Assembly: GCF_003944795.1 (NCBI RefSeq)
Contig: NZ_RWBG01000001.1
Coordinates: forward strand, 1-64,000
Reading direction: 5' to 3'
Origin: Mangrovimonas spongiae
Lineage (GTDB): Bacteria > Bacteroidota > Bacteroidia > Flavobacteriales > Flavobacteriaceae
Length of the DNA: 64,000 nt
Position numbers and translations under genes: made by a program. Positions 1 to 64,000 of the stretch are shown piece by piece. Within the stretch, counting starts at the first letter, position 1. Every line of letters starts with the position of its first letter. The notes under the pieces were generated by a model that was not told where the DNA came from, did not search any database, and was given only the letters and a program-made list of their open reading frames with translations.

Positions 1-134
1 TGCCAACAATGTGTATAATTCATTGCTTCTGATTTTCCTTTCGGAAAATCCTCGCGCTGAATTATTGTCTTTCTTTTTTAATAAATTAGTAATCTAAACA
101 CGCAACGAAATCATACACAAACCCGTTGGCACAA
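1..134 (+). repeat. attC-like repeat R1 (left edge of window)
   Basis: The left arm (GTGTATAATTCATTGC) pairs imperfectly with the right arm (GCAACGAAATCATACAC) around an internal TTTTCC..GGAAAA hairpin. The repeat ends in CCCGTT, and GTTGGCACAA (125-134) is the exact reverse complement of 825-834 at the far end of cassette 1. The left boundary may lie outside the window. Confidence 0.8.
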
Positions 135-136
135 AT

Positions 137-817
137 ATGAAAAAACGAATCCTGATATTATTCTTTTTAGGTTTTTGTATTTTGGGATGTTCTCAAAACA
201 AGGAATCAATTTATCCGAATTTTATCGGACAAAATTTAAATTCAATTCAGAACAACTCTGACTGGAAAGTTTTAAAAAAATCTTCTGGAGATTTGAACAA
301 AGATGGATTTAATGATTTTGCTTTAATACTTGAATCAAAGGATAGTGTTTTATTGAAAAGGTGTCCTGATTGTAAATTATTAAAAAACAAACCAAGAATT
401 ATTGTCGTTCTTCTAAATCAAAATGGTACAGAAAAGACAATCATTCAAAATAATGATTTCATCGCTCTTGGAGATGAAGGCGGAATGTTACCATATTTAG
501 AACCTGAATTATCAATCGAAGATGGATTGTTAACTATCTATTATCAATTTACTCGCTCAAATCAATCCTACACTTTTGAATTTGATAAAAACCAAATGAT
601 AATTATAAAAGCAGAAAGTAATGGAGTTCATTCGGCAAGCGGAAATTTTGAAAATGATAAATATGAATTTAAAAAAGGAGAAATAATTTCAGAGACTGGA
701 AATATATCACAAGAAAAAGTAAAAACTGAAATCATAAAATTCAACATCAAGCCAAAATCACTTTCAGAATTTAGAGAAATGTTGGAATGGAAAATAGCTG
801 AAAATAAATATTTATAA
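137..817 (+). CDS. Cassette 1: lipoprotein with DxNxDG motif
   Basis: A 226-aa protein with an N-terminal signal sequence ending in the lipobox ILGC (Cys at about residue 18), so it is predicted to be a membrane-anchored lipoprotein exported from the cytoplasm. Around residues 51-60 it reads GDLNKDGFNDFAL, the calcium-loop-like signature common in FG-GAP/VCBS-type and other secreted Bacteroidota proteins. I do not recognise a specific family. The ATG lies only 12 nt after the GTT of repeat R1, so the leader is almost entirely attC-like sequence and no promoter of its own is visible. The stop is 8 nt before the matching terminal box. It is the only gene of its cassette. The function is unknown. 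Confidence 0.8.
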   Translation: MKKRILILFFLGFCILGCSQNKESIYPNFIGQNLNSIQNNSDWKVLKKSSGDLNKDGFNDFALILESKDSVLLKRCPDCKLLKNKPRIIVVLLNQNGTEKTIIQNNDFIALGDEGGMLPYLEPELSIEDGLLTIYYQFTRSNQSYTFEFDKNQMIIIKAESNGVHSASGNFENDKYEFKKGEIISETGNISQEKVKTEIIKFNIKPKSLSEFREMLEWKIAENKYL

Positions 818-824
818 AAAATAC

Positions 825-961
825 TTGTGCCAACAACGTGTATAATTCATTGCTTCTGATTTTCCTTTCGGAAAATCCTCGCGCTGAATTATTGCCTGTT
901 ATTTTTTACTAAATTAGTTGCTGAAACACGCAACGAAATCATACACAAACCGTTATGGGGT
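825..961 (+). repeat. attC-like repeat R2
   Basis: Nearly identical to R1 through the left arm and central hairpin. Terminal box TTGTGCCAAC (825-834) closes cassette 1. GTTATGGGGT (952-961) opens cassette 2 and is complementary to 1596-1605. Confidence 0.85.
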
Positions 962-983
962 ATTTAAAAACGAAAACAGATAA

Positions 984-1604
984 TTGAGAGAAAATATATT
1001 TTTGACATTTTTATTTCTAACTTTTTTCCTTTCTTCGTGTGAAAAGGATAGAATATTTCAAGATTTTAAGTCAATTCACCAATCAAAAACACTTCCAAAT
1101 TGCTCACATCCTCCGACTGAGTGGAATAATATTAATGATGAGATTATTTCAAAATGTCCAGAAAAGAATTTCGAATTTCATTTTGATATTGTAGATAAAA
1201 ATAATTCTTTAATATTTTCGATAGGTAATCCTGATAAGATTGGAAATCTCATTTTTGACAATAATATCGTTTACTTTAAACCAAAACTGAACAATAAAAG
1301 ATATATTTTATTTGACTTTTATAAAAAAGTTGGATCAAAATATAATGTCGAAAATTGCGGTCTATTGTCCAATGACATATTACAAATAACAGAGATTGAA
1401 AATAGAGACGATGAAATTATTTAAAGGATATCAGTATCTAAAAACAAATCTAATGTAAAATTAAATATTCCGAATCAAATAAAACTAAATACTAAATCAA
1501 CGAAAATTAAAGAATTAAAAGTCTCATCTAAACGTGGTATATTAGAAATAAAAATGTTTGTTGATTGGGCAAATAAAATAGTTGAGATAAAAAACACCCC
1601 ATAA
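984..1604 (+). pseudogene. Cassette 2: lipoprotein gene with premature in-frame stop
   Basis: Reading starts at TTG (984); no ATG is available in the signal region. A signal peptide with lipobox LSSC follows. The frame stops at TAA 1422-1424 (146 aa), but the same frame then stays open for 59 further codons and ends at TAA 1602-1604, inside the terminal box of the cassette. In several other cassettes the stop also falls in that box, which argues that the ancestral gene was about 206 aa and that 1422 is a nonsense mutation. Alternatives are that the short 146-aa form is functional, or a sequencing error. No family was recognised; a role at the cell envelope is inferred only from the lipobox. 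Confidence 0.6.
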
Positions 1605-1794
1605 CACTGTATATAGCTCATAGCTTGGCAGTTGATTAACTCAAAGTTTGGGCGTATTTGGAAAGTCGCCAAATTTTTAAATTTGACAACTTTCCATTAA
1701 AAAATAAGTAGTAAATTTAAAATTTGGCTTGTTCTTAATCCGAAAATAATCGCTAATTTAGATGCTACGAGCCATATACAAAACCGTTGGCAAC
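1596..1794 (+). repeat. attC-like repeat R3 (long, about 200 bp)
   Basis: Arms GTATATAGCTCATAGC and GCTACGAGCCATATAC pair. The central part is longer than in the other repeats and has its own AAATTTT-rich palindromes. Box ACCCCATAAC (1596-1605) closes cassette 2; GTTGGCAAC (1786-1794) opens cassette 3 and matches 2418-2426. Confidence 0.75.
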
Positions 1795-1814
1795 AAGCTG
1801 AAAACCGAAAATTA

Positions 1815-2060
1815 TTGAGAAAAACGATTTACATAATAGCTTTGATTTTATTAATAATCGGAATTCCATTTTTTGAATTTATGGCTTTTAATTCAATGGT
1901 TAGTTTAAAATACGAAACCCGTGAATTGACTGATTGTATTTCTCTCGTTTCAGGAATTAATTTATGTCGAGCAATTAAAACATTTCACACTTTGGCAATT
2001 CTTTGCGGACTGACTTTTATTGGACTTTTAATTTATCGCAAACGGATTTTAAAAATCTAA
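1815..2060 (+). CDS. Cassette 3, gene a: small two-TM membrane protein
   Basis: An 81-aa protein starting at TTG (1815) with two hydrophobic segments (about residues 4-25 and 55-73) separated by a short loop containing two cysteines, so it is predicted to sit in the inner membrane. No family was recognised. It precedes gene b of the same cassette by 15 nt and the two are probably co-transcribed. The non-ATG start follows closely after the GTT of repeat R3, as in several other cassettes. Confidence 0.55.
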   Translation: MRKTIYIIALILLIIGIPFFEFMAFNSMVSLKYETRELTDCISLVSGINLCRAIKTFHTLAILCGLTFIGLLIYRKRILKI

Positions 2061-2075
2061 TCTTAATCTTGAAAA

Positions 2076-2411
2076 ATGGGATATAAAAAAGTATGTTTAG
2101 ATTGTCGAAAAGCTTATAACAGACCAGCCGATTTAGAAAAGGCTCATACCTCGATTTGTCCTCAATGCGAAAAACCAATGACTGAATTATATCATTTGTT
2201 TCAACCACCAAAACAAACTGATATAAAAAAATGGAACGTTGTAAAGTTTTTGGTAGAAAATGGATTTAGATATTATCATATTTGGGAACAAACATTGAGA
2301 GATGAAAGTAGAAAAATATATGGATATCAGAATTACGCCAAATATCCAGAAACAATGAAAGAAGCAAAAGAGTTTGTGGAAAGATATAAAGAACAAGCCA
2401 TCAATGAATAA
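2076..2411 (+). CDS. Cassette 3, gene b: zinc-ribbon protein
   Basis: A 111-aa soluble protein. The N-terminal third contains two CxxC pairs (CLDC at about residues 7-10 and CPQC at about 28-31), which should bind one zinc ion as a ribbon. The rest is charged and aromatic, with no recognised domain. Similar small proteins beginning with a CLDC motif are found in Bacteroidota accessory regions without known function. The stop lies 6 nt before the terminal box of the cassette. A role in nucleic-acid or protein binding is only a guess from the zinc ribbon. Confidence 0.7.
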   Translation: MGYKKVCLDCRKAYNRPADLEKAHTSICPQCEKPMTELYHLFQPPKQTDIKKWNVVKFLVENGFRYYHIWEQTLRDESRKIYGYQNYAKYPETMKEAKEFVERYKEQAINE

Positions 2412-2417
2412 AAGCCA

Positions 2418-2555
2418 GTTGCCAACAATGTATAACCGCAATTACGGCGGATTCGACTACGTCCGAATCCACTCGGAATTGCTAAAGTCTGTGTCAAACC
2501 GAAAATTAACGCATATTAACCCGTAACTGACGGTTATACGAGACCGTTCTACGCA
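2418..2555 (+). repeat. attC-like repeat R4 (subfamily B)
   Basis: Left arm GTATAACCGCAATTACGG pairs with right arm CCGTAACTGACGGTTATAC with one extrahelical T on one side. The central part contains GATTCGACTACGTCCGAATC. Nearly identical to R10 and R14. GTTCTACGCA (2546-2555) matches TGCGTAGAAC at 3405-3414. Confidence 0.85.
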
Positions 2556-2568
2556 ATTTGACCAACCA

Positions 2569-2970
2569 ATGAACAAAGGATTAAAATATGGACTTCTGAT
2601 TTTCGGAATTGTAATAATTACAGTTGTCGGATTTATTGGATTTGGACTTTACTCAATGGAAATTGAAGACCATTATGGAGATTATCAAACCATTTATTAC
2701 AAGTCGAAAAATTCGGATATAATCGTAAATGAAGAAACATCTGAATTCGGAATTGTTGGAAAGAATTGGAAAAGGTTAAACGTTCGGACTAAAGAAAAAG
2801 ATTCGACCGATTTATACACCTTTTCGAGTAAGGCAAGTTACTATTCAAACATAAAAGTATATCGACCAAAAACAGAGATAGAAAAAATAAAAAGAATGAA
2901 TTTCAGCGATATTCAAAAACTGATTGCGGAAAACAAAATTGAATTAATACTTGAGCATCAGAATGAATAA
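2569..2970 (+). CDS. Cassette 4, gene a: membrane-anchored hypothetical protein
   Basis: A 133-aa protein with one N-terminal membrane segment (about residues 8-29) and a hydrophilic remainder predicted to be extracytoplasmic. No family was recognised. It overlaps gene b by 8 nt (the ATG of b at 2963 precedes the TAA of a at 2968), which suggests translational coupling. Because gene b is a membrane-anchored cytochrome c, gene a may act in the same extracytoplasmic location, but nothing in its sequence indicates a redox cofactor. Confidence 0.65.
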   Translation: MNKGLKYGLLIFGIVIITVVGFIGFGLYSMEIEDHYGDYQTIYYKSKNSDIIVNEETSEFGIVGKNWKRLNVRTKEKDSTDLYTFSSKASYYSNIKVYRPKTEIEKIKRMNFSDIQKLIAENKIELILEHQNE

Positions 2971-3400
2971 ACTAATCAAGAAATTATGGAAAATCATTCT
3001 CGGATTTTCTATCCTTGCGAGTGTCTTGATTTTCGGAATTATTTACATCCTAAAAGTTAACGGAATTACTGAATTTGATTCTGACAAACCAAAATACGAG
3101 CCTTTAGTTTCCAAAGACGATGAGCGAACACCTGAATTTGAAAAAGGTTTAGAAATATTCCTAAATGACTGTCGAAAGTGTCACGTTACAAAAGGACGAC
3201 TTCATAATTATTTAGATGGAATTGTAGATAAAGTTGGAGTTGATTATTTAAAATTATACATAACAAAACAAGATTCGTTAACCGAAAATAAAGACAAGTA
3301 CGCTTTAGCAATTAAAGAAGAATGGGGAAACCAAGCGAACAGTCATAATTTCAAATACTCGGAGAATGAATTGAATTTATTAATAGAATATTTAAAATAA
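2963..3400 (+). CDS. Cassette 4, gene b: membrane-anchored c-type cytochrome
   Basis: About 145 aa starting from ATG 2963, which I prefer to an upstream TTG at 2951. One N-terminal membrane anchor (about residues 11-31) is followed by a short cytochrome c fold. The heme motif CRKCH is preceded by KGLEIFLNDC, and the C-terminal helix NELNLLIEYL has the usual cytochrome c pattern. Residues in the middle that would supply the distal ligand are unclear; no obvious methionine was placed. It is predicted to bind one covalent heme on the periplasmic face and move electrons; partners are unknown. A cytochrome is an unusual cargo for a gene cassette. Confidence 0.7.
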   Translation: MNKLIKKLWKIILGFSILASVLIFGIIYILKVNGITEFDSDKPKYEPLVSKDDERTPEFEKGLEIFLNDCRKCHVTKGRLHNYLDGIVDKVGVDYLKLYITKQDSLTENKDKYALAIKEEWGNQANSHNFKYSENELNLLIEYLK

Positions 3401-3404
3401 AAAC

Positions 3405-3540
3405 TGCGTAGAACAACGTGTATAGCTCATTGCGGCTGAATTCCTAATCGGAATTCATTGCAATTTGCTATCTTTGGTTCTACAGCGGAAAATCCTCGCG
3501 GATTTCCCGCAACGAGCCATACACAAAACCGTTGTACACA
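3405..3540 (+). repeat. attC-like repeat R5
   Basis: Arms GTGTATAGCTCATTGC and GCAACGAGCCATACAC pair. The central GAATTCCTAATCGGAATTC palindrome and CGGCGGAAAATCC-type segment are shared with R12 (right half) and R18. GTTGTACAC (3531-3539) matches GTGTACAAC at 7486-7494. Confidence 0.85.
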
Positions 3541-3641
3541 AGCTATGGAAACCAGCCGCACAAACAGCACATTTGGTTTTTCCACTACTAAAGCCAACGT
3601 TTAAAAACCAAAAGAGCTGTTTTTAGCCAACACCGAATGAG

Positions 3642-6600
3642 ATGAGCAGACTACAAGAAATCGAGAAGGAATTAACTTCAATAAACGATGCCGTTTTCCA
3701 AGAATTATGTGACAGCTTTTTAAGCATTAGAAATAAAAACTACTCTGCCTTTTCAAGGACTGGAAGTCAAAGTGGAAAACAAAAAACTACAGTAGGAACA
3801 CCAGATTCTTTTTTACTTTTACCAAATGGACAATATATATTTGTTGAGCACTCAACAAATATAACTTCTGGACTTTCAAAATTAAAAGACGATATAAATA
3901 AATGTATTGATGTAACTAAGACTGGTATTGAGTTAAATAAAATTTCTGAAATAATTTTATGTATTAACTTTAGTCTAAAGGCAGATGAAGTTGAGGAATT
4001 AAAAAATCTTCTATCTGGTACTTATATCCAACTTACTGTTTATACTCTAGACTCATTAGCTGTAGAACTTCATCTTCACCATCGAGATTTAACTCATCAA
4101 TATCTAGGCTTACCTTTAGACACAGGACAGATTGTATCCATTAAACAATTCATAAAAGAATACAATAGTGCCTCAAAAGGTATTTCAACACCATTAGACA
4201 ATACGTTTTTACATAGAGAAAAAGAACTTACTGAACTATGTAATTCCTTGAATGAATCAGATATTATAATTCTTACTGGTGCACCTGGAGTAGGAAAAAC
4301 AAAATTAGCATTAGAATCTATTGATAATTTTCTTAAAGAGAACCTAGATTATAATGCTTACTGCATTTCTTATAAAAATCACACATTACTAAATGACCTT
4401 TATCAATACTTCAAAGAAGACGAAAACTATATTTTATTTGTTGATGACGCAAACAGGATAGATGCATTCAATCAAATAATCGGTTTTTACAAAACACCAA
4501 GAAAAGGTAAACTAAAAATCATAATAACTGTTCGTGATTATGCATTCCAAGAGATTGGATTATTATGTCAAGAATTTTCACCTCAAAGGGTTGATGTATA
4601 CAAATTAAATGATGAGCAAATAAAAGATATTATTGAAGCTAAACCTTTTGAGATATTAAACCCTGAATATCAAAGAGTAATTATTCAAATTTCAGATGGT
4701 AATCCAAGGTTGGCTATTATGACTTCCTTATTAGCTAAAGCCGAACAAAATATTTACGTGCTTTCTGATGTTTCCGATTTATTTGAAAAGTATTTTTCCA
4801 CATTTATAAAAGATGAAGGAGAATTTGCTAACGATTTAAACATTAAGATTCTCGGTATTATTGCATTTTTCTATACTATACCTTACAAGGACAGGGCTGT
4901 AACAGAATCTATTTTAGCAAATTTCAATATAGAATACGATGAATTCATTGATGCTATTGATATACTTGATAAACTAGAACTTGTTGAAATTCAGTTTGAA
5001 CACATTAAAATACCTGAACAGAATCTTTCAACTTACTTTTTCTACAAAGCATTCATAAAAGATGATTTACTTTCTTTCGAGGTTCTACTAAGTAATTATT
5101 TTGAGTCCAATAATTATCGTTTTAATGATTGTGTAATTCCTGCCAATAACACATTTGGCCCTGAGAATGTAATGGAAAAATTAAAACCAAAACTTCAGGA
5201 TTATTGGAAAACGATTAAAGGAGAGCATAAAAAGGCTTTAAAACTACTAGCAACTTTCTGGTACTATCTTCAGGACGAATCTCTAGCATATGTCTATGAA
5301 TTTATTAAAGGCCTCGAGAAAGAAGAGACTGAAGATTACACTGTAACTTATAAGAATAATCAATTTGCATACGACAAGAACGATATAATTGAACTTTTAG
5401 GTGAGTTTTTTAGATTTCCGTCAAATTTAAAAGATGCGATACAACTCTCTTTCGAATATGTCAGAAAACAACCAAAACATCTACCTGAATTAATTCATAA
5501 AGTTAGAGAGAAATTAACTTTTGATGTTGAAGACGAAAAATATCGATTTGAAAGACAGAATGTACTATTTGACTGTCTAATTGAAGGTCTAAACTCAAAC
5601 GATAAATTGTATTCAATTGCTTTTTTCGAGCTTTCAAAAAGCTTTATAGCTTTTAAATATCATCAAATTAAGGGAGGGAGAAATAATTCTATTACTTGGT
5701 ATGATTATCCAATTCCAGCATCTCATTCCGTTAAAAATTTTAGAGAAAAAATATGGAATTCTTTGTTGAGCAATTTTGATGATTATCCAAAAGAATCATT
5801 TAATGTTTTATTAAGTCACCCAAGTGGCAGAAGAGACATAACCAAGGATTTATTAGAGTTTGATGTTAATTTTATTGTTGAAATAATTCAAAAAAAATTA
5901 AATAATGAATCGTTTGAGCATTGTAGATATGTGCAAAGACAAATCAAAGATTTACAAAGTAATTCAATTGACTTACCAATATTCTCATCTCTAAAAGAGC
6001 AGTTTATAAATGATATGTATAAAACATTTCTCTTAATAGATTGGAACAGAATTAGAGATAAAGAGATGTTTGAGTTTGATGATTTCAGAGAATACGATAG
6101 GTTGAAAGAAAATGAAATTAGGAAATCTTTCATTTTCAGCTCTATTGACGAGTTTAAAGGATTCTATAAAAGCTTCATTTATCTAAGTAATGTCAGCGAT
6201 AATAATTGGAACTATAATAAATCATATGACTGTATTATTGACGAAAACCTTAATAAAAATTTTGAATTAGGTTTAGAAATGCTAATTGAAACTGTAAAAA
6301 AAGATAATGAGATTGGTTATTTACCGTGGGCTGTTTTTCGTAATCAATTAAATGATTCTGAGAAGGCATCAAAAATATGGAAATTAATTTCGGACTATAG
6401 TTTCAAATCAAAATTCCAATGGCAAATGTCATATTTCAATTATTTATCAACTTCTTTAATTGATGATGAAAAAGTAAAGAACTTATTAGAGACGGTTGAA
6501 AACATTGATGAGCGCTATACAATTCATTTTGATATGCTTCAAAAATATTTGGAAAAAGAGCCTAACTTATTCCAATCAATATTAAAGTTAGTACTTAAAA

Positions 6601-7367
6601 AAAATGAGGACGAGGAGTTCGATATATTGTTATGGATGGATTTGTATGACACTCATTTCGATAATCTGGGTGACGATTTAGATTTAGTTAAGAAAAGCTA
6701 TATACAGCAAGATAAACTTCAAACTTCATTTGATTATGAACAAAAAAGTCTCTTAAAAATTCTCAAACTAGATTCAAACTTCCTTGTCGAATATATTGAT
6801 AGCCTCTTTACTGAATCTAGTAATAGAATTTCTTCAGATAGAAAAAATCTACAGGTTATTTGGGAATTAAAAGATGCTGAAGAGCTATTAGTTAAGATAT
6901 TTGATTTAATAATTGAAAAAGATACTTACTATGGAATACTAGAACATTTTTGTAATGCATTCTTCTGGAATTTAGTAGAGCCTCATAAATCAAGAGCTAA
7001 CAATTTTATTGAAAAGTATGTAATTGACAATAACAAAGACACTAAGAAAATAGAAATTATTGTTGATATTATTAGGCACTCTTGTCAAGATATGTTTGAA
7101 AAAGTTCTTTTACTTTATATATCTCTAAATCAAAATGTAGAAGACTTTAGACTTCTTGCGTGGAGAGGAAATGGAACGAGTGGCTCAGGTGATGTAATAC
7201 TTTCGGATATTGAGGCTGCTGATTGGAGACGAATACTTTCGATTGTCGAAAAATCAGACTTAGGCATTAAACTAATTCCAATAAAAAAATATTTAAATGA
7301 CCGAATTGAATGGTGTTTAAAAAGTGGTGATAGAGAAAGACAAAGAAGATTTTTATCGAGATACTAA
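3642..7367 (+). CDS. Cassette 5: STAND NTPase with nuclease-like N-terminus (probable anti-phage protein)
   Basis: A 1241-aa protein. Residues 1-110 resemble a PD-(D/E)xK nuclease fold: GTPDSF (D55) is followed by IFVEHST (E69). A signal-transduction ATPase core comes next, with the P-loop GAPGVGKT at 213-220, Walker B ILFVDD at 264-269 and an arginine-containing TVRDY at 296-300. The remaining 900 residues are helical and would serve as the sensor. This order (effector, STAND ATPase, long sensor) matches bacterial Avs/nSTAND defence proteins, which recognise a phage protein and then activate the nuclease; that role is inferred. The gene is alone in a 3.96-kb cassette, far longer than its neighbours. 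About 100 nt of leader and 118 nt of trailer inside the cassette hold no gene. Confidence 0.75.
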   Translation: MSRLQEIEKELTSINDAVFQELCDSFLSIRNKNYSAFSRTGSQSGKQKTTVGTPDSFLLLPNGQYIFVEHSTNITSGLSKLKDDINKCIDVTKTGIELNKISEIILCINFSLKADEVEELKNLLSGTYIQLTVYTLDSLAVELHLHHRDLTHQYLGLPLDTGQIVSIKQFIKEYNSASKGISTPLDNTFLHREKELTELCNSLNESDIIILTGAPGVGKTKLALESIDNFLKENLDYNAYCISYKNHTLLNDLYQYFKEDENYILFVDDANRIDAFNQIIGFYKTPRKGKLKIIITVRDYAFQEIGLLCQEFSPQRVDVYKLNDEQIKDIIEAKPFEILNPEYQRVIIQISDGNPRLAIMTSLLAKAEQNIYVLSDVSDLFEKYFSTFIKDEGEFANDLNIKILGIIAFFYTIPYKDRAVTESILANFNIEYDEFIDAIDILDKLELVEIQFEHIKIPEQNLSTYFFYKAFIKDDLLSFEVLLSNYFESNNYRFNDCVIPANNTFGPENVMEKLKPKLQDYWKTIKGEHKKALKLLATFWYYLQDESLAYVYEFIKGLEKEETEDYTVTYKNNQFAYDKNDIIELLGEFFRFPSNLKDAIQLSFEYVRKQPKHLPELIHKVREKLTFDVEDEKYRFERQNVLFDCLIEGLNSNDKLYSIAFFELSKSFIAFKYHQIKGGRNNSITWYDYPIPASHSVKNFREKIWNSLLSNFDDYPKESFNVLLSHPSGRRDITKDLLEFDVNFIVEIIQKKLNNESFEHCRYVQRQIKDLQSNSIDLPIFSSLKEQFINDMYKTFLLIDWNRIRDKEMFEFDDFREYDRLKENEIRKSFIFSSIDEFKGFYKSFIYLSNVSDNNWNYNKSYDCIIDENLNKNFELGLEMLIETVKKDNEIGYLPWAVFRNQLNDSEKASKIWKLISDYSFKSKFQWQMSYFNYLSTSLIDDEKVKNLLETVENIDERYTIHFDMLQKYLEKEPNLFQSILKLVLKKNEDEEFDILLWMDLYDTHFDNLGDDLDLVKKSYIQQDKLQTSFDYEQKSLLKILKLDSNFLVEYIDSLFTESSNRISSDRKNLQVIWELKDAEELLVKIFDLIIEKDTYYGILEHFCNAFFWNLVEPHKSRANNFIEKYVIDNNKDTKKIEIIVDIIRHSCQDMFEKVLLLYISLNQNVEDFRLLAWRGNGTSGSGDVILSDIEAADWRRILSIVEKSDLGIKLIPIKKYLNDRIEWCLKSGDRERQRRFLSRY

Positions 7368-7485
7368 TAGCCACCGCTTGAAGTCATACACATTTGCAAT
7401 TCGCTACAGCCAAAACACAAGCCAAAAATTGCAAAAGAGTATGTCTTTACCAACGCTGGATGACAATCGGAAAGGAAAAAAGCCA

Positions 7486-7620
7486 GTGTACAACAACGTA
7501 TATAAAAAATAGCGGTTTAATCGCTTAATCGAAAGAAAATGAATAAATTAAAGGTCTATTAAAATCCGAAAAGTTAGTGCTACAAATCCGCTACTTTTCA
7601 TATACAAAACCGTTGTGCTT
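7486..7620 (+). repeat. attC-like repeat R6
   Basis: Shorter conserved arms (CGTATATAAAAAATAGCGG and CCGCTACTTTTCATATAC). Box GTGTACAAC closes cassette 5; GTTGTGCTT (7612-7620) matches AAGCACAAC at 8159-8167. Confidence 0.75.
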
Positions 7621-7654
7621 CATTATGACAAAACGCTCGGAATTGAATTAATAT

Positions 7655-8155
7655 ATGGAAATAAACGAAGATAGAATAGAAAAGGACATTGAGATTCTGA
7701 AAGACGGACCAATTTGCAAGTATTTCAAAAACGGAATTCTTGACGAAGATTTGAATTGGTTTAATAACAACAATTTCGAGATTATTGAAATGAATTGCCG
7801 GAATTGGAATCGGAGAAATGCTCATCAGAATCTAAAAATTGCTCTGAATTTTCCAGACTATTATGGAGAAAATCTGAATGCGTTTGCGGATTGTTTAACT
7901 GATATGTACAACAAAAGATACAAGGGGCTGATTTTAGTTTTTAGACGATATGACAATTTCGTAGAAGAAGACGGAAAATTTGCAGAAGCGATTCTCGACA
8001 TCATAGCAAAAGAATCACGTGTTTGGCTTTTGACTGGACAAAAATTAATCGGACTTATACAATCGGACAATCCTGATTTGGACTTTCCTGAACTCGGTGG
8101 AACAAGTCCAAGTTGGAATGGAATTGAATGGCTGAATGAAAACAGAAAAAAATAA
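7655..8155 (+). CDS. Cassette 6: barstar-family protein
   Basis: A 166-aa soluble protein. The segment FPDYYGENLNAFADCLTDM (about residues 68-86) is the signature of the barstar family, small proteins that bind and block barnase-type ribonucleases. The sequence after it (YKGLILVFRRYD..FAEAILDIIAKES) fits the remaining alpha/beta fold. It is longer than Bacillus barstar (about 90 aa) because of an N-terminal extension. No barnase-like ribonuclease is encoded in the same cassette, so it is a candidate stand-alone immunity gene. The ATG is 43 nt after the GTT of R6, and the stop is 4 nt before the terminal box. Confidence 0.8.
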   Translation: MEINEDRIEKDIEILKDGPICKYFKNGILDEDLNWFNNNNFEIIEMNCRNWNRRNAHQNLKIALNFPDYYGENLNAFADCLTDMYNKRYKGLILVFRRYDNFVEEDGKFAEAILDIIAKESRVWLLTGQKLIGLIQSDNPDLDFPELGGTSPSWNGIEWLNENRKK

Positions 8156-8158
8156 CGA

Positions 8159-8292
8159 AAGCACAACAATGGCTATAAGTAATTGCTTGTTCTTGCCTAC
8201 TTTGGAAATTCCGCAGGAATTTCCAACTTGGTGTGTACTTGCAAAGTTAAGTGCTAAACCACGCAACTACTCATAGCCCAACCGTTATCAGC
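8159..8292 (+). repeat. attC-like repeat R7 (subfamily C)
   Basis: Arms GGCTATAAGTAATTGC and GCAACTACTCATAGCC pair, shared with R17. Box AAGCACAAC closes cassette 6; GTTATCAGC (8284-8292) opens cassette 7 and matches both 9112-9120 and, over 12 nt, 8406-8417. Confidence 0.8.
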
Positions 8293-8429
8293 AATAACAA
8301 ACCTCAACACAGCACCTCAACTGCGCTACGCTTATTTCGGTGCGTGTTTCGGAATTGATACGAAAATCCGCATTTTTGCCAACAAAAAGGCTACCCGATT
8401 TTCTAATTGCTGATAACGAGTCGCAGATA
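8284..8429. other. Gene-less mini-unit with inverted cassette ends
   Basis: GTTATCAGCAAT (8284-8295) and its exact complement ATTGCTGATAAC (8406-8417) bracket 134 bp without a gene. The 16-mer TAACGAGTCGCAGATA (8414-8429) is the exact inverse of the right arm of repeat R8 (9230-9245). This could be a remnant of a promoter-only or damaged cassette, or of an attC-like end in reverse orientation. The following bases to 8477 hold a small CTTGCAAGGC..GCCTTG hairpin and no gene. Confidence 0.5.
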
Positions 8430-8477
8430 CCAAAAGAAAAACCTTGCAAGGCTGCGCCTTGTCTTAATATTTTATAA

Positions 8478-8942
8478 ATGGATTCGACTAAATATGACCA
8501 AATACTTGAATTTATATCTAGGGACGAAAATTTAAACATTCTATGCAACAAACATTTATTACAAGAAAAAGTATTCCCAGACCTACACGTTGATGAAATA
8601 GTGGAGCTGATTGACCAAATGGAAATCATTAAACCAAAAGTTTTCAAAACACTTAATAGAGGAATGACCAGACCAATACAAGCTAATGGTCTAACAAAAA
8701 AGTTTTTGAAACAAGGTGGTTTTTCTAAAATCAAACACGAATTGTTGTTAGAACAACAAAAAGCACTTGAAAAAGAAAACCTTGAATTGGAAAAAACTAA
8801 AGTTGACCTTAAACTTGCTAAAGAAACACTTGAAGAATTCCCAAAAACTAAAAAAAGAGCTAAAGTTGCATACATAGTCGCAATACTTCTAGCATTTTTA
8901 CAATTAGCAGAATGGATAGTATCACTAATGTCTTCTGATTAA
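8478..8942 (+). CDS. Cassette 7: coiled-coil protein with C-terminal membrane anchor
   Basis: A 154-aa protein. Residues 1-75 form a soluble helical domain, residues about 85-125 are a charged heptad-like coiled coil (EKENLELEKTKVDLKLAKE), and residues about 130-149 form a single C-terminal membrane segment. The topology suggests a tail-anchored cytoplasmic protein. No family was recognised. Its cassette has an unusually long leader (about 190 nt after GTT) containing an inverted end sequence, and a 169-nt AT-rich trailer without a gene. Confidence 0.6.
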   Translation: MDSTKYDQILEFISRDENLNILCNKHLLQEKVFPDLHVDEIVELIDQMEIIKPKVFKTLNRGMTRPIQANGLTKKFLKQGGFSKIKHELLLEQQKALEKENLELEKTKVDLKLAKETLEEFPKTKKRAKVAYIVAILLAFLQLAEWIVSLMSSD

Positions 8943-9111
8943 GTGATTTTATTTTATCTAAATCGTTTCTCATAATTACTTATTTTTAAAATTAATTTAT
9001 TATTGAATTTTTAAAACTTTAAAAAATTAAAACTTTAATAGGCTTGCCTATGTTTTAGACAATTACTTTATATTTACATAACCCATAATGAGGTTATAAA
9101 TAATAATAACA

Positions 9112-9251
9112 GCTGATAACATCAGATATGTTTCATTGCTACGCAATTGGTTTTTCTTTTGTTCGTTGCTCTTAAAACTTCTACCACTTTAAAGTAAACT
9201 TTACGTGGCACGTTTTCCGCAACGAAGCATATCTGCGACTCGTTACCACAC
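9112..9251 (+). repeat. attC-like repeat R8
   Basis: Left arm ATCAGATATGTTTCATTGC pairs with GCAACGAAGCATATCTG. Box GCTGATAAC (9112-9120) closes cassette 7; GTTACCACAC (9242-9251) matches GTGTGGTAAC at 9852-9861. The bases before GTT are CTC rather than the usual ACC. Confidence 0.75.
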
Positions 9252-9260
9252 ATTTGAAAA

Positions 9261-9860
9261 ATGACAGCGATTATAGTATTTATATTGATAATTATTGGAT
9301 TCAACTTAATTCCAGAGCTGACAAAAAAAGGATTCCCTAAAACGGAAAAACTAATCAAACGAATATTGATTTATGTAACGGTTACGTTTGTAATTCTGAT
9401 AATATTGTCATTTAGCGGTCTAAAACTCAAAGGAATTTACTCAAACTTAATAATTGGACTGATTTTTATTCTGACAAGCCTTTTATATTTTGCAATTACG
9501 AAAAACACAACTCGGAAAATAGTTACTATTGTGGCTTTAATCCCATTGATTTTATTGAGTGCCTATTTTCAAGTTTTTAACGAAAACTTAGGTCGCTACA
9601 AAGTGACCAAAAACCTTAATATAATTATAAGTCGTGAAGGATTTTTAGCGTGTGGAGAAATAATAAGATTGACAACGCCAAAATTTTTGATATTTGACAA
9701 AGAACTGATTTATGACAGTAACCAATGTTTGCGAGGAATTTATAAAATAGAAACTGTTGAGTTTGACGAAAAACGAGCTGAATTTTTAATTTATCATAAT
9801 AGAGATATGGATTCTGAAAACCCTTATGATTACGAAATTGAAAATAAAAACGTGTGGTAA
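9261..9860 (+). CDS. Cassette 8: polytopic membrane protein
   Basis: A 199-aa protein whose N-terminal 115 residues contain about four hydrophobic segments (near 2-17, 33-51, 60-77 and 86-104). A soluble C-terminal domain of about 90 residues (GRYKVTKNLNIIISREGF..) follows. No family was recognised. Its TAA stop (9858-9860) lies inside the terminal box GTGTGGTAAC of the cassette, so the last codons (..NVW) are specified partly by the recombination box. The function is unknown. Confidence 0.65.
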   Translation: MTAIIVFILIIIGFNLIPELTKKGFPKTEKLIKRILIYVTVTFVILIILSFSGLKLKGIYSNLIIGLIFILTSLLYFAITKNTTRKIVTIVALIPLILLSAYFQVFNENLGRYKVTKNLNIIISREGFLACGEIIRLTTPKFLIFDKELIYDSNQCLRGIYKIETVEFDEKRAEFLIYHNRDMDSENPYDYEIENKNVW

Positions 9861-9990
9861 CACCGTATAATTCCAACTAAGGTTTTGTGTCCTGCGGACA
9901 CAGACGCTCACGCGTCAAAGTCAGTTCTTTTTACTATCTTTAGTTTCCAAATTCCCTTAGCTGGGTAATTATACAAGACCGTTGGCTACA
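9852..9990 (+). repeat. attC-like repeat R9
   Basis: Arms CGTATAATTCCAACTAAG and CCTTAGCTGGGTAATTATAC pair. The central part contains the hairpins GTGTCC-TGC-GGACAC and GACGC-TCAC-GCGTC. GTTGGCTACA (9981-9990) matches TGTAGCCAAC at 10643-10652. Confidence 0.8.
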
Positions 9991-9999
9991 ATCTAAAAA

Positions 10000-10647
10000 A
10001 TGAGTGCTAAAATTACATTAGGGAAAATAATCGGAACTGAAAAAATCGCTCATATTTCAATAGTTAAAAACGGATTGAAATGCAATTGTGAATGTGTCGA
10101 ATGTGGAGAAAAATTAATCGCTGTTAATAATAAAAATAACAAAAGAGAAATTCACTTCAGACACGAAATTGAATCTGATTGTAAAGGCGGAATTGAAACG
10201 GCTCTCCATCTTTTAGCAAAACAAATAGTTGCAGAAAACAATTCAATTAGACTGTTTGACAATACATTTTTCAACTATTCCAAATCTGAAATTGAAGTTT
10301 CACTAACTGACTACAATCCTGATGTAATAATTGAAAATATTGAATTAAATCAAAAATGGTTAATTGAATTGGCTGTTACGAGTTTCATTGGAAATGAAAA
10401 ATTAGAAAAAATTCAAAGAGATAATTTAAACTGCTTGGAAATCGACTTAAAGAAAGTAGATAGAAAAATCAGTCCAAATGAATTAAAAGATATAATTCTA
10501 AATGACCTTGAAGTTAGGTCTGTAATAAATCAAGAAAACATAAGAACTGAAAAAGAGAAAAGTGAGGAAAACTATCTAATGTACATAATTGGATTTATAG
10601 CCTTAATCTTTGGACTAAGAAAAATATTTAGAAGAAAAAAACTGTAG
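10000..10647 (+). CDS. Cassette 9: CoiA-like protein with C-terminal membrane segment
   Basis: A 215-aa protein. Residues about 29-65 contain a zinc-finger-like CNCECVECGE, then HFRHE, a further Cys, and IETALHLLAKQIV. This is the order seen at the N-terminus of CoiA-like competence proteins (Cys pair, HFxH, Cys, E..H..K). It is followed by PDVIIENIE..LIELAVT, compatible with a PD-(D/E)xK nuclease core, as proposed for CoiA. A hydrophobic segment (about residues 191-206) would anchor the C-terminus in the membrane. In other bacteria CoiA promotes recombination of incoming DNA; here a nuclease or defence role is equally possible. The stop TAG (10645-10647) lies in the terminal box. Confidence 0.6.
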   Translation: MSAKITLGKIIGTEKIAHISIVKNGLKCNCECVECGEKLIAVNNKNNKREIHFRHEIESDCKGGIETALHLLAKQIVAENNSIRLFDNTFFNYSKSEIEVSLTDYNPDVIIENIELNQKWLIELAVTSFIGNEKLEKIQRDNLNCLEIDLKKVDRKISPNELKDIILNDLEVRSVINQENIRTEKEKSEENYLMYIIGFIALIFGLRKIFRRKKL

Positions 10648-10780
10648 CCAACAATGTATAACCGCAATTACGGCGGATTCGACTACGTCCGAATCCACTC
10701 GGAATTGCTAACGTCAGTGCTTAACCGAAAATCATTAACTTTAATCCCGTAACTGACGGTTATACGAGACCGTTGTACAC
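10643..10780 (+). repeat. attC-like repeat R10 (subfamily B)
   Basis: Nearly identical to R4 and R14 in both arms and centre. Box TGTAGCCAAC closes cassette 9; GTTGTACAC (10772-10780) matches GTGTACAAC at 11095-11103. Cassettes 5 and 10 use the same 9-nt box. Confidence 0.85.
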
Positions 10781-10790
10781 AAGCTGAAAA

Positions 10791-11084
10791 ATGAAAAATA
10801 TTCCTAAACTTTATGATGTTACTCTTGAGGAAATAAATGAAACTCTGATTTTGGGAATTATTAAATCCATTTCTGAAAAAAGGAAATTTGTAATAACTCC
10901 TCTAAACATTATGGGAGAAAGCGGATTTCCTATCGCCGACCAAACGGAAGTTTTAAAAAATAAAGCAAAACGGATAAAAATAAAACGGATTTTAGCGGAC
11001 TTAAATACTCAAGGAATAATAGAAAAGAGAGTTTCCAAGCAAGATTATTTAGGAATGAAAGAAACCGCATATAATCTGATTTAA
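10791..11084 (+). CDS. Cassette 10: small basic protein, possibly winged-helix
   Basis: A 97-aa, lysine-rich cytoplasmic protein. The C-terminal half (KRIKIKRILADLNTQGIIEKRV..) has the helix-turn-beta pattern of a winged-helix DNA-binding domain, but the match is loose. No family was recognised. ATG 10791 follows 19 nt after the GTT of R10, and the stop is 10 nt before the terminal box. It is the sole gene of the smallest complete single-gene cassette in the window. Confidence 0.55.
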   Translation: MKNIPKLYDVTLEEINETLILGIIKSISEKRKFVITPLNIMGESGFPIADQTEVLKNKAKRIKIKRILADLNTQGIIEKRVSKQDYLGMKETAYNLI

Positions 11085-11094
11085 AAAAAAGCCA

Positions 11095-11231
11095 GTGTAC
11101 AACACCGGCTATAATCCATTGCTAATTATGGCAGAAACAGAAAATTCACTAACTTTAAAAACTATGATTCCAACTCGGAAAATCCTGCGGATTTTTCTCG
11201 CAACGGAATCATAGCCAAACCGTTGGCTACA
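11095..11231 (+). repeat. attC-like repeat R11
   Basis: Arms GGCTATAATCCATTGC and GCAACGGAATCATAGCC pair. Box GTGTACAAC closes cassette 10; GTTGGCTACA (11222-11231) matches TGTAGCCAAC at 11702-11711. Cassettes 9 and 11 use the same box. Confidence 0.8.
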
Positions 11232-11251
11232 ATATAAAAACAGAGCGCAAA

Positions 11252-11695
11252 TTGACTTTCGGAATAGCACAATATACTAACTTAACTCAAGAACAAAATA
11301 ATTGGATTAATGACTTATCTGTTGAGTTAAAAACGTTTTTTGAAAATCGGAATTATGGTGAAGACCTAAACCAACTCTATTTCGGACTAATAACTGTGAA
11401 ACCTGAATTTGACCAGTTTTTCAAAAAGAAAAGACCTAGATATCGACCAGGTGAAAGAACTTCATATGTGGACGGAATTGAAATAAAGTCAAATAATTGC
11501 GTGGAAATTGATTGTAAAATTGAGTTTAGCCAAGTTTCGAATTTAAAAAAGGACGAGCTAATTGAAAAAGTGTGTAATGAAATACTGACTGAATCTGATA
11601 GCCTAACTCGATTATCAAAACTCAAAAAATTTGACTTTGAATCTTATATGTCTGATTTAAAAAATTATCTGATTGACAAAAAGTATACTAAATAA
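11252..11695 (+). CDS. Cassette 11: small soluble hypothetical protein
   Basis: A 147-aa protein starting at TTG (11252), with no signal peptide or membrane segment. Its length, acidic-aromatic composition and phrases such as LYFGLITVKPEF resemble small immunity-type proteins of polymorphic toxin systems, but I cannot assign a family. It is the last complete cassette before mobile element 1, which has split the repeat behind it. Confidence 0.55.
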   Translation: MTFGIAQYTNLTQEQNNWINDLSVELKTFFENRNYGEDLNQLYFGLITVKPEFDQFFKKKRPRYRPGERTSYVDGIEIKSNNCVEIDCKIEFSQVSNLKKDELIEKVCNEILTESDSLTRLSKLKKFDFESYMSDLKNYLIDKKYTK

Positions 11696-11701
11696 AAATA
11701 C

Positions 11702-11750
11702 TGTAGCCAACAATGGCTATAATTCATTGCGACTGAAATTCCTTTCGGAA
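11702..11750 (+). repeat. attC-like repeat R12, left half
   Basis: Begins with box TGTAGCCAAC and left arm GGCTATAATTCATTGC, then breaks off within the hairpin at TTCCTTTCGGAA (11739-11750). The right half resumes at 32749 with TTCCTATCGGAA, so element 1 is inserted here. Confidence 0.85.
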
Positions 11751-11751
11751 A

Positions 11752-11780
11752 TTAAAAAACCCTTATTTATAAGGGGTTTT
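11752..11780. terminator. Bidirectional hairpin at left end of element 1
   Basis: AAAACCCTTATTTATAAGGGGTTTT forms a stem ending in an A/T run on each strand. A similar hairpin lies just inside both ends of element 2, so it probably insulates the element from cassette transcription. Confidence 0.55.
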
Positions 11781-11789
11781 AGTTAAAAA

Positions 11790-11808
11790 GGCAACAATAA
11801 GGCAACAA
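11790..11808. repeat. GGCAACAA direct repeats, left arm of element 1
   Basis: Two copies (11790-11797 and 11801-11808). Three more lie near the right end at 32629, 32640 and 32671. These are candidate arm-type binding sites for the element integrase. Confidence 0.55.
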
Positions 11809-11881
11809 ATATTTGATTATAAGAACTAATCAAAGGAAAGAAATAATAGATAAAATTAAGAACTTATTAAACGATAAAAAT

Positions 11882-11906
11882 AAAACCGTTCGTGTAGAAC
11901 GGTTTT
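11882..11906 (-). terminator. Terminator after DUF6266 gene of element 1
   Basis: AAAACCGTTC (11882-11891) pairs perfectly with GAACGGTTTT (11897-11906). On the minus strand a T-rich tract follows, just after the end of the DUF6266 gene. Confidence 0.75.
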
Positions 11907-11925
11907 ATAATTTAAACATCAACCG

Positions 11926-12567
11926 TTAATTAGCTGTTCCAGAGCCTAAATAAACGCTGTTTGAGACGATACTACCATCAGCAGTAATAAATGCCATAAA
12001 AAGCTCAACAGTATCACCTGCATAGGTACTTGGAATTGTAATGATTTGAGATCCTACAGTTCTATCAGCACCATCAAGAATATACATTGATTCTTTTTTA
12101 CTTGGATTGTAAACTAAAATCATTGCTTTATCAGTTGCATTTGCATTACCTTCAGCAGAGTTATCATCCCAAGTAAATTCTACTTGTCCCGCAGTTGCTA
12201 AATCTGTTGCAGGGTTCAATGCTCCAGATAGATTACCTCTACTTAATAAAGCTAAAGAATAATCTACAGTAAAGTTTGGTGCAGCTCCTGTAATCGCATT
12301 ATTCAATACATAAGACATTGCTGCATTAAACTCTGTTTTTTGCACCGCATAAGATTTATACCCTTTCTTGATAAAACCTAAATTCGGTTGAAGATACTCC
12401 AAAGTAACAGTAAACTTGTTTCTTTGGTTAACTTGTCCTTCTGTTCGTGGATTTGCCACATTTGAAGGCTTAATTCTCAAATAGTCAATACCTTTCCAAG
12501 AAGCACCAACTACGTTTCCTACTTTACCTGATACACCGCCCAGGATTCCTTGTGAAATAACACCCAT
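11926..12567 (-). CDS. DUF6266 family protein
   Basis: A 213-aa protein that starts MGVISQGILGGVSGKVGNVV and continues with WKGIDYLRIKP and PRTEGQVNQRNKF. This N-terminal signature belongs to the DUF6266 family of Bacteroidota. The C-terminal half is beta-rich with a DNSAEGNANATDKA segment. No signal peptide is seen. The family function is unknown. A homologue with nearly the same sequence occupies the equivalent place in element 2 (34417-35058), which makes it a marker gene of this element type. A strong terminator follows. Confidence 0.8.
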   Translation of the reverse strand: MGVISQGILGGVSGKVGNVVGASWKGIDYLRIKPSNVANPRTEGQVNQRNKFTVTLEYLQPNLGFIKKGYKSYAVQKTEFNAAMSYVLNNAITGAAPNFTVDYSLALLSRGNLSGALNPATDLATAGQVEFTWDDNSAEGNANATDKAMILVYNPSKKESMYILDGADRTVGSQIITIPSTYAGDTVELFMAFITADGSIVSNSVYLGSGTAN

Positions 12568-12655
12568 TGTATATAAAATTTAAAATTAATACTTGTTCGA
12601 AGTTGGTACGGACTTGGTACGGTCTTTAACCAACACAAGTAATATATGGCAAATA

Positions 12656-13129
12656 CTATGCTAATAGATTGATTTGGTTTTTGTTGCCCTTTGTTGCCCG
12701 ATTTTGCTTTTTAGAAAATAGATTTTGTATGTATGACACTTTTAAATCTGCCATTTTTGAAATTACTTTTTGAAGTTCAGCTTCTTTTTTACAAATTGCT
12801 GACACTATATTAATATGCTTTTGTAACTCAAATTCATCACTTAACAACGAGGTGTAACTATTTTTTAAGGTGTTTCTGCAATCATCTATTGAGATAAATG
12901 GAATAACACTCCCTTTTAAATAATAAGCATAAAAACCGCCTATTTGCAACATCATTGATAAATGGTAAAGGGTTTGTTTTTCTTCTTCGGTTGATGTAGA
13001 TACAACAAAACAATTAGGACAAGGATTTATTAAAGGCTTTCCGCAGTTTTGCCCTTTGTTCAGAATAAAAAAATGAGGTTGCGAGTAGGTTCTTCCGATT
13101 TGGTGTGTTTTCAGTTCAAAAGTTGACAT
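12656..13129 (-). CDS. DUF6943-like protein
   Basis: A 157-aa soluble protein. The N-terminal two thirds (KTHQIGRTYSQPHFFILNKG, then NPCPNCFVV) are highly similar to the element 2 gene at 35196-35636. A CPNC pair could bind metal. I assign it to DUF6943 from memory of that motif set. The C-terminal helix is variable between the two copies. It precedes the DUF6266 gene by 88 nt on the same strand, and the pair is always together here. The function is unknown. Confidence 0.7.
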   Translation of the reverse strand: MSTFELKTHQIGRTYSQPHFFILNKGQNCGKPLINPCPNCFVVSTSTEEEKQTLYHLSMMLQIGGFYAYYLKGSVIPFISIDDCRNTLKNSYTSLLSDEFELQKHINIVSAICKKEAELQKVISKMADLKVSYIQNLFSKKQNRATKGNKNQINLLA

Positions 13130-13189
13130 AGCTATCCAATTTAAAATTGCTTCGCTACGCTTCGCACCATTAATTTTTTAAAAGAAAAA

Positions 13190-13377
13190 CAATAAAAAAA
13201 GAAAGCCGTATGTTCTTGTGGCGTGGATATGGCTGTCAAGGTTTTTGGAAAAAATACTACCCTCTTTTTTTAATAATATTGGGGTGGAGATTTTTTTCAA
13301 AACCCGTAGGGCGTGACCTTTATAGCCTTGCGCGTTGGCTGTGGTAGCCACATATATTTGCTACCTTTTTTTATTTA
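13190..13377 (+). ncRNA. Conserved non-coding block A (element 1 copy)
   Basis: Shares ordered motifs with 35700-35920 of element 2: GAAAGCC..TGTGGCGTGG..GGCTGTCAAG, then CCGTAGG, TATAGCC..GGCTGT and CCACATATATTTGCTA. Stems AGCC/GGCT recur. At its end GGTAGC (13343-13348) pairs with GCTACC (13360-13365) and is followed by seven Ts, a terminator on the + strand, so a + strand transcript of about 200 nt is plausible. It could instead be a DNA-level structure such as a transfer origin. Confidence 0.5.
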
Positions 13378-13657
13378 TTTTTTGTTGTTCTAAAACATCT
13401 AATATGTCTTGTTTTTTGTAAAAAATTCTGTTGCCCATACGAATTGGATTTAAAATGCCGTGTTTATTCCAGGAATGTATTGTTACTAAACTTATCCTTA
13501 AATAATCAGCTACTTCTTGTCTTGTTAGGATTTCATCATTTTGTTTTTTAGATAATTCTTTAAGGTAGTTTTCAATTTTAAACATTAGTTTATCTGCTAC
13601 CGCATCTGCTAACTCATCTATTGTAACCTCTGTGATTTGGATTGTTTTTGTAATCAT
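13361..13657 (-). CDS. Excisionase-type HTH protein
   Basis: A 98-aa protein. The N-terminal 40 residues are helical, and residues about 45-92 form a MerR/excisionase-like domain (LTRQEVADYLRISLVTIHSW..GILNPIRMGNRIFYKKQDI). Such proteins bind element ends or promoters in Bacteroidota mobile elements. In element 2 the same place is held instead by a 55-aa membrane peptide gene. Its 3' end overlaps the hairpin of block A. Confidence 0.8.
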   Translation of the reverse strand: MITKTIQITEVTIDELADAVADKLMFKIENYLKELSKKQNDEILTRQEVADYLRISLVTIHSWNKHGILNPIRMGNRIFYKKQDILDVLEQQKINKKR

Positions 13658-13689
13658 CTTGTTTTCTTTTTAGTTAATTGATTTCCACT

Positions 13690-14040
13690 TTTTGGGGCAT
13701 AAACTCTTAAAAAAATAGGTTACAATACGTATTTGAGCATTGGATGAAGCGGTTGTATGGGTAGCGTTTTAAATAGTTGTTTGATAAAACAGCATTTAAA
13801 CAAGCTACTTATACAGGATTTATAGGCAATAGCTTTTTGTTTTTTTGAGGTACGAGAAAAAGCAATATGCTATGGCTTATTACTACATTTTATGAACCTA
13901 TTTTTTTATAACCGCTGACTTGGGTGGTGGGGAAAAGTGGTCTTTTATATTTGTTAACGAAATGAAACAAACAAAGACTTGAGGTAAGGAATAATTGGAC
14001 TTAACGATGGTTTTGTGCAGCTTGAATGAGATAACGAATA
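13690..14040. ncRNA. Conserved non-coding block B (element 1 copy)
   Basis: No gene fits here. The block aligns over about 350 bp with 36105-36447. AAAAAAATAGGTT (13709-13721) and AACCTATTTTTTT (13895-13907) form an outer inverted repeat conserved in both copies. Inside, GTAGC (13761-13765) pairs with GCTAC (13804-13808); element 2 has GTATT with AATAC at the same places, a covarying stem. A hairpin with loop TGAGGTACGA (13846-13855) follows, and the tail contains GACTTGAGGTAAGGAAT. It is a structured RNA or single-strand DNA origin; the strand is not certain. Confidence 0.55.
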
Positions 14041-14104
14041 TGCTTCATTTTAATCTAAAATTTCAAATGGTTATTGTTTCAATTTAGTTCGGATTTTTAT
14101 TAAA

Positions 14105-14420
14105 AGTTCGGATGTGAGCGTGGGAAAAGCGGCTATTTTACATAATGGCGTTATAACTACAGCTTTGGTGATGCGGTGGGTGTAGCGGCTGCTATTATAA
14201 CTACCCGTTATGTAAACATAGCTTGGGGTAGTTTTTGGTGTGAGGGATGGCAACAGCTCTTTGCTTTTTTATTGTACTACTTTTAAAATATAATAGCAAA
14301 TAAAATAAGCAATGTGCTGTGTGAGGGTTGGCAACCAAAAACTACAAGTGCGGTGGATAGCGGAACAAAACAAAAGACAGAGGATTTTGAGGTACGAAAA
14401 AACTGGGTTTTGGGTTGTGG
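14105..14420. ncRNA. Conserved non-coding block C (element 1 copy)
   Basis: Aligns with 37530-37865 of element 2. TTTACATAA (14137-14145) and TTATGTAAA (14208-14216) close an 80-nt imperfect palindrome. GTGTGAGGGTTGGCAACC and the 10-mer TGAGGTACGA (14388-14397) follow, and the 10-mer is also in block B. No gene was found. The end abuts the stop of the metal ATPase gene. Confidence 0.5.
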
Positions 14421-14426
14421 GGACAA

Positions 14427-16388
14427 TTACCAACTCATTCGTTGTAATCTAACTGCATTTAAAATTGCTAATAATGCTACTCCTACATCTGCAAAAACTG
14501 CTTCCCACATCGTGGCTAATCCACCTGCACCGAGAATGAGGACAATAACCTTTACACCAAATGCCAGCCCAATATTCTGCCAGACAATTCTTCGCGTTGA
14601 ACGACCAATTTTAATCGCTCTTGCAATCTTACTGGGTTGGTCGGTCTGTATGATAACATCGGCTGTTTCGATGGCAACATCACTTCCCAAACCACCCATC
14701 GCAATACCTACACCACTTGCTGCCAAAACGGGTGCATCGTTAATACCATCGCCAATAAATGCTACTTTGGTTTCGGGTTGTTTTTTGAGCTCTTCAACTT
14801 CATTGAGTTTATCTTCAGGCAACAATCCACCTTTCGCCCAATCAATATTTAACTCTTTTGCAACTTGCCGTGTAATAGAGTCCTTGTCGCCTGATAGCAT
14901 TATAATTTTTGAAATTCCGGAATCTCGAATTTGTTTAATGGCTTGGTGCGCATCATCCTTTAGTTCATCTGCAATGGTTACATAACCTGCAAAATTTCCA
15001 TCAATGGATACCATTACGATGGATTCTACAATACCATCTGTTTCCGAGGGGACTTCTATGCCATTTGAGGTCATCAAAGCTTTATTACCTACCAATACCG
15101 TTTTACCATTGACCGTTCCTTTTAAACCTTTTCCTGCAACTTCTGAAACATCGGTCGCCTCGTAATCCGAACCGTCTGCTTTGTATTCGAGAATCGCTTT
15201 TGCAATAGGATGGGTAGATTGCTCTTCCATTGCCATCAGGTATTTCATAAATTCGGCTTCCTCAAATGTGATGGAATTGATTTCTTTGATTTTAAAAACC
15301 CCTTTGGTAACGGTTCCTGTTTTGTCCATTACGACCGTGTTTACTTGGGTCATTGCATCTAAAAAGGATGCACCTTTAAAAAGAATACCATTGCGCGATG
15401 CCGCACCCAAACCGCCAAAATAGCCGAGAGGAATAGAGATGACCAACGCACAAGGACACGAAATCACGAGGAATATCAACGCTCGGTACAACCAATCCCT
15501 AAACACATAATCATCTACAAAAAAGTAAGGTAAAAACGTAAGTCCGATGGCAAGGAATACAACGATAGGTGTATAAATCCGAGCAAATTTTCTGATGAAC
15601 AATTCGGTCTTTGATTTTCTGGCGGTTGCATTCTGTACCATATCCAGAATTCGTGCAATGGAACTATCTTTAAATTCCTTAGTAGTCTCGATTTCGATTA
15701 CGCCATCAAGGTTGATACTTCCGGCAAAAACGGTATCGCCCTTAGCAATAGTATCAGGTTTGCTTTCGCCTGTCAAGGCAGCAGTATTAAAAGAACCCTT
15801 TTCAGAAAGCAGAATACCATCAAGCGGAACTTTTTCGCCTACACGTACCTGTATCTTTTCGCCAATTTCAACAGTCTCGGGATTTACTGAAACAAAGTCG
15901 CCATCACGATAAACCAAAGCTTCATTGGGTCTTACATCGAGTAAGGCTTTTATATTTCCTTTCGCACGGTTAACGGCCGCATTTTGGAAGAGTTCGCCCA
16001 CAGCATAAAACAGCATTACGGCAACACCTTCGGGATATTCGCCAAGGGCAAATGCACCTAAAGTGGCTATGGACATTAAGAAGAATTCCGTAAAAAAATC
16101 ACCATTTTTAATACTTTTCCAGCCTTCTCTTATCACCGGAAAACCTACAGGGATATAGGCTACCGTGTACCATACTACGCGAATCCATCCTTTGAAGAAA
16201 GGAAACGCATCAAAGTAATCAATAGCGATTCCGGCTATCAACATCACAAAGCTGAAAATAGCCGGTAGATAGGTTCTAAAATTTGAAATTTCTTCAGGGC
16301 TGCTATGGTTATGGCCATCGTCGTGACTGTGCTCGCCTTGTTGTTTTTTTGGTTCTAAGTCACGTAAGTTTATTTTTTTCTTTTTCAT
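14427..16388 (-). CDS. Heavy-metal P1B-type ATPase (ZntA/CadA-like)
   Basis: A 653-aa ATP-driven exporter in the inner membrane. A His-rich N-terminus (HSHDDGHNHSS) replaces the usual HMA domain and probably binds metal. Membrane helices follow, then the actuator motif TGES, the CPC ion-site motif (SCPCALVISIPL), the phosphorylation motif DKTGTVTKG and the hinge GDGINDAP. The CPC site with no extended Cu signature fits Zn/Cd/Pb(Co) specificity. It is the last gene of a minus-strand metal cluster of CzcA-OMF, CzcB, CDF, Fur, CDF and this ATPase. The genes are closely spaced, consistent with one or two operons controlled by the Fur-family regulator. Confidence 0.93.
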   Translation of the reverse strand: MKKKKINLRDLEPKKQQGEHSHDDGHNHSSPEEISNFRTYLPAIFSFVMLIAGIAIDYFDAFPFFKGWIRVVWYTVAYIPVGFPVIREGWKSIKNGDFFTEFFLMSIATLGAFALGEYPEGVAVMLFYAVGELFQNAAVNRAKGNIKALLDVRPNEALVYRDGDFVSVNPETVEIGEKIQVRVGEKVPLDGILLSEKGSFNTAALTGESKPDTIAKGDTVFAGSINLDGVIEIETTKEFKDSSIARILDMVQNATARKSKTELFIRKFARIYTPIVVFLAIGLTFLPYFFVDDYVFRDWLYRALIFLVISCPCALVISIPLGYFGGLGAASRNGILFKGASFLDAMTQVNTVVMDKTGTVTKGVFKIKEINSITFEEAEFMKYLMAMEEQSTHPIAKAILEYKADGSDYEATDVSEVAGKGLKGTVNGKTVLVGNKALMTSNGIEVPSETDGIVESIVMVSIDGNFAGYVTIADELKDDAHQAIKQIRDSGISKIIMLSGDKDSITRQVAKELNIDWAKGGLLPEDKLNEVEELKKQPETKVAFIGDGINDAPVLAASGVGIAMGGLGSDVAIETADVIIQTDQPSKIARAIKIGRSTRRIVWQNIGLAFGVKVIVLILGAGGLATMWEAVFADVGVALLAILNAVRLQRMSW

Positions 16389-16421
16389 ATGTTCTAATCA
16401 AGTTTGATATCATTTTAAAAA

Positions 16422-17219
16422 CTACTTCGATAATTTCAATATTCTCAATGCACCGCGCATTACAAAAGTGAAAACGATGCCGCCAATCACTAAATCGGGC
16501 CATTTACTATTCAGAAAATAAACCAGCACCCCAGCTACTATAACACCACCATTAACAATAATATCATTGGATGTAAAAATGGCACTTGCCTGCATATGAG
16601 CCTCTTGACTCTTTGCCTTGTTGATGAGCCAGAGCGATATCAAATTACCTGCCAATGCGAAAATTGAAACGATAATCATCCATTGAAACAAGGGTGTTTC
16701 GGTATTGCTAAAAAACCTTCTCAAGACCTCTGCAAACCCAAGTGTTGCCAATGCCATCTGAAAGTATCCGCTGTATTTCGCAACCTTCTTTTTTCTTGAA
16801 ATGGCACCGCCTACCGCAAATAGGCTTAATGCATATACGATGGAATCTGCCAGCATATCTAATGAGTCTGCCACAAGACCCATCGAAGAAGAAATCCAAC
16901 CGGTGGTCATTTCGATAACGAAAAAGCCAAAGTTGATGCCCAAGACCCACCATAGGATTCTTTTTTGTTTGGATTGGTCTTCCATTACGGGTGGTTCGGC
17001 TTCTGTGGTTCCTTCTAAGGAATCCCCAAGTTTTAAGCTGGCTATAGACGTTTTTATCGCCTTGACGTCGTCCACGTGATATACTTCCAATTTTCTGTTT
17101 GGAATATCAAAATCCAAGTGTTTTACTTGAGCATAAGACTCTAACTTCATCCGAATCATCTGCTCTTCTGAAGGGCAGTCCATTTTAGTTATTATAAAAG
17201 TGCTTTTTTTCAAAATCAA
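16422..17219 (-). CDS. CDF-family cation transporter with HMA-like N-terminus
   Basis: A 265-aa protein. Residues 1-70 resemble a heavy-metal-associated ferredoxin fold (TFIITKMDCPSEEQMIRMKL, where MDCPSE is in the position of the usual CxxC). From about residue 88 there are membrane helices of cation diffusion facilitators, including the metal-site pattern SLDMLADSIVYALSL. It would export divalent metal from the cytoplasm by exchange with protons. It lies 33 nt upstream of the ATPase and 21 nt downstream of the Fur-family gene, so it is probably in the same operon. Confidence 0.85.
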   Translation of the reverse strand: MILKKSTFIITKMDCPSEEQMIRMKLESYAQVKHLDFDIPNRKLEVYHVDDVKAIKTSIASLKLGDSLEGTTEAEPPVMEDQSKQKRILWWVLGINFGFFVIEMTTGWISSSMGLVADSLDMLADSIVYALSLFAVGGAISRKKKVAKYSGYFQMALATLGFAEVLRRFFSNTETPLFQWMIIVSIFALAGNLISLWLINKAKSQEAHMQASAIFTSNDIIVNGGVIVAGVLVYFLNSKWPDLVIGGIVFTFVMRGALRILKLSK

Positions 17220-17240
17220 TCTAATTTGTTCGTTTGTTTA

Positions 17241-17663
17241 TTAAAGTAAATTACTGCTGCATTTTTCGCATATTCCCGTAACCACGAGATTAACATCCTC
17301 TGCCAAATATCCATCTGGCAAATTGATATGCGGGATTTTTTGTTCCGTTAAACAAACTGTTTCGTCACAGTTAGTGCAATGAAAATGTAAATGCAAATCC
17401 TGTTCTATTTCACAATTACAGCCTTCTTCACAAAGTGCGTATTTAGAGATTCCAGTTCCGTCATCTATGTGATGCACCACGTTTTTTTCTTCAAACGTTT
17501 TTAGGGTTCGGTACAATGTGGTTCTATCCGCTTTTGCGAAAGCATTCTGAATATCTGTCAGGGCGATGGCGGCATCCCTATCGGCCATATACTTATAAAT
17601 CAAGATGCGCATTGCGGTGGGACGCACGTTATGGTCATTTAATGTTTTTTCAATTTCAGTCAT
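17241..17663 (-). CDS. Fur-family metalloregulator
   Basis: About 140 aa when started at ATG 17663 (MTEIEKTL); a longer start at 17729 would overlap the upstream CDF gene by 74 nt and adds an unconserved tail. The winged helix (RPTAMRILIYKYM..DRTTLYRTLKTFEEKNVVH) is followed by the metal-binding dimer domain with HLHFHCTNCDETVCL and a C-terminal CEKC, the structural zinc site. Fur/Zur/PerR proteins repress metal genes when metal-loaded. Here the regulator sits inside a Zn/Cd/Co efflux cluster, so it probably controls that cluster. Its start overlaps the end of the upstream gene by 8 nt. Confidence 0.88.
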   Translation of the reverse strand: MTEIEKTLNDHNVRPTAMRILIYKYMADRDAAIALTDIQNAFAKADRTTLYRTLKTFEEKNVVHHIDDGTGISKYALCEEGCNCEIEQDLHLHFHCTNCDETVCLTEQKIPHINLPDGYLAEDVNLVVTGICEKCSSNLL

Positions 17664-18297
17664 TTTGTGCGGTGTTATAATTGATATTTTTAGCTTTATT
17701 GTAGGCTTCATAGCCTTCTTTTGCCGCATAGGGCACGATAAGTAATGCCGCCACAGGATCTGCCCACCACCAGCCTAACCAGTTGACCAATAGCAATCCT
17801 ATAAGTACGACCACGGTTTGGTATAAGCAAATAAAGGTGTCTTTAGCATCAGCCAGCAAGGCTGGACTGTCCAGTTTCTTTCCATATTTTCTTTTGAAAT
17901 ATATTAGAATTGGATTTACAGCGAGGGAAACCAATAATATAATCAGTCCCATCGTGCTCCAGTTTGCGGTTTCTTTATTTATAAGCTTTGTAATGGAATC
18001 GTAGGAAATGAAAATACAGATGAGCGTAAAGGAAACTGCAATTACGTTTAACGTGATTTTTTGTCTTCGTTTTACTTTTTCTTCATCGATACCTTTAATC
18101 TCGCCGTGTAGTCGCCAGCCTAATGTTCCCGCACTAACCACTTCAATCGTGCTGTCCAATCCCCAACCTATCAGAGCCGAACTATTTGCCGTAAATCCAG
18201 CAATAAGCGAGACCGCAACTTCAATAACATCGTAGATGACGTTCCAAATCTGTAAGGTTCTTGCTACTTTTAAGTTTTTCTTTCTTTTTTCTTTCAT
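17656..18297 (-). CDS. Cation transporter, CDF superfamily
   Basis: A 213-aa polytopic membrane protein with about five to six helices. Motifs include NSSALIGWGLDSTIEVVSAGTL and ALLADAKDTFICLYQTVVV, which carry the Asp residues of the CDF transport site (DS..E and AD..D). It is shorter than classical CDF proteins, and the C-terminal cytoplasmic domain is missing. It sits between the czcB-type adaptor gene (6 nt upstream) and the Fur-family gene, with which it overlaps by 8 nt, which points to co-transcription. The substrate is inferred as Zn/Co/Cd from context. Confidence 0.8.
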   Translation of the reverse strand: MKEKRKKNLKVARTLQIWNVIYDVIEVAVSLIAGFTANSSALIGWGLDSTIEVVSAGTLGWRLHGEIKGIDEEKVKRRQKITLNVIAVSFTLICIFISYDSITKLINKETANWSTMGLIILLVSLAVNPILIYFKRKYGKKLDSPALLADAKDTFICLYQTVVVLIGLLLVNWLGWWWADPVAALLIVPYAAKEGYEAYNKAKNINYNTAQND

Positions 18298-18303
18298 TCC
18301 ATT

Positions 18304-19527
18304 TTAATCATCGTCACCAAGTTCCCCTTTTTTCATCTCTCCCATAAGGTAATAGGCATTATTATATGCAACTAAAGTACCTTCCGAAAGTGGCTCCAGC
18401 AGTTTAATTTCAACCCAACCATCTTCATTAATCCCCGTTCTCACCTGTACTGGTTTTAGTTCCCACTCGGTTTTACTATCTTTCTGATGCTTTTGGGCCG
18501 TAAAGATGTAAGGATTTCCCTCTTCTTCAATCACTGCCTCTTCCGGTAATGCAGTTACCGCATCTTCTCCTGTTCTAATTTTTCCTTTGATATACATACC
18601 AGGAATAAGATAATCTTTCTTATTATCTATTTCTGCATGTACGTGTACCGCTTTGGGGTTTTGTTCAAATTGTTTTCCCACGGAATAAATCTCTCCCGTT
18701 AAATTACTTCCAGGAACCGATTCCAGCGTAAAAGAAATTTTTTGACCTTCTTTAACCTTATAAATATCTTTTTCAAAAACCATTAGATCGGCATGAACAT
18801 GTTCATTATCAACTACCATAAACATACTGGTTTGTGGTTCTACATATTGGCCAATTTGCACCTTTACTTTTTCTATATAACCTTCAATAGGACTAACTAC
18901 CGGGATATATTCGTAAAGTTCCCCATTTCTAACCCTGGAAACACTAAGGTTTAACTGACGTAATTGTGATTCATATCCACGTACTTCACCTTGTACAGAC
19001 TGATAATCTGCCTGTGTTTGTTGAAAAGATTTCCCCGACCCTACTTCGGCTTCATATAATCGTTTTTGCCTTGCAAATTCCTTTTCCAAAAACTGCATCC
19101 GGTTATAGGCGTTAATATAGTCCGTTTGGATTTTCGTCAAAGTAGGATGGGAAAGGTACGCCAGTATCTGACCCTTATTAACTTTATCCCCTTCAATAAC
19201 TTTTATTGAATTTATATTGCCCCCTAAGACGGCCGTAACTGTAGCTTCGTATTGAGGCAGCACTTCTAGTTGTCCATTGGCTTCCACTATTCCTGATAAT
19301 GCTTTCTTAGGTAAGGTATCTAATTTGATTCCCAAACTATTAAATTTCATCTCTGAAAGATGTACCGAGCGCATCCCGCCTTCTTCTTCATTGTGACCTT
19401 TTGTTTCTTTAGAATCCGATGCTTTAGTCTCCTGAGTATCTTTTTCCGAATTAGAATTTTCTTCACACCCCAAAAACAATGTAAGTGATAAGGCAAGCAT
19501 TAAAATATTTATTGATCTTATGTTCAT
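18304..19527 (-). CDS. czcB: RND periplasmic adaptor (CzcB/CusB-type) lipoprotein
   Basis: A 407-aa protein with a lipobox (LFLGC, Cys at about residue 21). A His/Glu-rich linker (KGHNEEEGG) follows, then a barrel-sandwich/lipoyl half motif, a coiled-coil hairpin (residues about 135-200) and beta-barrel and membrane-proximal domains. It is the membrane fusion protein connecting the inner-membrane RND pump to the outer-membrane channel for metal efflux. It lies 20 nt downstream of the RND-OMF fusion gene. The gene symbol is by family only. Confidence 0.88.
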   Translation of the reverse strand: MNIRSINILMLALSLTLFLGCEENSNSEKDTQETKASDSKETKGHNEEEGGMRSVHLSEMKFNSLGIKLDTLPKKALSGIVEANGQLEVLPQYEATVTAVLGGNINSIKVIEGDKVNKGQILAYLSHPTLTKIQTDYINAYNRMQFLEKEFARQKRLYEAEVGSGKSFQQTQADYQSVQGEVRGYESQLRQLNLSVSRVRNGELYEYIPVVSPIEGYIEKVKVQIGQYVEPQTSMFMVVDNEHVHADLMVFEKDIYKVKEGQKISFTLESVPGSNLTGEIYSVGKQFEQNPKAVHVHAEIDNKKDYLIPGMYIKGKIRTGEDAVTALPEEAVIEEEGNPYIFTAQKHQKDSKTEWELKPVQVRTGINEDGWVEIKLLEPLSEGTLVAYNNAYYLMGEMKKGELGDDD

Positions 19528-19547
19528 ATCGTTTTCTTTCTTAGTTT

Positions 19548-22500
19548 TTAATTTGAATTCTTAAGGTAATATTCCAGTTGGTAACGGCTGTCGAGATAAT
19601 CATTAAAAGCACTCCAGGCATTTACCTCAATTCTAATGGCATCCCTTATATTTTGAAGGAAAGTTATATAATCTATAGCTCCCTCTTTAAATGCTAATAC
19701 TGACCCTTCCTGTTGTTCCTGTGCTAAAGGAAGTGCTTCATCCCTATAATAATTCCATGAGTTTCTCCATTTGATATAGTCTTCACGCATATTTTTATAG
19801 GCGGTTTGCAGTTCGATTTTATCCTGATAAAAGTTTTGCTCTGCAATCTGTCTATTTACTTGTGCTTCCTGTGTACGGCCTAATTCCGGCCCAAAAAACA
19901 GCGGAATTTGAATTCCTATTTGATATTGGAAGAAACCCGATTGCCCGGCTATTTCCTGCCTACCGTACTGACCCTGAAATTTGGGCAAAAATTCAGATTT
20001 TCGTTCTCTGGTAACCGCTTTGGCAACATCTATCCTTTGTTCCGAAACCTGTAGCAACGGATGATTTTCAAGCGACTCTACCAGAAAGTTTAAAGGTTCG
20101 TCTAAAGTTTCAACAGGCAAATCTGGTACATCATAGATTGTGTCACTAACGAACCATAGGTTTAAACGCTGTATTGATTTCAGGTAATCTCGGTACGATT
20201 GTTCCAGCTGTATTTTAACCTCGTTCGCCTGGTTGGAGGTAGCAAGATATTCCAATTTGGAGGTGGCCTCTGTTTCATACCTGATTCTTGCAGCCCTTTC
20301 AATATCTTCAAAAATTGAATCCATTTTTCTATAAACCTGGAATGTCCTTTTAGTTGTATAAACCGAGGCCCAGGCCCTGCTTACTTCACGTTCAATTTCA
20401 ATAGTAGATAACTCTAAGGCACTTTCAGCAAGGGCAACCCTTTCTTTCTGCAATTTTAACCGGGGGGCAATTCCAAAAATATCAATGCCTTGCTGTTGGA
20501 CGCCAATTTGAGTATAGACCCCATCAGAGCCATTTCCTACTTCTTCTTTTCCTGTAAAGATTTGGGTATTTCCAAAATCATAGGCGGTTTTACGCAATAC
20601 TTCCTCACTTTCAATTTCAAGTTGAGCAGCTTTTAATTGCGGAAAGTTTTGGATTGCCATTTCTTTAGCCTCTTGCAAACTAATAGTTTGTAAAGAATCC
20701 TGTTGTGAATATTCAGATGACATTGCATCAGATTGTGCATTTACAGAAAAGGTTCCGCCTAAAACAAAGCCAATTATCAAAATCGTAGCTAAAGATCGTG
20801 AATTGGAAGAACCAAGCTTGTTCTGTTCCTTTTTCTCCCGTCTCTTCTCTACAAATGTATAAAGGACAGGAAGAACCACCAGCGTAAGCAAGGTAGCCGT
20901 AAGCATACCACCTATAACAACTGTAGCAAGTGGTTGTTGAACTTCTGCACCGGCAGATGTGGAAAATGCCATTGGTAAAAAACCGAAAATATCTGTTGTT
21001 GCTGTTAACATAATAGGTCGTATTCGTTCTTTGGTTCCTGTAAAAATTCTATCTCTTATACTGGTTACTCCTTCTTCTTTTAAAGAATTGAATCTATTTA
21101 TTAGTACCAGTCCGTTTAAAACTGCAACACCAAACAGAACAATGAAGCCTACACCTGCGGAAATGCTAAATGGCATACCTCTTAACCAAAGGGCAAAAAC
21201 ACCTCCGATAGCAGCCAATGGTATCGCCATATAGATCATGATAGATTGGGAAAAAGATTTTAAGGCAAAATATAGAAGCACGAAAATCAGGAATAAGGCT
21301 ATCGGTACCACAATCACTAATCGGTCTTTGGCACTCTGAAGGTTTTCGAACTCCCCTCCATAAGTAATATAATAACCTGGTGGCAATTCTAATTCCTCAT
21401 CTAATTTTTGCTGAATGTCGTTCACCACAGACTCTACATCTCTTCCCCGGGCGTTTACACCCACATAGGTTCTTCTGTAGGTATCATCTCTTGAAATTTG
21501 CATAGGCCCCGGAACATACTCAATATCTGCTATTTCTTTTATAGGCACCTGAGTTCCGTCTGGAAGATCGATATACATACCACGCAAATCATCAATATTC
21601 TTTCTATGATCTTCATCAAATCTTACTACCAGATCAAATCGTTTTTCTCCTTCAAAAATGACTCCGGCTGTTCCTCCTGCAAAAGCTGTACTTATGTAAT
21701 CATTGGCTTTTTGGATATCCAGTCCATATTGCGCAATTTTATCACGGTTAAATTTAACGGTCATTTGTGGGAGGCCTGATGTTCGCTCCGCGTTTACGTC
21801 TCCTGCACCAGGCACGGTTTGGATAATACTGGCCATTTCCTGTACCTTTTCCGACAACACCCCCAGGTCCTCTCCATATAGTTTAACCGCAATATCTTCT
21901 CTAACCCCCTCTAATAATTCGTTGAACCTTAATTCTACAGGTTGCGTAAACACAAGGTTTACCCCAGTAAGTTCTTTATTGAGTTTTTCCTTGATTTGCG
22001 CTATAAGTCCTTCTTTAGTTTCAGCGGTTGTCCAATTATCCTTATCTTTTTCAAGAATCAGGTACATATCTGCTATATCCATCGGCATTGGATCTGTTGG
22101 GATGTCCGCTACTCCAATTCTTGCTGTTGCTGTTTTAATTTCAGGAAAATTTTCTAGAAGGATATTTTCTATTTTTTTGGAAACTTCAATAGACTCTGTT
22201 AATGAACTTCCTGGTCTGATTAAAGCCTGCATTGCAATATCCCCTTCATCCAGTTGAGGCACAAATTCTCCTCCCATTCTGGAAAAAAGGAAACCGGCTA
22301 ATACAAGTAGAACAGCAGCAGCACCTACAACAATGAGCTTCAGTTTTAATGCCCCTTTCAGTAAAGGCATATATACCCTTTGTATTCCACCAATTATCTT
22401 ATCACTTATCCTTTCCAGCCAGCGTTCAAACCTTCCAAACCAGCTTTTGGTGTTTTGAACTGGTTTCATAAAAAGCGCAGACATCATTGGGACATAGGTA

Positions 22501-23981
22501 AGACACAGAATAATTGCACCTATCATAGCAAAACCAAAGGTGTATGCCATCGGTTTGAACATTTTACCTTCTACACCTGTAAGGAAAAGTATAGGTGTAA
22601 AAACTATAAGGATAATGATCTGCCCGAAAAAAGCAGAACCCATCATCGTGGTTCCGGCATCATAGGCTACTTTATCCATTACGCCTTGATTGAATTTTAG
22701 CTTTCCAGACCTAATCCGTTTTTGGATCTCATACACCGTTCCTTCTATAATAATCACGGCACCATCTATAATAATCCCAAAGTCTATAGCTCCCAAGCTC
22801 ATTAAGTTTGCCCATACATTAAATTGCTTCATTAATATAAAGGCAAAAAGCAAGGACAACGGTATGGTCGTGGCCGTTATGATGCCACCTCTTAAACTAC
22901 CCAACAATAAAACAAGGGCAAATATCACGATTAGGGCGCCTTCCAGTAAATTGGTTTTAACGGTATCGGTCGTTCTGGCAATTAGCTCACTACGATCAAT
23001 GATAGGGGCGATAGTGAGACCTTCTGGCAGGGATTTTTCAATTTCTGCCATACGATTCTTAACATTTTGAATAACCGCATTAGGGTTTGAACCTTTTAGC
23101 ATCATTATTATTCCTCCCACGGCTTCCTTACCGTCTTGCGTAAAAGCACCATAACGTACCTGATTCCCAAAATGGACGCGTGTTGCAACATCTCCAATAG
23201 TTACGGGAATGTTGCCCTCGTTAATAATCGAAATATCTTTAATGTCTTCCAAAGAGCGAATAAGACCTTCACCTCTTATGAAATTTGACATTTTATTTTT
23301 TTCTATGTAAGCACCGCCTGTATTCACATTGTTCCGAGCGAGAGCCTCATACACTTGTGAAATACTAATACCCAAACTATTCAACTTATCTGGGTTGACA
23401 GTGACCTCGTACTGTTTAATACTGCCTCCATAAGAGTTGACCTCTACCACGCCTTCCAGTAATGTGAGTTGTCGTTTGATAACCCAATCTTGCACGGTGC
23501 GCAGTTCCATAGGCGAATACTTGTTTTCAAAACCCTCCTCTGGCTTTATAGTGTATTCATAGATTTGACCTAAACCAGTAGAGATGGGACCCATAGATGG
23601 ACTTCCAAATTTTTCAGGGATAGATTCGCCCAGTTCGTTTAGTTTTTCCTGTACCAGCTGTCGAGGAAGATAGGTTCCCATATCGTCTTCAAAAACGATA
23701 GTAACTACGGAAAGGCCAAAGCGTGAGATAGAGCGAATCTCTGTAACTCCAGGTAAATTACCCATCGAAAGTTCTACGGGATAGGTTACAAATTGTTCAA
23801 TATCTTCTGTGGCAAGATTTGGCGACTGGGTGATCACCTGAACCTGATTGTTAGTAATATCTGGCACCGATCCCAGGTTGACGGTCATCATGGACCAAAT
23901 ACCCGTCCCTATCAGCGCTAAGGTAAGTAGTCCAATAATAAATTTATTATTAATGGAAAATGCGATTATCTTATTAATCAT
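19548..23981 (-). CDS. czcA: CzcA-type RND metal pump fused to TolC-like outer-membrane factor
   Basis: A 1477-aa protein. Residues 1 to about 1040 form a heavy-metal RND permease with 12 membrane helices. Helix 4 reads D400-F-G-I-I-I-D406-G-A and E413, the DFG..DGA..E signature of divalent-metal (Co/Zn/Cd) pumps rather than Cu/Ag pumps. A second hydrophobic signal-like segment at about 1062-1080 ending in VNAQ is followed by about 395 residues of an outer-membrane efflux protein (two repeats with long helices). Such CzcA-OMF fusions are common in Bacteroidota annotation; how one chain reaches two membranes is unclear, and cleavage after VNAQ is plausible. It is probably the first gene of the efflux operon. 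Confidence 0.9.
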   Translation of the reverse strand: MINKIIAFSINNKFIIGLLTLALIGTGIWSMMTVNLGSVPDITNNQVQVITQSPNLATEDIEQFVTYPVELSMGNLPGVTEIRSISRFGLSVVTIVFEDDMGTYLPRQLVQEKLNELGESIPEKFGSPSMGPISTGLGQIYEYTIKPEEGFENKYSPMELRTVQDWVIKRQLTLLEGVVEVNSYGGSIKQYEVTVNPDKLNSLGISISQVYEALARNNVNTGGAYIEKNKMSNFIRGEGLIRSLEDIKDISIINEGNIPVTIGDVATRVHFGNQVRYGAFTQDGKEAVGGIIMMLKGSNPNAVIQNVKNRMAEIEKSLPEGLTIAPIIDRSELIARTTDTVKTNLLEGALIVIFALVLLLGSLRGGIITATTIPLSLLFAFILMKQFNVWANLMSLGAIDFGIIIDGAVIIIEGTVYEIQKRIRSGKLKFNQGVMDKVAYDAGTTMMGSAFFGQIIILIVFTPILFLTGVEGKMFKPMAYTFGFAMIGAIILCLTYVPMMSALFMKPVQNTKSWFGRFERWLERISDKIIGGIQRVYMPLLKGALKLKLIVVGAAAVLLVLAGFLFSRMGGEFVPQLDEGDIAMQALIRPGSSLTESIEVSKKIENILLENFPEIKTATARIGVADIPTDPMPMDIADMYLILEKDKDNWTTAETKEGLIAQIKEKLNKELTGVNLVFTQPVELRFNELLEGVREDIAVKLYGEDLGVLSEKVQEMASIIQTVPGAGDVNAERTSGLPQMTVKFNRDKIAQYGLDIQKANDYISTAFAGGTAGVIFEGEKRFDLVVRFDEDHRKNIDDLRGMYIDLPDGTQVPIKEIADIEYVPGPMQISRDDTYRRTYVGVNARGRDVESVVNDIQQKLDEELELPPGYYITYGGEFENLQSAKDRLVIVVPIALFLIFVLLYFALKSFSQSIMIYMAIPLAAIGGVFALWLRGMPFSISAGVGFIVLFGVAVLNGLVLINRFNSLKEEGVTSIRDRIFTGTKERIRPIMLTATTDIFGFLPMAFSTSAGAEVQQPLATVVIGGMLTATLLTLVVLPVLYTFVEKRREKKEQNKLGSSNSRSLATILIIGFVLGGTFSVNAQSDAMSSEYSQQDSLQTISLQEAKEMAIQNFPQLKAAQLEIESEEVLRKTAYDFGNTQIFTGKEEVGNGSDGVYTQIGVQQQGIDIFGIAPRLKLQKERVALAESALELSTIEIEREVSRAWASVYTTKRTFQVYRKMDSIFEDIERAARIRYETEATSKLEYLATSNQANEVKIQLEQSYRDYLKSIQRLNLWFVSDTIYDVPDLPVETLDEPLNFLVESLENHPLLQVSEQRIDVAKAVTRERKSEFLPKFQGQYGRQEIAGQSGFFQYQIGIQIPLFFGPELGRTQEAQVNRQIAEQNFYQDKIELQTAYKNMREDYIKWRNSWNYYRDEALPLAQEQQEGSVLAFKEGAIDYITFLQNIRDAIRIEVNAWSAFNDYLDSRYQLEYYLKNSN

Positions 23982-24087
23982 ATAAATAAAAATTTAATTC
24001 AGTTAAAATTCTTGATAATAATTTTGTGCCTAACAAAATCTATCAATAGGACCAAGGATCTAGTATGAGAACCAGGATTTGGTCAAA

Positions 24088-24107
24088 AAAGGATATAATT
24101 ATCCTTT
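24088..24107 (-). terminator. Terminator between DUF6660 and czcA-type genes
   Basis: AAAGGATA (24088-24095) and TATCCTTT (24100-24107) form a perfect 8-bp stem with a 4-nt loop. On the minus strand the stem runs into a T tract, right after the DUF6660 stop codon. It could also serve as an operator for the pump operon. Confidence 0.6.
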
Positions 24108-24119
24108 AAAAAAACTGAA

Positions 24120-24431
24120 TTATGCCTGTGGTGGCTGTAAAATGGAAGTGGTAAAATCTTTTTTTATACCGTTTAAGTAGAGAAAATCTTGAGAAGAAAT
24201 GTATTTAAACTCAAATTTTATTTCTGCGAATTTGAAATAAGTTACGTTTATATGGCAACATTGGCAAATACAAAATGGGGAACATAAATCTGCATCTTGA
24301 TGTTGGTGGTTATCACCTAAATCTTGAGAAATTTCTGTTTTAACTTCATTGTCAAAAGTACCTGTATCTTCACAAGGCACTAAATTTAGTGTGAAGATAT
24401 AGATTGACAATATGAATGCTAAAAATTTCAT
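24120..24431 (-). CDS. DUF6660-like small secreted Cys/His-rich protein
   Basis: A 103-aa protein with an N-terminal signal sequence (residues 1 to about 19). Its centre reads HQHQDADLCSPFCICQCCH, a dense cluster of possible metal ligands. Members of DUF6660 are found immediately upstream of CzcA-type pumps in flavobacteria, as here (138 nt from the pump). It probably binds or senses metal in the periplasm; this is inferred from ligand content and position. Confidence 0.75.
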   Translation of the reverse strand: MKFLAFILSIYIFTLNLVPCEDTGTFDNEVKTEISQDLGDNHQHQDADLCSPFCICQCCHINVTYFKFAEIKFEFKYISSQDFLYLNGIKKDFTTSILQPPQA

Positions 24432-24489
24432 TAAGGCAAATATAAGAATTTTTTAATGCAATGGTTGTGCAAAGAAAAAAGGCTTCAGA

Positions 24490-26554
24490 TTATAAAAACC
24501 ATAAGGTTTCTTGACCAAAAGGTGGTATTTCCTTGCTTTCAAAACGAGGTGCTATTTCTGCAACCATTTCAGGATATTTAATTGTTATTGGTACGTTTTG
24601 TTGACGTAAGGATTTCCAATATAGCCTACTAAATTGATACACTTGCTCTATTAGCTTTCTAATCATTTTACTATCATTTAAAGCCTCTGGTGTAGGACTT
24701 GATATTTTAAGTTTTATTGGAAATGAATAACTTGAATGACTTGGGTATTTTACAGTATTGTTATACCTCAAATTATTAAAGAGTAAATATTTATATTCTC
24801 CTTTAGGGCCAATATTTATATATGTGCCACTCATTGGAATTAACTCACCATTCCAATTTTGGTCAAAAGCAATAATATCTTGTGATTTTGTTTTATTAAT
24901 ATTAAGAACAAAAAGAGGACAAGGCAATTGAAGTTTATCCATCATTTCTAAAACAGGTTGTATTTCTTCATCCTTCATATCCTTATAAAAGTGAATCACT
25001 ATTTTTTCAGGTATTTGGTTTGTTGGTACGTATTGATAGATAGCATCACTTAATGCACCCCCTAACTGTTTAACATCAGATTTACTGAAATAATGAAATT
25101 CATTAAACCTTCCATTATTTTTAAAACTGAATGCACTTGCTACATATCGAATGTTTTCTTCGGTATTTTTAAATGCACCCACACCAATAACTAATTCATT
25201 TTTAGGTTTGACATTTAGTTGCCAAGGTGTACCATCTAATTTTGCTAATAAGGCTAATGATATATTGGTTAAATCGTAAATAAATTTATGTTGGTTTCTT
25301 CTAAATCTATCAAACTCTATTACTTGAGATATTATTCTTTTATATAATAGCTGTTCTTTAACCTTGTAATACACTAACTTTTTTTCAAGATTAGGTTCGT
25401 GCTTGTTAAAAGGGCTTAAATAAATAGCAACATAATTAATATTAGGGTCAGATTTAAAATCTTTTATACCCTTTGCAATTTGAGGTAATGGATTTTCTAA
25501 ATCATCAAATACTATATTGACATCATTATCGAAATGTGCTAAAACACCTGCATAAATGTTTAAACCTTTATACCAACTTGTACCATCTTCCAATAATTTT
25601 TGCAATGCTTCTACTTCTTTAGCATAACTTGTATGATATATAAAGAAGAAATGCACATTATCTAACTGACAAGGATTTAAAGGCTTTAAATTCTTAAAAT
25701 CAATTTTGGGATTTCTACCAACACCATTTTGAAACACTAAATCATTGCTTTCATCAGCAACTTCACCAATTCGATTTATTTCTACAGGTAAGTAATCGTC
25801 ATTATTAACAGGGATAACTTTCTTAAATTCCTCACTTAAAATGAAATGCTGAATAAACTTATCTATTTTGTGTTTATAACCAATATATTTATTGGACTCA
25901 TCTTTTGGTTCTGGTTGAATATTAAAAGCTGTTCGTAAATCGTTATTCAAAATGGCAAAAGCCTTTGTGTTATCATCAATAAATTCCTTTTCCTTATGAT
26001 ATTTTAATAACCTCATTTTATATACAACTTTATTAAGATTTGTTGTTGAGGTATGTTTTATAATTTCAGAAATAGGTTTTTTAAACACTTTGGCCATACC
26101 ATCATAAGAAATAACTAACTCACCATATTCACTAACTTCTTTAATTTGTACTTTGACAGTAAACTTATAATACTGTGCAAAACTTTTATTTTGATATGAT
26201 CTATTACCTATCCAAATTTGATTATCATTCACAAAGTTTTGACCAACAAGTTTTTTTATGCTTTTAAAGAATTTTTTGATTCGCCAATTATAGTAATGCT
26301 TTATTAAGTCGGTTGGTTGTTCTTTTAGATTGAGTTTTAAAGGCAAATAACCTTCCTTTTCATAAATAAATGATGTGTAGATAAAATCATGATTTTCTTC
26401 TTTTTATACCAGGAAACAAATCTTCTATATTGGTTGGAAACTTTGTTTTATACAACTTTTGCGCATTTCCAATTTTCTCTTTACTTAAATAAAAAGTTAT
26501 TGGTTTGTCTGGTAAATCAAATGTTATGATATTAAAATAAAGTTCCTGACTCAT
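24490..26554 (-). pseudogene. Prokaryotic Argonaute, split by a one-base frameshift
   Basis: The 618-aa reading frame that begins at TTG 26346 contains a MID-PIWI module. It has KVKEQLLYKRIISQVIE, then LLAKLDGTPWQLNVKPKNEL, KIVIHFYKDMKDEE and a C-terminal TLWFL, as in long pAgos. Upstream, another frame from ATG 26554 to 26387 encodes 55 aa (MSQELYFNIITFDLPDKPIT.., ..FPTNIEDLFPGI) that join smoothly to KEENHDFIYTSF of the main frame if one A is removed from the A5 run near 26400-26407. The intact protein would be about 687 aa. Where PIWI proteins have the first catalytic Asp (IGID), this one reads IGVG, so slicing activity is doubtful. It lies beside an XRE regulator. Frameshift, sequencing error or slippage cannot be told apart. 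Confidence 0.75.
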
Positions 26555-26574
26555 AAGACTTGGGTTTATTAATT

Positions 26575-26892
26575 CTACTTCTTGCTCAATCTATTAATTT
26601 TTTGTTCTACAATTTTGAGGATTTCCGTAATGTTTTTTTCTTCTTTTAACATAAAGACAATTTTATCTGCCATCCAGAATTGAAGCAATTCATTTTTATT
26701 TTGTTTTAATACTTTGGCTAATGCTTCAGCTTGTTCTTTACGAGCCATACGAGTACCACGTTCAATTTTACTTAAAAGTGCCGTATCAATATTCATTTGA
26801 GAAGCAACTTCTCTTAATAATAATTGCTTTTCTTCTCGTATTTCTCTGATGTATTCTCCAAACGTCATTTTGGGGATATTTTGACTTGTCAA
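26575..26892 (-). CDS. XRE-family HTH regulator beside Argonaute
   Basis: A 105-aa protein. Residues about 10-68 are a Cro/CI-type helix-turn-helix (FGEYIREIREEKQLLLREVASQMNIDTALLSKIERGTR). The C-terminal 35 residues are a helix that may dimerise. It is 20 nt upstream of the Argonaute start on the same strand, so both are probably one operon that this protein regulates. Starts at residue 1 or 9 are both possible. Confidence 0.82.
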   Translation of the reverse strand: MTSQNIPKMTFGEYIREIREEKQLLLREVASQMNIDTALLSKIERGTRMARKEQAEALAKVLKQNKNELLQFWMADKIVFMLKEEKNITEILKIVEQKINRLSKK

Positions 26893-27031
26893 TATTTGTC
26901 TAATGTAAGAAAAAGAAAATAAGAACTAACAAAAAGATATTAACAATTATAAACAGGAAATGAGGAAGTTAAGGATTTGAGGATATAAAGTATTTTTATA
27001 AATCCTCGTTTCCTTAAAATCCTCAAAATCC

Positions 27032-28771
27032 TTATTGTGCTTTTGTGGGATTTGTATAATTGTTATGTGCTTCCCTATGTATTAGACCAGCATCAACAAA
27101 TTTAGTAATATAGCCTTCTGCTGTTTTATGAGGAATCTTGTTTTTGTCGGCTATATTTAGGTAATCTTGTCTTGAAAATTGATAAGGTAGTGCTTCTAAA
27201 AAACGTTCTTTACGATTGGCTCTTTTTACTTCTTTTTGTTCGATAGGTAAATCGTTAAACACCTTACTACTGTGCTTTACTAATACGCTTATCATTTCCA
27301 ATGTATTTTCAAAATCTATATCCTCACAATATCTTACTTGGTTTACATCACCATCTTCCATAATGCGAAATACAGAAAACAACATTATAATTCTAAATGC
27401 TATTAACCCCAAACGTCTAACAGTTGCTATATAGTCATCGGGTTGAAGATTGAGGTATTTGGTTTGAAGCTTCTCAAAAAACACATTAAACTTTTGTTGT
27501 TGCTCGGTTGTTAGCCTTACTTCAATATCAGGATTGTTTTTTAGGGTTTTGTATAACCCAAAAAATTCTTTTCCTAATTGGTCGTAATATTCATCTAAAC
27601 CATTGGTTGTATCAGTTTGAAAAACGTTCTTCCAAGTAGGTTTGATATTCATATAATAAAACATAAAACGACTAAACAAGCCATTTTCAGCACTTGGAAC
27701 CAATGCCTGAATCTGCTTTGGTGTACCAGACAACACCGTTGACAAACAAGGTCTTTCAATATCTACATACTCTCTGTCCGTTCTACGATAGTAACTAATG
27801 GTTTCGTGGTGGAATGCTTTACGAAAACCATCGGAATAATTACCGTAATCACTTTTAAAAGCTTGTGCTAAAGTATCTCCTTCGGTTTCAAAAATTAACC
27901 CTCTACCTTCATTATCCGATATTAATTGATAAACACCTGTTACACTATTGTTAGCCGGAATAAACAGCATTCTTTCAGGTGGTTTACTCGGTTTTTCCAT
28001 AGTTTCACTTTTGCCCTTATTCATATTATAAGTAGCCATTTCAACTTGATGCTGTTGTTTTAGGGTTTTGGATTGTTCGCGCTTTTCTTTGTGAACAGGA
28101 TTTACCAAATTTTTAATTTGGTTTAACCTTCCTTTACCTGCTGAAGCAGGTGCAGTAACAAATAAATACAAGTTGCTAAACACTTTACGTTGGTCGTACA
28201 CGCCAAACAATTTAGGGAAACAAGCACTAAATGCAGTTAATGCACCCAACAACAAAATATCACGTTCTTCATTACTGCTTGATGGTTTTACTACTTGTTG
28301 CAAAAATGTTGGGATGTTGTTGTAAACTGTTGTTGGTATTGTTGGCAATGGTTGTTTTTCTTCCTCTGGATGTTGCGATACTTCAACAACTTGTTGTTGC
28401 TGTTTTGGTTTAATACCAACTTGATGCAAATGGTGGTATAAAGTTGCTATACTTATACCGTGTCCTTTTGCTTGTAAGCATTTATTATACTGTTCGTCGC
28501 ATTCTTTATAGTCGTAACCTGAATAATTTCTGCTAATTCTATGGTAGTAATCACGTCCAGCTTCACCGTATTCCTCTGAAACTGCAAATCCGATATCACG
28601 CCATTTATCATAAGTATCTGTAATGTCGATACCTGATTGTTCTAAAGCGTTGATATATGTTTCAATATCATTTGCAACAACCGTTGTCGGTTTGTTGTTG
28701 ATTGGTTTTTTAGGTACTTCTTTTTGCTCTGGAACAGCTAACCAATCTTTTGGGTTGAATATTTTTGTCAT
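27032..28771 (-). CDS. Primase-C2/DUF3987 helicase-like replication protein
   Basis: A 579-aa protein. Residues about 32-118 match the PriCT-2 domain (DIETYINALEQSGIDITDTYDKWRDIGFAVSEE..). From about residue 150 a DUF3987 ATPase domain follows with Walker A TAPASAGKGRLNQI. The C-terminal 60 residues form a winged-helix-like tail. Such proteins pair with VirE-N/BT4734 proteins in Bacteroidota mobile elements and phages and are thought to act as primase-helicase. It overlaps the upstream gene by 4 nt, so translation is coupled. Confidence 0.82.
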   Translation of the reverse strand: MTKIFNPKDWLAVPEQKEVPKKPINNKPTTVVANDIETYINALEQSGIDITDTYDKWRDIGFAVSEEYGEAGRDYYHRISRNYSGYDYKECDEQYNKCLQAKGHGISIATLYHHLHQVGIKPKQQQQVVEVSQHPEEEKQPLPTIPTTVYNNIPTFLQQVVKPSSSNEERDILLLGALTAFSACFPKLFGVYDQRKVFSNLYLFVTAPASAGKGRLNQIKNLVNPVHKEKREQSKTLKQQHQVEMATYNMNKGKSETMEKPSKPPERMLFIPANNSVTGVYQLISDNEGRGLIFETEGDTLAQAFKSDYGNYSDGFRKAFHHETISYYRRTDREYVDIERPCLSTVLSGTPKQIQALVPSAENGLFSRFMFYYMNIKPTWKNVFQTDTTNGLDEYYDQLGKEFFGLYKTLKNNPDIEVRLTTEQQQKFNVFFEKLQTKYLNLQPDDYIATVRRLGLIAFRIIMLFSVFRIMEDGDVNQVRYCEDIDFENTLEMISVLVKHSSKVFNDLPIEQKEVKRANRKERFLEALPYQFSRQDYLNIADKNKIPHKTAEGYITKFVDAGLIHREAHNNYTNPTKAQ

Positions 28772-29676
28772 AGCTTTTGATGTCTTTTATGTAGGTATGC
28801 CAATGGATCGTGGGATAAAAAACACGCTCTGGAAATGTCTTTACCCGATTGGTCAACCTCTATGTTATATGTATGTTTTATGTAATTGGCCACCGCAATA
28901 AAATATTCGTTGTGTGACACTTTAGATATATCGATTCTAATTATCCATTTTAAGCCTTCTCCTGAAGGTGATGTAAACAACAATTCGGTTTCAAAATATT
29001 CATCGTTTAATAATTGTTGTTTTAGTTCTTCAAGATTCTGCAAATGGTCAAAATCGATTGTTAATAGTGATGAATGCTCAATTAAGCTATTATCATTTCG
29101 TTTAGAAAACACGCCTGAAAATGTTACATAATCAAAATGATTTGCTTTAAATTTCCGTGCTTCTTTAGGGTCTTTAATCGCTCTAAATTGCTCTGTGATA
29201 CTTTTATACTTATTACTTGTAATACGCTCAAATATTTGATATAATCTTACTTTTTCAGTTGGAAAAACATTTCTAATTGGTGCTTTGTAAAAACTGCTGT
29301 AAGCATACCAAGTATCATCAGGTGCATCTAACCAGGATAATTCATCTTCTTTTTTAACTTCAAAATTTAGATGCAGTACCTCATTGATTTTTAGTAACAA
29401 TTCTTCTTCATTAATGATTTTAAAATGATAGGATGCAAAATCGAATACATCACCTTTAAAATCGGTTAATTCTATGTCGTAATGCATTGCCTTATTTTCA
29501 ACAACATTAATTTGTAATGTTGATTTACCACCATTAAAAGGATTTCGGGTTATCCCGCAGTCCCTTCCTTTTAAGGAAAGGACTGTTGATTTAGGATAAT
29601 ACTGCCTTAATACATAAGCATAAATATTTAACCCGTAATGCGTTTTCTTTAAGATGCTTTCTTTACTTATTTCCAT
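28768..29676 (-). CDS. BT4734-like (VirE N-terminal domain) replication protein
   Basis: A 302-aa protein. The N-terminal 100 residues resemble a degenerate zinc-finger/primase N-domain (GRDCGITRNPFNGGKSTLQINVVENK..). Residues about 150-295 match the BT4734-like domain (LLTIDFDHLQNLEELKQQL, LLFTSPSGEGLKWIIRID, DISRACFLSHDP), an archaeo-eukaryotic-primase-like fold. It is probably the primase half of the element replication module with the DUF3987 gene directly downstream. Confidence 0.8.
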   Translation of the reverse strand: MEISKESILKKTHYGLNIYAYVLRQYYPKSTVLSLKGRDCGITRNPFNGGKSTLQINVVENKAMHYDIELTDFKGDVFDFASYHFKIINEEELLLKINEVLHLNFEVKKEDELSWLDAPDDTWYAYSSFYKAPIRNVFPTEKVRLYQIFERITSNKYKSITEQFRAIKDPKEARKFKANHFDYVTFSGVFSKRNDNSLIEHSSLLTIDFDHLQNLEELKQQLLNDEYFETELLFTSPSGEGLKWIIRIDISKVSHNEYFIAVANYIKHTYNIEVDQSGKDISRACFLSHDPLAYLHKRHQKL

Positions 29677-29959
29677 CGCATTTAAAATTTGGGTTATAAT
29701 AATTGCTTTGTAATAGTTCCTCTATATCAGATACTTTGTAATAAAATTTACCTTGTATCTTGCTATATGGAATCGTACCATTTGAACGGAATGTTTGCAA
29801 TGTCCGTTGGCTAATATGTAGCGTTTGCATTACGTCCTGATTGTCAATCCACGTATCTTTTAAGCGTTCTGCTCTCGTAGCTCTTATTAATTCGATACGT
29901 GCTTTTAAATCCTTAATCTCTTGTGAGAGTGCCAAGATTAAATCGATAATTTCAGTCAT
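29663..29959 (-). CDS. HTH domain protein (excisionase family)
   Basis: A 98-aa protein with an N-terminal helix and a MerR/excisionase-type HTH (IDNQDVMQTLHISQRTLQTFRSNGTIPYSKIQGKFYYKVSDIEELL). It overlaps the primase gene by 14 nt and starts 3 nt after the preceding HTH gene, so it belongs to the same operon. It probably regulates replication or excision of element 1. Confidence 0.82.
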   Translation of the reverse strand: MTEIIDLILALSQEIKDLKARIELIRATRAERLKDTWIDNQDVMQTLHISQRTLQTFRSNGTIPYSKIQGKFYYKVSDIEELLQSNYYNPNFKCDGNK

Positions 29960-29961
29960 AA

Positions 29962-30324
29962 CTAAATCCTTCCTTTTTTGATTAAGTAATTAGCTGCCTG
30001 TTGCTCGATTTCGTCTTGGGAATCCATACGGTTACGCAATAACCATTGGTCTAATTCCTGACGTTGGAAATAGATTTTTTTACCATTCGGTTTATAGTGT
30101 GGAATGGCTCCCGTACTTGTAAGTTTATACAAGTGCGATTGTGATAGTTCTAAATACTGACAAGTTTCATTGAAATTCAATACTTGCTTTTGCAACGTTT
30201 GTTGTTCTACTAACAACTTTTCGATGCGTTCTAAACGTTCAATTATTTTAACGTCCATCTTATTATAAATTTTAATTAAAAAATGGACTTCTGCGCAAAA
30301 GTCATCCTTGATTGTCAAGGACAT
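29962..30324 (-). CDS. HTH domain protein (excisionase family)
   Basis: About 99-120 aa. A start at the internal ATG (MDVKIIERLERIEKLL, about 30257) is as likely as 30324. The HTH reads LNFNETCQYLELSQSHLYKLTSTGAIPHYKPNGKKIYFQRQELDQWLL. It is the first gene of the HTH-HTH-primase-helicase operon. Two consecutive excisionase-like proteins are typical of Bacteroidota integrative elements. It is a candidate recombination directionality factor. Confidence 0.8.
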   Translation of the reverse strand: MSLTIKDDFCAEVHFLIKIYNKMDVKIIERLERIEKLLVEQQTLQKQVLNFNETCQYLELSQSHLYKLTSTGAIPHYKPNGKKIYFQRQELDQWLLRNRMDSQDEIEQQAANYLIKKGRI

Positions 30325-30469
30325 AACAAATATTGAAAAAGGTGTTTGGTATAACAGAAAAGAGAAAAAATGGTATTATTAAACCATTGTAAAACAATGA
30401 TTTACACCGTTTTTGGTATTATCTATTTGGTATTAAGTAGAGAAAATACCACTTTTAAAAAGTGAAGTT

Positions 30470-31474
30470 TTATTTGATTTGGTCAAGCCAAAAATTGGCT
30501 TCAACTAATTTTTGATAGGCTCTTTTTTCAGTACCTAAAAATCTACGGTATTCTTTACCTGCATTACTACTTGGTCCATACCGATAAGCAAAGAATTTAT
30601 AAATGTGTTTAGGCTCTATTTTTTTAGATGGTTTACTGTCAAAAAATATTCTTTCATTAAAATATTTAGTTTCTGTTAACTTAACCATAAAAGCTGCAAG
30701 TAATATTTTATTACCTCTATTCTTTATGAAGTTATATTCATCATCTATAATGCCTTTTTCATTTAATAGCTCCTCTAATTTTGCAAATTCTCTTTGTTTA
30801 ATCTTATTAATAAGTTCGTTATAGGATAAGACATCATTGTTTTCCTCTCTAAAATCACCTTGTATAGCGTTGAAAATTGAACTTTGTTTTACTTGTTTCC
30901 TGACCGTTTTTATTTCTGCACCGGAATAGGATTTTACAATTAACTCTTGAGGTGGTTCTTCATTAAAAAATACTTCGTGCAGTTCTTCTATTGTATAAAT
31001 TTCAGCATCACTTAATTCTGAAAATCGTTCTTGAAGTTCCATAAAAAGCATCATCGCATTTGCTTTTAAAAATGAAATGATATAGGCTTCATCAGATTTA
31101 TCATTTTGAATTGGCTTTAAAGACAAACTTTCATCAATAACATTATCTGAAATGTAATTTTTAATCTGGGTTAAATAATTTAAAAATTTACGGTGAGCAT
31201 TATCGTATAGAAAAGACAAATGATCAGCTGTTGAGTTTGCATCAAGTGCATCATTAATTTGATTAAAATTTTTGATGTACTCGTTTTCTATTAATTTTAA
31301 ATAGTATTTACGCTTGTTAGAATACGCCTTTTTGAAGTCGATTTCATATCTAGGCGTTGTATTGAGGTATTGCTTTTTAAAGCCTTTTAAAAGCTCTTTA
31401 AATTGGTTTTCGGTTCTTTTATCATCAGTAACCTTTTCCACATACAGTAAGTCGATAAATAAGTCTTTAGCCAT
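30470..31474 (-). CDS. Unknown protein following the integrase
   Basis: A 334-aa soluble, helical, charged protein without a recognised domain. It overlaps the integrase gene by 8 nt, so it is translated with it. The C-terminus (KHIYKFFAYRYGPSSNAGKEYRRFL) is vaguely like RteC/DUF6617-type element proteins. In element 2 a 682-aa unrelated-looking protein occupies the same position after the integrase, so the slot may have a common role such as regulation of recombination. Confidence 0.65.
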   Translation of the reverse strand: MAKDLFIDLLYVEKVTDDKRTENQFKELLKGFKKQYLNTTPRYEIDFKKAYSNKRKYYLKLIENEYIKNFNQINDALDANSTADHLSFLYDNAHRKFLNYLTQIKNYISDNVIDESLSLKPIQNDKSDEAYIISFLKANAMMLFMELQERFSELSDAEIYTIEELHEVFFNEEPPQELIVKSYSGAEIKTVRKQVKQSSIFNAIQGDFREENNDVLSYNELINKIKQREFAKLEELLNEKGIIDDEYNFIKNRGNKILLAAFMVKLTETKYFNERIFFDSKPSKKIEPKHIYKFFAYRYGPSSNAGKEYRRFLGTEKRAYQKLVEANFWLDQIK

Positions 31475-32579
31475 TTGGGTTAAGGTTTATTCTGTAAGCT
31501 GCTTGTTTCTTTTTGTCATCAATTACTTTAGCGTAAATTTGAGTTGTTTTCAAATTCTTATGACCTAACATTTTTGATACTGTATAAATATCAGTACCCA
31601 AAGTCAGTTGTAATGTTGCAAAAGAATGACGCGCACAATGGAACGTGATATTCTTCTTAATTTCTGCCTCACCAACCCATTCTTTTAGTAGGTCATAATT
31701 TCTCTGAACGTTATTAATATTCTCGAAAACTTTTTTAGTCGATTCGCCTTTTTCTCCTAACAATTCAAATGCTTGTTCGGAAATTGGTAAGGTTTCAGCT
31801 CCTTTAGTTTTCTTTTGCTTAAATCTAATAAAATTTCCATAGGTTTCTGAATATTGGATTTCAGACCATTGAAGTTTTGTAATATCTGACCAACGCAAAC
31901 CTGTAAGGCAGGAAAAAAGAAACGCATTTTTTAATTGTGGATGTCGGCTATCTGTGTTAAAAAGCTTTCTAACTTCTTCTAAAGTTAAAAATTCCATATG
32001 TGTATCTTCTTCTTTAAAGTTTTCAACTGAAATAGCAGGATTGTATTGTATTACCTTTTCTTTAACAGCTTGTCGTAATACCGCTAAAAGTTTTTTAAAA
32101 TATGCTGATTTTGTGTTTTGGCTTAATGGTCTTTTACTTCTGGAAAGTGCTTTTTTGTCTAAATACTCTTTAAAACCTTCTACCCATTCTTCATCTATTC
32201 TTTCAAAAGAAATACCTATTGGGTGATAATCTTTTAAATGTTTTAGTGTGCTATTCCATACACCTAAATTGCCTTTACTTTCTGAACGTCTTTCAATCCA
32301 TTGTTCTAAATACACGAAAAAATTTCCTTGTTTCTTTTCTTTATTTTCAAAACCATAAATATTATTCTGTACCTCTAAATGTCTTTTGGCTCTGATGCTT
32401 TCAGCAAGTTGTAAGATTTTCTTGTTTTCTAATTTCTGTGCTTTAGTTAAGGACCCTTTGTCGGGTTCTGGCGTTAAATATAATTTCAAGTACTCGTACT
32501 TACGATTTCCGTTTTCGTAATAATCAAGATATAAACTAATTCGTTTCCCTTTTCTACGTTGGCGTAAAGTAACTTTCAT
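31467..32579 (-). CDS. Tyrosine recombinase (integrase) of element 1
   Basis: A 370-aa protein with an N-terminal arm-binding domain (residues 1 to about 70), a SAM-like core-binding domain and a catalytic domain. The catalytic residues are visible as TGLRWSDI (R), HCARHSF (H..R), LGHKN (H) and QIYAKV (Y). It lies at the right end of element 1, about 170 bp from the junction, next to GGCAACAA repeats that it may bind. It lacks any visible extra motif of integron integrases, so it is taken as the integrase of the element, not of the array. Confidence 0.92.
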   Translation of the reverse strand: MKVTLRQRRKGKRISLYLDYYENGNRKYEYLKLYLTPEPDKGSLTKAQKLENKKILQLAESIRAKRHLEVQNNIYGFENKEKKQGNFFVYLEQWIERRSESKGNLGVWNSTLKHLKDYHPIGISFERIDEEWVEGFKEYLDKKALSRSKRPLSQNTKSAYFKKLLAVLRQAVKEKVIQYNPAISVENFKEEDTHMEFLTLEEVRKLFNTDSRHPQLKNAFLFSCLTGLRWSDITKLQWSEIQYSETYGNFIRFKQKKTKGAETLPISEQAFELLGEKGESTKKVFENINNVQRNYDLLKEWVGEAEIKKNITFHCARHSFATLQLTLGTDIYTVSKMLGHKNLKTTQIYAKVIDDKKKQAAYRINLNPNG

Positions 32580-32628
32580 TTTCCTTATATTTACTGTGTT
32601 AGACTGTGCGTTTTATGAGTGTTGTATG

Positions 32629-32678
32629 GGCAACAATACGGCAACAAATATAAGCAAATAAAGGCAGTTTGGCAACAA
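32629..32678. repeat. GGCAACAA direct repeats, right arm of element 1
   Basis: Copies at 32629-32636, 32640-32647 and 32671-32678 upstream of the integrase gene. They match the two copies at the left end and are candidate arm-type integrase sites. Confidence 0.55.
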
Positions 32679-32748
32679 AAAAGAATGTGAAAATTTACAT
32701 AAACTAATGATTAATAGATACATAACAAACAAAGGAAAGATAATGAAT

Positions 32749-32849
32749 TTCCTATCGGAATTTCATTGCAATTTACTATCTTTCGGCTACGGCGGAAAGA
32801 ATCCTGCGGATTTTTCCGCAACAAATCATAGCCAAAACCGTTGTAGCCA
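32749..32849 (+). repeat. attC-like repeat R12, right half
   Basis: Resumes the repeat split by element 1 with TTCCTATCGGAA, the CGGCGGAAAG segment, right arm GCAACAAATCATAGCC and ACCGTT. GTTGTAGCCA (32840-32849) opens cassette 12; its complement TGGCTACAAC is at 33429-33438. Confidence 0.85.
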
Positions 32850-32863
32850 ATTTAAAAAATCCA

Positions 32864-33424
32864 ATGGCAATTAACCAGTTCATAACTTACATACTTCCAA
32901 AAAAGGCGATTTTAGCAAAGTTTGGAGAAATGCCAAAACAGTTGGAAATAAAACATTCCGAATGGGAAAAGTTTTGGGAAAAATACACCGCATCCGAAAA
33001 TGAAGATTTGGAGCCTGATTTTGAAGACGCAAGAACCATAAATTGGTGGAAAGAAACAAAAATTGACATAACGGAATTAGAAAGAGAAATTGACAAAATA
33101 ATCACTCGTGCAAGTTGGACTGACGACAGAATCTGGAAAAGTGAAAAAGCCGAATTTGACCACGATGTCAGTATCGGCTTAAACAAAACTAATGAGTTTA
33201 TTGAGGAATTTATGTTTCGGACTGACTTGACCGACACCACTCTGACTTTCCTTAATTCAATGCTTAAACTCTGTAAAGAAAATGATTGGATTTTAATGGC
33301 CAGAAACGGAAATTTGTGTAACCCAAATCTTTCGGATTTAGGACGATTAATAAAAGGTTCAGACGCCGACCGATTTTTAAGAAATCCGACTGAATTTTTT
33401 AACGAGCTGAATAATAAAAAATAA
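32864..33424 (+). CDS. Cassette 12: soluble hypothetical protein
   Basis: A 186-aa, tryptophan-rich acidic cytoplasmic protein with no signal peptide or membrane segment. No family was recognised. The style (small, acidic, single gene per cassette) resembles immunity-like proteins, but there is no specific motif. ATG 32864 is 24 nt after the GTT of R12, and the stop is 4 nt before the terminal box. It is the first cassette to the right of element 1. Confidence 0.65.
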   Translation: MAINQFITYILPKKAILAKFGEMPKQLEIKHSEWEKFWEKYTASENEDLEPDFEDARTINWWKETKIDITELEREIDKIITRASWTDDRIWKSEKAEFDHDVSIGLNKTNEFIEEFMFRTDLTDTTLTFLNSMLKLCKENDWILMARNGNLCNPNLSDLGRLIKGSDADRFLRNPTEFFNELNNKK

Positions 33425-33428
33425 AAAC

Positions 33429-33566
33429 TGGCTACAACACCGGCTATAATTCAGCGTGGCGACAGTGCAAAAACCAAAGTAAAAACCTATATTTAAGCTG
33501 ATTTCTCTGCGGACAAATCCTGCGGATTTATCCACGCCGAAATCATAGCCAAACCGTTGTAAGCAA
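33429..33566 (+). repeat. attC-like repeat R13
   Basis: Arms GGCTATAATTCAGCGTGG and CCACGCCGAAATCATAGCC pair. Box TGGCTACAAC closes cassette 12; GTTGTAAGCA (33557-33566) matches TGCTTACAAC at 34225-34234. Confidence 0.85.
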
Positions 33567-33598
33567 TTTGACCAAACAAAAATGAACCAAATTAAATA

Positions 33599-34219
33599 AT
33601 GAGCGAAAATAGATTTATTGAAAAATTCCAAAATAAAACTGACTCGGAATTAGAATATATTTTAGAAAACAAAAAAAGTTACAACGAACAAGCAATTGCA
33701 GCTTCTATTCACATTCTGAAAGAAAGAAACGGAAAAACACCTGAATTGGAATCTGTTGAAAGCGAAATCAAATTAGAAAAAGAGAGAAAAGAAATTGCTT
33801 GTGAAAAAACTATTGAGGAACAAAAAAAGAAAAACAATATTACTGACGACCCAAATGCACCTGAACTACATTCAAAAAAAGTAATTATGGTGTTTTCTGG
33901 ATTATTTTCGACAATTTTCGGAGCAGTATTACTAATGTATAATATGAAGCAAACCGACAATCAAAGTGGAAGAATTCAAGTTTTTATTTTTGGAATTTTA
34001 TATACGATTATTACACTTGTCGTTGTGAACTTATTAAACATTGGAGGCAATATTGCTTTGATTTTTAATATTGCAGGTGGAGGAATTTTGACAGAATATT
34101 TCTGGAATAAATTTATCGGAAAAGAATTTCAGCACAGAAAAAGAAGTTGGATAAAACCAGCTATTATTTCCGTATTAATAACGATTCCTTTGATTTTAGC
34201 AGCAATATATGGACAATAA
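33599..34219 (+). CDS. Cassette 13: four-helix membrane protein with cytoplasmic N-domain
   Basis: A 206-aa protein. Residues 1 to about 95 are soluble and charged and start with SENRFIEKFQNKTDSELEYILENKKSYNEQAI, a pattern seen at the N-terminus of many Bacteroidota membrane proteins. Three to four hydrophobic segments follow (near 98-115, 126-142, 146-162 and 186-203). The function is unknown. It is the last cassette before element 2. Confidence 0.65.
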   Translation: MSENRFIEKFQNKTDSELEYILENKKSYNEQAIAASIHILKERNGKTPELESVESEIKLEKERKEIACEKTIEEQKKKNNITDDPNAPELHSKKVIMVFSGLFSTIFGAVLLMYNMKQTDNQSGRIQVFIFGILYTIITLVVVNLLNIGGNIALIFNIAGGGILTEYFWNKFIGKEFQHRKRSWIKPAIISVLITIPLILAAIYGQ

Positions 34220-34224
34220 AAAAC

Positions 34225-34241
34225 TGCTTACAACAATGTAT
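34225..34241 (+). repeat. attC-like repeat R14, left stub
   Basis: Box TGCTTACAAC closes cassette 13. The repeat breaks after AACAATGTAT (34232-34241) because element 2 is inserted; the rest is at 51072-51203. Confidence 0.85.
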
Positions 34242-34258
34242 TATATTAATTAACTAAA

Positions 34259-34283
34259 TTAACCCCTATAAATAAAGGGTTTT
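34259..34283. terminator. Hairpin inside left end of element 2
   Basis: AACCCCTATAAATAAAGGGTT, matched by AAACCCTTATAAATAAAGGGTTT at 51008-51032 just inside the right end. Each can end transcription in both directions. Confidence 0.5.
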
Positions 34284-34302
34284 AAAAGATTAATTAAAAA
34301 AG

Positions 34303-34321
34303 GGTACAACATAGGTATAAC
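34303..34321. repeat. GGTACAAC-type direct repeats, left arm of element 2
   Basis: GGTACAAC (34303-34310) and GGTATAAC (34314-34321). Copies GGTGCAAC (50919), GGTACAAC (50937) and GGTACAAC (50949) lie upstream of the integrase at the other end. They are candidate arm-type sites. Confidence 0.5.
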
Positions 34322-34357
34322 ATTTTAACCAATAATTAGAAGTAATCTAAAGGCATA

Positions 34358-34392
34358 AAAAAACCGCTTCTAAATTAATAGAAACGGTTTTT
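34358..34392 (-). terminator. Terminator after DUF6266 gene of element 2
   Basis: An AAAAACCGCTTC / GAAACGGTTTTT stem with one opposed mismatch. It is the same location and core sequence as the terminator after the element 1 homologue. Confidence 0.65.
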
Positions 34393-34416
34393 AAAATGTA
34401 TTTAAACTTAAAGTTA

Positions 34417-35058
34417 TTAAGCAGCCGTACCAGAGCCTAAATACACACTATTTGATACTTGACTATCATCAGCAGAAACAAACGCCATAAATAGCTCTAC
34501 TGTGTCTCCTGCATAGGTGTTTGGAATTGTTACCGATTGAGAACCTGCTGTTCTGTCTGCACCATCTAAAATATAAACAGATTCTTTTTTACTTGGATTG
34601 TAAACTAACAACATTGCTTTATCTGTTGCATTTGCGTTACCCTCTGCCGAGTTATCACCCCAACCAAAATCCACTTGTCCTGGTGTTGTTAAGTCAGTAG
34701 TTCCGTTTAACACTCCAGATAAAGAACCTCTACTCAATAAAGCTAAAGAATAATCGATTGTGAAGTTAGGTGCAATCCCTCCTACTGCATTATTTAACAC
34801 ATAAGACATTGCAGCATTAAATTCAGTTTTCTTTGTCGCAAAAGACTTGTAACCGACTTTTAAAAACTCTTTGTTTGGTTGTAAATATTCCAATGTAACC
34901 GTAAATTTATTACGTTGGTTTACTTGTCCCTCTGTTCGAGGATTCGCCACGCTTGATGGCTTAATTCTGATGTAGTCAATACCTTTCCAACTACCACCAA
35001 TTACGTTACCTACTTTACCAGATAATCCGCCTAAAATTCCTTGAGAAATCTTTCCCAT
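34417..35058 (-). CDS. DUF6266 family protein (element 2 copy)
   Basis: 213 aa starting at ATG 35058 (MGKISQGILGGLSGKVGNV), which matches the start of the element 1 homologue; a start 12 nt upstream is also open. The two proteins can be aligned over their full length with the same WKGIDYIRIKP and PRTEGQVNQRNKF motifs. The function is unknown. It marks the conserved left arm shared by the two elements. Confidence 0.8.
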   Translation of the reverse strand: MGKISQGILGGLSGKVGNVIGGSWKGIDYIRIKPSSVANPRTEGQVNQRNKFTVTLEYLQPNKEFLKVGYKSFATKKTEFNAAMSYVLNNAVGGIAPNFTIDYSLALLSRGSLSGVLNGTTDLTTPGQVDFGWGDNSAEGNANATDKAMLLVYNPSKKESVYILDGADRTAGSQSVTIPNTYAGDTVELFMAFVSADDSQVSNSVYLGSGTAA

Positions 35059-35195
35059 AATATAAAACAATTTAAAATTAAACTCCTTTGGATTTGGTAC
35101 GGACTTTATATTGCTTTAAAAACTTTATTTCATTATAAATATAACGAAAATAATGCCATTTTGTTACTGTTTTAGGGCATTACAATGCCTTTGCA

Positions 35196-35636
35196 TCAGG
35201 CTTCTTTACTTTGCATTAATTTGAAACAATTACGAATGTATGCAACTTTTAAAACTGCCATTTTATCAATGACATTTTGAAGTTCTTTTTCTTTTTTACT
35301 AATAACCTCAACCGCTTTTATGTGTTTTTGCATCTGGTCGTTTATGTTAGAAGTAGATTTTAAACCTTTTTTAAGCGTGTTTCTGCAATCATCTACAGAA
35401 ATAAACGGAATAACACTACCTTTTAAATAATAAGCGTAAAAACCGCCTATTTGTAACATCATAGATAAGTGAAAAAGTGTGTTTTTATCTGTTTCGGTTT
35501 TTGTGATTACTACAAAACAGTTAGGACAAGGATTTGATAGCGGTTTTCCGCTGTTAAGTCCTTTGTTTAGGATAAAAAAATGAGGGTTTGAGTAGGTTCT
35601 TCCGATTTGGTGTGTTTTCATTTCAAAATAAGACAT
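35196..35636 (-). CDS. DUF6943-like protein (element 2 copy)
   Basis: A 146-aa protein homologous to 12656-13129 over the first 100 residues (KTHQIGRTYSNPHFFILNKG, NPCPNCFVV, LQIGGFYAYYLKGSVIPFIS). The C-terminus diverges. It lies directly upstream of the DUF6266 gene, as in element 1. The function is unknown; co-conservation of the pair suggests they act together. Confidence 0.7.
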   Translation of the reverse strand: MSYFEMKTHQIGRTYSNPHFFILNKGLNSGKPLSNPCPNCFVVITKTETDKNTLFHLSMMLQIGGFYAYYLKGSVIPFISVDDCRNTLKKGLKSTSNINDQMQKHIKAVEVISKKEKELQNVIDKMAVLKVAYIRNCFKLMQSKEA

Positions 35637-35699
35637 AGCTATCCAATTAAAAGTTCGCTACGCTCACACATATTTTTTTGAAAATGAAAAAGAAAAAAA

Positions 35700-35920
35700 A
35701 TTAAAAAAAGAAAGCCATTCGCTTTGTGGCGTGGGTAAGGCTGTCAAGCTTTTTTTAAAAAAGTTTTTTAGGAATTTTTAATGAAATAGAAAAAGCTACA
35801 AGCAAAACGAAAAGTTGCTTTGAAGTAGTAATAAAAAGTTTTTTAAAAAACCGTAGGCTTGAGCTTTATAGCCTTAAAGCGTGGGCTGTAGAAAGCCACA
35901 TATATTTGCTATCTTTTATT
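35700..35920 (+). ncRNA. Conserved non-coding block A (element 2 copy)
   Basis: Contains the same motif series as 13190-13377. The terminal stem AGAAAGC (35890-35896) with GCTATCT (35908-35914) replaces GGTAGC/GCTACC of element 1 while keeping the loop CACATATATTT. A T-rich run follows. It is a candidate + strand RNA or a DNA origin. Confidence 0.5.
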
Positions 35921-36086
35921 AATTTAATGTTATACCTGCCAATATTACTATTATAACAAGCACAATGATTACGAAAAGTTTAGTACCAAAAGAATTATCA
36001 CCTTCTGGATTTTCGATTTTATTACCGTTTTCATCTAAATCGTGAGGAAAGAATAAATCAAATAAATCTTCAAACATTTGTTTCAT
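35919..36086 (-). CDS. 55-aa single-TM peptide
   Basis: A short gene: MKQMFEDLFDLFFPHDLDEN, a polar middle, then a C-terminal hydrophobic helix (about residues 37-53). It would be a small inner-membrane peptide. In element 1 an HTH protein holds the equivalent position between blocks A and B. The start ATG (36084-36086) is preceded by a plausible AT-rich leader. No family was recognised. Confidence 0.5.
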   Translation of the reverse strand: MKQMFEDLFDLFFPHDLDENGNKIENPEGDNSFGTKLFVIIVLVIIVILAGITLN

Positions 36087-36104
36087 ACTCTAAATATAAC
36101 TTTT

Positions 36105-36447
36105 CTGGGGAATTGACACTTAAAAAAATAGGTTTTAGTACCTTATTAAGCGTGGGATGAAGCGTTTGTATGGGTATTGGTTTAAATAGTTGTTTGATAA
36201 AGCAGCATTTAAATTAATACTTATACAGGACTTTTAGACAATAGCTTATTGCTTTTTTGAGGTACGATAAAAAGTAATGTGCTATGGCGTAGTACTACAC
36301 TTTATAAACCTATTTTTTTATAACCGCTAACTTGGGTGGTGGGGAAAAGTGGACAATGATATTTGTTAACGAAATGAAACAAACAAAGACTTGAGGTAAG
36401 GAATACTTGGACTTAACGATGGTTTTGTGCAGCTTGAATGAGATAAC
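36105..36447. ncRNA. Conserved non-coding block B (element 2 copy)
   Basis: AAAAAAATAGGTT (36122-36134) and AACCTATTTTTTT (36307-36319) form the outer stem. The inner stem is GTATT (36174-36178) with AATAC (36216-36220), where element 1 has GTAGC/GCTAC. TGAGGTACGA sits in a hairpin loop at 36258-36267. There is no gene in this 385-nt gap. Confidence 0.55.
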
Positions 36448-36470
36448 TAAAATAACATAAAAATTAAAAA

Positions 36471-36938
36471 CTAATTAATTAAATTATGAGACCTATCCAA
36501 CCAGCAGAGATAGAAAATAGATTTATGCCTAAAACCGTGAACACGTATTTTTTGATTCAACCTCAATTCAAATAATGTCACATCGTCAGATAATTTATTG
36601 GAAAACTGTGTTTTAGGATAATTCTTTTTATCAATAACAGTGTAAGCTAAACCAGATTTATTTCTCTTTCTTGCAGATGCATAAACAAGTTGCCAAGTAG
36701 TATTGTGAATTAACTCGTTAAAATTCCAAAAGCTTGCCATTTCTTGATTAGACCATTCAGAAAAACATTGTGTCTTATGTTGAATATATTTCAAAGACAA
36801 AAACACATAAGCATTATTACCTACTTGTTCGAAATCTTCGAGTTTTAACGCATCTTTATTAATGTACTTATTATTACTTGTGTTTTGAGTGGCTTGTGAA
36901 GAAATAAAGCCACCTTTTTTCTTTTTCTTCTTACTCAT
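36471..36938 (-). CDS. Putative toxin of a Panacea toxin-antitoxin pair
   Basis: A 155-aa protein. The lysine-rich start MSKKKKKKGG is followed by a soluble domain. The C-terminal half (TQFSNKLSDDVTLFELRLNQKIRVHGFRHKSIFYLCWLDRSHNLIN) has the RelE-like ending 'kirvhGfr..fyl.WlDr.H' that I associate with toxins paired to Panacea antitoxins. Its start overlaps the stop of the antitoxin gene by 1 nt. It would block growth unless neutralised, stabilising the element or acting in phage defence. The role is inferred from pairing. Confidence 0.6.
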   Translation of the reverse strand: MSKKKKKKGGFISSQATQNTSNNKYINKDALKLEDFEQVGNNAYVFLSLKYIQHKTQCFSEWSNQEMASFWNFNELIHNTTWQLVYASARKRNKSGLAYTVIDKKNYPKTQFSNKLSDDVTLFELRLNQKIRVHGFRHKSIFYLCWLDRSHNLIN

Positions 36939-37399
36939 TATTTTTTATACTTCGAGTAGAAGTCTATCATAGCTTTATCTGTAATGACATTATTCGAACG
37001 CTCATAAGGTTGTAAATCACCTCTTGCATTTAGCCAAGGATTCTCCTTATGAGTTAAGTTTTCTAGATAACTAGCAGAATGCTCACCATAAACACTTAAA
37101 ACCTCCGCCAATAATTCATTGGAATCATCATCAAGTTTAGGAATTGAAAGATTGATAGATTTTGGCTTAATTTGCTCATTACGAGGTATGTAAGCAAATC
37201 TAGTGTATTGAGAAGAAAAAACAGGACCGTGTGCCCAAGCTTCTACATCTTCGTCAATTAAACGTTTACCAAAAACAGTGAGATGCCAAGCTTGACAGTA
37301 ATATAATAGTTTTTGAAGTTTCAAAGGTGAAATTGTATCACCAGCTTCAGTGTCTATTTTACTTAAAATCCAATCAGATATTTGACTTGCCTTATACAT
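36938..37399 (-). CDS. Panacea-domain (DUF4065/SocA-like) antitoxin
   Basis: About 153 aa from ATG 37399 (MYKASQISDWILSK), preferred to 37426 because family members begin here. The Panacea signature is clear: DTISPLKLQKLLYYCQAWHLTVFGKRLIDEDVEAWAHGPV, then a helical half ending DKAMIDFYSKYKK. Panacea proteins neutralise diverse toxins encoded beside them. The gene lies upstream of the toxin gene in one operon, inserted between conserved blocks B and C. Confidence 0.85.
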   Translation of the reverse strand: MYKASQISDWILSKIDTEAGDTISPLKLQKLLYYCQAWHLTVFGKRLIDEDVEAWAHGPVFSSQYTRFAYIPRNEQIKPKSINLSIPKLDDDSNELLAEVLSVYGEHSASYLENLTHKENPWLNARGDLQPYERSNNVITDKAMIDFYSKYKK

Positions 37400-37529
37400 A
37401 ATTATTTGCAAATATACAAAAATCAATTATCATACCACTATAATACTTTTACTATAAAAAATAATTATTGATTATTAAGCTAAAACTTAAATAGTTTGTA
37501 ATATTAATTATTGTTCAAAATATGGTTTA

Positions 37530-37865
37530 ATGTTCGGAATTGAGCGTTGGAATAGCGGATATTTTACATAATACCAGTTATAGCTACAAAATGCATTATT
37601 ACTGCGATAGCAAACCTTTGAAAAGTGCCGTTTGCTACTATAACTTGTATTATGTAAACATAGCTTTGGGTAGTGTTTGGTGTGAGCGTTGGCAACAGCT
37701 TTTTACTTTTTTATTGTACCTATTTATTAAAATACATAAGTTTAAATAAAACAAGTAATGTGCTGTGTGAGGGTTGGCAACCAAAAACTAAAAGCGCGTT
37801 GGCGAGCGGAACAAAATAAAAGACAGAGGATTTTGAGGTACGAAAAAACTGGGTTTTATTTTGTG
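37530..37865. ncRNA. Conserved non-coding block C (element 2 copy)
   Basis: TTTACATAATAC (from 37563) pairs with GTATTATGTAAA (to 37658), a 96-nt palindrome with a nested TAGCAAAC/GTTTGCTA stem. GTGTGAGGGTTGGCAACC and TGAGGTACGA (37834-37843) follow as in element 1. The gap 37427-37877 holds no gene. Confidence 0.5.
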
Positions 37866-37877
37866 GGGAAATATAAT

Positions 37878-38411
37878 CTATCGGGCTAATTGAAGTTTTA
37901 TTATCCTGTATAATACTAAAACACTTCTGTATATTGTTAGCGTAATTAATACTATTGGTACAATACATAAATAAGCATAAAATGTTTCATCTATTTTACC
38001 AATAAATAATTTTAAAAAAGATAAAACTAAAAATAGAAATAAGTAAATAAAAACTGCCCAAGTAAAAACACCAACTATTCTACCATAATGCTTACTTGAA
38101 AACAGCAACTCAATACCAGATTGACTTTTATTAACTACAGGTACTGTAGCGTTAGATGCGTTTGCATTATTCTTTTGAGTAATATTATCTTTAAATGTTA
38201 CTATTATTGTTAAAGAAGCTAATACAAATCCTGCTAAAGAAATCGAAGTACTAATTAAATCAGAAAAAATAGAAGTTATTAAATCTTGATTAATGCTAAT
38301 ATTTAAACAAACCTTATTTAATAAAAAGTTATATACAAAGCATACAATAGCAGCGATAACAAGATCCCATAATAGTGGACGCTTTATGTATATGTTTAAA
38401 ATATTTTTCAC
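37878..38411 (-). CDS. Four-TM membrane protein after the RM operon
   Basis: A 177-aa protein with four hydrophobic helices (about residues 16-36, 55-73, 111-133 and 140-165) and a polar loop with Asn/Ala repeats between helices 2 and 3. It starts 5 nt after the preceding 306-aa gene, so the two form a unit at the end of the hsd operon. Pairs of a soluble protein and a four-TM protein (for example Kiwa) are known in phage defence; I see no direct sequence link to them. Confidence 0.65.
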   Translation of the reverse strand: MKNILNIYIKRPLLWDLVIAAIVCFVYNFLLNKVCLNISINQDLITSIFSDLISTSISLAGFVLASLTIIVTFKDNITQKNNANASNATVPVVNKSQSGIELLFSSKHYGRIVGVFTWAVFIYLFLFLVLSFLKLFIGKIDETFYAYLCIVPIVLITLTIYRSVLVLYRIIKLQLAR

Positions 38412-38416
38412 TTTGG

Positions 38417-39337
38417 TTATTTAAACTCTTTTGTTAATTCTTGATTCATTTTTAGCAAAATATCAGATGATATAATCACTCTTGACTTCTCTTTTTTCTC
38501 GACGTTTATTCTTGATTTAACCCATATATTTAATAAATCAAAATCTTTAATACGATTTGCTGTCTGTTCATCTTCCGCTTTTACTTTTAAAGAAGAAAAA
38601 ACATTCAACAATGACTTATCTCTTCTAACTGAATCAATAATATTGAAAATTTTATCTTTAATTTTTGGTGTATCAGACAATTGTCTATAGTCGTAGTTTA
38701 ATTGTAAAGTTACGTATTCTGCATCAGAAATACGCTCTGCAGTTTCGAATGCATCGAATAGCTCTGAATCAAACTCATTTATTCTTCTGACATCATCTTT
38801 ATGAACTTTTGCAATAACTGAAGAAACTCTTTTAATTCTTTTTTTATAAGAATCCAGCTCATCTCTTACAAAAGGTTGGTATTCAATTTTAGTTAATACA
38901 TCAAAACGATAAGAAATATTCTCTAAATAATATATAAAATCCGAAATACGTGGACCAAACTGATTAAATTCAAAAGAAAGAACTAAAGAATCATTTAAAT
39001 ACGATAATATGAAATGTGCTGTTTCAATAATCCCTTCATCATCAGCCGCTTCAATATCACGAATTTTATCATCTGATGTATTCATTAATTCTGGAAAACT
39101 ATCCATCCTTATATTTAACAACTTACCTGATATTCTTTTCTGATTCTCATTGAAACTTAAATTCGTTATATATAAACGCTTTTCTTTATTGATAACAAAT
39201 CTGTCTTTGTCTTTCGTATTAGATAAATTATTGATTGTAGAAAATATATCTATAAAATCTGATAATTCTTGACCATCATTAAATAATGGAACTATATTAA
39301 AATAGTTTATCGTACGTTTAACTTTTTTTGACGCCAT
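38417..39337 (-). CDS. Unknown soluble protein of the RM-linked two-gene module
   Basis: A 306-aa protein, soluble and mixed alpha/beta in its N-terminal half (INYFNIVPLF.., ISGKLLNIRMDSFPELM.., EGIIETAHFILSYLNDSLVLSFEFNQFGP). The C-terminal half is helical with LQLNYDYRQ. No catalytic motif was recognised and no family assigned. It starts 16 nt downstream of hsdM and ends 5 nt before the four-TM gene. Defence islands often carry such unknown pairs, so a defence role is inferred from position only. Confidence 0.65.
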   Translation of the reverse strand: MASKKVKRTINYFNIVPLFNDGQELSDFIDIFSTINNLSNTKDKDRFVINKEKRLYITNLSFNENQKRISGKLLNIRMDSFPELMNTSDDKIRDIEAADDEGIIETAHFILSYLNDSLVLSFEFNQFGPRISDFIYYLENISYRFDVLTKIEYQPFVRDELDSYKKRIKRVSSVIAKVHKDDVRRINEFDSELFDAFETAERISDAEYVTLQLNYDYRQLSDTPKIKDKIFNIIDSVRRDKSLLNVFSSLKVKAEDEQTANRIKDFDLLNIWVKSRINVEKKEKSRVIISSDILLKMNQELTKEFK

Positions 39338-39353
39338 TTTACGTATTTCGTTT

Positions 39354-41006
39354 TTAAATAGTATCTAAACCTAACTCTTTTAAATAGGTATTATGTTCAT
39401 CCCTACTTGCTTTAATTTTTTTATCAACATCTACAATTTTAGTATTAACCTCTTTTAAGTTAATAATAGGCTCAGGTTTTGCTGTACTAACGTAACGAGA
39501 TATATTTAGGTTGAAATCATTTTTTTCAATTTCATCCATAGAAACTCTACGTGCGTATCTTTCTATTTTTTCTGGTCTGTTTTTATAGGTATCTACTATT
39601 TCTTGAATATCATTAGGTTCTTTTGGGTCTATTGTTCCATCTACTGTACCATCACGTAATATATTTTGACGCTTTTCTTTTTTATAACGCTCACTTGCAT
39701 TTATAAACAGTACATCATCTTCTTTTTTGCATTTTTTTAATACCAATATACATACTGGAATACCTGTTGAAAAAAATAGATTTGAAGGTAAGCCAATTAC
39801 CGTGTCTATATTACCATCTTTCAATAATTTTTCTCTAATACGTTGTTCTGCTCCACCTCTAAATAAAACACCGTGAGGTAAAATAATAGCCATTGTACCT
39901 TCATCACTTAAAAAATGAAAACCGTGTAATAAGAAAGCAAAATCTGCTGCTGATTTAGGTGCTAAACCATAATTTTTAAAACGGAAATTTTCACCCATTG
40001 CTTCGGATGCATCCCAACGTAAACTAAATGGTGGATTTGCAACAATAGCATCAAAGGTTGTTTTTTTAGCTGGATTCATTTCATTCAATAAATCCCATTC
40101 GTTTTTTAATGTATCACCGTGAAATATTTCAAATTCTGAATCCTTTACACCGTGCAACAACATATTCATACGTGCTAAGTTGTATGTTGTTATGTTTTTT
40201 TCTTGACCGTAAATTCTACTAATTGTACCTCCTCCTTTTTCTATTTTGTCTTTTACGTTTAATAGTAAAGAACCTGAACCACAAGCAAAATCTAATACTC
40301 TATTCAGTTTTTTCTTTTTACCTGCTTTTGGATTTTGACTATCTAATGTTACTATTTCTGATAAGATTGTAGAGATTTGTTGCGGTGTATAAAACTCACC
40401 TGCTTTTTTACCTGAACCAGCTGCAAACTCACCAATTAAATACTCATAAGCATCACCAAGAGTGTCAGTATCTGTAGAAAACTCTGCAATACCTTCTGAT
40501 ATTTTTTGAATGATTTTACACAGTTTCTTATTTCTATCTGTATAGGTTTTACCTAGTTTTTCTGAATCTAAATTGATTTCTGAGAATAAGCCTTTAAATG
40601 AACTTTCGAACGAATCATTTTCGATATGTTTAAAGCCTTTTTGAAGGTCACGTAATAAAGCTTCATCTTGTGTACGAGCTAATTCAGAAATACTATTCCA
40701 TAAATATTTTGGTTCTATAACATAATGCACTTTTCTACGCATTTGTTTTTCAAAAGGCTCTATATCATTTGGATTAGCTTCATACCAAACTGAAAGAGGT
40801 GTGCGCTTATCATCTTTATCTAAATTTGGATAATCTGAACCTAATTCTTTTTTTACTGAACCTTCATAATTATCTGATAAGTAACGTAAAAAGAGAAATG
40901 ATAGCATATAATCTCGAAAATCATCTGCATTCATTGCTCCTCTTAAATCATTAGCTATATCCCAAAGTGCTTTACCTAATTGTTCTTGTTTTTGTTTTGC
41001 TGTCAT
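39354..41006 (-). CDS. hsdM: Type I restriction-modification methyltransferase subunit HsdM
   Basis: A 550-aa protein. The N-terminal helical domain (HsdM_N, residues about 7-150) is followed by an N6-adenine methyltransferase domain with SAM site DFACGSGSLLLN and catalytic NPPF (ANPPFSLRW). A C-terminal helix contacts HsdS. With HsdS it forms the M2S enzyme that methylates adenines in a bipartite site; with HsdR it forms the restriction complex. It lies 5 nt downstream of the PrrC-like gene in a single minus-strand operon. Confidence 0.95.
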   Translation of the reverse strand: MTAKQKQEQLGKALWDIANDLRGAMNADDFRDYMLSFLFLRYLSDNYEGSVKKELGSDYPNLDKDDKRTPLSVWYEANPNDIEPFEKQMRRKVHYVIEPKYLWNSISELARTQDEALLRDLQKGFKHIENDSFESSFKGLFSEINLDSEKLGKTYTDRNKKLCKIIQKISEGIAEFSTDTDTLGDAYEYLIGEFAAGSGKKAGEFYTPQQISTILSEIVTLDSQNPKAGKKKKLNRVLDFACGSGSLLLNVKDKIEKGGGTISRIYGQEKNITTYNLARMNMLLHGVKDSEFEIFHGDTLKNEWDLLNEMNPAKKTTFDAIVANPPFSLRWDASEAMGENFRFKNYGLAPKSAADFAFLLHGFHFLSDEGTMAIILPHGVLFRGGAEQRIREKLLKDGNIDTVIGLPSNLFFSTGIPVCILVLKKCKKEDDVLFINASERYKKEKRQNILRDGTVDGTIDPKEPNDIQEIVDTYKNRPEKIERYARRVSMDEIEKNDFNLNISRYVSTAKPEPIINLKEVNTKIVDVDKKIKASRDEHNTYLKELGLDTI

Positions 41007-41011
41007 TACTA

Positions 41012-42076
41012 TTAGTACTTAAACTTATATTTAATTTGTATTTTTTGAAAAATATCTTTTAAAATATCTTCTTCATCTTCAGCCATTTTATTGAACTGAA
41101 GTTTATATGCGTTTTTATGAGATAAATGATTTATGATACTCATAGTTTCCTCTATCATTTCTTCCTCAACACCTATTTGCTTTAATGTAAAACTTATTCT
41201 ACCTGTACCAAGAAAAGAAGATATATTCTCTAATAATTGTCTTAATAGAACAAAGTGATATGCAAATAATTCTGATTTAATTGCTTCATCTATAATTTGC
41301 ATTAAATGAAGATGAAATAGAAAAACATCGTTTCTAACACTTTTTAACTCGAATGTATCATTGGTATTTTTTAAAATAACTGTTTTTGTTAGTTTTTTAA
41401 ACTTACCGCTTTTTTCACCTCTAGTTAATCTATCTGCAAGAATTGAAAATAAACCGATATGATGTGTAGTAATAACTATATTCTTATCGAGATAATTATC
41501 TTCTACTAAATTGAAAATGGACTCAGAAGTAACATAAATATTATGCTCGTCTAAACTAGATACAGGGTCATCAATAAAAAAATGTGCATTTTGAACATCA
41601 GCAAAACCATCTACTTCAAATAGCGCTAAAAAGAAACACCAAACAAAAATTCGTTCTTCACCTCTTGATATTTTTATTGGCATTTCAGTATCGTCATCTA
41701 TAAAGAATGTTATGGATTCAATACCTTTTTCTAAATCATCATAAGCATTAAACTTAAATTTATACTTCGGTTTATATAATGCTAGTTTTTCTTCTATGTT
41801 AGGTACATCAAGAAAAGAATGAAACTTATTTAAACTACTACTATTTATTGTAAGTTTTATATCTTCATTATCATTAGGTTCATCATTATCCCAAACAAAC
41901 AAATCTTCACTAAAAGCATTATAATAGACACCAGAATGATTACCATCATTTTTTTCTTTAGAAACATCTTTATACGCTACAGAAAGTCTTGTTTTCCCTG
42001 TACCATTAAATGCATACATTAAAATAATGTTTTCATTTAACCCATATATTTCTTCCGCAATTTCTTTATGATTCAT
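41012..42076 (-). CDS. PrrC/RloC-like ATPase (putative anticodon nuclease) inside the hsd operon
   Basis: A 354-aa protein. Walker A NGTGKT (24-29), an ABC-like signature ISRGEERIF (136-144), Walker B HFFIDDPVSSLDE (165-177) and a switch histidine (TTHH, 203-206) define the N-terminal ATPase. The C-terminal part contains R279-QLL-E283 and H317/H320, which resembles the Arg-x3-Glu..His triad of the anticodon nuclease PrrC (R320, E324, H356 in E. coli). PrrC is kept silent by type IC RM enzymes and cleaves tRNA-Lys when a phage inhibits restriction. This gene sits between hsdS and hsdM, so a similar guard role is likely but unproven. RloA-type ATPases are an alternative. Confidence 0.65.
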   Translation of the reverse strand: MNHKEIAEEIYGLNENIILMYAFNGTGKTRLSVAYKDVSKEKNDGNHSGVYYNAFSEDLFVWDNDEPNDNEDIKLTINSSSLNKFHSFLDVPNIEEKLALYKPKYKFKFNAYDDLEKGIESITFFIDDDTEMPIKISRGEERIFVWCFFLALFEVDGFADVQNAHFFIDDPVSSLDEHNIYVTSESIFNLVEDNYLDKNIVITTHHIGLFSILADRLTRGEKSGKFKKLTKTVILKNTNDTFELKSVRNDVFLFHLHLMQIIDEAIKSELFAYHFVLLRQLLENISSFLGTGRISFTLKQIGVEEEMIEETMSIINHLSHKNAYKLQFNKMAEDEEDILKDIFQKIQIKYKFKY

Positions 42077-42079
42077 CTC

Positions 42080-43261
42080 TTATAAACTATTTGGAAATAA
42101 TTGTTGCAACAAGCCTTTTTTGTGGTTTTTCAAGTTTTGAATTTTAATTTTTTGCGCTTGTATTAAGTCATCAGCACTAGAAAAGCAATCGGCTATTTTT
42201 TGTTGCTCTTTAGGGTCTTTTGGCTTTAAAATATTAAGTTTAGAGTAGACAGAAATCCAATGCCTTTTATGTGTGCTTACTTCAAATTTTAAGTTTTGAA
42301 TAGTTTCAAATAAGAATTTAATATTATTATCTCCTTTAGAAAGTAAAATTTTCATTGCTGAAGACTTAGCTTTAAAAGGAAAATCCACAAACTTTGTTGC
42401 AGTAGTAAAATCATCAAAAATAATGACAGGAAGATTTTCATTAAATATCCCTTCTTTTTCATCTGTATAACCTAAAACGAAAGTTTTACCTGCTGTTAAT
42501 ACAGGTGTTTCAAACTTATCATCATAATCAGTACTACTAACTAAATAAGGTGTAGGCTGTAAATAATCAAGACAATTTTCTAAAGTAGTTTCTTCCCAAT
42601 CTCCATCATTTTTAAATTCTGGAAAACGATATTGTGGCTTGGTTTCTCCTTTAGCTGGAAATAGTTGTTGTAATAAGCCTTTTTTGTGATCTTGTAATAA
42701 TTCTAGTTTTTCTGTTTCTGCTGTTATTACATTGTCTAAGGAAGATAGACAATTGGCTATTTTTTGTTGTTCTTTATGGTTTTCTGGCTTAAAGAATGGA
42801 AAAGATAAAACAGTATCTTTTCTTAGGTTTGTTTGTTTAACACCATCATCAAAAGCTAAAAAATATTTATTTCTATTTTGAATATAAAACAGAAACAGAT
42901 TATCAATATCAGTTGGTGTAATTTTACAAATACGTTGATTTACTGTATATGTATCTTCTTCATCTACATAAAAACATTTTGCAATAGCTCTACCATTTGG
43001 CACATCACTTAGCACCATCAAAATATCACCAAGATTAGCTTTTAAGTTTGCCGAATCGGAATATTTAACTACTTCACCATCTGTAGATATAAACTTAGAA
43101 TTTACTACTTTATATTTACCTATTTCAGAAATTTCTTGTTCGTGAGCTTTTCCATTTTCGTAATCTGCTACATCATTTAAAGTAGTCTCTTTCCAAACTT
43201 CATCATTCTGAAACTCAGGAAAACGCAACTGAGGCACTATTTTTTGTTTTTCTTTATTCAT
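42080..43261 (-). CDS. hsdS: Type I RM specificity subunit HsdS
   Basis: A 393-aa protein with two target-recognition domains, each introduced by PQLRFPEFQND/PQYRFPEFKND and closed by KEQQKIA.C.SS.D plus a helix ending HKKGLLQQLFP. The repeated helices set the spacing of the two half-sites. DNA of the two repeats is similar enough (around 42100-42130 and 42657-42690) for TRD exchange by recombination. It overlaps hsdR by 8 nt and is followed after 3 nt by the PrrC-like gene. Confidence 0.93.
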   Translation of the reverse strand: MNKEKQKIVPQLRFPEFQNDEVWKETTLNDVADYENGKAHEQEISEIGKYKVVNSKFISTDGEVVKYSDSANLKANLGDILMVLSDVPNGRAIAKCFYVDEEDTYTVNQRICKITPTDIDNLFLFYIQNRNKYFLAFDDGVKQTNLRKDTVLSFPFFKPENHKEQQKIANCLSSLDNVITAETEKLELLQDHKKGLLQQLFPAKGETKPQYRFPEFKNDGDWEETTLENCLDYLQPTPYLVSSTDYDDKFETPVLTAGKTFVLGYTDEKEGIFNENLPVIIFDDFTTATKFVDFPFKAKSSAMKILLSKGDNNIKFLFETIQNLKFEVSTHKRHWISVYSKLNILKPKDPKEQQKIADCFSSADDLIQAQKIKIQNLKNHKKGLLQQLFPNSL

Positions 43262-46214
43262 AAGCGTTTAACCCTACTATTTCACGCCCTTGGGCTAATT
43301 TATTTAATAATGGTACTAAGTCTTCCATTAAAGCCAATTCTTTTACTCTACGGTCTTTCCAACCTAATTCTAAAGGTTCTAATAAATCGGTTAGTTTTTC
43401 ACCATCAAAAATCATACGGTTCATAATTTCATTTATAAATTCATTTAGACTTTCTTCTGTGAGATTGTGCTTGTCTGCAATAGTTTGTATTTCTTTTGCT
43501 GATTTTTCATCTTTAAATTTTTGATACCCCTGACGTATGTCTTTTTCATCTAAACCATTACCAACCTCTAAAGTATTTATGTAAGCAATAATATCTTCAC
43601 GTTCCTCCATCAAATTTGCACTAGAACCTAATAAATTTATTAATTCCTCACGTGTCATTTTATGCTTAGATGGTTTGTCTTGCGTGTATTTTGCTATTAA
43701 ACCAATGATATAATCATAATCTATCACCGCAGAAGAAAATAATACAAATTCAAAATCTAATTGTTGTACATCTTCTGGTGCTTCATCTCCTTTTTTACGT
43801 TGTTCTACTTGTAGACGTTTTGCTGTATCTATATACACCGATTTAAACGAGCGTAAATCGTCTGTTGGCAGTAAGGCTTCAATAGTTTCAGCTTGTTCTT
43901 CCTCTAAGTCTGTATATTGGTCTAATTGTGTTTTATAACGTTGAACTTCTTTAAATACATTTATAAAACCTGCACGTGCTTCATCCCCTTTTAAATTACT
44001 TACTTCTGAAGGCGAACAGTCTAGTCCTTTAGACTCCATAAATTGGTTTAATTGTTCTACTGCCTCTTTATATTTTTCTATTACTTTAGGTGCTGCATCT
44101 ACTAACCAAATTTCTTTTGCCTTTTCTATTTTAGCACCTGAGAAACGTATCATTGCTTTATTTACGTCTTCTTCCTGGTCTCTAAACACTAAAATATTAC
44201 CATAAGGTTTTGTATCGTTTATAACTCTATTAGTACGAGAATAGGCTTGAATTAAACCGTGATACTTTAAATTTTTATCTACATACAAGGTGTTTAAATA
44301 CTTAGAATCAAAACCAGTTAATAACATATCAACCACAATCATCACATCAATTTTATTTATGTGAGCATAATCCGCATTTGTATATTTTTGGTCTTTTATA
44401 CGTTGCTGAACATCTTGATAGTATAAATCGAAATCTGCTATTCTATGGTTTGTATTGTATTGCTTATTGTAATCTGCAATAATAGTATTTAAAGCTTCTT
44501 TCTTTTTATTAGGTTCTACAGTATTATCTGCTTTTTCTTGTGGTAAATCCTCTTGTAATTGCTGAACATCTTTATTGCCTTCTGCAGGTGGTGAAAATAC
44601 ACAAGCTATTTGTAAAGGCTTATAATCTTCATCTTCCTTTAACTTTTCTGATTGTAGCTTTTTAAACGTTTCATAGTACTGAATAGCATCATTTATAGAA
44701 GCTGTAGCCAATACCGCATTGAAACGCCTGTAATGTGTTGCTTTATCGTGTTTCTCTAAAATTGCTTTAGTAACTGCTAACTTATGTAAATCATCACCTA
44801 CCGTTACTTTTTCTTCTGGCTTAAAATAGTCAATATGAAAACGTAGTACGTTTTTATCTTCTATAGCATTGGTAATAGTATATGCGTGTAATTCTTTTTG
44901 AAAAACATCTTCTGTAGTTTTGTAAGATGCTGTTTCTCCTTCAATAGTTTTATAGGTTGCATTTTCTTCAAAAATAGGTGTTCCTGTAAAACCGAATAGC
45001 TGTGCTTTAGGAAAGAACTCTACAATAGCTTTATGGTTTTCACCAAACTGTGAACGATGACACTCGTCAAAAATAAAAACTACTCGTTTATCTTTTAGAG
45101 GTTCTAAATGTTCTATATAATTTTTATCGTTTTTAGTATCTAACGCTAAACCTAATTTTTGAATTGTTGTTACAATTACTTTATCTGCATAATCTGTAGA
45201 CAACATTCTTTTGACCAATGTTTTCGTATTGGTGTTTTCTTCTACACTACCTTCTTGAAATTTATTAAATTCTTCTCTTGTTTGTCTATCTAAATCTTTT
45301 CTATCGACTACAAATAAACATTTTTCAATATCATCATTATCTTTTAAAAGTGTAGAAGCCTTAAAAGATGTTAGTGTTTTCCCACTTCCTGTAGTATGCC
45401 AAATATATCCGTTCCCCCTATCTTGTTCTATACAATCTACAATAGCCTTTACTGCATATATTTGATAAGGTCGCATTACTAATATTTTTTGCTCAGTTTC
45501 TACCAAAACCATATAGCGACTTATCATTTCACCCAAAGTACATTTGGCTAAAAATTTATCTGTAAAATCGTCTAAGTGATCTATTTTAGAATTGTCTTCT
45601 TTAGCTAAAGTATAAACAGGTAAAAATTGCTCGTCTGCATTAAAAGCAAAATGCTTGTTGTTATTATTAGAAAAATAAAAGGTTCTTGTTTTATTACTCA
45701 CAATAAATAATTGCATAAAGCACATCAACGAATTGGTATATCCGTTACCTATATCATTTTTATAGTCTACTATTTGTTGCATTGCACGATTAGGACTAAT
45801 CTGCAAGGTTTTTAATTCTATTTGTACTACTGGCACTCCGTTAATTAATAAAATAACATCATATCTATGATTGCTATTTTCTGTATTCATACGAAGCTGA
45901 TTAATAACTTCATATTCATTTTTACACCAATCTTTAATATTTACTAATGTGTAATGTAAAGGTGTATCATCCTCTCTAATAAATGTATTTCTTTTTCTTA
46001 AATGATTAGAAGATTTAAATACATCTGGATTTATTATTTCGGTTAGTAATTTATCAAATTCAGTATCTGTTAACTTAACTCTATTCAACGCTTCAAACTT
46101 TTCTCTAAAGTTTAACTCTAAAGCTTCTTTAGTTCTTATATCAGGACGATAGGTATATTTTAAATCTGATAATCTTTCGATTAATTCTTCTTCTATTTGC
46201 TGTTCTTTTGTCAT
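43254..46214 (-). CDS. hsdR: Type I restriction endonuclease subunit HsdR
   Basis: A 986-aa protein. The N-terminal nuclease domain reads HRYDVILLINGVPVVQIELKT (PD..ExK), followed by the SF2 helicase/translocase with Walker A TTGSGKTLTSF, Walker B-like FDECHRSQFG and SFTGTP-like GFTGTPIF motifs. The C-terminal helical domain binds the M2S core. It cuts unmethylated DNA after translocation. It is the first gene of the operon hsdR-hsdS-prrC-like-hsdM-unknown-TM. Confidence 0.95.
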   Translation of the reverse strand: MTKEQQIEEELIERLSDLKYTYRPDIRTKEALELNFREKFEALNRVKLTDTEFDKLLTEIINPDVFKSSNHLRKRNTFIREDDTPLHYTLVNIKDWCKNEYEVINQLRMNTENSNHRYDVILLINGVPVVQIELKTLQISPNRAMQQIVDYKNDIGNGYTNSLMCFMQLFIVSNKTRTFYFSNNNNKHFAFNADEQFLPVYTLAKEDNSKIDHLDDFTDKFLAKCTLGEMISRYMVLVETEQKILVMRPYQIYAVKAIVDCIEQDRGNGYIWHTTGSGKTLTSFKASTLLKDNDDIEKCLFVVDRKDLDRQTREEFNKFQEGSVEENTNTKTLVKRMLSTDYADKVIVTTIQKLGLALDTKNDKNYIEHLEPLKDKRVVFIFDECHRSQFGENHKAIVEFFPKAQLFGFTGTPIFEENATYKTIEGETASYKTTEDVFQKELHAYTITNAIEDKNVLRFHIDYFKPEEKVTVGDDLHKLAVTKAILEKHDKATHYRRFNAVLATASINDAIQYYETFKKLQSEKLKEDEDYKPLQIACVFSPPAEGNKDVQQLQEDLPQEKADNTVEPNKKKEALNTIIADYNKQYNTNHRIADFDLYYQDVQQRIKDQKYTNADYAHINKIDVMIVVDMLLTGFDSKYLNTLYVDKNLKYHGLIQAYSRTNRVINDTKPYGNILVFRDQEEDVNKAMIRFSGAKIEKAKEIWLVDAAPKVIEKYKEAVEQLNQFMESKGLDCSPSEVSNLKGDEARAGFINVFKEVQRYKTQLDQYTDLEEEQAETIEALLPTDDLRSFKSVYIDTAKRLQVEQRKKGDEAPEDVQQLDFEFVLFSSAVIDYDYIIGLIAKYTQDKPSKHKMTREELINLLGSSANLMEEREDIIAYINTLEVGNGLDEKDIRQGYQKFKDEKSAKEIQTIADKHNLTEESLNEFINEIMNRMIFDGEKLTDLLEPLELGWKDRRVKELALMEDLVPLLNKLAQGREIVGLNAYE

Positions 46215-46330
46215 TAATACTTACAGAGTAATTTGAATTGTTAAAAATATAAATATAATATGGTTAAATACAAGTATTTTCCGATATACTTTTTACCCCT
46301 GTTTTAGGGTATATTACAAGTTGTAAAATG

Positions 46331-47230
46331 TTAATTATTTAAACTACTTTGAATTTGTGTATTTAACTTATAAAAAACCTTGTTTTGAAAGTCTGTGTTA
46401 TCTAAATCTCTCATTAGTTTTAAATAGATTTTACGCTCTTTTTTATACGTATGAGGATGTTGTTTTCTGATACTTTCCTTAATCTTAAAATCGCTCATTG
46501 AAGCTACTATACGCTTTTCTTTTATTGTTAATTTTGATAAATCTACCTGAGCTTCTTTTTCAATCTTCTGATATCTGTTTATTAAAATATCACAAAGCTT
46601 TTTGTACTTAATTTTATCAATTAAATCAGCAACTGTAGTAATACCAACATTATTGGTTTTGTTATTAAAGAATTTTGTTTTTCCTTCAATTTCATATCTA
46701 AAATAAGGTTTCCCTATATTGATTTTATCTTTACATTGGGCTTGAAAGGTTTTATCATATGCTTTTATGTAATAATCGTTTAAATGAAATTTAGAACCAT
46801 AAATTTTATTTTTCTCATACATTGGTTTTGGCGGTTTCCCCATATAAAACTTCCATTCGTTATATGCTTTTTGCGCATCTTCTTCTATAACTACACCAAC
46901 CGCTAATCTTGTTACTACTGCTTCATAAATATTAAAAGGCACTAATTGATTTAGCTTAGAAAAAGCATCTAACACTTGACTATAAGAAAATGTTTGATAA
47001 TTATTATTCATATAAAAACATTGCAAAGAGTTTTTAATATAAATTTTATCTCCTTTAAACACCAACCTTAAATTCCCTATATATGTATAATAGCAACTTA
47101 AATAATTATGCTTATTAATAATGGGATGCCACTTTAAATTTAACCAACTTAATGTTTCATTTTTTTGATTTACAAAATCTATAGGTATATTTTTTACTTG
47201 ATGATGAAGATGTAATGTGTCAAAACACAT
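46331..47230 (-). CDS. Rep-like replication initiation protein of element 2
   Basis: A 299-aa protein. Features such as YYIKAYDKTFQAQ and PYFRYEIEGKTKFF (about residues 150-182) resemble replication initiators of phage II/Rep type, which recognise an origin and start rolling replication. No clear His-hydrophobe-His motif with catalytic tyrosine was found, so the assignment is tentative. It follows the HTH gene directly (stop and start adjacent) and replaces the primase pair of element 1. Confidence 0.5.
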   Translation of the reverse strand: MCFDTLHLHHQVKNIPIDFVNQKNETLSWLNLKWHPIINKHNYLSCYYTYIGNLRLVFKGDKIYIKNSLQCFYMNNNYQTFSYSQVLDAFSKLNQLVPFNIYEAVVTRLAVGVVIEEDAQKAYNEWKFYMGKPPKPMYEKNKIYGSKFHLNDYYIKAYDKTFQAQCKDKINIGKPYFRYEIEGKTKFFNNKTNNVGITTVADLIDKIKYKKLCDILINRYQKIEKEAQVDLSKLTIKEKRIVASMSDFKIKESIRKQHPHTYKKERKIYLKLMRDLDNTDFQNKVFYKLNTQIQSSLNN

Positions 47231-47518
47231 TTATCGTCTGTTGTTTTTAAAGGCTTTTCTATAATTATTATCTAAAAGCTTTTGAACATCACTCATTCGA
47301 TAATAAATTTTAGAACCTATCTGCGAGAATGATATCACACCTTCATCTCGCCAAGTTTGAGCAGTTCTTTTACTAATATTCATTAATAATAAAAACTCTT
47401 GATTGTCTAAAAATGTGTCTTGAGGTTTCTTTTGTTTTTCCTCTAATTGTCTGTTTAAATCATCTAAACGACTAACTAAATCATTGTACTGTTGGGTGCT
47501 TAAAATTACTGCTTCCAT
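47231..47518 (-). CDS. Excisionase-type HTH protein of element 2
   Basis: A 95-aa protein with an N-terminal coiled helix (LVSRLDDLNRQLEEKQKK) and a MerR/excisionase-like HTH (FLDNQEFLLLMNISKRTAQTWRDEGVISFSQIGSKIYYRMSDVQKLL). It is similar in plan to 29663-29959 of element 1 and is probably the recombination directionality factor or regulator. It forms an operon with the Rep-like gene downstream. Confidence 0.82.
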   Translation of the reverse strand: MEAVILSTQQYNDLVSRLDDLNRQLEEKQKKPQDTFLDNQEFLLLMNISKRTAQTWRDEGVISFSQIGSKIYYRMSDVQKLLDNNYRKAFKNNRR

Positions 47519-47619
47519 TTACTTAATTTTTAATGTTACTAATTATTTCTGTAACAAATATTAAGCTCTGGATAGGTACTTATAAGGCTGACCTTATAAG
47601 ACCTTTTATTAGCTGTATT

Positions 47620-49668
47620 TTAATGAAGTGGATTGTTTTTTATGTATTGTTTTGCCTTTTTATGATAGTCGTCTGATGTATTTGACCAATCTAATTTTGA
47701 TTTTAATTCTAAATTAATTTGATTAGCAATTATATCACATAATCTTTTTAAACTCAATTTTGGAATGATATGCTCTTCTCTTAACGCTTCAATTACACCT
47801 CTTACTGTTCCTTTGCTTCTGTCACCTAAATTATATACACCATCCTTTGTAATTGCTAAATCTTCAAGTATTTTTAAAATATAATCTTGCTTCTCTTGAG
47901 TTACAAATGTTTTAAAACTATCTGTTTCTTTTTCTAATATTAAAGATTCTGTTTTGTTAGGTAATAAAGTGACAGGTAGTATTTGAACTGTTTCTTTTAT
48001 AAATTCGGCTTCAATAGACAAAAACTCTTTAAATAGATTTGGGTATTTATCTTCTTTGTCTTTAAAATCCTTTTTTCTGCCTAAAAAGCTTCTAAACTTT
48101 AACTCTCTATGTCTTAACTCTTTTAATCGGCTTTGTATATATAACACCTTATTATTTGGTTCTGCATTATCTAAAACACCCTGTAATCGTGTTATACTTT
48201 TCTCAAATATTCGACTATACTTCTCACGATGATTATAAAAATGAATATCTAATGGCAATGAAGTGGTATACATTTCTTTAAAAAAAGAATCCATTGCTTC
48301 ATCTAATTCAATTGATAATTCTTTATCTAATACCATATCCTTAGTTAATGATAAAATCATTAAATGTGAACCAGTATCCTTTTTGAAGTAGATAGTTTTA
48401 GAATCAAAAAATTCATTAAAAGTCAATGAAATATGCCAACTAATATTTTGTAAAATGTATGCTTCTTTTAAGTTCTTTAAATATTCTTGTTCTTCATTAT
48501 TAAATAATGCATTAATCTTAAAATCTGATATTAGCGGATTTTTATTTTCATCCCTTAATAGATAAAAAATTTGCTTTTCTTCAATAGCATTATATTTATC
48601 TATCTGCTTTTCAAATTCATTCCTTAAATAGTTACGAATCTCTTTTTTACTTTTTGTCGAATTAAATACAAAGTCTTGTATCTTATCAATTATAGGTTGA
48701 ATTTCATTTTCTGCTTCCTTAATTTTTTGATTTAACAAATCTTCCCAAACAGGATATTTAAAAGGTGCTTGAATAGATTTACCTTTAACTACATCTCTTA
48801 ACCAAGACAAAAAGACATCAAGCGTGTAAAACACGATATACTCATTACTAAATAGTGTTTTTGGCTCACTTGACAATTTAGTTAATACTTTGCCTATTGT
48901 TGATGGATTTAAGCGTCTAAACTCTATTCTGTCGTTAAAAAAAGATGGGTAATTATATAATAACAATTCATCGTTAAAACTATCTATATCAAAACCTTTA
49001 AAAGCAAAAAGTTTAGATAGTATTCGTTTTATTTCTTTAGCATCATTTAAAGATTCTATTAAATCTTCTTCAAGTATTTGAATCTGCTGATTAAGAAACT
49101 CTAAAGGCTCATCTATGTTAGAACAATATTCTTGATGATTTTTCACTAATAATTCAACCTCATAAGAAACTACTTTTATAAGCTTATCAGATTGCCAAGT
49201 AACCATTTTATAATAGTCCTCTTTTTCTATATTATACTGGTTATCAAACGTAATCAGATATTTACATTCCTTACCAGATAAAAAATCATTATAAGTAAAT
49301 TTTGGTATTTGCTTTTTTAAATCACTAACTCTTTGATGTGTTAAGTAGTTTATCTTACCTAAATAAACAGCTTCTTTTAATTCTGCAAATTCATCTACAT
49401 TCAATAAAAAATGTCTACTTGAAAATTGTGAAAGTAACCAATCCACCGAACTATGATTTTTTATATAGTATGGGTGTTTATTTTCATCTATTAAATTCTT
49501 AACTCTTTCCTCTTCGGCTATAAGAAACTTAAATTTTTCAAAGTGTTCCAGATTCTTAATCTTACTTAAAACGTTAGTTTTAAAATCCTCTTCTGCTTTT
49601 TGTACTGCCTGAGAATGAATGGTATCAAATTGAGCTTTTAAAATAGTATTGATTGGTTTATTAATCAT
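47620..49668 (-). CDS. Large unknown protein following the integrase of element 2
   Basis: A 682-aa cytoplasmic, lysine/glutamate-rich, mostly helical protein with no recognised catalytic motif. The C-terminal 75 residues (DLAITKDGVYNLGDRSKGTVRGVIEALREEHIIP.., with LCDIIANQINLELK) look like the C-terminal domain of DUF6617-type proteins found next to Bacteroidota integrases. It is adjacent to the integrase (3 nt) and so co-expressed with it. Its slot corresponds to the 334-aa unknown gene of element 1. Confidence 0.65.
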   Translation of the reverse strand: MINKPINTILKAQFDTIHSQAVQKAEEDFKTNVLSKIKNLEHFEKFKFLIAEEERVKNLIDENKHPYYIKNHSSVDWLLSQFSSRHFLLNVDEFAELKEAVYLGKINYLTHQRVSDLKKQIPKFTYNDFLSGKECKYLITFDNQYNIEKEDYYKMVTWQSDKLIKVVSYEVELLVKNHQEYCSNIDEPLEFLNQQIQILEEDLIESLNDAKEIKRILSKLFAFKGFDIDSFNDELLLYNYPSFFNDRIEFRRLNPSTIGKVLTKLSSEPKTLFSNEYIVFYTLDVFLSWLRDVVKGKSIQAPFKYPVWEDLLNQKIKEAENEIQPIIDKIQDFVFNSTKSKKEIRNYLRNEFEKQIDKYNAIEEKQIFYLLRDENKNPLISDFKINALFNNEEQEYLKNLKEAYILQNISWHISLTFNEFFDSKTIYFKKDTGSHLMILSLTKDMVLDKELSIELDEAMDSFFKEMYTTSLPLDIHFYNHREKYSRIFEKSITRLQGVLDNAEPNNKVLYIQSRLKELRHRELKFRSFLGRKKDFKDKEDKYPNLFKEFLSIEAEFIKETVQILPVTLLPNKTESLILEKETDSFKTFVTQEKQDYILKILEDLAITKDGVYNLGDRSKGTVRGVIEALREEHIIPKLSLKRLCDIIANQINLELKSKLDWSNTSDDYHKKAKQYIKNNPLH

Positions 49669-49671
49669 ATT

Positions 49672-50889
49672 CTAATTGATGTATTTATCTACTGCGTTAT
49701 CTAATTCACTACCTATTATTTTTGCATATACTTGCGTAATACCAATATCGGAATGATCCATTAATTTAGAAACGTGTTCTATACGCATACCATTGTTTAA
49801 TGCTCTGGTAGCAAATGTATGGCGGCTTATATGGAAAGATAAATTAAACGGTAATTCTAATTCTTTACCTATTCTACTTAAATACATATTACTTAACGAA
49901 ATTGCTCTATTGGTTATTAAACTTCTATGTTCTCTATTTTTAAAATATAACTCGTCAACTTTTGCAAATGGAAAAATTATATCATTTTGCTTTTGGTCTT
50001 GGGTTTTGTATTTCTCTAAAATACCAACCGCTTTTTGACCTATTTTTATACTGTGCTGTCTTTTGGTTTTTCTTATCGTTTTTGTGATTCTATGATTATT
50101 ACTATCATAGTTTTTCCATTGTAATTCGATAACATCGCCAAAACGTAACCCACCAGAAAAAACAGAAAAGATAAACATATCTTTGATAACTTGTGCTTTA
50201 TGTTCTTGTGGCACTTCTAAATTCATAAAAGCTTCAAACTGCTCTTCGTTTAAATAACGCTTTGTAGTCTTGTTTTTCTTTACTTTAAACTTTGTAAAAG
50301 GTGCAAGTTCATTAGATATTAAATCTTCGCTTTTGGCTTCTCTAAACATTAAGTTTAGGATTCTAAACGCATAATTTATAGTTGTGTTATTGTTGCCTAA
50401 TTTAGAACTGCAATGTGAAGCATAATTTTTTAGAGTTGTTGCTGTGATATCATCAAACATTATTTCACGATGCCCTATAAACCTTTCAAACTTTTCTATG
50501 TTGTTTTTATAGCTTCTATAAGTAGATAGTGTAACAGTATCTTTAAGCTTCTCGCATCTATCATAAGCAAACTCAAAAAAGTTAATTAAGGGTTTACCCT
50601 TAATAGCTTCTTTTATTCTTCTTGCTGATGTAGATTGATTTCTTCTTTCAAGGTCTGCAATCTCGCCTTCTGCATCTGCTATCTTTTTAGAGATGTACGC
50701 ATTTAGTCTTGTAGAGCTTTTATGATTCTTCTTGACTTTTTGCTTATCTTCATCCCATTCATTCGGTTGTAGTTTTACACTTAATGAAATGAATTTAGTT
50801 TTTCTGTTTTTGATTACTCGTAAATAAAGCGGTGCAAGTCCTGCTTTATCTATCTTGTTTTTTCTTAAAACTACTTTAATTGAAGACAT
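49672..50889 (-). CDS. Tyrosine recombinase (integrase) of element 2
   Basis: About 405 aa from ATG 50889 (MSSIKVVLRKN); a start at 50967 would run through the arm repeats and is less likely. It has an Arm DNA-binding domain typical of Bacteroidota (KAGLAPLYLRVIKNRKTKFISLSVKLQPNEW), a SAM-like domain and a catalytic domain with GGLRFGDV (R), HISRHTF (H..R), MDHSD (H) and QVYAKI (Y). The GGTACAAC repeats just upstream are probable binding sites. It mediates insertion at AACAATGTAT inside an attC-like repeat. Confidence 0.92.
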   Translation of the reverse strand: MSSIKVVLRKNKIDKAGLAPLYLRVIKNRKTKFISLSVKLQPNEWDEDKQKVKKNHKSSTRLNAYISKKIADAEGEIADLERRNQSTSARRIKEAIKGKPLINFFEFAYDRCEKLKDTVTLSTYRSYKNNIEKFERFIGHREIMFDDITATTLKNYASHCSSKLGNNNTTINYAFRILNLMFREAKSEDLISNELAPFTKFKVKKNKTTKRYLNEEQFEAFMNLEVPQEHKAQVIKDMFIFSVFSGGLRFGDVIELQWKNYDSNNHRITKTIRKTKRQHSIKIGQKAVGILEKYKTQDQKQNDIIFPFAKVDELYFKNREHRSLITNRAISLSNMYLSRIGKELELPFNLSFHISRHTFATRALNNGMRIEHVSKLMDHSDIGITQVYAKIIGSELDNAVDKYIN

Positions 50890-51071
50890 AAAACTCTGGT
50901 TTTTAAGCTGTGCAATTGGGTGCAACGTGTTACTAAGGTACAACAAAGGGTACAACAAACCTAACATTTAGTAGCATTTTATTGCATTAATTTGCATTAT
51001 CTAAAAACACAAAACCCTTATAAATAAAGGGTTTAAAAGCAATTTGATAAAAATGAGAGATAATACTATAT

Positions 51072-51203
51072 AACAATGTATAACCGCAATTACGGCAGAT
51101 TCGACTGCGTCCGAATCCACTCGGAATTGCTAACGCCAGTTCTTAACCGAAAATTATTAACTTTAATCCCGTAACTGACGGTTATACGAGACCGTTAGGC
51201 ACA
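51072..51203 (+). repeat. attC-like repeat R14 (subfamily B), right part
   Basis: Completes the repeat split by element 2. The left arm, GATTCGACTGCGTCCGAATC centre and right arm match R4 and R10. GTTAGGCAC (51194-51202) matches GTGCCTAAC at 51529-51537; this box does obey the classical GTTRRRY rule. Confidence 0.88.
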
Positions 51204-51212
51204 ATTTGAAAA

Positions 51213-51536
51213 ATGACCGAATTACAAGATAAATTAATTGAGGAACTTCAAAATTTAACTGACCTTTTGGACAAATATGACGTGAAAAATTGGTCTCTGA
51301 CTTTTTCGAAAATTCAAAAAATGATTGACAACGGAGACAAGCGTGGAATTGACTCTCTTAAAAATGTGCGCGGAGGAATGGGAAGCTTTACGGATTTAGT
51401 AATCTGCCAAATAAACGGACATCGGATAATGAAAAATGAAGAGGACTATGCGAATACTGAATTAATAAGATTGGGAAATCTAGTGTTTAATACAGCGGAC
51501 AAACTAAATCGAGAAATAAATAAAAACAGTGCCTAA
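51213..51536 (+). CDS. Cassette 14: small soluble protein (DUF6966-like)
   Basis: A 107-aa helical protein. The centre reads GIDSLKNVRGGMGSFTDLVICQINGHRI, a pattern that recalls DUF6966 small proteins, often found near polymorphic toxin or immunity genes; the assignment is from memory and tentative. There is no signal peptide. The TAA stop (51534-51536) is inside the terminal box GTGCCTAAC. Confidence 0.6.
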   Translation: MTELQDKLIEELQNLTDLLDKYDVKNWSLTFSKIQKMIDNGDKRGIDSLKNVRGGMGSFTDLVICQINGHRIMKNEEDYANTELIRLGNLVFNTADKLNREINKNSA

Positions 51537-51663
51537 CAACGTGTAACACGTATTGCTTCTGATTTTCCTTTCGGAAAATCCTCGCAAACGCAAAATGTCT
51601 TATTTTTTAACTAACTTTACTACCTAACACCGCAACACTCGTTACACAAACCCGTTAGCAAAC
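51529..51663 (+). repeat. attC-like repeat R15
   Basis: Shares the TTGCTTCTGATTTTCC..GGAAAATCCTCGC centre with R1 and R2. Box GCCTAAC fits the classical RYYYAAC. GTTAGCAAAC (51654-51663) matches GTTTGCTAAC at 52171-52180. Confidence 0.87.
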
Positions 51664-51669
51664 ATTTGA

Positions 51670-52179
51670 GTGAAAAATTGGAAAGAATACATAGAATCAA
51701 CATTTAACCCGATTTCTGACTTCAAAATTGAGGACAAAACTCAAGTTGAAGAAATTGGAATTTATAGTTTAACTCACAATTTGACCGAAACAAGATTTGA
51801 CTTTATATATCCTGACGAGGATTGGAAAAAAATCGGAGATGTCCAATTCTATAATCCTAAAACGAAAGGTTGGTCTGGAGAATTTTGGGAAGCGGAATTT
51901 AACGAAACGGAAAAGCAACGACTGAATGAATTTCTTAAACCTGCATTTGAAAAAGGTTGGTCGAGTAAGGATTTTTACTTATTCGGAAAACACTATCAGT
52001 CAAAAGTGTATTGGAATAAAAACTTTGACGGAAAAGATTTCGGTTATTATACTGGATTTGGTTGCTTATGGTTTGTTTTGTTCCCCTTTTTATGGCTTTC
52101 GACCAAACTAATGGAACTGAATTTAATAAGTGGAATGGAAAAAATAATTATTGAACCGACAAATAAAAACGTTTGCTAA
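51670..52179 (+). CDS. Cassette 15: protein with one C-terminal membrane segment
   Basis: A 169-aa protein starting at GTG 51670. The N-terminal 125 residues are soluble, acidic and rich in aromatic residues, and a hydrophobic segment (GCLWFVLFPFLWLSTKLM, about 131-148) follows. No family was recognised. The TAA stop (52177-52179) lies in the terminal box GTTTGCTAAC. A location at the cytoplasmic face of the membrane is inferred. Confidence 0.62.
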   Translation: MKNWKEYIESTFNPISDFKIEDKTQVEEIGIYSLTHNLTETRFDFIYPDEDWKKIGDVQFYNPKTKGWSGEFWEAEFNETEKQRLNEFLKPAFEKGWSSKDFYLFGKHYQSKVYWNKNFDGKDFGYYTGFGCLWFVLFPFLWLSTKLMELNLISGMEKIIIEPTNKNVC

Positions 52180-52309
52180 CAACAGCTATAGTTCATTGCT
52201 TCTGACTTTCCTCTCGGAAAGTCCTCGCAAATTTGCTATCTTTGGTTCTACAGCGGAAAATCCTCTGCGGATTTCCCGCAACAAGCCATACACAAACCCG
52301 TTAGGGCAC
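52171..52309 (+). repeat. attC-like repeat R16
   Basis: A composite of the R1-type left half (TTCATTGCTTCTGACTTTCC) and the R5-type right half (TTTGCTATCTTTGGTTCTACAGCGG). GTTAGGGCAC (52300-52309) matches GTGCCCTAAC at 53764-53773. Confidence 0.85.
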
Positions 52310-52319
52310 ATTAGAAAAA

Positions 52320-53762
52320 ATGAAGTACATAACATTAACCATAGGATTATTTATCATCAATTTTGCGTTTGGACAACATTTATATCCTGAAAAATATGAT
52401 GATTGTAAATTGAGTAGATTTTGCTTGGATTGTGGCGACACTAAAGCGGAACCACCGAAAGATTTCGTTGCGGAATTTCTTTCCAATCTTAACGAAAAGT
52501 CTCTGAAAAAAATTAAAGGTTCAATTGAAGTTCAAGTTTTAGTTGACTCAATCGGAAAACCCTGTTTATTAAGTGCTAAGAATGAGACAAATATCAATTC
52601 TAAAAAGTTGAGATTGCAAGATGGAATTAGCAGTACGGATAAATGGTCACCTGCAATAAGCGAAAATGTGGCAGAATCAGCTTCAGTTTCTTTGCTTTTA
52701 ATTTTTGATAATGGTCTAAAGTCAATTCAAAGACGAGAATTTAACACTAAAAACCAATCAAATATGAAATCGGTTGGAACACCAGAAGTTAAGGGTTCGA
52801 GAGCTTCAAAACTTTCCGAAAGTTGGACAGTTTTCAATCAACGAAATTCAAAATTACCTTGGGACATGTCGAGAGCTGTTTTCACAGACAAAGACGGAAT
52901 AGTTTGGATTGGCACAGATAATGGTTTGGTAAAAATGACTGATGGAACAATGGAGGTTTTCGATACTCATAACTCTGGCTTGAAATCAGAAATGTATAAT
53001 AAAAGCGAAACAGTAAGTATTCGAGATGCAACAGTAGACAAACTAAATAACAAATGGTTAATAGCCAATTGGGATGCTTATAAATATGACGGTAAAAATT
53101 GGACAGTGTTTGATTCAATTAATTCACCAATAAATTGGGCGAGAAAATTATTTGTGGATAATTCAAATAACGTGTATTTCACCTCTTGGCGAGGAGTTTC
53201 AAAATACGATGGCGATAAGTGGACAACAATAGATACATCTAATTCAAAACTGCCATCAAATAAAACTCTTGGAGTATTTGTAGATAGTAAAGAGAGAGTT
53301 TGGATTGGTACTTTTAATGGAAACATAAGAATTGACGCAGACAAAACAGTTGAATACAATAATTCCGATTCTCCACTAAAAGAAGGTTCAATTTCAAAAA
53401 TGTACGAAGATAAAGATGGAAATCTTTGGTTTGACCTTTATAATGATGATGATAAGTCAAAAGCAGGAATGTTTGTTTTAAGAAGAAATGGAGAATGGGA
53501 ATCTTTAAAACCAAAAAACTCTGAACTTTTCACTAAAAATAGTATTAACGACTTCCTTTTGGATGAAGATAAAAATATACTATGGATTGCACTAAATAGT
53601 GTTGGGCTAATAAAATATGACATCAACAATGACAAATGGGAAACCTACACGAATGAAAACTCTAATATTCCGAGTATTCACGTAATGCAATTGACTAAAG
53701 ATAAAAATGGAACAATTTGGGGAGCAACATTTGCAGGTTTAATTAAACTGAACGAAAAATAA
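52320..53762 (+). CDS. Cassette 16: secreted beta-propeller protein
   Basis: A 480-aa protein with a cleavable signal peptide (about residues 1-18, ending NFAFGQ). Residues about 50-145 resemble a TonB-C-like domain (IKGSIEVQVLVDSIGKP.., PAISENVAESASVSLLLIF). From about 165 to the end there are repeated units of the two-component-regulator propeller type, with consensus 'D..G.vWIGT.nGl.k.dg' (for example DKDGIVWIGTDNGLVKMTDG, DSKERVWIGTFNGNIR), enough for one propeller. It probably binds a ligand or partner in the periplasm. It is the largest secreted cassette product here and has no kinase domain attached. Confidence 0.75.
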   Translation: MKYITLTIGLFIINFAFGQHLYPEKYDDCKLSRFCLDCGDTKAEPPKDFVAEFLSNLNEKSLKKIKGSIEVQVLVDSIGKPCLLSAKNETNINSKKLRLQDGISSTDKWSPAISENVAESASVSLLLIFDNGLKSIQRREFNTKNQSNMKSVGTPEVKGSRASKLSESWTVFNQRNSKLPWDMSRAVFTDKDGIVWIGTDNGLVKMTDGTMEVFDTHNSGLKSEMYNKSETVSIRDATVDKLNNKWLIANWDAYKYDGKNWTVFDSINSPINWARKLFVDNSNNVYFTSWRGVSKYDGDKWTTIDTSNSKLPSNKTLGVFVDSKERVWIGTFNGNIRIDADKTVEYNNSDSPLKEGSISKMYEDKDGNLWFDLYNDDDKSKAGMFVLRRNGEWESLKPKNSELFTKNSINDFLLDEDKNILWIALNSVGLIKYDINNDKWETYTNENSNIPSIHVMQLTKDKNGTIWGATFAGLIKLNEK

Positions 53763-53763
53763 C

Positions 53764-53899
53764 GTGCCCTAACAACGGCTATAAGCAATTGGGGCGAAAG
53801 TGATAAAACAAAAGTATAAACATATAACAAAGGTCGGTGCTAAACCGAAAAGTTAGGGCTTAAAATTCCCAACTGCTCATAGCCCAACCGTTGTGCATA
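53764..53899 (+). repeat. attC-like repeat R17 (subfamily C)
   Basis: Arms GGCTATAAGCAATTGGG and CCCAACTGCTCATAGCC pair, as in R7. GTTGTGCATA (53890-53899) matches TATGCACAAC at 54407-54416. Confidence 0.85.
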
Positions 53900-53921
53900 A
53901 TATTGACAAACAAAACGCTGA

Positions 53922-54401
53922 ATGAAAAAAACTATATTCTTAATTGGAATATTTCTGCTAATCGGAATTAAAATCAATGCGCAGGAATTGACTTGTGAAA
54001 ACTTTAAAATCGGACAATTTTATATTCCTGAAACACCTGAAATGGCAAAATATACAATCGTTGAAAATGACAGTATTTCAGAATTTTCACCAGAAAGAGA
54101 CAAAACGGTAAAAAAATACATTGTAATCCGAGAAAAAGGAACTCAAATAGAATGGAAAAACGGAATTGGAAACGGAAATCCTGAATATGAAATAATTGAG
54201 TGGATTGACAACTGTACATACCGACTGACTTATGACTCTTCAAAATCGGAATTGGACGAAGGGAAAAAATGGGTGAATGATAATAACGGAATTGTTGTCT
54301 CGAAAACCAAAATTGAAAATAAATGTCTGTATTACACAGCAACTATGACAACAAATGATGGACAAAAAATTTCGCAAGATGGAATAATATGCAAGGAATA
54401 A
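53922..54401 (+). CDS. Cassette 17: small secreted protein
   Basis: A 159-aa protein with a signal peptide (about residues 1-20, cleavage after INA). Three conserved-looking cysteines lie in the mature part (CENF, CTYRL, CLYY) plus a C-terminal CKE, so disulfides are possible. The mature domain is beta-rich. Similar DNA-recombination-unrelated secreted proteins of about 150 aa are common in flavobacteria, but I cannot name the family. The IS110 element has inserted into the repeat that follows. Confidence 0.65.
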   Translation: MKKTIFLIGIFLLIGIKINAQELTCENFKIGQFYIPETPEMAKYTIVENDSISEFSPERDKTVKKYIVIREKGTQIEWKNGIGNGNPEYEIIEWIDNCTYRLTYDSSKSELDEGKKWVNDNNGIVVSKTKIENKCLYYTATMTTNDGQKISQDGIICKE

Positions 54402-54406
54402 AATAC

Positions 54407-54418
54407 TATGCACAACAA
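54407..54418 (+). repeat. attC-like repeat R18, left stub
   Basis: Box TATGCACAAC and the next AA remain. The arm continues at 55621 with CGTGTATAGC after the IS110 insertion. Confidence 0.75.
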
Positions 54419-54444
54419 AGAACTGAGTTAAAAACCAAACAATT

Positions 54445-55410
54445 TTAGTTTAATTTAGAAACAAAATTCTCATCATAGGGTAATCCACTTTTCGCAACAG
54501 CAAAGGCTTGTTTGAGTAGCTTATTTGCTACTGCAATAAGCGCTAGCTTTTTACTCTTGCCCTTGGCTACCAATCGATCAAAAAGCATCTTACATGCCTT
54601 ATTGTATTTACAAGCCGAAAAGGCTGCTAAAAACAAAAGGTTACGCAATTTCTTGTTGCCTACTTTACTAATCCTACTGCGCCCTCTTACACTACTCCCA
54701 GACACTCTAATGGTCGGGGTGATACCAACATAACTACATAGTTGTGAGGCTGTTTCAAATTTCTTAAAACCATCGGTCACCACTATTAAAAATAAGGCTG
54801 TCTTCATACCTATTCCTGGTATGCTTTGCAACAAGGTTAGTTGATGTTGTTGATCCTCTTTTACAAGTTCTAGCAAGCGAGCTTCCAATACAGCCATCTC
54901 TTTGTTTAAATGATTTAAATCTCTCTGCAATGATTGGTAAACGACTGCTGAGGGAACTCCTAATGCCTTTTCTCCATGAATCTTGTTCTTTGTCGCAGTA
55001 CGCTTTTTCTGGTAACTATCCAACAACCTAAAGAGCTGTAAACATTCGGCATGTACCGAGGTCAAGGCATTGTACAACGGAACTTCATTCTGTTTACCAT
55101 ACGCACATATCGCTTTTGCATCACTCTTATCGGTCTTTACCTTAGCTAATTTCATCTGAATAAAACGTTTTATAGACAAGGGATTTACTACGGAGACATA
55201 AACGCCCTCTTTATCTAAAAATTGAGCTAATCGGTAATGGTAATAGCCCGTCGCTTCCATAACCACTAAAGCGGTTCTTGGTAAAGACTTTACAAATAAC
55301 CTAAAGCCTTTTACAATGTTGGAAAACTGAATATGACCCCCAGATTCACTGTAAACATCAAACACTGACTTACTAATGTCTATACCATAAATTTTTCTAT
55401 CTTTATCCAT
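54445..55410 (-). CDS. IS110-family transposase (DEDD recombinase)
   Basis: A 321-aa protein. The N-terminal RuvC-like domain has D11 (YGIDISK), E52 (VMEATGYYH) and D94/D97 (VKTDKSDAKA), the DEDD tetrad. A coiled-coil linker follows, then the C-terminal Tnp_20 domain (LLQSIPGIGMKTAL..VGITPTIRVSGSSVRGRSRISKVG), which contains the serine region used for strand exchange. The length is normal and the frame intact, so the element may be active. IS110 enzymes use a structured RNA encoded beside the gene to choose donor and target DNA. Confidence 0.93.
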   Translation of the reverse strand: MDKDRKIYGIDISKSVFDVYSESGGHIQFSNIVKGFRLFVKSLPRTALVVMEATGYYHYRLAQFLDKEGVYVSVVNPLSIKRFIQMKLAKVKTDKSDAKAICAYGKQNEVPLYNALTSVHAECLQLFRLLDSYQKKRTATKNKIHGEKALGVPSAVVYQSLQRDLNHLNKEMAVLEARLLELVKEDQQHQLTLLQSIPGIGMKTALFLIVVTDGFKKFETASQLCSYVGITPTIRVSGSSVRGRSRISKVGNKKLRNLLFLAAFSACKYNKACKMLFDRLVAKGKSKKLALIAVANKLLKQAFAVAKSGLPYDENFVSKLN

Positions 55411-55414
55411 AAGA

Positions 55415-55600
55415 ACTGATTTGGAAAGGACATTCTACTTACATTTCAACAACTTAAAATCGAGATCTAGGTCTCACAGAACTGAACGAAATCTTAGTAG
55501 AAAAAGAGAGAGGGTTATCATTGTTGTCGAAGTCAAGGCTTCACCGTGTATACTAACCTTATTTCTCTCTTTTGTTCTTTCTGATTTATACTCTAAATTT
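55415..55600 (-). ncRNA. Candidate IS110 bridge RNA
   Basis: Read on the minus strand, upstream of the transposase. The target-loop candidate (55520-55553) contains TTGTTGT (55521-55527), the complement of the left flank ACAACAA, and CGTGTATA (55545-55552), identical to the right flank at 55621-55628; the two are separated by a GAAG..CTTC stem. The donor-loop candidate (55478-55498) contains AGAACTGA, identical to the left end of the element (54419-54426), and TCTTA, the complement of TAAGA at its right end. The order (target loop 5', donor loop 3') matches described bridge RNAs. Ends of the RNA are not determined. Confidence 0.7.
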
Positions 55601-55620
55601 AATGGATTGTAAACTTAAGA

Positions 55621-55743
55621 CGTGTATAGCTCATTGCAATGAATTCCTAATCGGAATTCATTGCAATTTACTATCTTTCGGTCACGGCGGAAAATCATAG
55701 CTGATTTTCCGCAACGAAACCATAGTCAAAACCGTTGGTAGTA
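55621..55743 (+). repeat. attC-like repeat R18, right part
   Basis: Same arms and GAATTCCTAATCGGAATTC centre as R5. GTTGGTAGTA (55734-55743) opens the last cassette; only ACTAC (56507-56511) of its partner box remains. Confidence 0.82.
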
Positions 55744-55750
55744 ATATGAA

Positions 55751-55957
55751 CTAATCCCAATCAGAGTCTTCTAAAGTGAAGATTTTGCTTACTTCGATTT
55801 CAAAAATTTTAGCTAATCTCAAAGCTAAAACCGTTGACGGAACATATTTCCCTAATTCCATTGCATTTATTGTTTGCCTGCTGACTTTTGCCTGTTTTGC
55901 TAATTCTGCTTGTGTAATATTCTTTTTCGCTCTTTCAACTTTAATACTATTCTTCAT
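55751..55957 (-). CDS. Cassette 18: small XRE-family regulator (reverse orientation)
   Basis: A 68-aa protein, almost entirely a Cro/CI helix-turn-helix (ERAKKNITQAELAKQAKVSRQTINAMELGKYVPSTVLALRLAKIF). It matches the short YozG/AcrR-unrelated regulators that pair with small membrane proteins. It is encoded on the minus strand, opposite to all other cassette genes, downstream of the membrane protein gene with an 11-nt overlap. It probably represses its own operon. Confidence 0.85.
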   Translation of the reverse strand: MKNSIKVERAKKNITQAELAKQAKVSRQTINAMELGKYVPSTVLALRLAKIFEIEVSKIFTLEDSDWD

Positions 55958-56426
55958 AATAAGCTGATTTTTTTAGTTTGTAAATTTGCCAATTAAATCT
56001 AACTATAAAAAACAGCAAGACTGTGAACATATTAAATATCATAACCCATAAAAAATACAAACCATAAACGAACAAAAATGATAATAAAAGAATGGCATAA
56101 TTGAAATAAACAGCCCAAACCAAAGACTCTAATCTAATTTTAGAAATATACTCATCTTCCGATTTTTCTTCTGAAAAAGCAACTAATAATGAACTGATAA
56201 TAATCAAAACACCTAGAATCTCATTTAAAACATTATTATTAACCATTCTGAAAGCTCTTTTACTATCACTAAGTATTTCACCTACAAAAACTGCAGGAAC
56301 ATTAAAATCTAAAAAACTTGGCTCACATTCATAAATAAGTGTTATTAAACCAATAATTGCAGAAGGAATGAGAATAAACCACCCAATTCTTTTAAACTTA
56401 TTCGGAAATAAAAAATTTAGTTTCAT
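55947..56426 (-). CDS. Cassette 18: four-TM membrane protein paired with XRE regulator
   Basis: About 159 aa from ATG 56426 (MKLNFLFPNKFKR), preferred to 56462. Hydrophobic segments lie near residues 12-30, 68-84, 102-121 and 124-145. Two-gene units of a membrane protein of this size with a short XRE protein (DUF2178-like and relatives) are widespread in bacteria; the function is unknown. The operon must have its own promoter in the region 56427-56506 because it faces against the array. Confidence 0.65.
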   Translation of the reverse strand: MKLNFLFPNKFKRIGWFILIPSAIIGLITLIYECEPSFLDFNVPAVFVGEILSDSKRAFRMVNNNVLNEILGVLIIISSLLVAFSEEKSEDEYISKIRLESLVWAVYFNYAILLLSFLFVYGLYFLWVMIFNMFTVLLFFIVRFNWQIYKLKKSAYYEE

Positions 56427-56506
56427 AATAAACAGATTTGAATTTACACAAATGTAAAACAAACAAGCCTATTTGACAAACAAACTTTACTTTTAGTAAA
56501 ACAAAC

Positions 56507-56630
56507 ACTACTTTATATAATGTATATAATTCATTGCTAGTTAAAACCTACTTACAAAAATCCTCGCAAACGCTTAATGTCATATTTTTAATTAACTTTA
56601 CTACCACTCGTTACACAAAACCGTGGTACA
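56507..56630 (+). repeat. Decayed attC-like repeat R19, distal end of the array
   Basis: Left arm TGTATATAATTCATTGC, centre ATCCTCGCAAACGC and right end CGTTACACAAAACCGTGG are recognisable, but the terminal GTT reads GTG (56623-56625) and the left box is largely lost. No further repeat occurs to the right. Confidence 0.7.
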
Positions 56631-56663
56631 TTTTGAAAAAACAACCATCTAAAAATTGAAAAT

Positions 56664-56981
56664 ATGATATTAGTAGCGATTATTTTTATAATTCTTGGCA
56701 TTTTAATTAAGCACGGAAAAATGTATTTTTTAATTGCTGGTTACAACACAATGACAGCTGAAAAGAAAGCAAAATATAACATTAGCGAAATTGCAACACT
56801 TATGAGAAATGTAATGTTTGCAATGGCTTTTTTAATACTATTAGGATACTTTGTTTCAAACTGGTTAAACAAACCAAATCTTGAAATGATTTTTATGTTT
56901 ATTGCCATTTTAATTGGACTACCATATCTTCTTATTAAAGCTAATTCAAACAAGTATAAAATTAAACAGACGAAAAAATGA
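56664..56981 (+). CDS. DUF3784 membrane protein
   Basis: A 105-aa protein with three membrane helices (about 2-16, 49-67 and 74-91). After the first helix, the segment IKHGKMYFLIAGYNTMTAEKKAKYN is the DUF3784 signature. The function of the family is unknown. The last codon overlaps the hydrolase start (ATGA at 56978), so the two genes are co-translated. It is the first gene beyond the cassette array. Confidence 0.85.
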   Translation: MILVAIIFIILGILIKHGKMYFLIAGYNTMTAEKKAKYNISEIATLMRNVMFAMAFLILLGYFVSNWLNKPNLEMIFMFIAILIGLPYLLIKANSNKYKIKQTKK

Positions 56982-58342
56982 GGATTATTTTTACTCTTTT
57001 GTTATGTTCTCTTTATTCAATTACATCATTTTCTCAAAATTATGTTGGAAATTGGATTGGCGAAATATCCATTCCAAACGGTAAATTAGATTTTGCCTTC
57101 AAAATCACAAAACATGGAGGCAATTATAACGCTACAATGGATATTCCACAACAGGGATTAAATGCAGCAAAAGCGGAATCTGCAATACTAAAAGACACGA
57201 TATTAACAATAGCTTTCCCAAATTTTAATTTAGAATACAAAGGGAGTTTAAATGCCAACGATGAAATAATTGGAAATTTGTTTAAAGGTGGCTACCCTGC
57301 TCCCTTAAACTTAAAGCGTGGAGAAATTATTCTAAACAGACCGCAAGAACCAAAACCACCATTCAATTATTATTCAGAAGATGTTACTTTTAAAACTTCT
57401 GATAATTTAAAATTAGCAGGAACCCTAACTCTTCCTAAAGAGAAGGGGAAATTTCCTGTAGTTATCATAATAAGTGGCACTGGTCCTCAAAATAGAGACG
57501 GAGAAATGTTTAATCATAAACCGTATTATGTTATTGCCGACCAACTCACAAAAAACGGAATTGGTGTATTGAGGTTTGATGAACGCGGTGTTGGAAAATC
57601 AAAAGGAAACTTCGATACCACCACAATTGCTGTATCAGCTTCCGATATCAAATCGGCTATTAATTACCTAAAAACAAGAACAGATGTAAATGTTAAAAAA
57701 ATAGGATTGATTGGTCATAGTATTGGAGGTATTGTTGCACCAAAAGTGGCCTCAGAAATTAACGATATTAATTTCATTGTTCTAATGGCTGCTCCTGGAG
57801 TTAATGGCGACAAGTTAATGCTGTCGCAAAAAGCAGCTTTGGAAAGAACTATGGGAATGAATGAGCTTCAAATTGCACAAGGACAAGAATTAGTGAAAGG
57901 TGCCTATGACATTGTAGTTAGCACTAATCTTGATAATCAAGTCCTAAAAGACAGCCTAAATTCATTTTACATAAACAAGTACGGTAAAATGTTTCCTGAA
58001 AACCAAAGAATAGGATTGGTTAACCAAATTACAAAAAATGAAATCTTGAGCTTAATTAGATCAAAACCTTCAGAGTATTTAGAAAAAGTTGCGTGTCCTG
58101 TTTTAGCTATAAATGGAAATAAAGATTTTCAAGTGCCTTCAAAAGAAAATCTAAATGCTATAAAAATGGCCACTAAAAAAAGTGGAAACAAAAATGTAAA
58201 GACAGTAGAATTTGAAAATTTAAATCACCTATTCCAAAAATGCAATACAGGAATGTCTTCTGAATATTCCCAAATTGAACAAACAATAGCACCAGAAGTT
58301 TTGGATTTAATAACTAATTGGGTAAAAGAACAAATTGAATAA
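56978..58342 (+). CDS. Secreted alpha/beta hydrolase (S9-like esterase/peptidase)
   Basis: A 454-aa protein with a signal peptide (residues 1 to about 19, SFSQ). Residues about 22-120 form a beta-sandwich-like N-domain, and from about 135 an alpha/beta hydrolase follows: GTGPQNRDGE oxyanion region, LRFDERGVGKSKG, nucleophile elbow GHSIGG, acid in NGNKDFQVP and the catalytic His in NLNHLF. It hydrolyses an ester or peptide in the periplasm; the substrate is unknown. It is translationally coupled to the DUF3784 gene. Confidence 0.88.
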   Translation: MRIIFTLLLCSLYSITSFSQNYVGNWIGEISIPNGKLDFAFKITKHGGNYNATMDIPQQGLNAAKAESAILKDTILTIAFPNFNLEYKGSLNANDEIIGNLFKGGYPAPLNLKRGEIILNRPQEPKPPFNYYSEDVTFKTSDNLKLAGTLTLPKEKGKFPVVIIISGTGPQNRDGEMFNHKPYYVIADQLTKNGIGVLRFDERGVGKSKGNFDTTTIAVSASDIKSAINYLKTRTDVNVKKIGLIGHSIGGIVAPKVASEINDINFIVLMAAPGVNGDKLMLSQKAALERTMGMNELQIAQGQELVKGAYDIVVSTNLDNQVLKDSLNSFYINKYGKMFPENQRIGLVNQITKNEILSLIRSKPSEYLEKVACPVLAINGNKDFQVPSKENLNAIKMATKKSGNKNVKTVEFENLNHLFQKCNTGMSSEYSQIEQTIAPEVLDLITNWVKEQIE

Positions 58343-58375
58343 AAAACTGTAAAACGCCATTATTATTTACTTCGT

Positions 58376-59065
58376 ATGAGTCGAACACTAACCTTCATTG
58401 TCTGTTTTTTAATGCTCTCTTGTCAACAGAAAAAGAAGAATTTAAATAACGAGATATTAAATACCACAAGAACCTCTCATGGTAAAAATCAGTTTGATAC
58501 GTTACTAAATACTCAAGACTACTTAATCCTTGGAAATAAACTTTCCAAAGTAAAGGTTATTAGCAAAAATGACATTAAAAATTTCCCTTCTTATAAAACT
58601 TTGGCGCATTATCAATCTGATATAATTATAGGAGAAAACACCAGCCATAACAGTTTTAAAATATATAGAAAGTACCACCCAAAAATTTCTTTTAAAGATT
58701 TTCCTGCAGATGTTTTTAAAGGCCAATTAGCCGACCCAGATTTTTCAACAAACCCAGATGTAAAAAGTTTCATTACCAGAATTAAAAACGAATGTGCTAA
58801 CGGAATAAACTTTGCTGGGCATTATACATTAGTAACTTGGGGTTGCGGTTCAACTTGCCAAAGTGGTGTTTTAGTTGACAGAAAAACAGGAAAAATATTT
58901 AGTGGGGTTGACACATCCTTAGGTTCAAAATTTAAAAAGGATAGTAAAATGATCATCAAGAATGTTGGCGCAATTAACACAACAACAAATTTAATTGAAG
59001 TCTGTGCTTACTGCGAGGTGAGTCACCATATTTGGACGGGAACAATGTTTAAAAAAATAAAATAG
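58376..59065 (+). CDS. Conserved lipoprotein with Cys-rich core
   Basis: A 229-aa protein with lipobox LMLSC (Cys at about residue 16). The conserved-looking core reads FAGHYTLVTWGCGSTCQSGVLVDRKTGKIFSG, which I recall from an uncharacterised family of proteobacterial and Bacteroidota secreted proteins. The late CAYCE pair may form a disulfide with it. The function is unknown. It follows the hydrolase gene after 33 nt and may belong to the same transcript. Confidence 0.75.
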   Translation: MSRTLTFIVCFLMLSCQQKKKNLNNEILNTTRTSHGKNQFDTLLNTQDYLILGNKLSKVKVISKNDIKNFPSYKTLAHYQSDIIIGENTSHNSFKIYRKYHPKISFKDFPADVFKGQLADPDFSTNPDVKSFITRIKNECANGINFAGHYTLVTWGCGSTCQSGVLVDRKTGKIFSGVDTSLGSKFKKDSKMIIKNVGAINTTTNLIEVCAYCEVSHHIWTGTMFKKIK

Positions 59066-59218
59066 CATGGTATCGTATCACGTTAGGAATTACTATTAAT
59101 TATGATTTTTCAAATGAAAAAAATCCAAAAAATTAGTGTTTTTAATTAAATTAGTAACTCAAAATAATAATTAGCTATAATCTAGAAAACCTCAATCAGA
59201 AATATAAAAATGTAATCC

Positions 59219-59827
59219 ATGAGACTAATATTAACTACTATATTCTTATTTTTAAGTATCAAATCATTTTCTCAAAATGACTATAAAATACAGATCAATG
59301 ATACTATTCTAGAAATTTCACTTGACAAACAGTATAACATCACTCTAGACAAAAAAGAAATACAGTTTAAAATTATTTCTAAAGACACACTTATTTATAA
59401 TGACGATTTATTTAGTTTCAACTATTCTAAGGATTATAAAGTTTCTCAGACGATAATAGATGAAGGAATAAAACAATTTATGATAATGACAGCTGAGGGA
59501 TCAGGAATATTAATTCAAAAGTACTCAACAATAAACCCGACCATGCTAAATGAAATGATGATAGCTGAAGTAACAAAAGAAAGTTTAAATTATGGTTTCA
59601 CATTACAAAGAGAAGACTATTCCAGAAACCTAAAATCTGGACAAAAGATTGATGTTGATAAAGCTATTCTAACTTATAAAGACGAGACTAATATTTATGA
59701 AGTTGCTACTATAGGAGAAAAAGATGAAGGAATCCTTATTATGACTATGATAATGGATAAAACTATGAGTAAACAAGGAAAAAAAATAATTGAGTTGATG
59801 TGGAATTCACTTACATATAAAAAATAG
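59219..59827 (+). CDS. Secreted hypothetical protein
   Basis: A 202-aa protein with a signal peptide (cleavage after SFSQ, residue 19). The mature part is a mixed alpha/beta domain with no recognised motif; its size and the central TAEGSGILIQKY resemble secreted proteins of the PsbP/DUF1795-like group, but that is weak. The gap 59066-59218 upstream is AT-rich and may carry its promoter. Confidence 0.7.
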   Translation: MRLILTTIFLFLSIKSFSQNDYKIQINDTILEISLDKQYNITLDKKEIQFKIISKDTLIYNDDLFSFNYSKDYKVSQTIIDEGIKQFMIMTAEGSGILIQKYSTINPTMLNEMMIAEVTKESLNYGFTLQREDYSRNLKSGQKIDVDKAILTYKDETNIYEVATIGEKDEGILIMTMIMDKTMSKQGKKIIELMWNSLTYKK

Positions 59828-59912
59828 CAAACAACAGAATAGCCGATATTTTAATACACAGTTATGTAATAAAAAGTGTAACTTTAGCTTAACTAACCTT
59901 AAACACATTATT

Positions 59913-60332
59913 ATGAAAGCACTAAAAACAGTTATTGTTACATTATTACTTTGCTTAGTTTTTTCATGTAACTCCAACAAGGAAACTCTTTACGGTAGCA
60001 CTTGGGAATTAGAATATATTTCTGGACCCCGCATAGCTTTTAATGGCTTATACCCAAACAAAAAACCACAAATCACCTTTAATAAAGATAGCCAAAAAGT
60101 AGAAGGCAATAACAGTTGTAATGGGTATTCAGCTGAATATACAATAGATGGCAACACAATATCTTTTGGCGAACCAGGGCCTACCACCATGATGTTTTGT
60201 GGTCAAGGCGAAAAGGTCTTTTTAACCACCATAAAAAAGATAAACAGTTATAGTTTTGATGCCAATGGCAAATTGAATTTAATGATAGATGATATTACCA
60301 TGATGCGATTTCATAAAACACAAAAACCATGA
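59913..60332 (+). CDS. META-domain lipoprotein
   Basis: A 139-aa protein with lipobox VFSC (Cys at about residue 19). A META domain follows (STWELEYISG.., KPQITFNKDSQKVEGNNSCNGYSAEY.., TTMMFCGQGEKVFLTTIKKI), as in HslJ. META proteins are small outer-membrane or periplasmic proteins linked to stress tolerance. The stop overlaps the next gene by 4 nt (ATGA at 60329), so both form an operon with 61137. Confidence 0.88.
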   Translation: MKALKTVIVTLLLCLVFSCNSNKETLYGSTWELEYISGPRIAFNGLYPNKKPQITFNKDSQKVEGNNSCNGYSAEYTIDGNTISFGEPGPTTMMFCGQGEKVFLTTIKKINSYSFDANGKLNLMIDDITMMRFHKTQKP

Positions 60333-61132
60333 AAAGAATAACACTATTATTAGGTATTTCCCTAATTTTATTGTCCTGTGGCAATAAGAAAAAACACAAA
60401 GAAGATACGACGACAACTAACACGACTTTAGCCGACTCAACTTCTCAAATAACAACTCCTGTAGCTAAACAAAAATTAGCGCCAGATATGTATTTTAAAG
60501 CGCAAGGGACAGAACCCTTTTGGCAAATAACACTATCTGATAAAATGATTAAATTAAACATTTTAGAAGATTCTATTATAACACCTCACACTACTCCCGT
60601 AAAAGCCCAAGATGCTAACGTAAAACGTTATAATTTACATACCGAACTGGCAGAAATGACCATTACAATAAGTTATAAAGAATGTATAAACGCTATGTCT
60701 GGTTTATCGTCTCCATATTCAGTAACTGTAGATTATAAAAAAGGGGCAGATTCCACGTTTACAAAACTTAACGGCTGTGGAACATACATTACCGATTATC
60801 GTTTACATGATATTTGGGTTCTGGAAACGCTACATAATGAAACTGTTACCACTACCGATTTTAAAAAGAAACTGCCGTCTATTGAAATTAATACCACAAC
60901 CAATACGTTTTCTGGATATGCTGGTTGTAATACGATGCGTGGAGCGCTTTTTTATGAAAAAAATCTATTGCGTTTTACAGATATAATCACTACGAAAATG
61001 ATGTGTGCCAATAATAAAGAAAATGATGTTATAAAAGCACTAAAATCGGCCACAAATTATTCTATAAAAAATAATAGGTTGCACTTATTCAATCCTAATG
61101 AAGAACTATTAGTTTTTAAAAAAATAGATTAA
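60329..61132 (+). CDS. Lipoprotein with COG3650-like and META domains
   Basis: A 267-aa protein. Lipobox LLSC and a Thr-rich linker (TTTTNTTLADSTSQ) are followed by a COG3650-like domain (MYFKAQGTEPFWQITLSDKMIKL.., TISYKECINAMSGLSSPYSVTVDY). A C-terminal META domain (IWVLETLHNE.., IEINTTTNTFSGYAGCNTMRGAL.., TKMMCANNKENDVIKAL) completes it. It is probably a stress-related envelope protein acting beside the preceding META lipoprotein. Confidence 0.85.
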   Translation: MKRITLLLGISLILLSCGNKKKHKEDTTTTNTTLADSTSQITTPVAKQKLAPDMYFKAQGTEPFWQITLSDKMIKLNILEDSIITPHTTPVKAQDANVKRYNLHTELAEMTITISYKECINAMSGLSSPYSVTVDYKKGADSTFTKLNGCGTYITDYRLHDIWVLETLHNETVTTTDFKKKLPSIEINTTTNTFSGYAGCNTMRGALFYEKNLLRFTDIITTKMMCANNKENDVIKALKSATNYSIKNNRLHLFNPNEELLVFKKID

Positions 61133-61136
61133 TTAC

Positions 61137-61862
61137 GTGAGAAATTTCAAGATTCTGTTACTATTAAGTATTGTGTTTTTTAGCTGTAACAACACTAGAA
61201 AAAAACAGATAACTTCCGAAAAAACCTATCCCGATATCACCATTGTTGGTGCCATGAAAAACGTGATGTGGAAAGGCGAATTAGGTAGCAGTATCACTCT
61301 CGATACTATTTCTAACAAAAATGGACTTTATGGACTTGGCCCCGTAAGTTATTTGACAGGAGAATTACTAATTAATAATGGAAAAAGTTATGTGTCGAGA
61401 GTCACTTCCGATTCGACTATGCTAGTTGACAAGCAATTTGATGTTTCGGCACCATTTTTTGTATATGGCAATGTCACAGAATGGCATAAAATTAAATTAC
61501 CTTCTAACATTAAGACCATTCATGATTTAGAAAAATTTATCGACCACAAAACCGTAAACTTTAAAAGACCTTTTGCTTTCAAATTAATTGGAATGGTTTC
61601 TAACGCCACAATACATATTCAAAATTTACCAAAAGGCACTAAAGTATCTTCTCCAGATGAAGCACACCAAGGACAAACAAATTATGAATTGAAAAATGAA
61701 ACTGTAGAAATAGTAGGTTTTTTCTCAACAAAACATCAAGGTGTTTTTACGCATCATGACTCCTTTTTACATATGCATTTAATAACCCAAGATGAGCTTA
61801 AAATGGGCCATTTAGATAATGTAAACATAAAAAACATGACATTGTACCTCCCAAAACAATAA
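61137..61862 (+). CDS. Acetolactate decarboxylase-like lipoprotein
   Basis: A 241-aa protein starting at GTG 61137. A signal sequence with Cys in VFFSCNN suggests export and lipidation. The rest matches acetolactate decarboxylase (BudA/AlsD): GAMKNVMWKGELG, GLGPVSYLTGELLI, and the zinc-binding stretch GFFSTKHQGVFTHHDSFLHMHL followed by GHLD. The enzyme normally converts acetolactate to acetoin in the cytoplasm, so a lipoprotein form is odd; its substrate outside the cytoplasm is unknown. It follows the META lipoprotein by 4 nt. Confidence 0.85.
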   Translation: MRNFKILLLLSIVFFSCNNTRKKQITSEKTYPDITIVGAMKNVMWKGELGSSITLDTISNKNGLYGLGPVSYLTGELLINNGKSYVSRVTSDSTMLVDKQFDVSAPFFVYGNVTEWHKIKLPSNIKTIHDLEKFIDHKTVNFKRPFAFKLIGMVSNATIHIQNLPKGTKVSSPDEAHQGQTNYELKNETVEIVGFFSTKHQGVFTHHDSFLHMHLITQDELKMGHLDNVNIKNMTLYLPKQ

Positions 61863-61888
61863 ATCCAGCTTTAAAAAAACTGGATTTA
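61862..61888. terminator. Bidirectional terminator between convergent genes
   Basis: AAATCCAG (61862-61869) pairs with CTGGATTT (61881-61888). It lies between the acetolactate decarboxylase gene and the convergent alcohol dehydrogenase gene. Confidence 0.75.
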
Positions 61889-61920
61889 TTACTTCAAACT
61901 TTATCTTAATAGAAGATTGA

Positions 61921-63072
61921 TTAAAAATCTACAACGTCGCCATGGAAACAAGCGTTATAAATATCTTTTAGCTCTTCAACTGTTGGTTTTCTAGGGTTAA
62001 AACCTGTACATGGATCTACAAAAGCGTTATTTGCAATGTAATCTAAGTTCTTTTCCCAATCTTCTTGAGAAATTCCAAACTCTTTAATAGTTGCTATATT
62101 GTTTACTTCAGAACGTAAACCTTCAACAGCTACAGCAAGGTCTTCTGCAGTTTCTTTACCAATTACTTTGGCTAAGTCTGGAAAACGATTAGACACTTTT
62201 GCGTTATAACGAATTACATTAGGTAAGAAAATAGCGTTTGATGCGCCATGCGGAATACCATAAAGTGCTCCCACTTGGTGAGATAATGAGTGTACAATAC
62301 CTAACCAAGCATTATTAAAGGCTAACCCTCCCATAAAAGAAGCATCGTGCATATTTTGACGCGCTTTAATATTTGTTGGGTTATTTACAGCCTCCTTTAA
62401 ATTATCAAATACAATTTCTAAACCACCTTTTGCTAACGCATCTGCATAGTTATCATCAATATTAGATACATAAGCTTCCACACAATGTGTTAGGGCATCT
62501 AATCCTGTATTTGAAGTTACATTTGCTGGCATTGTAGCACAAATTTCTCCATCTACAATAGCAATATCTGGTGTTAGCTCATAAGATACAATAGGATATT
62601 TAACGCCTTTTTCGCGGTCTGTAATCACAGCAAGACCCGTAGTTTCTGTTCCTGTTCCACTTGTAGAAGGAATAGCAATAAATTTTGCTTTGTTTCTTAG
62701 TGTTGGTACAGAGAAAGGCTTTGTCATGGCATCAAAATCAGCATCTGGGTGTTCGTAAAATACCCACATCATTTTAGCGGCATCGATGGCTGAACATCCT
62801 CCTAAACCAATAATCCAATCTGGTTGAAAGTTTGCCATAACCTCAGCACCTTTCATACATGTAGCCGAAGATGGATCTTCTTCTACACCTTCAAAAATTT
62901 CTGTTTCTATACCAGCTTCTTTAAGGTAGGATACGGCTTTATCTAAAGAACCGCTTTTTCTCATCGAGCTTCCACCTGTTACTATAACTGCTTTTTGCCC
63001 TTTTACATTTTTTAATTCTTCGAGACTTCCTGCACTATGAAGTACTTCTCCTGCAATAAATAATTTACTCAT
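61921..63072 (-). CDS. Iron-containing (group III) alcohol dehydrogenase
   Basis: A 383-aa protein with an N-terminal NAD(P)-binding half (VIVTGGSSMRKSG.., GLGGCSAIDAAKMMWVFYEHP). The metal-binding half contains SNTGLDALTHCVEAYVSN, GIVHSLSHQVGALYGIPHGASNAIFLP, carrying the Asp and three His ligands of the family. It reduces or oxidises a short-chain aldehyde/alcohol. It is 66 nt downstream of an AraC-type gene on the same strand, which may regulate it. Confidence 0.93.
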   Translation of the reverse strand: MSKLFIAGEVLHSAGSLEELKNVKGQKAVIVTGGSSMRKSGSLDKAVSYLKEAGIETEIFEGVEEDPSSATCMKGAEVMANFQPDWIIGLGGCSAIDAAKMMWVFYEHPDADFDAMTKPFSVPTLRNKAKFIAIPSTSGTGTETTGLAVITDREKGVKYPIVSYELTPDIAIVDGEICATMPANVTSNTGLDALTHCVEAYVSNIDDNYADALAKGGLEIVFDNLKEAVNNPTNIKARQNMHDASFMGGLAFNNAWLGIVHSLSHQVGALYGIPHGASNAIFLPNVIRYNAKVSNRFPDLAKVIGKETAEDLAVAVEGLRSEVNNIATIKEFGISQEDWEKNLDYIANNAFVDPCTGFNPRKPTVEELKDIYNACFHGDVVDF

Positions 63073-63094
63073 CGTTTATATTTTTTTGATGAGG

Positions 63095-63102
63095 CAAAAC
63101 TA
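63095..63102 (-). promoter_or_regulatory. Candidate Bacteroidota -7 element of the alcohol dehydrogenase gene
   Basis: On the minus strand this reads TAGTTTTG, matching TAnnTTTG, about 23 nt upstream of the ATG. No clear TTG -33 element was found at the usual spacing. Confidence 0.4.
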
Positions 63103-63138
63103 TTGGAGACAAGGCCGTTTTTAATTATAAAAAACTGC

Positions 63139-64000
63139 CTAATACTTATAAATTTGTGAAAGCTCTTCTTTTAATTCACTTGGCGTCTCTTTTAATTTAG
63201 CATAAACAAACTTGTTAAGTGCCGATGGCGAATCGAACCCTAATTCGTAAGCAATCTCTTTATGGTTCTTTCCAGAGAAAATAAGAAGTCTTTTTATCTC
63301 GGTAAGTATACGTTCGTGAATAATATTTAAAGCTGTTTGGCCTGTTTTGCTTTTACAAATTTCGTTGAGTTTTTTTGCGGTTATTTGTAGTTGATCTTTA
63401 TAATACGTTACGGTACGTTTTGATTTAAAATTAGCTTCTATTAATGTTTTAAAACGCGCAAAATAATCTAACTCGCCTGGAGCTTGAAATCCTTGGTAGT
63501 TTTGGTGAGCAGCTTCAATTATTTCAAGTAGCATAATTTTTATATAAAACCGTATTTGTTCTTTTTTAATAGGCGATAAACTCTTGAATAAATCGAAAAT
63601 TTGAATCCCATAATTATTAATTTTTAAAAAAGAAGTGTCATCTAATGTTACATGATTTAACTTATTCATTAAATCGTTGTTATAAGAAATGAGTTCGTTT
63701 TTTAATAAATCGGAACAAAATAAAACCTCATCAAACTGTATTATAATTCCTTTAGCTTGGTCCTGTATTTTTAAAGTGTTTATTTGATGCGGAAAAACAA
63801 CAGATATTTCATTCTTTGACAGCTGAAAATTTTCATGCTCTATCCCTTGATTTACCTCACCTTCTTGTAAAAGTAAAACCTGAAAATAATCACTTCTGTG
63901 AAGTGTTTTTTCATTTTGAATACTTTTATCATCTAAACCTAATACATTAAACGAAAGACAAGGCGACTTTTTTTGATCGAAATATTCTTTAAGGGTATAA
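63139..64000 (-). CDS. AraC-family transcriptional regulator (N-terminus beyond window)
   Basis: The frame stays open without a stop from 63139 to the right edge (at least 287 aa), so the ATG at 63669 is internal, not the start. The visible N-terminal part (CLSFNVLGLDD.., HRSDYFQVLLLQEGEV.., ISVVFPHQINTL) is a cupin-like sensor domain. The C-terminal 100 residues carry two HTH motifs (SKTGQTALNIIHERILTEIK and KEIAYELGFDSPSALNKFVY). It probably activates the adjacent alcohol dehydrogenase gene 66 nt downstream in response to an unknown small molecule. Confidence 0.88.
   Translation of the reverse strand, partial: YTLKEYFDQKKSPCLSFNVLGLDDKSIQNEKTLHRSDYFQVLLLQEGEVNQGIEHENFQLSKNEISVVFPHQINTLKIQDQAKGIIIQFDEVLFCSDLLKNELISYNNDLMNKLNHVTLDDTSFLKINNYGIQIFDLFKSLSPIKKEQIRFYIKIMLLEIIEAAHQNYQGFQAPGELDYFARFKTLIEANFKSKRTVTYYKDQLQITAKKLNEICKSKTGQTALNIIHERILTEIKRLLIFSGKNHKEIAYELGFDSPSALNKFVYAKLKETPSELKEELSQIYKY

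What the first reader, a model, noticed from the sequence alone, without database searches (positions are those of the whole stretch)
54407..55640. IS110 element targeting an attC-like repeat with a matching candidate bridge RNA
The 5' non-coding region carries, in one short segment, TTGTTGT (complement of left flank ACAACAA) and CGTGTATA (equal to the right flank), and in another AGAACTGA (equal to the element left end) and TCTTA (complement of the right end). Opposite polarity of the two guides and the order target loop then donor loop are as known for IS621-type bridge RNAs. The guides spell the conserved arm of the cassette repeats, so the RNA would send the IS to any such repeat.
Basis: partly seen in the sequence, partly recalled or inferred. 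Interest (0 to 1): 0.87.

Follow-up and report, generated by a model that had tools for sequence, protein, structure and literature searches.

The report
RNA-guided jumping gene targeting gene cassettes
This is a small mobile DNA element whose own guide RNA appears to steer it into the recombination sites that separate stored gene cassettes in marine and related Bacteroidota bacteria, and relatives in many species show guide and target changing together.

Summary
The element is a 1202-bp IS110-group insertion sequence (window 54418-55619; transposase on minus). Joining its flanks restores AACAACGTGTATAG, a site that also occurs unoccupied elsewhere in this genome. The upstream 173-nt RNA folds as two stem/internal-loop/stem units. 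Across 41 homologues, 17 of 27 pairs show compensatory changes and 98.5% of cells pair (87.6% shuffled). The target-loop guides match the element's own flanks, and LTG and LT covary across lineages (7.1 of 9 matches; 5.1 shuffled). Donor guides covary with the ends: LE CTTAAG goes with RDG ..TTAAG, CCTAAG with ..AGG. In 56 of 57 homologues the right flank is TGTTR, the core box of an integron-like cassette; the 57th has AGTTA and a correspondingly changed guide. In 36 of 56 the cassette's complementary start lies nearby. The target arrays have attC-like hairpin repeats and lie near a distinct tyrosine recombinase that is not a canonical IntI. Bridge-RNA IS110s and attC-targeting IS1111s are known. 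An IS110-group lineage dedicated to flavobacterial cassette repeats, with guides tracking each host's repeat, looks like a new variant of a known kind.

The parts
54418..55619 (-). IS110-group insertion sequence, 1202 bp; in transposase orientation it starts CTTAAG and ends CAGTTCTT
   Evidence: joined flanks equal unoccupied cassette sites AACAACGTGTATAG; same ends in homologues; tandem RE-LE junction in L021/L105
54445..55410 (-). IS110 recombinase, 321 aa; D11, E52, D94, D97, S237 correspond to IS621 D11, E60, D102, D105, S241
   Evidence: Pfam PF01548+PF02371; NCBIfam NF033542 209 bits over cut-off 140; phmmer to IS621 8wt6 2.2e-34 and ISCro4 9t56 1e-35; residues 66/66 conserved in homologues
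55411..55583 (-). predicted bridge RNA, about 173 nt (ends not mapped)
   Evidence: alignment A1 of 41 homologues, consensus fold and covariation; no Rfam family
55502..55573 (-). target-binding loop
   Evidence: helices 1-3 of the consensus, 11 of 18 pairs with compensatory changes
55544..55552 (-). left target guide LTG, RNA 5'-UAUACACGG, matches left target TATACACGT
   Evidence: 42 unique LTG/LT pairs, 7.10/9 matches vs 5.07 +- 0.20 shuffled
55519..55527 (-). right target guide RTG, RNA 5'-ACAACAAUG, complementary to right target (T)TGTTGT
   Evidence: changes together with RT in L037
55435..55500 (-). donor-binding loop
   Evidence: helices 4-5 of the consensus, 6 of 9 pairs with compensatory changes
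55477..55486 (-). left donor guide LDG, RNA 5'-UUCAGUUCUG, matches the right end TCAGTTCTT
   Evidence: TTAGTT in both LDG and RE in Christiangramia elements and L106
55453..55459 (-). right donor guide RDG, RNA 5'-UUUUAAG, complementary to LE CTTAA
   Evidence: CCTAAG elements have RDG ..AGG
55620..55628 (+). left target (transposase orientation TATACACGT): L''-like arm of the interrupted cassette repeat
54404..54417 (+). right target (transposase orientation TGTTGTGCATAG..): R''-like end of the cassette carrying ORF 53922-54401
   Evidence: complementary cassette start GTTGTGCATA about 510 nt away on the same cassette

Best explanation
It is an IS110-group insertion sequence. Its recombinase uses a bridge RNA encoded upstream of the transposase. 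[quoted passage not shown] The donor-binding loop reads the two ends of the element. By analogy with IS621, an excised circle recombines at the 2-nt core (positions 8-9 of the target), leaving CTTAAG...CAGTTCTT between L'' and R'' with no loss of target sequence. Shown by sequence: element ends, unoccupied sites, RNA fold covariation, guide/target and guide/donor covariation, repeated insertion into different cassettes. Inferred: RNA expression, circle intermediate, exact cleavage positions, and inactivation of the interrupted repeat.
For: Recombinase homologous to IS621/ISCro4 with all catalytic residues kept. RNA fold: 98.5% cells paired against 87.6% shuffled, 17 of 27 pairs with double changes, covariation 0.355 against 0.139 +- 0.008, all slid controls at 0.09 or less. 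LTG/LT covariation over 23 distinct guides, 7.10 against 5.07 +- 0.20, maximum of 10000 shuffles 5.83; RDG/LE and LDG/RE co-change; L037 changes RTG and RT together. Right flank TGTTR in 56 of 57. Unoccupied sites in the same genome and in hosts with other repeat arms: ACATCTACC in G024, and 37 minus-strand sites in one Christiangramia genome, 34 of them exact matches to GCGATNARCCGTTGTTR. Identical copies in different cassettes, e.g. 4 in Polaribacter MSW5.
Against: The 9th guide base often mismatches the target (LTG G, target T), and the inferred cores of target (GK) and donor (TT) differ, whereas IS621 uses a shared CT core; the core assignment is therefore inferred. A single-sequence fold of the window RNA is not significantly stable (z -0.74 to -1.29), so structural support is comparative only. 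The LTG/LT permutation does not remove relatedness. L071 sits at a poor match, and in L039/L044 the RTG is replaced by a hairpin.
Confidence: 0.93

Rival explanations
1. The recombinase itself reads the cassette repeat, and the matches in the non-coding region are relics of old ends or flanks.
For: The right target TGTTR is nearly invariant, so it gives little covariation by itself.
Against: Left-target sequence differs between lineages and is followed by LTG; donor guides follow the element ends; L037 changes both RTG and RT; the guides lie in loops between covarying helices.
Confidence: 0.04
2. Element copies are spread by duplication or shuffling of cassette repeats by the array recombinase, not by their own targeting.
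For: Elements sit inside cassette arrays near a tyrosine recombinase gene.
Against: The element separates R'' from L'' and so is not itself a cassette. Identical copies have different cassette ends on the RT side, and the repeat arms on the LT side differ too.
Confidence: 0.03

Closest known systems
IS621 / ISCro4 bridge-RNA elements (IS110 group)
   Same: Recombinase domains and catalytic residues, upstream RNA with target loop then donor loop, opposite polarity of guides, 9-nt LTG
   Different: IS621 targets REP elements with a shared CT core (PMC11208160, PMC11208158). This one targets cassette repeats, and the inferred target and donor cores differ.
IS1111-attC group (ISKpn4, ISPst6, ISPa25)
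   Same: RNA-guided insertion at one end of attC sites of integron cassettes (PMC11187229, citing Post & Hall 2009 and Tetu & Holmes 2008)
   Different: Those have the guide RNA downstream of tnp, reversed guide order and subterminal inverted repeats, none of which hold here; hosts and repeat sequences differ. The original papers were not held, so details come from PMC11187229.
Integrons (as the target)
   Same: Cassettes with complementary ends, hairpin-forming repeats, tyrosine recombinase gene near the array
   Different: The recombinase lacks the integron-integrase score and the match skips the region of the IntI-specific domain

Membership tests
IS110 family, IS110 group | DEDD RuvC-like domain plus Tnp domain with conserved serine | tested here: met
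IS110 family, IS110 group | long non-coding end upstream of the transposase | tested here: met
   209 nt upstream against about 27 nt after the stop
IS110 family, IS110 group | bridge RNA with two loops pairing to target and donor | tested here: met
   comparative covariation; expression not tested
IS110 family, IS110 group | circular intermediate with RE-LE junction | not testable with these tools
   a tandem RE-LE junction is seen in L021/L105 only
IS110 family, IS110 group | core dinucleotide shared by target and donor | tested here: inconclusive
   target GK versus donor TT; cut inferred after K
IS1111-attC group | guide RNA downstream of tnp | tested here: not met
   RNA is upstream
IS1111-attC group | subterminal inverted repeats of 11-13 bp | tested here: not met
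   best 11-nt match 73%
Integron (the target array) | cassettes with complementary ends and attC-like hairpin repeats | tested here: met
   23 of 30 cassettes in L180+L181; hairpin z -5.37 for window 3402-3545
Integron (the target array) | IntI integrase with its additional domain | tested here: not met
   array-side recombinase scores 186 bits under the 265 cut-off, and its match skips model positions 185-239

The most novel reading that the evidence does not exclude
Flavobacteriaceae carry a widespread integron-like system run by a separate clade of tyrosine recombinase (about 400 aa, N-terminal extension, no IntI-specific domain). This IS110 group is its specialised parasite, whose bridge-RNA guides evolve in step with each host lineage's repeat.
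Probability: 0.5. Interest if true: 0.75.

Novelty: new variant of a known kind. Interest (0 to 1): 0.55.

Why it matters
It gives a natural series of bridge RNAs with matched targets (23 distinct left target guides, several target families, one natural change of the right target guide). The base-pairing rules and core tolerance outside IS621 can be tested on it directly. It also shows that RNA-guided ISs reached integron-like sites in the IS110 group as well as in IS1111, and it marks where flavobacterial cassette arrays lie.

Tried and rejected
Junction placed after CG, or a CT core shared by both sides: rejected, because K varies only on the left flank and matches target polymorphism. A passenger gene between the transposase and RE in the Maribacter/Cellulophaga lineage: rejected, RE lies about 105-112 nt after the stop. 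Rfam match: none credible. Single-sequence folding alone is uninformative. Plasmid search gave two weak Hymenobacter hits only. Literature searches for flavobacterial integron-like arrays found none in the held library, although integrons are listed as detected in Bacteroidota.

Full report
What is there. A 321-aa IS110 recombinase is encoded at 54445-55410 on the minus strand. NCBIfam calls it an IS110 family RNA-guided transposase, 209 bits over a cut-off of 140. It matches IS621 (8wt6, E 2.2e-34) and ISCro4 (9t56, E 1e-35) over nearly its whole length. The residues corresponding to the IS621 DEDD motif and S241 are invariant in 66 of 66 homologues (IS621 residues from PMC11208158).

Bounds and site. 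In transposase orientation the element starts CTTAAG and ends CAGTTCTT, window 54418-55619, 1202 bp. Joining the flanks gives TATGCACAACAACGTGTATAGC, and AACAACGTGTATAR occurs six times unoccupied in the same genome. A wider pattern, TATACACGNTGTTR, occurs eleven times. The base K before the element is usually T or G in homologues, and unoccupied sites carry the same polymorphism. The right flank never shows it, so the top-strand junction most likely lies just after K (inference).

The RNA. Single-sequence folding gives two stem/loop/stem units but is not more stable than shuffles. The comparative test is strong. Across 41 homologous upstream regions the consensus has five helices in two units, 98.5% of cells paired, 17 of 27 pairs with changes on both sides, and covariation 0.355 against 0.139 +- 0.008 shuffled and at most 0.09 when slid. 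No Rfam family matches.

The guides. LTG UAUACACGG matches the left target, and RTG ACAACAAUG pairs with (T)TGTTGT. LDG UUCAGUUCUG matches the right end, and RDG UUUUAAG pairs with CTTAA of the left end. Over 42 unique pairs LTG matches its own left target at 7.10 of 9 positions, against 5.07 +- 0.20 when shuffled (maximum of 10000: 5.83). Elements with LE CCTAAG have RDG ending AGG. Elements with RE TTAGTT have LDG TTAGTT. L037 has RTG changed to complement AGTT, and its right target is AGTTA. The polarity (LTG like the top strand, RTG complementary to it) and loop order agree with IS621 (PMC11208160).

The target. Anchored on the right end alone, the next five bases are TGTTG (37), TGTTA (19) or AGTTA (1). 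The following bases differ between copies. In 36 of 56 copies the reverse complement of this GTTRNNNNNN occurs again (9 nt or more) within the fetched flank, usually followed by what looks like a repeat end; shuffled controls succeed in about 1%. That is the behaviour of integron cassettes, whose two ends are complementary. In Christiangramia gaetbulicola (L180, L181) 23 of 30 consecutive cassettes show it (8 nt or more). A repeat folds as a long hairpin as a single DNA strand, z -5.37. Left targets differ between host lineages, and unoccupied sites with the same arm are found in those hosts.

The array recombinase. In the seven other genomes searched, the best homologue of the 401-aa recombinase at G000:C3:884-2089 lies within about 14 kb of a cassette site, an element copy or an element fragment. 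These proteins largely separate from XerC/D-like homologues in a tree, although two rows are unplaced. They resemble but do not reach the integron-integrase model: 186 bits under a cut-off of 265 for the own copy, and the match skips model positions 185-239. The array is therefore integron-like, but a canonical IntI was not found.

Activity. Four Polaribacter MSW5 copies are identical over 1142 bases in different sites. Pairs L005/L029, L064/L065 and L045/L046 are identical too. This implies recent movement.

Relation to known systems. Bridge RNAs are established for IS110 (PMC11208160) and seekRNAs for IS1111 elements that target attC (PMC11187229). The present element lacks IS1111 features: its RNA is upstream and it has no subterminal inverted repeats. 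I found no description of an IS110-group lineage aimed at flavobacterial cassette repeats, but the library is partial and ISfinder was not searchable.

Noticed in passing
G000:C3:397910-399135 (L002): The second copy in the genome is identical to the window copy over the first 150 nt (left end and target loop) but mostly 50-80% identical elsewhere: a mosaic, suggesting exchange of the guide module.
   Followed up: partly
G000:C3:884-2089 (L125): Tyrosine recombinase of 401 aa with a roughly 110-aa N-terminal extension without Pfam hit, next to a cassette site; the next gene looks like a single-stranded-DNA-binding protein; homologues lie near arrays in other Flavobacteriaceae.
   Followed up: partly
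L180, L181 (Christiangramia gaetbulicola): Array of at least 30 cassettes with near-identical repeats and complementary ends beside the same kind of recombinase.
   Followed up: yes
L021, L105: Left flank of the element is the right end of another copy (CAGTTCAA|CCTAAG), a tandem RE-LE junction.
   Followed up: no
L039, L044: RTG region replaced by a short CCCGA...TCGGG hairpin although the right target is still TGTT; possibly decayed or altered guides.
   Followed up: no
window 49672-50967: Another tyrosine recombinase (Arm-DNA-bind_5) of the mobile-element type, distinct from the array recombinase.
   Followed up: no
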